Shown: positions 1 through 28,086 of the stretch, in pieces
Layout: the number at the start of each line of letters is the position of its first letter
How positions within the stretch are numbered: position 1 is the first letter of the stretch
DNA from: a virus
Length of the DNA: 28,086 nucleotides
Direction: 5' to 3' (one strand)
Virus record (IMG/VR): IMGVR_UViG_3300043395_001441
Coordinates: 1 to 28,086 of that record
Made by a program: the position numbers and the translations under genes
Notes under the pieces: model-generated
Told to the model about the DNA's origin: nothing
Seen by the model: the letters and a program-made list of their open reading frames with translations, nothing else
Databases searched by the model: none

Positions 1-2
1 TT

Positions 3-2519
3 GTTAAAAAGTTAAGGGATGTTCGTAAAAATCAAATAAAGGTAACTGAAGGTTGGTCTGCATCAATGAAAACTTTAGATCAGTTATTTGGTGGCAAAAA
101 AAGACTTGAAATGTTTAGCGGTATAGAGCAAGACCTGGCTAAACTAGGCGCTAAAGGTAATTTTATTGAACTCATTGTTGGCATGGATCCAAAAGAATAT
201 GAAAAAAGAAAAAATCAATTATTTAAATTTGATAATAATAATAATATTATTGGATTAAAAAAAGACGCAAAAACAATACAAGAAGCATTAAATGCTGTAG
301 TTGCTGGAGACTATGCTTCTCAAATGATTCAACTAAAACAAGAAATAGCAGATCAATCAGCAGCATATGATATATTAACAAAGGCTGGATTGAGTTATGC
401 AGATACACAAGAGTTAATTGCCGATAAAGCCTTTGCTGCAATGATAGCATCAGAAGGTAATACAAAGGCTGCACAAAAATTAATTAAATTATTAAAAGAA
501 GCAAAAACTTTATCTAAAGGAAATCAAATCAAAACTGATTTACAGGGTGATATTAATACAGATAAAGAGGCTGCAGCAGCAAGAGCAAATCTAGCAAAAG
601 CAGCAAAAGCAAATAATTGGAGTTGGCTTGAAGCAGACGCAATTCTTAGTGATGATACATTAAGAGAGGCAATGGCAAATTGGGATAAACTTACAAAAGA
701 ACAAGCAGCAGTGTTTCAAGAAAGATTGCAACAAGTACTTAATTCTATAGAATTTAAACAGTCAATATTTGATAAGGGCTTTGAAAAGGCTATGGAAAAG
801 TTCTCTGTTATGGAAACTAAGATTGAACTTGATTTTCAATTTACTACATTAAAAGATCAAGATATTATTGAAAAGGCTCAAGATAAAATTGCTGGAATTA
901 ATTATCAAATAGATGATTGGGAGGCAAGTCTCAAGGGTATAGAAGAACAAGAGCAAAAAATTAATGATAAGTATGACCTTAAATATAAAGCATTAGATGA
1001 AATAAGAAGTTTAAATGATAAAATATCTAAACAACAAAAGGGACAACTTACACTTGCTGATGCATTGTCACAAGGAGATATTGCTGCTGCTGCAAGAGCA
1101 GCCCAAGATATAAGATCTCAACAAGCAACAGATGCAATAGATAATCAGCAAAAATTATTAGATGCTGCTAAAGAAAATGAACTAGCAAATGTAAGAAATG
1201 AAAAAGGTTATACCCGTGCACAGATAGAAGATCAAATTAAAAATTTACGTGATCAAATATTTAAGATAGAAGAGCAAGAACTTGAACCAGCACAAGAACG
1301 AGTGCGTATTGAAGAAGCAAAAAAGAGAGAACTCATTCAATCACTTACAGTTCTTGGAAAAACTAAATTAGAGTGGGAAGCAATAAAAAATAGAATAGAT
1401 CTTGCAAGAACATCTAGTGCAGAATATATGCAGGCAATTGCTGCTGCGCTTGGAGTTGTTGATGATATTATTAAGTATTGGAATTCGCTTGATGGAAAAA
1501 TAATTACAACTACACATAAAATTGTAACTATATATGAAGGTGGAGGAACGCCAGGGCCAGGAGGCCCAGGACCAGGACCAGGCCCAGGACCAGAGCCATG
1601 CCCACCTGGACATATTATGAATGATGCTGGAAATTGTGTGCCAGTTGGTGGTGTAAGCGAATGTGGACCAGGAATGGTTAAGGCAGATGACGGTAGATGT
1701 GTTCCTGCTGGATCATTTAATACAGATGATGGCGATGGTAAAAGCAAAACTGACGGATCTAAAAATGGTAATGATTCTACTGGTGATTCAAATACAGATT
1801 ATAGTGGAAGGCTAATTAATGGTTTTACTCCATATTTAATTGAAGCAAAACAAGAATACGACAAAATAGTTGCAAAGTCATTAGCACCTGGAGCAACACC
1901 AAGTGATTTCGGTCACGATCTAGCATCTGCTGATCAAAAAGTTATAAATGCTTTAAACTTAGTTGATGCAAAAAATGAGTATAATAAAAAAGTAACTCAA
2001 AGTTTAACTAAGGGTGCTACACCAAGCGATTTTGGTGCAGGACTAGCAGCATCAGATATGAAGGTTGTTAATTTAGCAAATAAAGTTATAGCATCATCTA
2101 CTTCAGCAAATGCTGCTAAGGCTGCTGCTGATGCTGCTGCAAAGGCTAAGGCTGCTGCAGATATTAAAAAGTTTGGTGGAAATGCAATTGCAGCATCTCA
2201 ATTTGCTAACTGGCCTAGCGGTAAATCTTCTGGAGGACTTATTAAAAGATTTGCTGTTGGTGGACCAGTTATAGGAACTGATGTTGTTCCTTCAATGTTA
2301 ACACCTGGAGAATTTATCATGAGTAAATATGCAGTAAATACGTATGGCGTAGATAAAATGAGAGCAATTAATAATGGCGATGTATCAGATGCTTCGGTGT
2401 ATAATTATAGTATTGCTGTTAATGTAAAATCAGATGCAAATCCTGATGAAATTGCAAGGGCAGTAATGGGTCAAATTCGTCAAGTAGACTCAAAGAGATT
2501 AAGGAGCAGAGCAGTATAA
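3..2519 (+). CDS. Tape measure protein, 3' part (5' end outside window)
   Basis: The reading frame is open to the left edge without a stop, so the Met codon at 66 is internal and the gene starts outside the window. The product is long and helical, rich in Ala, Lys, Gln and Glu, with coiled-coil-like stretches over roughly 70-1450 as expected for the protein that sets tail length. Near the C-terminus a Gly-rich segment is followed by GTDVVPSMLTPGEFIMSKYA, a pattern typical of the end of phage tape measure proteins. Between these lie a Pro-Gly linker, two Cys-paired motifs and a 41-residue tandem repeat, each listed separately. The stop codon shares a base with the next start (TAATG), which fits a tail operon. 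Assignment rests on architecture, C-terminal signature and the downstream distal-tail-like gene; no enzymatic domain is visible in the part present. Confidence 0.88.
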   Translation, partial: VKKLRDVRKNQIKVTEGWSASMKTLDQLFGGKKRLEMFSGIEQDLAKLGAKGNFIELIVGMDPKEYEKRKNQLFKFDNNNNIIGLKKDAKTIQEALNAVVAGDYASQMIQLKQEIADQSAAYDILTKAGLSYADTQELIADKAFAAMIASEGNTKAAQKLIKLLKEAKTLSKGNQIKTDLQGDINTDKEAAAARANLAKAAKANNWSWLEADAILSDDTLREAMANWDKLTKEQAAVFQERLQQVLNSIEFKQSIFDKGFEKAMEKFSVMETKIELDFQFTTLKDQDIIEKAQDKIAGINYQIDDWEASLKGIEEQEQKINDKYDLKYKALDEIRSLNDKISKQQKGQLTLADALSQGDIAAAARAAQDIRSQQATDAIDNQQKLLDAAKENELANVRNEKGYTRAQIEDQIKNLRDQIFKIEEQELEPAQERVRIEEAKKRELIQSLTVLGKTKLEWEAIKNRIDLARTSSAEYMQAIAAALGVVDDIIKYWNSLDGKIITTTHKIVTIYEGGGTPGPGGPGPGPGPGPEPCPPGHIMNDAGNCVPVGGVSECGPGMVKADDGRCVPAGSFNTDDGDGKSKTDGSKNGNDSTGDSNTDYSGRLINGFTPYLIEAKQEYDKIVAKSLAPGATPSDFGHDLASADQKVINALNLVDAKNEYNKKVTQSLTKGATPSDFGAGLAASDMKVVNLANKVIASSTSANAAKAAADAAAKAKAAADIKKFGGNAIAASQFANWPSGKSSGGLIKRFAVGGPVIGTDVVPSMLTPGEFIMSKYAVNTYGVDKMRAINNGDVSDASVYNYSIAVNVKSDANPDEIARAVMGQIRQVDSKRLRSRAV
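1551..1598 (+). repeat. Pro-Gly coding repeat inside tape measure gene
   Basis: Iterated CCA/GGA/GGC/GGG codons encode alternating Pro and Gly. This is a short GC-rich island in an AT-rich gene. It probably forms an extended, unstructured linker between the coiled-coil part and the Cys-containing part of the tape measure protein. The repeat also opens long antisense frames here that I do not regard as genes. Confidence 0.85.
1599..1715 (+). repeat. Two copies of a Cys-paired motif, 63-base period
   Basis: Two similar segments each have the form C-(P/G)-P-G-x(4)-D-(A/D)-G-x-C-V-P-x-G. The Cys codons are at 1599 and 1635 in the first copy and at 1662 and 1698 in the second, so each pair is 12 residues apart. 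The spacing suggests a small disulfide loop or metal site. Cys is otherwise absent from the visible part of this protein, so the motifs are likely functional. The role is unknown. Confidence 0.75.
1836..2081 (+). repeat. 41-residue tandem repeat (two copies) in tape measure protein
   Basis: Two adjacent segments with a period of 123 bases encode diverged copies sharing the core GATPSDFG followed by (L)A(S/A)(A/S)D-x-KV(I/V)N. The first begins near 1836 and the second near 1959. The copies differ in many codons, so the duplication is old or has been kept under protein-level selection. Length variation in such repeats is one way tail length could change. Confidence 0.8.
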
Positions 2520-3193
2520 TGGCTACAGTAAATTACATAACTGGTAGAAGAAGGTACCAAAGACCTCAAGCAATGCTCTGGGCAAACAATTCTGGAACTT
2601 TAGCAGAAACAAGTCCTGGTGGCTCAAAAATATATATTCCAAATGGTTTGGAAATAGGACAAGATCCTGGAAGCGAAACTGATGAATCTCTTTATAATCA
2701 ATTTATTATTTTATCTGATGACAATAGACAAGAAATAGATTTTAGACCTGTAAGAATTGAAAAACGTGAAAGAATGATTAATGGAAGAATGAGGTCTTAT
2801 CATATAGCAGATAAATTACAAATAAGTACATCATGGCAAATGCTTCCATCTAGATCATATTTTCAGGTAGCAGAATTTAATGCTACTACTGGAAAATCTC
2901 CTCATGTTAATGATAATAATCTAGAGTTTACAACAGATGGTGGTGCTGGAGGAGTAGAAATTTTAGATTGGTATGAAAATCATAAGGGGCCATTCTGGGT
3001 TTATTTAGCATATGATAAATATAAAAATTTTAAAAATGACAATGGAGATATTGATAATAATTCTTATGCACATCTTCCACAATATAATCAATTAATAGAA
3101 ATGTATTTTACAGATTTTAACTATAGCATCGTAAAAAGAGGCGGTAGTAATTTTGACTTTTGGAACATAAGCGTAACGCTGGAAGAGGTATAA
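2519..3193 (+). CDS. Distal tail (Dit)-like minor tail protein
   Basis: This 224-aa protein starts at the ATG that overlaps the tape measure stop (TAATG). Its position, directly after the tape measure and before a very large tail-tip protein, is where siphoviruses keep the distal tail protein that forms the ring joining tube and tip. The central pattern R-I-E-K-R-E-R-M-I-N-G-R-M-R and the stretch SYHIADKLQISTSW, followed by a Gly-rich segment and ILDWYE, resemble minor tail proteins I associate with actinobacterial phages. No signal peptide or membrane segment is present. The product ends in an acidic LEEV, and the gene again shares one base with the next start. The structural role is well supported by context; the exact name Dit is inference. 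Confidence 0.7.
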   Translation: MATVNYITGRRRYQRPQAMLWANNSGTLAETSPGGSKIYIPNGLEIGQDPGSETDESLYNQFIILSDDNRQEIDFRPVRIEKRERMINGRMRSYHIADKLQISTSWQMLPSRSYFQVAEFNATTGKSPHVNDNNLEFTTDGGAGGVEILDWYENHKGPFWVYLAYDKYKNFKNDNGDIDNNSYAHLPQYNQLIEMYFTDFNYSIVKRGGSNFDFWNISVTLEEV

Positions 3194-6100
3194 TGTTTCA
3201 AAATGAAGATTTAAAGTTACATCTTGAGTCATCAAATACAATAAAGACTCAATCTGCAGTAATTGCAGAATGGAACATGAATATAGCAGATAATATTTTT
3301 AGAATTGGAAATTATAGATACAGACCAACGTTATCTGTTTCTGAAAAATATAAATTAATACCAAATAGTTTTGATCAAAACGATATAGGTAATTTTTATA
3401 CTAATGCTACTGACGCTGATATTAAAATAGATGGTGGTATTGACCCATCTGATAATGAACAGCCCTGGTTTTTATTATCTCAAAATATAAAAAATAAAAT
3501 GATTTATTCATTAGAAGATTGTTTTAAAAAATTTAGGCCAAGATCAGGTATAAATAAGACAACATATATTCCAGGGAAAAAAGTCCATCACTCGAATATG
3601 AATATGTCTAATAGACCTAGATACTATATGGCAGATAAAAATGATAATTTTAAATATTGGACATCCTATAGAACAGAATCTGGCTCAATATTTGGTATAG
3701 CAAATAAACAATTAAATGGTCAATATTTTATAGATGATGCATGTCCTTTTGTTGTATATAATAATCCAGTACCAACAAATAGGATAGTTGTTAAAATGCA
3801 AACTAATGTTGGATCTATTGACCTTGGTCCTTTTTCTGGACCTGGAGGATCTTTTACAGATCCATTATACGGTGATGCAAATAAGTCAACACCAGTTAAA
3901 TGGAAAATACAATATTTAAAACAAAATGACTGGATTGATGCTGTATCATTTGAATCAAATTCCAGAAGAAAAGATGGAACGGCAATTATAAAATCAGATG
4001 GCTATGTTGAACTTGCCTACGGTTTAAAGGTACCAGATAAGTATAGGGATGTTTTTATTCGTGCTGAAGAGTATTATAATGAATCATTTTTACCAAAAGA
4101 GTCTATAAATGGATATGCTTATTTAATAAAACAAGATAAAAACGACATAGGCATTTATCACATATGGTTTAACGGTGGTTGGGAAACATTCACGCCGTCC
4201 TATGGTTGGTATTTAGAAGAAGAAACTGTTACAAGATTAACAAACTTTGTTACTGATTTAACTGACCCAATTACCTTTATTTCAAATAATGAAAATAAAA
4301 CTGTATATAGAGAATTTGAAAATATTAGAGGAATAAGAATTGTAATAGACACAATGAATAAAGTTAACTCTACTTTTGATTTGATTGAAATGTCACCTAG
4401 ATTAGTTGCAGATATTTCTGAAAAGGTTACTGGATTTTCTGTAAAAAAGTCTGCTTCAGATTTAGGTACAAGCGGATTGCCAGTTGGACAACTTTTAGCA
4501 TCCGTTGGTAATCTTAATATATTTGATTATGATGATGCATTTAATGAAAATAATACTGGAAGTATTATTCATAAATATCTATCTAATAACATACAAATTA
4601 AATTTTATGACATAATAATCGATGTTGATGGTTATGACTATTTAGTTCCAATAAAAACATTATACTGTGATGCTTTTCCAAAGTACAATCCTAATGATAA
4701 AAAGGTAAACCTTGAATTAAGAGATTTATATTTTTATTTTGAATCAATACTTGCACCACAAATGCTGGTTACAAATGTTTCTTTGAGTTACGCAGTATCT
4801 TTATTATTAGACTCTATAGGTTTTTCAAACTATACTTTTAAAAGAATAGATGGAGAAAAAGAATTAGTAATTCCATTTTTCTATATTGGACCAGATAAAA
4901 CAGTTGCATCTGTATTAAATGATCTTGCTATCTCAACACAAACAGCAATGTTTTTTGACGAATATAATAATTTTGTAATGATGAGTAAAAATTATATGAT
5001 TCCTTCATCTTTACAAAGACAAAAGTCTTTTACATTTTATGGCTCTAAAGATTTTACTAAAGATGCTGCAATAGAAAATAAAAGCATTAACACAAAACTT
5101 ACCAACATAATAGATATTGCATCTACTGATAAAAGTGTATTTAATGATGGAAAAATTAATTATAAGTCCAGATATATACAAAGATCGTATGGAACAATTA
5201 AACAAGCAAGCATGGTAGACAATGAAGCATCTGCAAAAAATTGGATATATAAACCAGTTCTTTTATGGGAAGTAACTGGAGAAAATGCTTTACGATCAAT
5301 TAATGGAGAAACACAGAGTCAGTCAGCGTATAGTTTATCTGCTATTCCGTTAAACTCTGACCTGTCATCCTCTTTACCAATAGTAGTGGGTAATCAATTA
5401 ACAAATAATACTATTGATTTAGGAGAAGCAGTTTATTGGTTAAGCAGACACTCTGGATATTTTTATACAAATGGAGAAATAATAAGATTTGATGCAGTTC
5501 AATATAGTATACCTGGAGCAGAAAAAATAATTGCAAGAGAGGAAAGTAATGGCAAGATTACTTTTACAACTACGACTACTGGTGCTATAGGAAATGTTTG
5601 GATAAGTAGCAATCAAGAATATCAAGATTATTTATCAAAACTTACATTTAATGGAAAAATATATCCTACAGGACTTGTTAGAATTTATTCAGAACCAAAA
5701 TACGAAGAAATTAATGGAATAACTGTTATGAAGAATGGCGAGGTGTCTAGACACGGTAGAGGTCAATTCGGTACCCCAGTGTTATCTCATAAGGCTGGAC
5801 TAGACACATATTGGACAGATAATACATATGTACGTGGAATGGATATGAAAAGTGAATTTTTATTTGGCTTAGAGTACATTGGACAAACTCAAGATCAAAT
5901 AGTAGAAAGTGTTGGCGAACAACTTTCAGAATCGCCAGCAGGAGTTAATAATACAAAATCAAAAGAAAACAAGAGAACTGGTATTATAAAAAACTTTTTA
6001 TCTACATCTTTTACAAAAGAAACTCAAAATAATACTATAAAATCTACCCAAACAGGATCAATACAATCATCTGCTCTAGTTATGAATGGACCATCTTTTT

Positions 6101-7593
6101 CAACAACCGAAACTCCTATTAACTTTTTGTCATATCAATATAAAGCATTAGACAATAGATACAAGCACTTCGGCACCAGAATGAGAATAGTTGGAAAAAT
6201 AGAAGCAAGTGAAACACGTGGACAAACACCATTAAACTCAACTCCATATTATGTATTACCAGGATCTCAGCCAAATCAAAGTTTAAATATATCTGGTGGT
6301 TCTGGAGGTATATCTGTATTGTTAAATCCAAATACTAATGTCGGATATTATTTTGAAATTATTTCATTAACAGAAAATAATGTTAGTGAATACTCTTCTG
6401 CTGCAGAAAATTTGCATAATGTTGTGTTTTATAAAATATTGGCTGATGAAAGTGGTAACGCTATACCAATCAAACTTTGGGGCGGGTTTACAAACATACT
6501 AGTTGATGATGGAAACTTTACTGGACAATCAAGATTAATGGGAGAAGAAAATCCAACTGTATATGATTTAGCAGTTGAATATCAAGATCTAGGTTCCGTA
6601 AGACAATTTTATTTATATATAAATAATCAGATAGTTGGAATTGTAGATGATAACAATCCAACGCCAGCATATAATAATATGGCTTTATTTGTTCGTGGTG
6701 GGTCTAAGTGTATGTTTGAAAATATATATGCATTAACAAATAATTATAGTCAGAATACAGTATTTGCTTTGGACACTCCAGTATCTGCTGCATTTACAGA
6801 TAATGAAATTAATGCTAATGAATCATTTAGAAAGTATGCTATGTCTGGAATTATACAGTCAACATATTTATCTGGAATTAGTTCAAGTCAACCACCTAAA
6901 TTTAATATGTATTTTGAAGAATTTGGAAGCATAATGAGAGAGGCAGCATATCTTAAAGTTAGATATGATAAAGCATATCCAGCATTATATGCACAACTAT
7001 CTCCAACATTTAACAGAATTAAGGGATATACCGTTTCTGGTTTTAGGGCTGGATCCTACGGTGCTGAATTTTTAATATTTAATTCAACAGATACAACAAT
7101 TAATTTGGACGAAACAAGCGGAAATTATTTAAGAATTCAAGGAATTACATTTACACAACAATCAGAAAATGAACTTACTGTTGATAATTATTTTACTAAA
7201 AACAGCAATTTTTCTGACCCGCAAATAGGTAAAGATGGATTAATAATTTCGCCAATAAGAGCAGAACAAGATTATGATAAAATAAAAACAAGTAGATTAA
7301 CATATGGAAGAAAAGAATTTGCAATTGATTCTCCATACATTCAGTCAGAAGATGATGCAAGAGATTTGATGTCCTGGATTATTGAAAAAATTATGAAGCC
7401 TAGAAAGAGTGTAGGGGTAAAAGTTTTTAGTATGCCAATAGTACAACTAGGCGATATAGTTAATATAGAATATAAAAATGAAAACAACATAGATGTTGTC
7501 TCTCCATCTTCATCAAATTTTGTTGTATATAATATAGATTATCAAAAGGATATAAATGGTCCTAGTATGACATTATATTTGAGTGAGGTGTAA
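3193..7593 (+). CDS. Large tail-tip / tail hub protein with lectin-like domain
   Basis: I place the start at ATG 3193, which overlaps the previous stop and has GAAGAGG upstream; an earlier in-frame codon at 3160 lies inside the preceding gene and is less likely. The 1466-aa product is the largest tail protein here. Residues about 480-620 look like a hub domain. Residues about 960-1190 contain alternating beta-strands with YYFEIISL, FYLYINNQIVGIVDD and MFENIYALTN, as in concanavalin/LamG-like carbohydrate-binding folds. The C-terminal region has VQLGDIVNIEYKNE, typical of tail-hub (gp27/Tal-like) proteins. It probably forms the tail tip and contacts the cell surface; whether the lectin-like domain binds sugar is inference. 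No peptidase or muramidase motif was recognised. Confidence 0.75.
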   Translation: MFQNEDLKLHLESSNTIKTQSAVIAEWNMNIADNIFRIGNYRYRPTLSVSEKYKLIPNSFDQNDIGNFYTNATDADIKIDGGIDPSDNEQPWFLLSQNIKNKMIYSLEDCFKKFRPRSGINKTTYIPGKKVHHSNMNMSNRPRYYMADKNDNFKYWTSYRTESGSIFGIANKQLNGQYFIDDACPFVVYNNPVPTNRIVVKMQTNVGSIDLGPFSGPGGSFTDPLYGDANKSTPVKWKIQYLKQNDWIDAVSFESNSRRKDGTAIIKSDGYVELAYGLKVPDKYRDVFIRAEEYYNESFLPKESINGYAYLIKQDKNDIGIYHIWFNGGWETFTPSYGWYLEEETVTRLTNFVTDLTDPITFISNNENKTVYREFENIRGIRIVIDTMNKVNSTFDLIEMSPRLVADISEKVTGFSVKKSASDLGTSGLPVGQLLASVGNLNIFDYDDAFNENNTGSIIHKYLSNNIQIKFYDIIIDVDGYDYLVPIKTLYCDAFPKYNPNDKKVNLELRDLYFYFESILAPQMLVTNVSLSYAVSLLLDSIGFSNYTFKRIDGEKELVIPFFYIGPDKTVASVLNDLAISTQTAMFFDEYNNFVMMSKNYMIPSSLQRQKSFTFYGSKDFTKDAAIENKSINTKLTNIIDIASTDKSVFNDGKINYKSRYIQRSYGTIKQASMVDNEASAKNWIYKPVLLWEVTGENALRSINGETQSQSAYSLSAIPLNSDLSSSLPIVVGNQLTNNTIDLGEAVYWLSRHSGYFYTNGEIIRFDAVQYSIPGAEKIIAREESNGKITFTTTTTGAIGNVWISSNQEYQDYLSKLTFNGKIYPTGLVRIYSEPKYEEINGITVMKNGEVSRHGRGQFGTPVLSHKAGLDTYWTDNTYVRGMDMKSEFLFGLEYIGQTQDQIVESVGEQLSESPAGVNNTKSKENKRTGIIKNFLSTSFTKETQNNTIKSTQTGSIQSSALVMNGPSFSTTETPINFLSYQYKALDNRYKHFGTRMRIVGKIEASETRGQTPLNSTPYYVLPGSQPNQSLNISGGSGGISVLLNPNTNVGYYFEIISLTENNVSEYSSAAENLHNVVFYKILADESGNAIPIKLWGGFTNILVDDGNFTGQSRLMGEENPTVYDLAVEYQDLGSVRQFYLYINNQIVGIVDDNNPTPAYNNMALFVRGGSKCMFENIYALTNNYSQNTVFALDTPVSAAFTDNEINANESFRKYAMSGIIQSTYLSGISSSQPPKFNMYFEEFGSIMREAAYLKVRYDKAYPALYAQLSPTFNRIKGYTVSGFRAGSYGAEFLIFNSTDTTINLDETSGNYLRIQGITFTQQSENELTVDNYFTKNSNFSDPQIGKDGLIISPIRAEQDYDKIKTSRLTYGRKEFAIDSPYIQSEDDARDLMSWIIEKIMKPRKSVGVKVFSMPIVQLGDIVNIEYKNENNIDVVSPSSSNFVVYNIDYQKDINGPSMTLYLSEV

Positions 7594-7594
7594 A

Positions 7595-8233
7595 ATGGTA
7601 TATTTTACTGGAGATGGAAAAATTGTATATGATGATTATCCAATAGCGCCTACACATGAACAAAAAATGTCTTGGAAGTTTGGTAGTGATAAAAGAGTTA
7701 CTAGTCAAGAGCAATTAGATGAATATGGCGATTATATAAGTGGTCTTAATGCAATACCAGATGATCCAACAGTTTTATATCCAAATGGTTTGGTAAATAA
7801 AGATGTTAAGCCAGCGACTACAGATATTATATTATTTAAAGATGACACTCTTCCAATAGAAATAATGACTGACCTTATATTTGAAAATATAGGTGGTCAA
7901 GAATTAATTAATATTGTAAGATCTGATTTAGTAAACGGTCAAAATATTTTATATCAACCAATTAAAAATCTTAGCAGCATATATTTTCAATATAATCCAC
8001 AAAATATACTTGGCTTACAAGATATAGATGCTAATTATTTTAAACAGTTTCCTATTAATTTTTCAAGTAAAGTTCCTTTATGTGGTACTGGGCCTAACTG
8101 CTCTATTGTATATATAGACGAATCTACAGGGGATTTAATTATTAATGTTATAAATTTAGCAAAAGATGAACAAGTAGAAATATCCATAATTTCTGATGGG
8201 GAGGTATTAGATGATACAATATATGAGGTGTAA
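7595..8233 (+). CDS. Uncharacterised tail-module protein
   Basis: The preferred start is ATG 7595, two bases after the tail-tip stop and preceded by GTGAGGTG at good spacing; a GTG at 7583 would overlap the upstream gene. The product is 212 aa, acidic and beta-rich, without a signal peptide or membrane segment. I do not recognise its family. It lies in an unbroken series of tail genes and ends two bases before the next start, so a virion tail or baseplate role is likely by context only. Two Cys residues lie close together (CGTGPNC) near residue 170. Confidence 0.6.
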   Translation: MVYFTGDGKIVYDDYPIAPTHEQKMSWKFGSDKRVTSQEQLDEYGDYISGLNAIPDDPTVLYPNGLVNKDVKPATTDIILFKDDTLPIEIMTDLIFENIGGQELINIVRSDLVNGQNILYQPIKNLSSIYFQYNPQNILGLQDIDANYFKQFPINFSSKVPLCGTGPNCSIVYIDESTGDLIINVINLAKDEQVEISIISDGEVLDDTIYEV

Positions 8234-8235
8234 TT

Positions 8236-9348
8236 ATGATAACTAATATTGGAAAAGGCATTATTGCAAAATATCTGATAGGACAGGCTCCTGCTTATGC
8301 TTCTTATATAGCAATTGGTTGCGGTGCAAAGCCATTAAATACAGCACAAGCATTTGGAGACTATACAGATAAAGAGGTTTTAGATTTTGAGATGTTCCGT
8401 GTACCTATCATTTCTAGAGGGTATGTAAATGATAATGGAATTGAAAAAATAGTTTTAACTGCAGAATTGCCAACAGATGAAAGATATGAAATATCAGAAG
8501 TTGGAATATATTCTGCTGGAGCAAATCCATCTGCTGGAGCATATGACTCAAGATCTTTGTTTGCTTTTACTGTAAATGAAAACTGGGAATATCATGATCA
8601 ACTAGGAAACGCTGGAGCATTAGATATTATTTATGAACCACTAGGGGAAAATAATACTATAGATCAAACACAAAAAGCCTTTCAAACAAACTCCGATAAT
8701 TTAGTTTTTACAGATTCTGCAAGAGTTTTGAGATATGAAAGGGCAAGATTTTTCAATAACATTGTTATGATGAGGGGTGATTCTGCAGATTTAGGAATTT
8801 CTTCAAATCACTTATCAATAGGCGAAGGCTCTGCACATATACACCTTGCTGGAACCGCATTAGACTTTAATAAAAATTCACCTACAGATCAAATTAAATT
8901 AGCCTTTAGTATTATCAACAAAGATCCAGATGGAGCAATTGTTCCAGACAAGGTTAGAATATTATTAGAGTTTGCAGAATCAGATGCTCCAGGAGTTAAT
9001 GAATGGGCAAGGTTTGAAGTCATTATGGATGCAAACGATTATGATTTTGAAAATAATAGGTATTATGTAATAACGAAACAACTACAAGAACTATATAAAA
9101 GTTCTGGTTTTACTTGGAATAACGTTTCAATAGTTAAGATTTATACAACTGTTATAAAAGATAATGAACCTTCTGAAAATTTTTATATAGGATTAGATGC
9201 AATTAGGTTTGAAAATATATCAACTACTAATCCAATATATGGTTTAACGGGATATACAGTATTAAAAAATACCAATGCTGAAACCGTTATCAAAGAAGCC
9301 AATACAACAAATTATATAGAATTTAGATTTGCAATGGATGTGCAATAA
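8236..9348 (+). CDS. Minor tail / tail fibre-like protein
   Basis: This 370-aa protein starts with TNIGKGIIAKYLIGQAPAYA and continues with YIAIGCGAKPLN and ELPTDERYEISEVGIYS. This N-terminal pattern is found in tail appendage proteins of phages and resembles the N-terminal attachment domain of tail-collar or fibre proteins. Residues about 160-330 form a beta-rich region (GEGSAHIHLAGTALDF and FYIGLDAIRFENI) that looks like a jelly-roll or carbohydrate-binding sandwich. The start is preceded by GAGGTG at 8225-8230, and the stop shares one base with the following ATG. A role in receptor contact is inference; no catalytic motif is visible. Confidence 0.65.
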   Translation: MITNIGKGIIAKYLIGQAPAYASYIAIGCGAKPLNTAQAFGDYTDKEVLDFEMFRVPIISRGYVNDNGIEKIVLTAELPTDERYEISEVGIYSAGANPSAGAYDSRSLFAFTVNENWEYHDQLGNAGALDIIYEPLGENNTIDQTQKAFQTNSDNLVFTDSARVLRYERARFFNNIVMMRGDSADLGISSNHLSIGEGSAHIHLAGTALDFNKNSPTDQIKLAFSIINKDPDGAIVPDKVRILLEFAESDAPGVNEWARFEVIMDANDYDFENNRYYVITKQLQELYKSSGFTWNNVSIVKIYTTVIKDNEPSENFYIGLDAIRFENISTTNPIYGLTGYTVLKNTNAETVIKEANTTNYIEFRFAMDVQ

Positions 9349-9788
9349 TGTCTAGTCCAGATCAAGGAATAAAAAAAGTTATTATTCCAAAATCTAAACT
9401 TCCAGGTTTTTTTGGCAATAATAAAACATACGTTTTACGATATAGATTTATTTCAGAAGATAAAAATAGAACATCTCACTGGTCTCCAGTTTATAAAATA
9501 ATTGCTGAAGATACACCAGTAGAAATTTTAAATAGTATGGTAATAGATACTAATAACCGTGTTATTAATTTAACATGGGAGCCTCAGTTAAATATAGGAG
9601 AATATCATTTATATGTTAAATGGAATAATCTAGATTGGCAATATTATGGCAAAACATCTCAGACAAATTATTCAATTGTTTATTCTTCAGATAAAGAGTA
9701 TATTAATGTTGCTGTTCAGACAAATACAATTCCACTTGAAAGATTTCAAAATGCAACATTATTTGAAAATGAAGGAAGTCTGATATAA
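9348..9788 (+). CDS. Small tail protein with fibronectin III-like fold
   Basis: The 146-aa product has YVLRYRFISEDKNRTSHWSP followed by a second segment with NLTWEPQ, YHLYVKWNN and YYGKTSQTNYSIVY. The Trp, Tyr and strand spacing match fibronectin type III-like modules common in phage tail proteins. The start overlaps the upstream stop (TAATG). It follows the fibre-like gene and probably decorates or extends the tail appendage. The fold assignment is from pattern only. Confidence 0.6.
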   Translation: MSSPDQGIKKVIIPKSKLPGFFGNNKTYVLRYRFISEDKNRTSHWSPVYKIIAEDTPVEILNSMVIDTNNRVINLTWEPQLNIGEYHLYVKWNNLDWQYYGKTSQTNYSIVYSSDKEYINVAVQTNTIPLERFQNATLFENEGSLI

Positions 9789-9804
9789 TTAGACAGGAGG
9801 AAAT

Positions 9805-10248
9805 ATGGCAAAAATACCTTTACCAGAACTAGGTCAACCGCTTGACGTTTCATATATATATCAAATTGCAAATGCAATTAATGAGTTATCATTACAGATT
9901 TCTCCAGCAATATATAAATATGTTACAGTGGATGTCCCTAATGGAGTATCACAAAATGCAAAGGCATCTGAAACAAGAATAATTGCAGGCTATACAGATG
10001 TTGTAAAAAGTTCTAATCAGAGTATCGGAAGCCAGCAACCTTTTTCGTATAACTTTCCCGCAGATTTTAAATTTGCCCCAATTGTTACAGCAAGTCCAAT
10101 TAATATTGGCGGAACAGAAGCAGGAAAAAATGTTTCGGTAGTAATAAAAAGTATTACTACATCAAAGGTAGATGGCGTTGTTAATTTTAATTCTAGTGGA
10201 GATGTATCCATTGGTATTAATTTAATTATTGTCGGCATACCCAATTAA
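9805..10248 (+). CDS. Tail appendage protein, last gene of tail module
   Basis: This 147-aa protein has its own strong ribosome binding site (AGGAGG at 9795-9800) after a 16-base gap, unlike its overlapping neighbours, which suggests separate tuning of its translation. The N-terminal part (PLPELGQPLDVSYIYQIANA) is helical. The C-terminal half is beta-rich with FAPIVTASPINIGG and a terminal LIIVGIPN, a layout seen in small trimeric appendage proteins. No enzyme motif is present. The family is not firmly recognised; tail role by position. Confidence 0.55.
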   Translation: MAKIPLPELGQPLDVSYIYQIANAINELSLQISPAIYKYVTVDVPNGVSQNAKASETRIIAGYTDVVKSSNQSIGSQQPFSYNFPADFKFAPIVTASPINIGGTEAGKNVSVVIKSITTSKVDGVVNFNSSGDVSIGINLIIVGIPN

Positions 10249-10439
10249 TGATTAAATGTAAAAAATGTTTAAAAAATATGATGGTAGACAGAGTATACAA
10301 CTCATTCTCTCATATAGAAATATATTGTTTTATTTGTGGATCAAGAAAATTTTTTCATCCACCGTCTGATTCGGAGGAAGGTAGATGGTTGCTAAAAAAG
10401 GAATTAGAACGAGCGAAGAATACAATCTCTCCCCTGTAA
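10248..10439 (+). CDS. Small zinc-ribbon protein
   Basis: This 63-aa protein has two CxxC pairs (C4/C7 and C27/C30) that would bind one zinc, then a conserved-looking stretch GSRKFFHPP and a helical, basic C-terminus. The ATG overlaps the upstream stop by one base, and the 3' end overlaps the next gene by 55 bases. Such small zinc-ribbon proteins are common in compact phage genomes and are usually nucleic acid- or protein-binding. The function is unknown. Confidence 0.65.
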   Translation: MIKCKKCLKNMMVDRVYNSFSHIEIYCFICGSRKFFHPPSDSEEGRWLLKKELERAKNTISPL

Positions 10440-10927
10440 TTCAGGGTAGTAAAAAAATTTGGTTTTTAAATAAAGATCTTGTAAGGGTAATTCATTCTAA
10501 TAGATCAAATGGTATTATGTCTATTTATAATATTACAAAAGATAAAATTGAAAGTTGTTTAATAAGCGAATTTAAAAATAAAAAAGAAAGAGCATATACT
10601 GTATCAGAAGCAGCAGATCTTGTCAATAGACATAGAAAATATATGCCAACATTAATGAAACGTGGAATAATACCTACTCCGATTGGAGCACAAAAAGATG
10701 GTCAAAGAGGATGGCAAGTAAGATCTTATTATTCAGAATCGCAAGTTAAAGAGATTCGTGATATACTGGCTACATACCATATTGGTAGACCAAGAAAAGA
10801 TAATTTAATAACAAACGATATCACTCCCACTAAGGCTGAATTGACACGCAGAATGGGAGATGGTATACTAACATATACAAAGACTGAAGATGGTAGATAT
10901 ATACCAGTTTGGTCAGAATCAATATAG
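10385..10927 (+). CDS. Helix-turn-helix (MerR/excisionase-like) DNA-binding protein
   Basis: The start at 10385 is fixed by GGAGGAAGG directly upstream, inside the zinc-ribbon gene. In the 180-aa product the segment AYTVSEAADLVNRHRKYMPT (about residues 69-88), followed by LMKRGIIPTPIG, reads as a winged helix-turn-helix of the MerR/excisionase type, with a wing-like WQVRSYY further on. A basic GRPRKDN stretch at about 134-140 resembles an AT-hook-type minor-groove contact. It sits at the border between tail and replication modules, and a strong promoter lies in its own 3' end, so it is a reasonable candidate for a transcriptional regulator. The target is not known. Confidence 0.65.
   Translation: MVAKKGIRTSEEYNLSPVIQGSKKIWFLNKDLVRVIHSNRSNGIMSIYNITKDKIESCLISEFKNKKERAYTVSEAADLVNRHRKYMPTLMKRGIIPTPIGAQKDGQRGWQVRSYYSESQVKEIRDILATYHIGRPRKDNLITNDITPTKAELTRRMGDGILTYTKTEDGRYIPVWSESI
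10841..10869 (+). promoter_or_regulatory. Strong sigma70-type promoter before the replication genes
   Basis: TTGACA at 10841-10846, a 17-base spacer, and TATACT at 10864-10869 form a near-perfect promoter. The spacer ends in TGG, giving also the extended -10 TGN element. It lies inside the 3' end of the helix-turn-helix gene, and the predicted start near 10876 gives a leader of about 65 bases to the gene at 10942. It probably drives the helicase-primase unit. Confidence 0.75.
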
Positions 10928-10941
10928 CAGAAGGGTATGAA

Positions 10942-11148
10942 ATGGAAGATACAAAAGTATCAGTAACACTTGGCTACACACTCAATCTTGGAAACTTTCA
11001 ATCTTTAAGATTAGACTTAGGTGTAGTAGATTCAAAACGTGATGGTGAAAATACAGATCAAGCATTTGAACGTGTATATAAATTTGTTGAAGATAAGTTA
11101 ACAACAAAAATTACAGAAGCAAAAGCAGAACTAGCCGAAAGCGAGTAG
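10942..11148 (+). CDS. Small conserved-looking hypothetical protein, first gene of replication unit
   Basis: I choose ATG 10942, with AAGGG at 10931-10935; the longer frame from a TTG at 10909 would overlap the upstream gene and lacks a good binding site. The 68-aa product has a beta-rich first half (VSVTLGYTLNLGNFQSLRLD) and then RDGENTDQAFERVYKFVEDK, a helix. I recall small phage proteins of this pattern beside replication genes, but no function is established to my knowledge. It is the first gene after the strong promoter at 10841, so it should be expressed well. Confidence 0.6.
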   Translation: MEDTKVSVTLGYTLNLGNFQSLRLDLGVVDSKRDGENTDQAFERVYKFVEDKLTTKITEAKAELAESE

Positions 11149-11149
11149 T

Positions 11150-11458
11150 GTGACAGACAAACAGAAGCGCATGGCTCTGTTGAGTAGGTTTGATAAACAC
11201 TATAAGTTTAAACTAGGACAAGGGCCACAGTATAATAAGTGGATTGAACAATGGTCTGCTGATGCATTAGTAGAGTCTTATGGACTTGATAAATGTTATC
11301 AATTATTAGAATATTATTTTGAAGTTACGGATAATCCAACATGGAATCATTTTGCTTATATTGCACATGATATACTGGAAGCAATACATCAACAACAAAA
11401 AGATTTAGAAGAAAGACAACAACGTAGGGAAAAAGCAAAGGAATGGCTAAGTGAATAA
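11150..11458 (+). CDS. Hypothetical protein upstream of DnaB helicase
   Basis: The product is a 102-aa helical, charged protein starting with GTG one base after the previous stop. It has several aromatic residues (YNKWIEQW, YYFEVTDNPTWNHFAY) and a highly charged C-terminal helix (about residues 83-100). It overlaps the helicase gene by 8 bases, so translation is probably coupled. Position and small size would fit a helicase-loading or helicase-associated factor, but no loader motif is visible, so this remains a guess. Confidence 0.6.
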   Translation: MTDKQKRMALLSRFDKHYKFKLGQGPQYNKWIEQWSADALVESYGLDKCYQLLEYYFEVTDNPTWNHFAYIAHDILEAIHQQQKDLEERQQRREKAKEWLSE

Positions 11459-12677
11459 TTCAGAATCAAAACTTATATCTGCCGTTCTTAAAGATAAGCA
11501 AGCGCATGTTATGCTTCAGGCCAATGTTGAGGGCATACTAAAAACACACTTAGATGTTTGGCAATTTATAAGAAAATATTATGAGCATAATGGAACAGTT
11601 CCTCCAACAGAATTAGTTGTAGAAAAATTTAGAGATTTTGAACCAGTAGATGGAATTGGTTCTACAAAGCATCATCTTGAAGAGTTACAATCTGAATATC
11701 TAGTTAATAGTCTTAAAGATATATTAAGATCTGCTGCGACAGAAGTTCAGGGTGGTCTTGGTGTCGAGGCATTAGAATCTTTAATATCAAAAACAGCAGA
11801 ACTTAGAAAAAACACAGCAGCAATTCGTGATATAGATGTAACAGATTTAGATTCTGCTATTGCATATTTTGAAAATCTTAAAAAGCAACAAGAGGCTGGT
11901 GCCCTTGGAATTAAAACTGGACTTCCAGGATTTGATAATTATTTGCCTTCTGGAATTATGCCAGGACAATTAGGAGTCTTTCTTGCATATCCAGGCATAG
12001 GAAAGTCATGGTTGTCCCTCTATTTTGCTGTACAGGCTTGGAAACAGGGTCGTAGTCCAATGATTATAAGTCTTGAAATGTCTGAGACAGAAGTGCGTAA
12101 TCGTGTATTTGCAATTATGGGCGAAGGATTATGGTCACATCGTAAATTAAGTGCTGGTCAAATTGAAATGGACATGTTGAAATCTTGGCATACTAAAAAT
12201 GTTCAGGGTAGACCAGAATTTCATATCATATCAAACGATACAGGCGGAGATATAACTCCACTAGTTTTGCGTGGCAAAATAGATCAATACAAACCAGACT
12301 TTGTTATTGTAGACTATTTACAATTAATGAGTCCTAATACTAAGTCTGACAATGAAACTATTCGTATGAAAAATCTTTCACGTGAATTAAAGTTAATGGC
12401 AATCGCTGAAGAAGTCCCAATTATTGCCATATCATCTGCTACCCCAGATGATGTCACTAAACTTGAAACAGTTCCAACACTTGGTCAAACAGCATGGTCA
12501 CGTCAAATTGCCTACGATGCTGACTGGGTTCTTGCTTTAGGTAGGGCTACAAATAGCGATATTATAGAGTGCGTATTTCGCAAGAACCGCAATGGTTTTA
12601 TGGGTGAATTTTTAGTTCAGGCTGACTTTGACAAGGGATATTATAGGTATAAAGATTATGAAGATAAGTCAGTATAA
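11451..12677 (+). CDS. dnaB: Replicative DNA helicase, DnaB family
   Basis: The 408-aa protein has an N-terminal helical domain (about residues 1-120) and a RecA-like C-terminal motor. Motifs seen: Walker A YPGIGKSW at 180-187 with K185, the catalytic Glu in SLEMSE (E209), and Walker B FVIVDYLQL with D288. Also present are a sensor-like stretch ISSATPDD and a late FRKNRNG segment with arginines suited to the ring interface. Length is a little short of cellular DnaB (about 450-470 aa) but both domains are present. It starts with GTG overlapping the preceding gene. It would unwind DNA at the fork and recruit the primase encoded just downstream. Confidence 0.9.
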   Translation: MNNSESKLISAVLKDKQAHVMLQANVEGILKTHLDVWQFIRKYYEHNGTVPPTELVVEKFRDFEPVDGIGSTKHHLEELQSEYLVNSLKDILRSAATEVQGGLGVEALESLISKTAELRKNTAAIRDIDVTDLDSAIAYFENLKKQQEAGALGIKTGLPGFDNYLPSGIMPGQLGVFLAYPGIGKSWLSLYFAVQAWKQGRSPMIISLEMSETEVRNRVFAIMGEGLWSHRKLSAGQIEMDMLKSWHTKNVQGRPEFHIISNDTGGDITPLVLRGKIDQYKPDFVIVDYLQLMSPNTKSDNETIRMKNLSRELKLMAIAEEVPIIAISSATPDDVTKLETVPTLGQTAWSRQIAYDADWVLALGRATNSDIIECVFRKNRNGFMGEFLVQADFDKGYYRYKDYEDKSV

Positions 12678-12685
12678 TATGTGCC

Positions 12686-13012
12686 ATGGAGACATATCAG
12701 CACAAACCTATAAAAAGGTTTGGGATGGACGGAATCATTTATGATGATTCCTCTATATATAGACTACAGCAAGAATATATCAGATTATTGGTATCTGAAA
12801 TGCGCTTGTCTGGATATGTTCCAAGATTTGATATTGACCCTCAGTTTACAATAGAATACAATGAAAAAAATAATACATATAATTTTATATTAAGTATATA
12901 TGGAATATATATAGGGAGAAAAAAGAGCGAATGGATACTAGGAATAGACGGTACGAAAGCAGTTCATACACAGCCAACCAGATTAAAAGAGTTCTCTCAG
13001 GATCTGGCATAA
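12686..13012 (+). CDS. Hypothetical protein between helicase and primase
   Basis: The 108-aa product starts at ATG 12686, 8 bases after the helicase stop, without a clear Shine-Dalgarno. The pattern SEMRLSGYVPRFDIDPQFTI followed by YNFILSIYGIYIGRKK suggests one alpha/beta domain; no known motif is seen. Its last 82 bases overlap the primase gene in another frame. I recall similar small proteins beside primases in actinobacterial phages, but the function is not known. Confidence 0.6.
   Translation: METYQHKPIKRFGMDGIIYDDSSIYRLQQEYIRLLVSEMRLSGYVPRFDIDPQFTIEYNEKNNTYNFILSIYGIYIGRKKSEWILGIDGTKAVHTQPTRLKEFSQDLA
12834..12862 (+). promoter_or_regulatory. Possible weak promoter before primase
   Basis: TTGACC at 12834-12839, a 17-base spacer and TACAAT at 12857-12862 match the consensus at 5 of 6 positions in each box. 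A transcript would start near 12869, about 60 bases before the primase ATG. It lies within coding sequence in an AT-rich genome, where such matches can occur by chance. Confidence 0.3.
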
Positions 13013-13875
13013 ATATAGAAAAAGAGGCAGAGTCTGAGTATGTTGTTTTTTGTCCATTTCACTCAAACCATAGGACACCTGCTGCAGAAATAAATAAGTT
13101 TAGTGGATTGTTTTTTTGTTTTTCTTGTAGTCATACTGCAGATTTAATAGAATTAGTTATGCATTGTTCAAATAGAACATATTTTGAGGCTATTAGATTT
13201 ATCAAAAGCAAAGAGGTTGAGGTTGATATTCTTTCTGATATATCTTCTAAGTTAGTAGAAAAAGAAGAATGGTCTGAGTTTGATATCAATGTAATAGATA
13301 GACTTTCCGCTCAGGCATTATCAAGCGACAGAGCCAAACAATATTTTGATGGTAGGAAAATAACAGATAATTCTATTAAAAAATTTAAACTTGGATATTC
13401 TGAAAATCAAGATATGGTAACTATACCTGTTCATAATCATGATGGACTATGTGTTGGATTTGTCGCTAGATCTATAAATGGAAAAGAATTTAAAAATACT
13501 CCAGGACTTCCAAAATCAAAATTACTATTTAATTTAAATCGCATTAAAAATGCAAGTCGTGTATATGTTGTAGAGTCATCATTTGATGCGATAAGACTAG
13601 ATCAGGTTGGTCTACCAGCAGTTGCTACCTTAGGAGCAAATGTATCATCAAAACAAATATCATTGCTTCAAAAATATTTTAACGATATAGTTATTATTGC
13701 TGATAATGATGATGCAGGAAACAACATGAAACAAAAAATATTAGAAAGATTAAATAACTCTGTTTCTATAATAAACCTAGAAAGTAAATATAAAGATATC
13801 GGGGACATGGATGATTCTGATATAATTAAGATAGATAAAAGTTTTACTGATCAAATACAAAGGATGCTAGTATGA
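12931..13875 (+). CDS. DNA primase (CHC2 zinc finger plus TOPRIM)
   Basis: The 314-aa protein starts at ATG 12931 with GGGAG and AAAGAG upstream. A zinc site is formed by C41, H44, C63 and C66 (CPFH and CFSC), the DnaG-type CHC2 finger that recognises the priming site. A shortened RNA-polymerase core follows, with the TOPRIM residues E215 in VYVVESSFDAI and D258/D260 in IIADNDDAGN. It is much shorter than cellular DnaG (about 580 aa) and has no visible helicase-binding domain at the C-terminus. It sits just after the DnaB helicase and overlaps the next gene by an ATGA junction. The primase call is strong; priming specificity is unknown. Confidence 0.88.
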   Translation: MDTRNRRYESSSYTANQIKRVLSGSGINIEKEAESEYVVFCPFHSNHRTPAAEINKFSGLFFCFSCSHTADLIELVMHCSNRTYFEAIRFIKSKEVEVDILSDISSKLVEKEEWSEFDINVIDRLSAQALSSDRAKQYFDGRKITDNSIKKFKLGYSENQDMVTIPVHNHDGLCVGFVARSINGKEFKNTPGLPKSKLLFNLNRIKNASRVYVVESSFDAIRLDQVGLPAVATLGANVSSKQISLLQKYFNDIVIIADNDDAGNNMKQKILERLNNSVSIINLESKYKDIGDMDDSDIIKIDKSFTDQIQRMLV

Positions 13876-14171
13876 AAAATAAAAATCATATGGAATGGTT
13901 ACAGGCTTTAAAAACCATGGGTCATAAAGAATATTGGACAAAGGCAAACATTGTAGAATTTTTTGCTTTTGTTGCCAAAGCAATAATTATTTTACCAGGA
14001 TTACTGTTTGATGTGAGTGTATGGTGGTTTTATATATTTGCATTAGTATCAAGTGTTGGACTTATTTGGTCATCTACTGTTAAAACAATACCTACCCTAA
14101 TTTGGTTTAATATTTTATGGTCAGTCCTTGCAATACTTTATATTGCAAAATATTTTGGAGTTATTCTTTGA
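13872..14171 (+). CDS. Small integral membrane protein coupled to halogenase
   Basis: The 99-aa protein has three hydrophobic segments, about residues 28-48 (IVEFFAFVAKAIIILPGLLF), 49-67 and 72-95, consistent with three transmembrane helices. The N-terminal 25 residues are charged (HMEWLQALKTMGHKEYWTK) and probably cytoplasmic. It joins the primase by an ATGA overlap and the halogenase by a TTGA overlap, so the two genes are likely made together. No signal for holin function other than size and helices is visible; a membrane partner for the halogenase is another possibility. Confidence 0.65.
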   Translation: MKNKNHMEWLQALKTMGHKEYWTKANIVEFFAFVAKAIIILPGLLFDVSVWWFYIFALVSSVGLIWSSTVKTIPTLIWFNILWSVLAILYIAKYFGVIL

Positions 14172-15625
14172 AAGTAGTTGTTGCTGGAGGCGGTACTGCT
14201 GGATATCTTGCTGCTTTAACAATTAATAAAAGATTGCCACACGCAGACATAACGGTAATAGATAGTTCTAGAGTTGGGGTGCTGGGTGCTGGAGAAGGAA
14301 CTACAACTAATTTTGCTTATATTTTTGATGAATTAGAATTACCAATAGATAAATTTATAGAGCATACTGGGTCAACATTAAAGAACGGTATAAAATTTAT
14401 AGGATGGTCTAAAAGACAAGATTCATACTTTCATCCATTAACAAATTATGTATCTGATAATGGTCTTACAAAAGAAGAACAATTAGAATTATTTAAGTTA
14501 GCATCTATAGAAGTTATGTCAAATAATAATAATTTAGATGATATTAATAAAGGGCTTAGTGCTACAAATAAAAATAAACTATCTTGGCCATATATTGGGT
14601 GGCATTTAGATGCTATTAAATTAGCAGAATTTTTTAAAGAAGAGTCAACAAAAAGAGGAATAAAAATAATAGATGATAAAATTAAACATGTTGGAGAGTT
14701 TAATGGAAATATTACTGTTATACACTGTGAGTCTGGTTCTTATCAATGTGATTTTTTAATAGATGCTACTGGATTTAAAAATTTATTTGTTGGGCATCAC
14801 TTACAATCTGAATGGGTTGATACATCAGAAAGTTTGCCTTGTACTAAAGCATTAGCATTCTTTTTACCACAAGATGAAAATTATTCTATGTGTACAGAAA
14901 TTATAGCAATGAAATATGGTTGGGTATGGAAGACACCGTTAAAACATAGATATGGATGCGGATATGTATACGATCCAAAATATACATCTAAGGAAAATGC
15001 ATTAGAAGAAATTTATACTCTTTTTAAAAAAGAAGATGTCAAAGTAGTTAATCATTTTGATTTTAAACCAGGATATTATAAAACACCATGGGTTAAAAAT
15101 TGTTTATCTGTTGGGCTTGCTGCGGGATTCTTTGAACCATTACATGCTACGTCTATTATGCTTACTATATACATGTTAAGATTGTTTACGTCTCCAGAAT
15201 TTTTAACTGAATATACATTAAATAATAATGAAACAGTTATTGAAAAATATAATGATTTGATATTACAAAAAAATAAAGAACTATTAGGATTTATTTATAT
15301 ACATTATTTAACTGACAAAGATAATTCTGAATTTTGGAAAAACTTTAAAATAGAAAATAAAATGCCAGAATATGCAGAAAATGTATTAAGAGAATTAGAT
15401 AAAGATTATATATCACAATACGTTATTTCAAATACTAATAAAACATTTGGATATCAGTCATGGATGACTACATATGTAAATACTGGACAGTTTAATAGAT
15501 CTAATTTGTATTCAGATTTGCAAACTAAGCAAGCATATGATAAACTGTATAATGAAGCAAAAAACTTTGAAGGAATAGATGTTAAAGAGTATTTATCTAA
15601 GCACTTGACAGATATTACCTTTTAA
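14168..15625 (+). CDS. Flavin-dependent (tryptophan) halogenase-like protein
   Basis: I place the start at TTG 14168, which overlaps the upstream TGA and has GGAG seven bases before it; the product is then 485 aa and begins directly with the FAD-binding strand (KVVVAGGGTAGYLAAL). Other family marks are GAGEGTT, KNGIKFIGW containing the candidate catalytic Lys72, and WVWKTP (W252, W254, P257), the halogenase WxWxIP motif with Thr for Ile. At GFFEPLHATSI the position that holds the second catalytic Glu in PrnA and RebH (PLEST) is His326. Overall length matches the family (about 500 aa). It would bind reduced FAD and use halide and oxygen. Substrate and halide are unknown, and activity with His326 is uncertain. 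AT-rich codon use matches the phage, so it is not a recent acquisition. Confidence 0.85.
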   Translation: MKVVVAGGGTAGYLAALTINKRLPHADITVIDSSRVGVLGAGEGTTTNFAYIFDELELPIDKFIEHTGSTLKNGIKFIGWSKRQDSYFHPLTNYVSDNGLTKEEQLELFKLASIEVMSNNNNLDDINKGLSATNKNKLSWPYIGWHLDAIKLAEFFKEESTKRGIKIIDDKIKHVGEFNGNITVIHCESGSYQCDFLIDATGFKNLFVGHHLQSEWVDTSESLPCTKALAFFLPQDENYSMCTEIIAMKYGWVWKTPLKHRYGCGYVYDPKYTSKENALEEIYTLFKKEDVKVVNHFDFKPGYYKTPWVKNCLSVGLAAGFFEPLHATSIMLTIYMLRLFTSPEFLTEYTLNNNETVIEKYNDLILQKNKELLGFIYIHYLTDKDNSEFWKNFKIENKMPEYAENVLRELDKDYISQYVISNTNKTFGYQSWMTTYVNTGQFNRSNLYSDLQTKQAYDKLYNEAKNFEGIDVKEYLSKHLTDITF

Positions 15626-15633
15626 TGTATACT
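15605..15633 (+). promoter_or_regulatory. Strong sigma70-type promoter before SSB, polymerase and recombinase
   Basis: TTGACA at 15605-15610, a 17-base spacer and TATACT at 15628-15633. The -35 box is inside the last codons of the halogenase gene. The predicted start near 15640 leaves a very short leader before AAAGGAG (15644-15650) and ATG 15656. The sequence from -10 to the ribosome binding site is almost the same as at 23391-23411. Confidence 0.8.
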
Positions 15634-15655
15634 AGTATAAAACAAAGGAGAAAAA

Positions 15656-16318
15656 ATGAGCGTTATTAAGGGACTAAAAAATATCAACGCCCTGCTCGAT
15701 AAGAAAAATGATGAAGGTGCACCAAAGGTGCGATGGCTCAAGTTGGCAGATGGACAATCTGTAAAGATTAGATTCATCGAAGAACTTGATGAAGATTCTG
15801 CACATTATGTAGAAGATCGTGGTCTTGCACTTGTTGTAAAAGAACATACAAATCCAAAGGACTATAAGCGTAAGGCTGTAGACACAATGGATACAGAAGG
15901 TCGTGACTGGGCTGAAGAGATGTATCGCAAAGATCCAAAGGGAAATAGTGGATGGCGTGGTCGTCTTCGTTTTTATTGTAATGTTCTTGTTGATGATGGG
16001 ATTGAAGATAAGCCCTATGTCGCAATTTGGTCTATGGGTGTAAGCAAGCAATCCGCATTCAATACAATTCGTGAATATGCACTAGAAACTGGTAGCATTT
16101 CAAATTTACAATGGAAGTTAAAGCGTAATGGTCAGGGAACTGAAACATCTTATACTTTAATTCCATCTGCTCCAGATAAGGAGCCATTTAAGTGGGAAGG
16201 TATTGAGCCATACCCATTGGAGAAGGCGCTTCGTCGTGTGCCATATGCCGAACAAGAAGCATTTTATCTTGGATTCGACTCTCCATCTACTACATCAGCG
16301 ACAAACATCGACTGGTAG
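15656..16318 (+). CDS. Single-stranded DNA-binding protein (gp32-like)
   Basis: The 220-aa protein begins with SVIKGLKNINALLDKKNDEG and WLKLADGQSVKIRFI. It continues with an OB-fold-like core including RGRLRFYCNVLVDDG, YVAIWSMGVSKQSAFNTI and NLQWKLKRNGQGT, a pattern I associate with phage gp32-type ssDNA-binding proteins. A zinc-binding Cys cluster as in T4 gp32 is not evident; only one Cys remains. It coats single strands during replication and recombination. Strong expression is indicated by a consensus promoter, an AAAGGAG site, and codon use that differs from the neighbours: 12 of 13 Arg codons are CGN, whereas AGA dominates elsewhere. It is followed by the polymerase and recombinase genes it would serve. 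Confidence 0.75.
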   Translation: MSVIKGLKNINALLDKKNDEGAPKVRWLKLADGQSVKIRFIEELDEDSAHYVEDRGLALVVKEHTNPKDYKRKAVDTMDTEGRDWAEEMYRKDPKGNSGWRGRLRFYCNVLVDDGIEDKPYVAIWSMGVSKQSAFNTIREYALETGSISNLQWKLKRNGQGTETSYTLIPSAPDKEPFKWEGIEPYPLEKALRRVPYAEQEAFYLGFDSPSTTSATNIDW

Positions 16319-16321
16319 TAG

Positions 16322-19300
16322 ATGAACTACGTACCACTTCATTTACATACTCATTTTTCACTATTTGACGGAATTGGGTTGCCGTCTGAATATGTTGAAC
16401 GTGCTAAAAACTTGGGTATGCCTGCAATATCGATTACAGACCATGGCTCCCTTTCTGGCCATAGAGAGATGTATCGTGTTGCTAAAGCAAGTGGTATAAA
16501 GCCTATTCTTGGCATAGAAGGTTATATGTGTGAGGATCGCTTTGATCAAAGAGATAAAGGCGAAAGAACCGATCAACTAGATATGGTTTATAACCATATA
16601 ATCCTTCTAGCCAAGAACAAGGTTGGTTTAGAAAATCTGAATAAATTAAATGAAATTGCTTGGACAGAAGGTTATTACAAAAAACCCAGAATAGATTTTG
16701 AAGTTCTTTCCAAATACAAAGAAGGCATAATTGTATCTTCTGCATGCCCAAGCGGAATTGTTGCCAAATCAATTGAACTTGGTGAACTTGGTATGGCAAA
16801 GAAATATATTAAATGGTTTAAAGAAGAATTTGGTGGTGATTATTATCTTGAGGTAATGCCACATAATAATGAATCAATTAATAGAACAATTTTACAGTTA
16901 GCAGATGAATTTAATATTAAGCCAATTGTAACTCCAGACTGTCATCATGTTGATCAATCACAAAAAGAGATTCAAGAATTAAAATTAATTCTTAATACAT
17001 ACTCTAATAAGATTCAAAAAGATGCTACATATGAAAAGTCTAAAAAGCAAGGTGACTTAATGAAGCGTCTTGATTATTTATATGGTGCTGATAGACAGAT
17101 GTCATTTAATAAGTTTGATATTCATCTATTATCTTATGAAGAAATCAAAGAGGCAATGGAAAAGCAGGCGGTATGGAGAACTGACATTTATGAAAATACT
17201 ATTGATCTTGCCAATAAGATTGAAGATTATGACATACAAGATGGATTAAATTTATTGCCAGTTCAATATAAAAATCCAGATAAACAATTAAAAGAACTGG
17301 CTATTGAGGGTTTGAAAGATAAAGGGCTTGACACTAATCAAGAATATCTTGATAGACTTGAAGAAGAATTAAAAGTTATTAAAGATAAAAATTTTGGACC
17401 TTATTTTCTAGTTGTACAAAGCATGATTTCATGGGCTAAAAAAGAAGGAATCATGGTTGGTCCAGGTCGTGGATCTTCTGCTGGATCTCTTTTGTGTTAT
17501 GCATTAGGTATTACAGATATTGACCCATTAAAACACGGACTTCTATTCTTCCGATTTATTAATCCAGAGCGTAATGACTTTCCAGATATTGATACAGATA
17601 TTCAAGATTCTCGTCGTGACGAAGTAAAAGATTATCTTGTTAGACAATATAAGCATGTTGCTTCTATTGCTACATTTTTAGAATTTAAGGATAAAGGTGT
17701 TGTGCGAGATGTTGCTCGTGCATTAAATATTCCATTGGCAGATGTAAACAAAGTATTAAAGTTAGTAGATACATGGGATGAATATTGTACTTCAAAAACA
17801 ACTGCATGGTTTAGAGAAAAATATCCAGAGGTGGAGCAATATGGAGAACAACTTCGTGGCCGTATTAGAGGTACTGGCATACATGCTGCTGGTGTTGTCA
17901 CTAGTAAAAATCCTATTTTTAGGTACGCACCGATGGAGACACGCAACTCTCCTGGCAGCGATGATCGTATACCAGTTGTGGCAGTTGATATGGAAGAGGC
18001 TGAAAAAATCGGACTCATCAAAATCGACGCACTTGGTCTTAAAACTTTAAGTGTTATTAATGATACCTTAAATATTATTAAGGAAAGAGAAGGAACAGAA
18101 ATAAATCTTTTAGGACTAGACATGCAAGACCAAAAGGTTTACCAAATGCTTTCTGAAGGCTATACAAAAGGTGTATTTCAATGTGAAGCAACACCATACA
18201 CAAACCTTTTAGTTAAAATGGGAGTAAAAAATCTTGCTGAATTGGCTGCATCAAATGCTCTTGTTCGCCCAGGAGCCATGAATACTATTGGAAAAGATTA
18301 TATTGAAAGAAAGCATGGTAGGCAGTCAGTTAATTATTTGCACCAAACCATGAAACCTTTTACAGAAGAAACATATGGGTGTATCCTATACCAAGAGCAG
18401 GTTATGCAAGCCTGTGTTCAGTTGGGAGGAATGTCGTGGTCTGAGGCTGATAAAGTTCGTAAGATCATTGGTAAAAAGAAAGATGCTAGAGAGTTTGATG
18501 CGTTTCGTGATAAGTTCGTTGATGGTGCTTCTAAGTTTATTAGTCCTAATCAGGCTCGTGATTTATGGCATGACTTTGAGGCGCATGCGGGTTATTCGTT
18601 CAACAAGTCTCATGCGGTTGCTTACTCTACGCTCTCGTATTGGACGGCATGGCTAAAGTATTATTATCCAATTGAGTTTATGTACTCATTGCTAAAAAAT
18701 GAAAGGGACAAGGATGCACGAACTGAATATCTTATTGAAGCGAAAAGAATGGGCATTAGCATTAAGTTGCCTCACATTAATGATTCGGATATTGATTTTA
18801 AAATTGAGGGTAAGGGTATTCGGTTTGGACTCTCGGGGATCAAGTTCATCTCTGATAAAATTGCAGAACGCTATATATCGGCACGACCTTTTAAATCTTT
18901 TGAAGCACTTAGAGATTTCACGTTTACAAAAGGAAATGGAGTAAACAGTAGAGCATTGGAAGCATTAAGAGTTATTGGTGCTGCAACATTTCCAGATAAT
19001 CCAAGAAATGATAATGAGATTCGTGAAAATCTTTATGAATATTTAGGTTTGCCAGAATTCACGCAGACAGTTCCATCACACTATCATGCTTTTATAAATC
19101 CTGTAGAAGATTTTGAAGAAAAAGGATCTTTTATTCTTATGGGAATGGTTAAAGGAATTAAGCGTGGCAAAGGTTGGTCTCGTGTAGAAATATTAGATAA
19201 GACTGGAAGCATAGGAGTATTTGATGAAGAGCAAACAACAATTGAGGCTGGACGAAGTTATATTGCACTCTGTTCTGATAATAGAATTGTTAGTGCTGTT

Positions 19301-19600
19301 CCTGTGGATGAAATAAAAAATTCAGATGCTGCATTAATTAAGTTTTTAAATTACAGGATGTTACCATACAAAGATGATGAACTATTTGTAATATCATTCA
19401 AGCCTAGAATAACAAAAGCAGGCAAAAAAATGGCTTCTTTAACTTTGGCAGATACTTCTAGAGAACTTCATCCAGTAACAGTATTTCCTACTGCATTTGC
19501 TAAAGCATATATGAAGATTGAAGAAGGACATGCATATAAATTTGAATTGGGTAAAACTAAAGACGGTACAGTAATATTGGAGGATATAAATGTCGGTTAG
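16322..19600 (+). CDS. dnaE: DNA polymerase III alpha subunit (DnaE) with PHP domain
   Basis: The 1092-aa product is close to the size of bacterial DnaE1. The N-terminal PHP domain has HLHTHFSLFDG, ISITDHGSLSGH, EGYM and TPDCHHVD, so metal-binding His and Asp residues look intact. The polymerase core has PGRGSSAGS (about 381-389) and the catalytic Asp pair in PDIDTD (D422, D424), with the third Asp in LIKIDALGLKT (D569). HAAGVV and GYSFNKSHAVAYS also match family C polymerases. Residues about 910-1092 form one or two OB-like domains. The start follows the SSB stop by three bases without a clear binding site, suggesting coupling. It is the replicative polymerase of this phage. An internal stretch near 18360-18880 is unusually GC-rich. 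Confidence 0.95.
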   Translation: MNYVPLHLHTHFSLFDGIGLPSEYVERAKNLGMPAISITDHGSLSGHREMYRVAKASGIKPILGIEGYMCEDRFDQRDKGERTDQLDMVYNHIILLAKNKVGLENLNKLNEIAWTEGYYKKPRIDFEVLSKYKEGIIVSSACPSGIVAKSIELGELGMAKKYIKWFKEEFGGDYYLEVMPHNNESINRTILQLADEFNIKPIVTPDCHHVDQSQKEIQELKLILNTYSNKIQKDATYEKSKKQGDLMKRLDYLYGADRQMSFNKFDIHLLSYEEIKEAMEKQAVWRTDIYENTIDLANKIEDYDIQDGLNLLPVQYKNPDKQLKELAIEGLKDKGLDTNQEYLDRLEEELKVIKDKNFGPYFLVVQSMISWAKKEGIMVGPGRGSSAGSLLCYALGITDIDPLKHGLLFFRFINPERNDFPDIDTDIQDSRRDEVKDYLVRQYKHVASIATFLEFKDKGVVRDVARALNIPLADVNKVLKLVDTWDEYCTSKTTAWFREKYPEVEQYGEQLRGRIRGTGIHAAGVVTSKNPIFRYAPMETRNSPGSDDRIPVVAVDMEEAEKIGLIKIDALGLKTLSVINDTLNIIKEREGTEINLLGLDMQDQKVYQMLSEGYTKGVFQCEATPYTNLLVKMGVKNLAELAASNALVRPGAMNTIGKDYIERKHGRQSVNYLHQTMKPFTEETYGCILYQEQVMQACVQLGGMSWSEADKVRKIIGKKKDAREFDAFRDKFVDGASKFISPNQARDLWHDFEAHAGYSFNKSHAVAYSTLSYWTAWLKYYYPIEFMYSLLKNERDKDARTEYLIEAKRMGISIKLPHINDSDIDFKIEGKGIRFGLSGIKFISDKIAERYISARPFKSFEALRDFTFTKGNGVNSRALEALRVIGAATFPDNPRNDNEIRENLYEYLGLPEFTQTVPSHYHAFINPVEDFEEKGSFILMGMVKGIKRGKGWSRVEILDKTGSIGVFDEEQTTIEAGRSYIALCSDNRIVSAVPVDEIKNSDAALIKFLNYRMLPYKDDELFVISFKPRITKAGKKMASLTLADTSRELHPVTVFPTAFAKAYMKIEEGHAYKFELGKTKDGTVILEDINVG

Positions 19601-20603
19601 CCTTGAAGATGTATTAGCACAACTAAACCCTAAATTAAGAAAAAGCATTCTTGTTGGTGACGAAGTTCCAAAGACAGAATATGCCGTAACACCAAGTTTT
19701 GGATTAAATCGTGCACTGAATGGTGGTTTGCCTTATGGTCGCCAAGTGCTTATTTGGGGATCAAAGTCATCCGCCAAGTCATCTCTATGTCTTCAGACAA
19801 TTGCACTGGCTCAAAAAGAAGGCAAAATATGTGCATGGATAGACGCAGAAATGTCTTATGATAAAGATTGGGCAGAAAAATTAGGAGTAGATACATCTAA
19901 ATTAATTGTTTCGCAGGCAAGGACAATAAATGAAATGGTCGATGTTGGAGTAAATCTAATAGAGGCTGGAGTGGATATTATTGTTGTTGATTCAATTACG
20001 TCTTTGCTGCCAGCAATTTATTTTGAAAAAGATTCGTCAGAATTGAAGCAGTTAGAAAATACAAAACAAATTGGTGCTGAGTCTCGTGACTTTAGCAATG
20101 CCTGGAAAATGCTTAACTATGCAAATAATAAAGCGAAGCCAACATTGCTAATACTTATTTCTCAATCTAGAAATAATATTAATGCTATGTATACAAGCCA
20201 GCAACCAACTGGAGGGCAAGCAACTAAGTTTTATTCTTCTACTGTAGTTAAATTATTTTCATCTGAATCTGATAATCAAGCACTGAAAGGAAAAATATAT
20301 GTTGGTGACAAGGCTATTGAAGAAAAGGTTGGTAGAAAGATTAGATGGGAACTCCAGTTTTCCAAAACTTCTCCTGCTTTTCAGTCTGGTGAGTATGACT
20401 TCTATTTTAGAGGCGATAGTTTGGGCATTGATTCTGTCGCTGATCTTGTTGACACTGCTGAACTTGTTGGCATAGTGGAACGTACTGGAGCATGGTATTT
20501 GCTTCCAGATGGATCGAAAGTTCAAGGAAGAGATGCCTTTGTAAATCGTGTAAGAGAGGATCTTGATCTACAAGATATGATTAAGAATAAGATTAGTGGA
20601 TAA
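19590..20603 (+). CDS. RecA/UvsX-like recombinase
   Basis: The 337-aa protein starts at ATG 19590 with GGAGG at 19579-19583 and overlaps the polymerase stop. It has a RecA-type ATPase core: P-loop GSKSSAKSS (57-65) with K63, Walker B VDIIVVDSITSL, LILISQSRNNI, and QQPTGGQATKFYSSTVVKL, which matches the RecA DNA-binding loop region. The C-terminal part has DLVDTAELVGIVERTGAWY, as in RecA. The P-loop Gly before Lys is Ala62, a variation also tolerated in T4 UvsX, where the residue is Phe. It would form filaments on ssDNA and carry out strand exchange for recombination-dependent replication and repair. The neighbouring SSB, polymerase and resolvase genes fit this role. Confidence 0.9.
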   Translation: MSVSLEDVLAQLNPKLRKSILVGDEVPKTEYAVTPSFGLNRALNGGLPYGRQVLIWGSKSSAKSSLCLQTIALAQKEGKICAWIDAEMSYDKDWAEKLGVDTSKLIVSQARTINEMVDVGVNLIEAGVDIIVVDSITSLLPAIYFEKDSSELKQLENTKQIGAESRDFSNAWKMLNYANNKAKPTLLILISQSRNNINAMYTSQQPTGGQATKFYSSTVVKLFSSESDNQALKGKIYVGDKAIEEKVGRKIRWELQFSKTSPAFQSGEYDFYFRGDSLGIDSVADLVDTAELVGIVERTGAWYLLPDGSKVQGRDAFVNRVREDLDLQDMIKNKISG

Positions 20604-20772
20604 ATATTCTATTTATCAAGGCAAGTTTTCTTGTAAAGTATGTAAAAAAGAGGTAAAAACAATGAGATTATATCCAGCAACAGGTATGGCATCATGGATG
20701 TGTCAAGATAAACATCTCTCTGAAGTACAACTTTATAAAGTAGGATATAAGAAAATAAAAACAAATGAGTGA
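20596..20772 (+). CDS. Small zinc-ribbon protein, overlaps both neighbours
   Basis: A 58-aa frame begins with GTG at 20596, overlapping the recombinase stop by 8 bases, and ends at 20772, overlapping the next start by 8 bases. It fills what would otherwise be a 161-base gap. C13 and C16 (CKVC), C36 and H40 (CQDKH) make a CCCH zinc site; the stretch KTMRLYPATGMASWMC and the basic C-terminus YKVGYKKIK resemble a small phage zinc-ribbon family. No strong ribosome binding site is visible, so translation is probably coupled to the recombinase gene. Its function is unknown; nucleic acid binding is likely. Confidence 0.75.
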   Translation: MDKYSIYQGKFSCKVCKKEVKTMRLYPATGMASWMCQDKHLSEVQLYKVGYKKIKTNE

Positions 20773-21049
20773 AAAAAATGAAAGTAAAAGAATAGGTGCT
20801 AAACAGCATAAAAATTCTGGTAGAAATATAAAAAAGGGCGACGCTACTTGGAAAAATTTTACTATAGACTTTAAGGAAAATTCAAAATCCTTTACCCTTA
20901 ACCATGATGTTTGGGCTAAAGCAACTACTGATGCTATAAGAAATGGAAATGACCCAGCAATTATGGTTATCCTTGGAGAGGGAAATAAAAAAGTTAGACT
21001 TGCTATTATAGAACTAAGCATATTAGAAGAGTTAATCGATAAGGTATAA
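20765..21049 (+). CDS. Small PD-(D/E)XK (Hjc-like) resolvase/nuclease candidate
   Basis: The 94-aa protein contains GAKQHKNSGR (11-20), then GD at 25-26, and FTIDFKENSKSFTL with D35-x-K37. This arrangement of Glu near the N-terminus, SGR, a Gly-Asp turn and a D-x-K strand is that of small archaeal-type Hjc and phage resolvase-like nucleases of the PD-(D/E)XK fold. A following helix and the strand DPAIMVILG also fit. D26, D35 and K37 are the likely active-site residues. It follows the recombinase and zinc-ribbon genes with overlaps. It is small and the Glu of the ExK motif is Asp here, so activity needs testing. A second, RuvC-type resolvase is encoded at 24535. Confidence 0.55.
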   Translation: MSEKNESKRIGAKQHKNSGRNIKKGDATWKNFTIDFKENSKSFTLNHDVWAKATTDAIRNGNDPAIMVILGEGNKKVRLAIIELSILEELIDKV

Positions 21050-21056
21050 TGGAGAT

Positions 21057-21689
21057 ATGGGTCTAATTAGAAAAAATGTTTTTTCAAATGAACACATAGC
21101 AAAAATATATGAATGTGTTGATAAAGAGTTATCCAGTAGAGAACAGATAGACTGGTATGATTCAAAGACTGGCCATGAGTATCCAAATGATAAAAAATTT
21201 ATTGCAATTAAGAAAGAGTTACTTTCTAGGTTAGATATAGATAAGTTTGTTTTGCCGTATGAAATTATTACTGTAGCAAAAGAATGTGCTGATGATATTT
21301 GTTCAGAAATGAATATGAAATCAACAGGTATTACTGGAATTACATATGTTGAATATAATCCAAAATATGGAGATGACGGACAGCCATATTTAAATCCACA
21401 TAAAGACCATCCTGGCGCATCTGATTTTGTATTAGACTATCAATTAGATTCCAATATAAATTGGGAGATAGGCATTAATAAAGATATATACTCTCTATCT
21501 AATAATGATGCTTTAGGAATTATTACAACTAAAAACTATCATTGGAGAGCAAAAAGAAATTGGAAAGAAGGAGAATATGTTAAAATGTTATTTTTTCATA
21601 TTGCTTTAGAGGATAAAAATATCAAAGATTGTGAATATACTATAGAAGAAGTTTGGAATTTTGCAGAAAAATATAATGGAGGAAAATAA
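21057..21689 (+). CDS. Fe(II)/2-oxoglutarate oxygenase-like protein 1
   Basis: The 210-aa protein has H115-x-D117 (NPHKDHPG) and a distal H162 in YHWRAKR, the facial triad of 2-oxoglutarate-dependent oxygenases, within a beta-rich C-terminal half. Between them lies DYQLDSNINW. R164 or R167 could bind 2-oxoglutarate. The following segment NWKEGEYVKM is shared in pattern with the next two gene products, which identifies the three as paralogues. The N-terminal 95 residues are mainly helical. The start is ATG 21057 with GGAG very close upstream. Substrate is unknown. Members of this superfamily hydroxylate proteins, nucleobases or small molecules. Confidence 0.72.
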   Translation: MGLIRKNVFSNEHIAKIYECVDKELSSREQIDWYDSKTGHEYPNDKKFIAIKKELLSRLDIDKFVLPYEIITVAKECADDICSEMNMKSTGITGITYVEYNPKYGDDGQPYLNPHKDHPGASDFVLDYQLDSNINWEIGINKDIYSLSNNDALGIITTKNYHWRAKRNWKEGEYVKMLFFHIALEDKNIKDCEYTIEEVWNFAEKYNGGK

Positions 21690-22306
21690 TGAAGCATAAT
21701 GAAAATAATGTAATACTAGATGATATCTTAAATCAGGATGGAATAAATTCTGTAAGAGCATCTATTTCTAGAAACACTGGTGGTAATTTTGTACAAGAGC
21801 ATTGTCAGGCAAACCTATTTATACAACTTGAAAATGCTGTCGCAGAAAAATTTACAAGATTAGCAAGACAGGTTAGTGGAAACAATAATTTAGTACTAAC
21901 AGAGCATTGTTTTGCAAGATATGAGAACGTAACCAGCAATTGTGGTAAGTTTCATTTTAAACCTTCCTTATTTCCACATTATGATGAAACTTTTAAGGAG
22001 CCAAGGTTTACATTTGATTATCAGTTAAGTTCAAACATTAGTTGGCCAATAGTAGTTGAGCCAGATAAAGAATTTGTATTAAAAGATAATCAGGCTATAA
22101 CTTTCAGTGGAACTCATCAAGTTCATTGGAGAAAGCCAACTTTATTTAAAGAAGGTGATTTTGTAGAAATGATATTCTGTCATTTTTCAGATCCAACATC
22201 TGGACCAAAAGAACCAGACCTAAATCAAAGAATGGACGAAAAGGTTGCAGCATATAGAAAGGCATATTTTGATGCAGGAGGTTGGACAAATGGCTCAGAT
22301 TCATAA
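21689..22306 (+). CDS. Fe(II)/2-oxoglutarate oxygenase-like protein 2
   Basis: The 205-aa product has H97-x-D99 (FPHYDE), DYQLSSNISW and H146 in HQVHWRKP, then FKEGDFVEM, in the same order and spacing as its upstream neighbour. The start overlaps the previous stop by one base and has GGAGG at 21678-21682. The C-terminal tail (about residues 175-205) is Ala- and Lys-rich with AYRKAYFDAGGW and has no counterpart in protein 1. The last 17 bases overlap the next gene. Sequence identity to its neighbours is low outside the motifs, so the duplication is old. Confidence 0.72.
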   Translation: MKHNENNVILDDILNQDGINSVRASISRNTGGNFVQEHCQANLFIQLENAVAEKFTRLARQVSGNNNLVLTEHCFARYENVTSNCGKFHFKPSLFPHYDETFKEPRFTFDYQLSSNISWPIVVEPDKEFVLKDNQAITFSGTHQVHWRKPTLFKEGDFVEMIFCHFSDPTSGPKEPDLNQRMDEKVAAYRKAYFDAGGWTNGSDS

Positions 22307-23078
22307 TTATTTAACTGGGTTTGATAAGTACAATAAACCATTACCATTTTATATAGATAACTTATTTAATGATGATCAAAAAAATAGAATTATGTCAATC
22401 ATTGAAGAAAACAGAAAATTAGAACCATTTGTTATTGGCGATAGAATTGAAGATGGATATATTAGAACTGGAACATTTAAAAGTAGGTTTCAGCCAAAAA
22501 TAGCAAAAAATATGTCCCGTGTTTTAATTGAATTTGATATGCCTAAAGATTGTGAGGAAATATTAGACTCAATTGCTAAACCTTTATATAAAGAACCAAT
22601 CGCTTTATGTCATTGGAATTATATTGATTATAATTTAAAATATGGTTATGGTGATAATAGTCCAGCACTACCTCCACATTTAGATGCTGATGAAAATCTT
22701 GTTACTATTAATTATTGTCCAGATACTAATATTGAGTGGGATCTATATGTTGGTAACTGGGATGATACTGGAAACTTTACAAGATACACACTTGGTCCAG
22801 GACAAACTATAGTATTTAGTGCTGTAAATCAGATTCACTGGAGACCAAAACGTAAGTTTAAAGAGGGAGAGTTTTGTGAAATTATTAGTATGGACTATTG
22901 CCCTATTACAAGTTATAGATTTAATGGAGAAGAAAATCCAATAGATCCAGAAAAATATCCTGATAAAAGACGTGAATATTTAGATAAATTACAAGCAAGG
23001 CCAGATATGCAGGCTGCATTTAAATTATGGGCTGAAGATGGTATAAAAGACGGCATTCCGCCAGAATCGATGGGGTAA
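22290..23078 (+). CDS. Fe(II)/2-oxoglutarate oxygenase-like protein 3
   Basis: ATG 22290 is the start because AGGAGG at 22276-22281 is correctly spaced; a longer frame from 22245 has no site. The 262-aa product has H130-x-D132 (PPHLDADEN), a NYCPDTNIEW strand and H183 in QIHWRPKR followed by FKEGEFCEI. This is the longest of the three paralogues and has an extra insert (about residues 155-170) between HxD and the distal His, plus a C-terminal extension of about 60 residues rich in Pro, Asp and Lys. It probably has the same chemistry with a different substrate or partner. Confidence 0.72.
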   Translation: MAQIHNYLTGFDKYNKPLPFYIDNLFNDDQKNRIMSIIEENRKLEPFVIGDRIEDGYIRTGTFKSRFQPKIAKNMSRVLIEFDMPKDCEEILDSIAKPLYKEPIALCHWNYIDYNLKYGYGDNSPALPPHLDADENLVTINYCPDTNIEWDLYVGNWDDTGNFTRYTLGPGQTIVFSAVNQIHWRPKRKFKEGEFCEIISMDYCPITSYRFNGEENPIDPEKYPDKRREYLDKLQARPDMQAAFKLWAEDGIKDGIPPESMG

Positions 23079-23383
23079 TGGAACAACAACAAACTACATT
23101 AGAAATGATTAATGGTCTTTCGGAAATCGCAGAATATATGGAAGATGAAGAGTTTACTGTTGCATTAACTACAATTGCAAAGTTAATACTAAAACCAGAT
23201 ATTCCTATGAATGTTGCAACTTTAGAGATAGTTAGATTACAAGCAATAGCATCTAAGATGGCATTAAGAGCCACTTGGATGGCAAATGTAGATAAATCTA
23301 ATAGAGGCAAAAAGAACCTTTATTATACTGCTGCAGAATCTATAAATAATCTTGTATCTGCACTTAAATATATAACTAGATGA
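23078..23383 (+). CDS. Hypothetical helical protein
   Basis: The 101-aa product is almost entirely helical and has no recognisable motif. It contains IRLQAIASKMALRATW-like repeated hydrophobic spacing in its middle and AAESINNLVSALKYI at the C-terminus. The ATG overlaps the upstream stop (TAATG), so it ends the 2OG-oxygenase transcription unit; an extended -10 promoter follows directly. The function is unknown, but it may act with the oxygenases or with the nuclease downstream. Confidence 0.55.
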   Translation: MEQQQTTLEMINGLSEIAEYMEDEEFTVALTTIAKLILKPDIPMNVATLEIVRLQAIASKMALRATWMANVDKSNRGKKNLYYTAAESINNLVSALKYITR

Positions 23384-23387
23384 TACC

Positions 23388-23396
23388 TGCTATAAT
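23388..23396 (+). promoter_or_regulatory. Extended -10 promoter before the Fe-S nuclease gene
   Basis: TGC followed by perfect TATAAT at 23391-23396 makes an extended -10 element. No good -35 box is visible at the usual distance. The sequence from TATAAT to AAAGGA (23391-23411) nearly repeats the -10-to-RBS stretch of the promoter at 15605. The leader would be about 14 bases. Confidence 0.6.
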
Positions 23397-23416
23397 AGTA
23401 TAAACAAAGGATAACA

Positions 23417-24277
23417 ATGAAAAATTTATTAAAAGAAGTAATGATTAAAGATTCAAAAATAAATAAAACAGCAAAAGATCTAGAAGATATGTCTTTTATT
23501 GATGGTTTAATTGAAAAAATACAGTCTGGATATTTAACTAAAACTAAACCTAAGTTTAGTAAAAAGACTAATTTTTCTGCATCTGGTTTAACTTATGGTG
23601 CTGGTGAATGTCCAAGATATTGGTATCTAGCATTTGATGGAGCAGTATTTCATGATAACTCAGATGCATATGGTGTTGCAAACAGAACAAATGGAACTTT
23701 GGGTCATGAAAGAATACAAGAAGCAATAGAGGCTTCTGGGTTGCTTGATAAAGACATGGTTATGGATCCAGTTCCAAGAAAGTATAATAAACAAACACAT
23801 CCTTCAATGGAGTTTAGAGTAAGTTTAGAAAATCCACCATTTGATGGTTATGGCGATGTCATGCTTAATATTAACAATGAGCGAGTTATTGGTGAAATTA
23901 AAACTATCACTAATGAAGGTTTTGAATATAAAAAGAATAGTAAGAAGCCTAAGATGGGTCATCTTATGCAACTATTAATTTATATGAGGGTATGGAAAGT
24001 GGATAAGGGTGTAATGATTTATGAGAACAAAAATAATCATGAACTATTAACCTTGCCAGTTGTAATGAACGATCATTTCCGTCGGTGGGTAGACCAGGCA
24101 TTTGATTGGATGAAAGATGTATATGCAAGTTGGAAAAAGCAGGAGTTACCACAAAAACCCTACAGATCTAATTCTAAAATATGCAAAGTTTGTCCTATTC
24201 AAAAAGCATGTGCTGAAGCAGAGACAGGGGTAATTAAAATTAAACCTCTGGAGTTGCTAGAAGATGAAAAGTTGTAA
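23417..24277 (+). CDS. Cas4/RecB-like PD-(D/E)XK nuclease with Fe-S cluster
   Basis: The 286-aa protein has C65 near the start of its domain (GAGECPRYW) and C256, C259 and C265 at the end (CKVCPIQKAC). This one-plus-three Cys layout holds a 4Fe-4S cluster in Cas4- and AddB-type nucleases. Nuclease residues are H97, D147 (GYGDVML), E160-x-K162 (VIGEIKTI) and the Q185 motif in HLMQLLIYM. It is most likely an exonuclease for DNA ends in recombination and replication. There is no Cas1, Cas2 or CRISPR array here, so a role in spacer acquisition is not supported. It begins a transcription unit with its own promoter and an AAAGGA site at good distance. Confidence 0.85.
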   Translation: MKNLLKEVMIKDSKINKTAKDLEDMSFIDGLIEKIQSGYLTKTKPKFSKKTNFSASGLTYGAGECPRYWYLAFDGAVFHDNSDAYGVANRTNGTLGHERIQEAIEASGLLDKDMVMDPVPRKYNKQTHPSMEFRVSLENPPFDGYGDVMLNINNERVIGEIKTITNEGFEYKKNSKKPKMGHLMQLLIYMRVWKVDKGVMIYENKNNHELLTLPVVMNDHFRRWVDQAFDWMKDVYASWKKQELPQKPYRSNSKICKVCPIQKACAEAETGVIKIKPLELLEDEKL

Positions 24278-24542
24278 TTGGTGCGATCATACTTTTGAGC
24301 CAACAGTTTCTTATCAGATTTATTGTTCTCCAGAATGCAGGGAATCTGCTACAAAAGAAAAAATAAGTCAAAGATATATTCAGACTAGAAGACAAAAAAG
24401 AAAAGGCAGAAATAGATTATGCAAAAAATGTGGATCAAAGTTATCAATATATAATGATGATTTGTTATGTAATAATTGTTCTGTTAATCCAAATGACGTT
24501 AAAAAAGCAATAAAACAAATTAAAGGATTATCAAATGGCTAA
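24264..24542 (+). CDS. Two-zinc-finger protein
   Basis: The 92-aa product has C4, C7, C21 and C25 (CNWC and YCSPEC) forming a first zinc site and C53, C56, C69 and C72 (CKKC and CNNC) forming a second. Between them is a basic stretch (about residues 31-50, including RRQKRKGRNR) suited to nucleic acid binding. The gene overlaps the nuclease end by 14 bases and the RuvC-like gene by 8, so the three proteins may work together. An HNH-type nuclease can have a similar zinc layout, but no HNH His is seen. Confidence 0.65.
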   Translation: MKSCNWCDHTFEPTVSYQIYCSPECRESATKEKISQRYIQTRRQKRKGRNRLCKKCGSKLSIYNDDLLCNNCSVNPNDVKKAIKQIKGLSNG

Positions 24543-25134
24543 GGCTTTAGAGACAGATAGATATTTTAGAGATGATTTATCTAGTCAGCCAGGAGTTATT
24601 TGTGCAATAGACGCAAGCACTACAAGTTTAGCATTTACAATTTACTCATATAAAAACTTATCAGAACATGGAAAAATAGAATTTAAAGGTAAAGATATCT
24701 ATCAAAAAGTTATAGATGCAAATAAAAAAACAAAAGCATTATTTGACCATTATAACTTAGTTGAAGCAATAATTATTGAGCATACTGTTTTTATGAATTC
24801 TCCGAAAACTGCAGCAGACCTTGCTCTTGTTCAAGGTGCGATAATAGGCGGTGCTGGGCTGGCTGGTATTAAAATTATTGGTAAGGTTTCTCCAATAACA
24901 TGGCAGTCTTACTTAGGTAATAAAAAATTAACTAAAGAAGAACAGTTAAGTATTAGATCTGCCAACCCAGGAAAATCATCATCATGGTATAAAACATATG
25001 AAAGAGACTTTAGAAAACAAAGAACCATTAAATTATTAGATGTTATTTATGATAAAAAAATAACAGACAATGATGTTGCAGACTCAGCAGGAATAGGTCA
25101 CTGGGCTATAAATAATTGGGAAAAGGCAATTTGA
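24535..25134 (+). CDS. RuvC-like Holliday junction resolvase
   Basis: The 199-aa protein has D26 in CAIDASTTSLAFT, E82 in IIIEHTVF and a C-terminal D-rich DNDVADSAGIGHWA (D180, D183), the acidic residues of the RuvC/RNase H-fold nucleases. The middle portion (ADLALVQGAIIGGAGLAGI) fits the central helix. It would cut four-way junctions made during recombination and clear branched DNA before packaging, which fits its position just before the terminase genes. Overlaps both neighbours. Together with the Hjc-like protein at 20765, this phage encodes two candidate resolvases of unrelated folds. Confidence 0.82.
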   Translation: MAKALETDRYFRDDLSSQPGVICAIDASTTSLAFTIYSYKNLSEHGKIEFKGKDIYQKVIDANKKTKALFDHYNLVEAIIIEHTVFMNSPKTAADLALVQGAIIGGAGLAGIKIIGKVSPITWQSYLGNKKLTKEEQLSIRSANPGKSSSWYKTYERDFRKQRTIKLLDVIYDKKITDNDVADSAGIGHWAINNWEKAI

Positions 25135-25159
25135 CAGGATATATTATGGGTGCTAAACT
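25131..25159 (+). promoter_or_regulatory. Possible promoter at the resolvase end
   Basis: TTGACA at 25131-25136, a 17-base spacer ending in TGC, and TAAACT at 25154-25159 (4 of 6 consensus bases plus the TGN extension). The transcript would begin near 25166, inside the small HTH gene, so it could serve the genes from 25298 to the terminase. The -10 is weak. Confidence 0.35.
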
Positions 25160-25301
25160 ATATACAAACGAACTATGGCTAAAAAAGAGATATCATGTTG
25201 ATAAAAAATCTCCAGAAGCCATAGCAAAGGAGTGTGGTGTTACAGTGGAAACAGTATACGTATATCTTGCTAAATTTGGATTGAGGAAATCAAAACGATG
25301 A
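25146..25301 (+). CDS. Small helix-turn-helix protein
   Basis: The preferred start is ATG 25146 with AGGAT upstream; a TTG at 25131 that overlaps the resolvase stop is the alternative. The 51-aa product is essentially one DNA-binding domain: LYTNELWLKKRY, then SPEAIAKECGVTVETVYVYLAKFGL, a clear helix-turn-helix of the type used by small phage regulators and by terminase small subunits. It ends in basic residues (RKSKR). It overlaps the next gene at ATGA. It may be a regulator or help the packaging genes nearby. Confidence 0.65.
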   Translation: MGAKLYTNELWLKKRYHVDKKSPEAIAKECGVTVETVYVYLAKFGLRKSKR

Positions 25302-25654
25302 ATCCAGTATTTCCAGATATTGATAATTTTAGATGTGATGATTTATATTTACTAACAGTAGGTACGTCTGCAGGTAAAGAAATATATGAGTCTTGTCATG
25401 AAATTGCACATATGCTTATTAAAAAAAATATAGCATATGGTAATTCCGCATTAGAGCCAGTTCGTGTTTTTAGCAGGGCTGATGCAAGAGAACAATTACA
25501 TGTACGTATAGACGATAAGTTAAGTAGGATAATGCGTGGCACAGAGTATGTTGGTGACAACGATATTGACGATCTTATTGGATACCTTGTTTTATTAAAA
25601 ATAGCAAAGGCAAAAGAGTTAAAAATGCAGGAAGCATACGGACATGTCGACTGA
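25298..25654 (+). CDS. Nmad1/DUF1599-like nucleotide-modification-associated protein
   Basis: The 118-aa helical protein has IKKNIAYGNSALEPVRVFS, DKLSRIMRG and NDIDDLIGYLVLL. The KxNxxYG and K-x-x-R-I blocks followed by an acidic D-x-x-D-L-x-x-Y helix match a family called DUF1599 or nucleotide modification associated domain 1, which resembles all-alpha NTP pyrophosphatases. If right, it may act on or sense modified nucleotides. Start at ATG 25298 overlaps the previous stop, with GAGG at 25283-25286. It overlaps the small terminase gene by 11 bases. The fold assignment is from motif recall and no reaction can be assigned. Confidence 0.6.
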   Translation: MNPVFPDIDNFRCDDLYLLTVGTSAGKEIYESCHEIAHMLIKKNIAYGNSALEPVRVFSRADAREQLHVRIDDKLSRIMRGTEYVGDNDIDDLIGYLVLLKIAKAKELKMQEAYGHVD

Positions 25655-26177
25655 AGAAGACTTAATTAAACATTTAGATGAAATAAATATAGTAGTAGGA
25701 GAATACCTAAAGGGAAATGATGCTACTAAAATTTCTAAAGATCTTTCTATACCACGTACTCGTGTAGTCCAGCATATCAATGAATGGAAAGTTATGGTGT
25801 CTGCAAATGATGCCATTCGTGCCCGTGCAAAAGAAGCATTGGCTACTGCTGATACACACTATAATAAACTTATTAGTAAATCATATGAAGTTATTGATGA
25901 AGCATCATTAACTAATAATTTAAGCGCAAAGACCGCAGCAATAAAGTTAGTTATGGATATTGAATCTAAAAGAATTGATATGTTGCAAAAAGCAGGCCTA
26001 CTTGAAAATAAAGAATTAGCAGAAGAAATGTTAGAAATAGAAAAAAAGCAAGAAGTTTTAATGAGTATATTACGGGATATTGCTTCTGAGTATCCAGAAA
26101 TTCGTGATGAGATCATGCGTAGACTTTCAGACATTGCTAAAAAAGATGAGGTAATTACAATTGTCCACGATGTTTGA
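25644..26177 (+). CDS. Terminase small subunit (putative)
   Basis: The 177-aa protein has an N-terminal helix-turn-helix (KISKDLSIPRTRVVQHINEW, about residues 29-48), a long helical middle and a charged C-terminal helix ending in KKDEVITIVHDV. This layout of DNA-binding domain plus oligomerising helices, directly upstream of the large terminase and overlapping it, is that of terminase small subunits, which recognise the packaging site and load the motor. Sequence conservation in this family is poor, so the call rests on context and architecture. Confidence 0.68.
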   Translation: MSTEEDLIKHLDEINIVVGEYLKGNDATKISKDLSIPRTRVVQHINEWKVMVSANDAIRARAKEALATADTHYNKLISKSYEVIDEASLTNNLSAKTAAIKLVMDIESKRIDMLQKAGLLENKELAEEMLEIEKKQEVLMSILRDIASEYPEIRDEIMRRLSDIAKKDEVITIVHDV

Positions 26178-27945
26178 TGATTTTTTAGAAGCATTAAAGG
26201 ATAATCATTTTGAAGAGATTCCTGTTGATGTAAAAACATTTGTTGAGTCTCCAGACTATTTGGGTCAACCACCATTATCAGATGCACAATACGATATTGT
26301 TGAAGCAATGAGTCAGATATATAAACAAGAAGACTTACAAAGAATAATGGGTGATAAAGAAGGTGCTGACTATTATAATAAATATACTAAAAATGAAATC
26401 ATTCTTCAACTTGGCAAGGGTAGTGGAAAAGATTTTACTTCTACTGTTGCTTGTGCTTACATTGTGTATAAGTTACTATGCCTTAAGGATCCAGCAAGAT
26501 ATTTCGGTAAACCCAGTGGAGATGCCATAGATCTTATTAACGTTGCTATTAATGCTCAACAGGCTAAAAACGTTTTCTTTAAAGGATTTGCAACTAAAAT
26601 TGAAAAGTCCCCGTGGTTTGCTGGAAAATATGAAGCAAAGGTTTCTTCTATTAGTTTTAATAAATCAATAACAGTTTACTCTGGACATTCAGAAAAAGAA
26701 TCTCATGAGGGTTTAAATCTTTTGCTGGCAGTTCTTGATGAGATTTCTGGATTTGCAACAGAATTACAAAGTGGTAATGAGCAAGGTAAAACAGCAGACA
26801 ACATATACAAGGCATTTCGTGGATCTGTGGATTCTCGTTTCCCTGATCTTGGCAAAGTAGTTCTTCTATCTTTTCCACGTTTTAATGGTGACTTTATTTC
26901 TGAAAGATATGATGCTGTGATTGCAGAAAAAGAAACTATAGCAAAAACACATAGATTTATTATTAATCCATTACTTCCAGAAGATGATAAAGATAATTGG
27001 TTTGAAATTACTTGGGATTATGATGAAATTAAATCATATAAATATCCTGGAGTATTTGCATTAAAAAGAGCAACGTGGGAAGTTAATCCTACAAGAAAAG
27101 TTGATGATTTTAAAATTGCATTTATGACAGATCTTGGTGATGCAATGATGCGTTTTGCATGTGTTCCTACATATGCATCAGATGCATTTTTTAAACAGGC
27201 TGATAAGGTAAGAGCATGTATGACTATTAGAAACCCATTGGATAATTTTAGAAGATTTGATGCAGGCTTTAAGCCAGATCCAGAAAAAGTTTATTATGTT
27301 CATGCTGACCTTGCTCAAAAACATGACAAGTGTGCTGTCGCAATTGCACATGTAGAGAAATGGGTAAACGTTCAGGTAATTAAAGATTATGAACAAATAT
27401 CTCCAGTTGTAGTAGTAGATGCCGTTGCTTGGTGGGAACCAAGAATAGAAGGGCCAGTAAACTTATCCGAAGTAAAACAATGGATTCAAAATTTACGTAG
27501 AATAGGGTTTAATATTGGATTAGTGACATTTGACCGATGGCAATCATTCGATATTCAAAACGAATTACAGGCTGTTGGGATGAGGACAGAAACTGTATCT
27601 GTAGCAAAAAAACATTATGAAGATATGGCTATGCTTGTATATGAAGAAAGATTGGCTATGCCTGCTGTAGAACTTTTATTTGAAGAGTTAACAGAACTTA
27701 AAATTACAAAAACAGATAAGGTAGATCACCCCAGAAAACTGTCAAAAGACTTAGCAGATGCTGTGTGTGGTTCTATTTTTGGTGCTATTTCTTATACACC
27801 AAGAGATCAAAACCTTGAAGTTGAAGTTCATACTTTTAAAGATAAACCACGTAGAGTTGACACGCTCCCTGAGAACGTGATACAATATAAACCTAGTCAA
27901 ATAGAACAAATAAATAACTATTTGGATAGACTAAAAACAATATAA
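26161..27945 (+). CDS. terL: Terminase large subunit
   Basis: The 594-aa protein starts at TTG 26161, where GAGG lies nine bases upstream; ATG 26170 is the alternative but is badly spaced. The ATPase part has a Walker A of LGKGSGKD (84-91) with K90 and a Walker B of LLLAVLDE (187-194). The nuclease part has D383 (HADLAQKHDKCAVAI), D458 (VTFDRWQS) and D533 (KDLADAV), the acidic triad of the RNase H-like headful or cos nuclease. It powers DNA packaging and cuts the concatemer. It overlaps the small terminase gene by 17 bases. A promoter for the next gene lies inside its 3' end. Confidence 0.93.
   Translation: MSTMFDDFLEALKDNHFEEIPVDVKTFVESPDYLGQPPLSDAQYDIVEAMSQIYKQEDLQRIMGDKEGADYYNKYTKNEIILQLGKGSGKDFTSTVACAYIVYKLLCLKDPARYFGKPSGDAIDLINVAINAQQAKNVFFKGFATKIEKSPWFAGKYEAKVSSISFNKSITVYSGHSEKESHEGLNLLLAVLDEISGFATELQSGNEQGKTADNIYKAFRGSVDSRFPDLGKVVLLSFPRFNGDFISERYDAVIAEKETIAKTHRFIINPLLPEDDKDNWFEITWDYDEIKSYKYPGVFALKRATWEVNPTRKVDDFKIAFMTDLGDAMMRFACVPTYASDAFFKQADKVRACMTIRNPLDNFRRFDAGFKPDPEKVYYVHADLAQKHDKCAVAIAHVEKWVNVQVIKDYEQISPVVVVDAVAWWEPRIEGPVNLSEVKQWIQNLRRIGFNIGLVTFDRWQSFDIQNELQAVGMRTETVSVAKKHYEDMAMLVYEERLAMPAVELLFEELTELKITKTDKVDHPRKLSKDLADAVCGSIFGAISYTPRDQNLEVEVHTFKDKPRRVDTLPENVIQYKPSQIEQINNYLDRLKTI
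27857..27886 (+). promoter_or_regulatory. Strong promoter before the secreted-protein gene
   Basis: TTGACA at 27857-27862, an 18-base spacer ending in TGA, and TACAAT at 27881-27886, giving also the extended -10 TGN element. It lies inside the 3' end of the large terminase gene. The first nine bases (TTGACACGC) match the promoter at 10841. The leader to ATG 27972 would be about 79 bases. Confidence 0.72.
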
Positions 27946-27971
27946 ATAAAATGAATAATAAAAGGAGAAAA

Positions 27972-28086
27972 ATGAATTCATTTAAGAAGATCGCTCTCGC
28001 CATGGTTGCAGCCATGACACTGGGCACACTTGGAGTAGCACCTGCAAATGCTGCCCCCATGTCAGTTGCTTTGACTGTCAATGGAT
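27972..28086 (+). CDS. 5' end of a gene for a secreted protein (runs off the window)
   Basis: ATG 27972 is preceded by AAAAGGAG at 27960-27967 region and by the promoter at 27857. The visible 38 residues are a textbook Sec signal peptide: a short basic start (MNSFKK), a hydrophobic core rich in Ala and Leu, and a likely cleavage site after APANA, followed by APMSVALTVNG, which may begin a beta-rich mature domain. The coding sequence is about 49% GC by my count and uses CTC, GCC and CCC, unlike most of the window, which suggests high expression or a host origin. A cell-surface or secreted product is likely; a virion role cannot be excluded. Most of the gene is missing. Confidence 0.7.
   Translation, partial: MNSFKKIALAMVAAMTLGTLGVAPANAAPMSVALTVNG

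Follow-up and report, generated by a model that had tools for sequence, protein, structure and literature searches.

A stretch of viral DNA of 28,086 nucleotides (IMG/VR record IMGVR_UViG_3300043395_001441, hereafter the window) encodes a flavin-dependent halogenase in which a histidine occupies the place of the catalytic glutamate. The locus raises the question of whether this residue is genuine and, if so, what chemistry the enzyme performs. In PrnA, Lys79 has been described as holding and polarizing HOCl, with Glu346 serving to anchor the indole NH and to accept the proton of the Wheland intermediate (PMC5727139, PMC9764358). The role of the active-site Glu is debated, and it has been regarded as a proton acceptor, a substrate anchor, or a holder of hypohalous acid, HOX (PMC8407142, PMC9764358, PMC5727139). 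This question becomes directly testable with a natural His enzyme under selection, Gln enzymes that also occur naturally, and a Glu enzyme from the same phage, and the response of a His base to pH would be an easy readout.

Family, fold, and active-site residues of the halogenase

The open reading frame starts with a TTG codon at position 14168 that overlaps the upstream stop, and its own stop ends at 15625. Its product matched PF04820 over residues 2-441 (E-value 1.1e-88; 298.6 bits against a curated Pfam cut-off of 21), hence as a full-length family member, and it also matched phrog_2928 (tryptophan halogenase). The gene and its main residues are as follows:

14168..15625, + strand: flavin-dependent halogenase of the His type, 485 amino acids (PF04820, phrog_2928, and fold matches)
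14186..14203, + strand: GGGTAG, the FAD-binding GxGxxG motif, residues 7-12
14381..14383, + strand: catalytic lysine K72, equivalent to PrnA K79 (PrnA alignment)
14921..14938, + strand: WVWKTP, a variant of the WxWxIP motif, residues 252-257
15143..15145, + strand: His326 (CAT codon), which aligns with PrnA Glu346

A structure model built from 38 aligned sequences had a pLDDT of 87.1 and a pTM of 0.88; a single-sequence model, with a pLDDT of 34.4, was set aside. The halogenase fold was confirmed for the model, with Foldseek TMq values of 0.77-0.84 among the 50 matches listed and Z-scores of up to 50.5 (SttH 50.5, PrnA 4z43 46.6, and VirX1 38.2). PrnA, RebH, PyrH, and SttH superposed on the model over about 450-458 residues (Z 41-50.5), and weaker fold matches were obtained for CndH and Bmp2 of other subfamilies (Z 32.6 and 31.9, respectively). 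By sequence and predicted fold, the product is a full-length PF04820 flavin-dependent halogenase.

A preliminary description of this DNA had proposed a phage halogenase whose catalytic Glu is replaced by His, a reading that the PrnA alignment, the PF04820 match, and the predicted fold all bore out; the FAD-binding GGGTAG, the WxW-KTP, and the catalytic Lys that it named were also present. In the phmmer alignment with PrnA, residue 326 was paired with PrnA 346 and residue 72 with PrnA 79, and therefore His replaces Glu346 and K72 is the catalytic Lys. LKNGIKF contains two Lys residues, of which K72 comes first; K76 is variable among relatives and was ruled out as the catalytic residue, since PrnA K79 aligns with K72 and K76 is replaced by Arg in the relatives at about 72% identity. 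Among the family members encoded in the 80 listed loci, the catalytic-Lys column held Lys wherever it was filled, and G7, G9, and G12 of the FAD motif were invariant across aligned relatives.

His326 lies in the block EPLHATSI (residues 323-330), where PrnA Ser347 corresponds to Ala327 and PrnA Thr348 to the retained Thr328. The preliminary description had read PLHAT as a double replacement. The change of Glu to His326 stood, while that of Ser to Ala327 is present but was ruled out as a special change, because Ala is the commonest residue at this position among Glu-type viral relatives (39 of 46 distinct sequences). PrnA uses Thr348 and the residue that follows it to bind chloride close to the flavin. 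A changed halide preference, also suggested earlier, found no support, as Thr328 is kept and the Ser-to-Ala change is usual among viral relatives. A different residue may have assumed the role of the Glu, the other option raised earlier.

Rather than the WxWxIP motif of the PrnA type, a variant was found that retains both Trp residues and the Pro, with Thr in place of Ile. Thr occupied this place in all nine distinct His-type sequences and Ile in 44 of the 46 Glu-type sequences; one Glu-type enzyme (L034) likewise had Thr. The WxWxIP motif has been suggested to prevent monooxygenase activity (PMC5945002), and its uniform alteration in the His type would suit a flavin monooxygenase that has lost halogenation. 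However, both Trp residues and the essential Lys are retained, and the Thr is shared with a Glu-type enzyme, so that such a loss of function appears improbable. In addition, the C-terminal Trp-binding motif, given as YYHGF..YS in PyrH (PMC8269204), was not kept: PyrH YYHGFETYSW aligned with NTNKTFGYQSW in the window halogenase.

Compared with PrnA, RebH, and PyrH (variant A, PF04820), to which it is 21-25% identical in structure alignments, the window enzyme thus shares the fold, the FAD motif, the catalytic Lys, the two Trp residues of WxWxIP, and the Thr of the PLEST block, but differs in the His for Glu346, the Thr for Ile, and the C-terminal motif. VirX1 of cyanophage Syn10 (PDB 6qgm), which the preliminary description had correctly named as a viral halogenase, is likewise a phage-encoded PF04820 protein, but it keeps the normal Glu (EPLESTG) and WVWNIP, and the two enzymes are not close kin (358 aligned columns, about 27% identical). 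The His-type halogenase is a variant within a known kind of enzyme and not a new kind.

Distribution, descent, and selection of the His form

A protein scan of IMG/VR with the halogenase identified 53 loci, where His was found in 12 (three of them 99% and nine about 72% identical) and Glu in all remaining loci that reach the site; one locus (L052) ends before it. With a later contig at 83-84% identity (L133), the His type comprised 14 IMG/VR contigs, the window and 13 others, at identities down to 71%. Relatives thus share the His, as the preliminary description had proposed to check, and they all belong to one clade. The 13 other contigs carry 13 different IMG/VR dataset numbers and form several sub-lineages at 71-99% identity, and hence the probability that the His reflects a sequencing or assembly error or a misreading is negligible.

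A motif scan of IMG/VR for His or Gln codons at the site yielded 73 stretches (L061-L133), of which 13 had His, all from the same clade, and 60 had Gln. The identical scan over 84,980 cellular species yielded 16 stretches, six of them family members, all with Gln: five from Streptomyces and one from Wenjunlia (L136, L139, L140, L144, L148, and L149). A His-type halogenase was not found in this exact-motif scan of cellular species; both scans depend on exact spacing, and their counts are not exhaustive. A scan allowing any codon at the site gave at least 80 loci; among the 80 listed, the family members carried 92 Glu, five Gln, and one Met, where the sole Met belonged to a divergent paralogue. 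No halogenase with His at the PrnA Glu346 position was named in the titles and openings of abstracts covered by a literature search, which is a weak negative.

Several further variants of the site were observed. Gln also occurred in L058, and a Gln and a Glu halogenase were present together in several phages (L065, L070, and L074). Among the Gln types, a His was located five residues downstream in 45 of 51 distinct sequences and a Phe in the other six. A halogenase-like protein of Actinomycetia phage DSL-LC01 (L355:5836-7407) carried EPLDFSS, in which Asp stands in place of the Glu; it is distant, and its FAD loop seems altered. In addition, divergent family members of 416-428 amino acids near normal halogenases were without the PLEST block:

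L066:3325-4608: motif EPMFANS
L155:12097-13347: motif DPHGALP
L156:10546-11793: motif EPAMSMP

A quick tree was constructed from 152 representatives under LG+G4, with SH-aLRT support only and with the Glu/His site column left out. The His types formed a single branch (SH-aLRT 100) nested inside a set of 33 Glu and five His rows (support 99), while well-supported branches forced at least four label changes for Gln. Gln-type phage halogenases such as that of S-PM2 (EPLQATSIH) resemble the His type in a natural loss of the carboxylate with the Lys kept, but differ in the residue at the site and in their positions on the tree.

Within the His clade, dN/dS was about 0.08-0.20 at amino-acid identities down to 71%, where the values obtained by comparing the window gene and the copy 99% identical to it with the 72% group are rough, as dS exceeded 1. 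The His codon was CAT in all seven copies compared, and no internal stop was found in any of the 13 His records searched. Low dN/dS at such divergence indicates that the His form is maintained, and the His is neither an error nor decay.

Genomic context of the halogenase

The halogenase lies within a replication module, whose genes are as follows:

11451..12677, + strand: DnaB-like helicase
12931..13875, + strand: primase (Zn-ribbon, Toprim), the upstream border of the slot
13872..14171, + strand: mem99, a hydrophobic protein of 99 amino acids and probable multi-pass membrane protein, upstream of the halogenase
15656..16318, + strand: single-strand DNA-binding protein, SSB (phrog_9721), the downstream border of the slot
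16322..19600, + strand: DnaE-like DNA polymerase III alpha

The primase frame and a phrog_17515 frame (12686-13012) overlap by 82 nucleotides in different frames, and the primase may actually begin at a codon further downstream. As far as the loci reach, the order DnaB, primase, mem99, halogenase, SSB, and Pol III alpha was kept throughout the His clade. The Pol III alpha was 55.5% identical to its counterpart in Streptomyces phage BillNye, the phage matches of the SSB were confined to Streptomyces (127) and Rhodococcus (9) phages, and a WhiB protein was encoded in four of six records searched, where a control with the WhiB family gave a match in Corynebacterium only among 14 genomes. These results suggest that the host is probably an actinobacterium. 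As to capture of the gene from a host, the halogenase had no match in 166 genomes of one order, a search with no positive control that shows little. A PF01613 flavin reductase was absent from all six records searched, several of which are fragments, suggesting that reduced flavin is probably supplied by the host.

Phages sharing 92-96% identity with the window in DnaB and SSB differed in the content of the slot. For example, L279, L287, and L350 carried a Glu-type halogenase only 37-41% identical to the His enzyme, while the close relative L341 had no halogenase in the slot. Hence, the halogenase appears to be an exchangeable allele.

A PF04820 search of the His contigs of at least 65 kb identified a second halogenase in four of five (121.9, 75.9, 123.5, and 66.1 kb) and none in the fifth (65.3 kb); none was found in the 28-kb window, where the His gene stands alone. 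In these second enzymes the Glu (within EPLESTGLLL) and the Lys are present and the Trp motif reads WIWNIP or WVWNIP, and the two compared with VirX1 were 38-39% identical to it, and thus nearer to VirX1 than the His enzyme is. In the one contig examined, the second gene was near 2OG-Fe(II) oxygenase and sulfotransferase-like genes. The presence of this Glu enzyme, together with the empty slot of L341, could suggest that the His gene is a decaying or neutral allele and that its function is carried out by the VirX1-like enzyme of these phages. The low dN/dS, the invariant CAT codon, and the intact frames argue against such an allele, and the second enzyme shares only about 25% identity with the His enzyme in all four contigs and is sited elsewhere in the genome, which makes decay very unlikely.

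The gene upstream of the halogenase showed a linkage of its own. Loci of mem99 were fetched with up to 4 kb on either side, and the best 80 of 96 were considered. A halogenase was encoded in 49 of these 80, unrelated phages included, and 47 halogenase genes were located within 150 nt of mem99, one of them on the opposite strand. Of the 47, 30 lay outside the replication slot, either before or after mem99, where mem99 also accompanied Glu halogenases of unrelated phages. In reverse, of 319 halogenase genes from the loci gathered before, 36 had mem99 on the same strand and no more than 200 nt away, a count with many near-copies to which the His clade contributes 22. The link between mem99 and the halogenase is strong but not obligatory, as no halogenase was found in 31 of the best 80 loci, some of them truncated at the end of a contig. 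In 60 sequences, which were picked by likeness to the window copy, about 55 of the 99 columns of mem99 reached a conservation of 90% or more. No match for mem99 was found in Pfam, PHROGs, or the phage collection; none was found in a sample of 396 Actinomycetota genomes out of a larger group, a search with no positive control that shows little. By profile, mem99 was also absent from the halogenase loci of S-PM2, S-H38, HTVC008M, and Syn10, and small open reading frames were observed at a similar position in S-PM2 and S-H38. The linkage of mem99 offers a first handle on the site of action of some phage halogenases.

Proposed catalytic role of the histidine

Judging from the conserved and replaced residues, it appears moderately probable that the window enzyme is a working halogenase that uses Lys-directed hypohalite chemistry, with His as the substrate-side base, on a substrate richer in electrons than tryptophan. 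Such an enzyme would have originated from a Glu-type phage halogenase by a swap of the substrate-side Glu for His. FAD reduced by a host reductase would yield hypohalous acid with oxygen and halide; the acid would pass to Lys72, be held and polarized there, and attack an aromatic substrate, while the neutral His326 would serve as a base or hydrogen-bond partner in place of Glu. The substrate would be phenol-like or otherwise ring-activated, with no need for a carboxylate, rather than free tryptophan. An electron-rich substrate seems likeliest because the Lys is kept, the Glu is lost, and the Trp-binding motif is not kept. The phenol FAD halogenases, described as being without the Glu as a group (PMC8407142), resemble the His type in this respect. 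Three other sites are fixed in the His clade and rare in Glu types, namely residues 91 (PrnA F103; Phe to Leu), 256 (Ile to Thr), and 331 (Trp to Met), as a changed substrate would predict, though these may reflect drift, since the nearest Glu-type relatives are only about 40% identical. An in vivo substrate of phage halogenases was not named in the portions of the literature covered.

In PrnA, the E346Q replacement was reported to slow the reaction about 100-fold and K79A to abolish it (PMC5727139). Simulations of PrnA required a deprotonated Glu for holding HOCl and orienting Trp, suggesting that His could weaken catalysis, and in them Glu346 and Lys79 held HOCl jointly (PMC9764358). Hence, the His enzyme could instead serve as a source of hypohalous acid, which would be made at the flavin, leak unheld, and act broadly, perhaps at the membrane next to mem99. 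Tryptophan halogenases have been reported to leak HOX (PMC7948982), and the halogenase is linked to the hydrophobic mem99. However, Lys72 and most other conserved positions are retained under purifying selection, and mem99 accompanies Glu enzymes too and so leaves the His unexplained; a leaking enzyme is therefore considered unlikely. Relative to the favored Lys-directed halogenase, a bolder and less probable extension is that these actinobacteriophages carry two divergent halogenases, Lys-Glu and Lys-His, where the Lys-His enzyme might represent a distinct catalytic type with a non-indole substrate, possibly acting at the membrane with mem99.

Syn10 was also observed to encode a second halogenase, in tandem with VirX1 (L056:2932-6037, where VirX1 is L056:4445-6037). 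In the Syn10 record, VirX1 is annotated as a hypothetical protein and its neighbor as a tryptophan halogenase.
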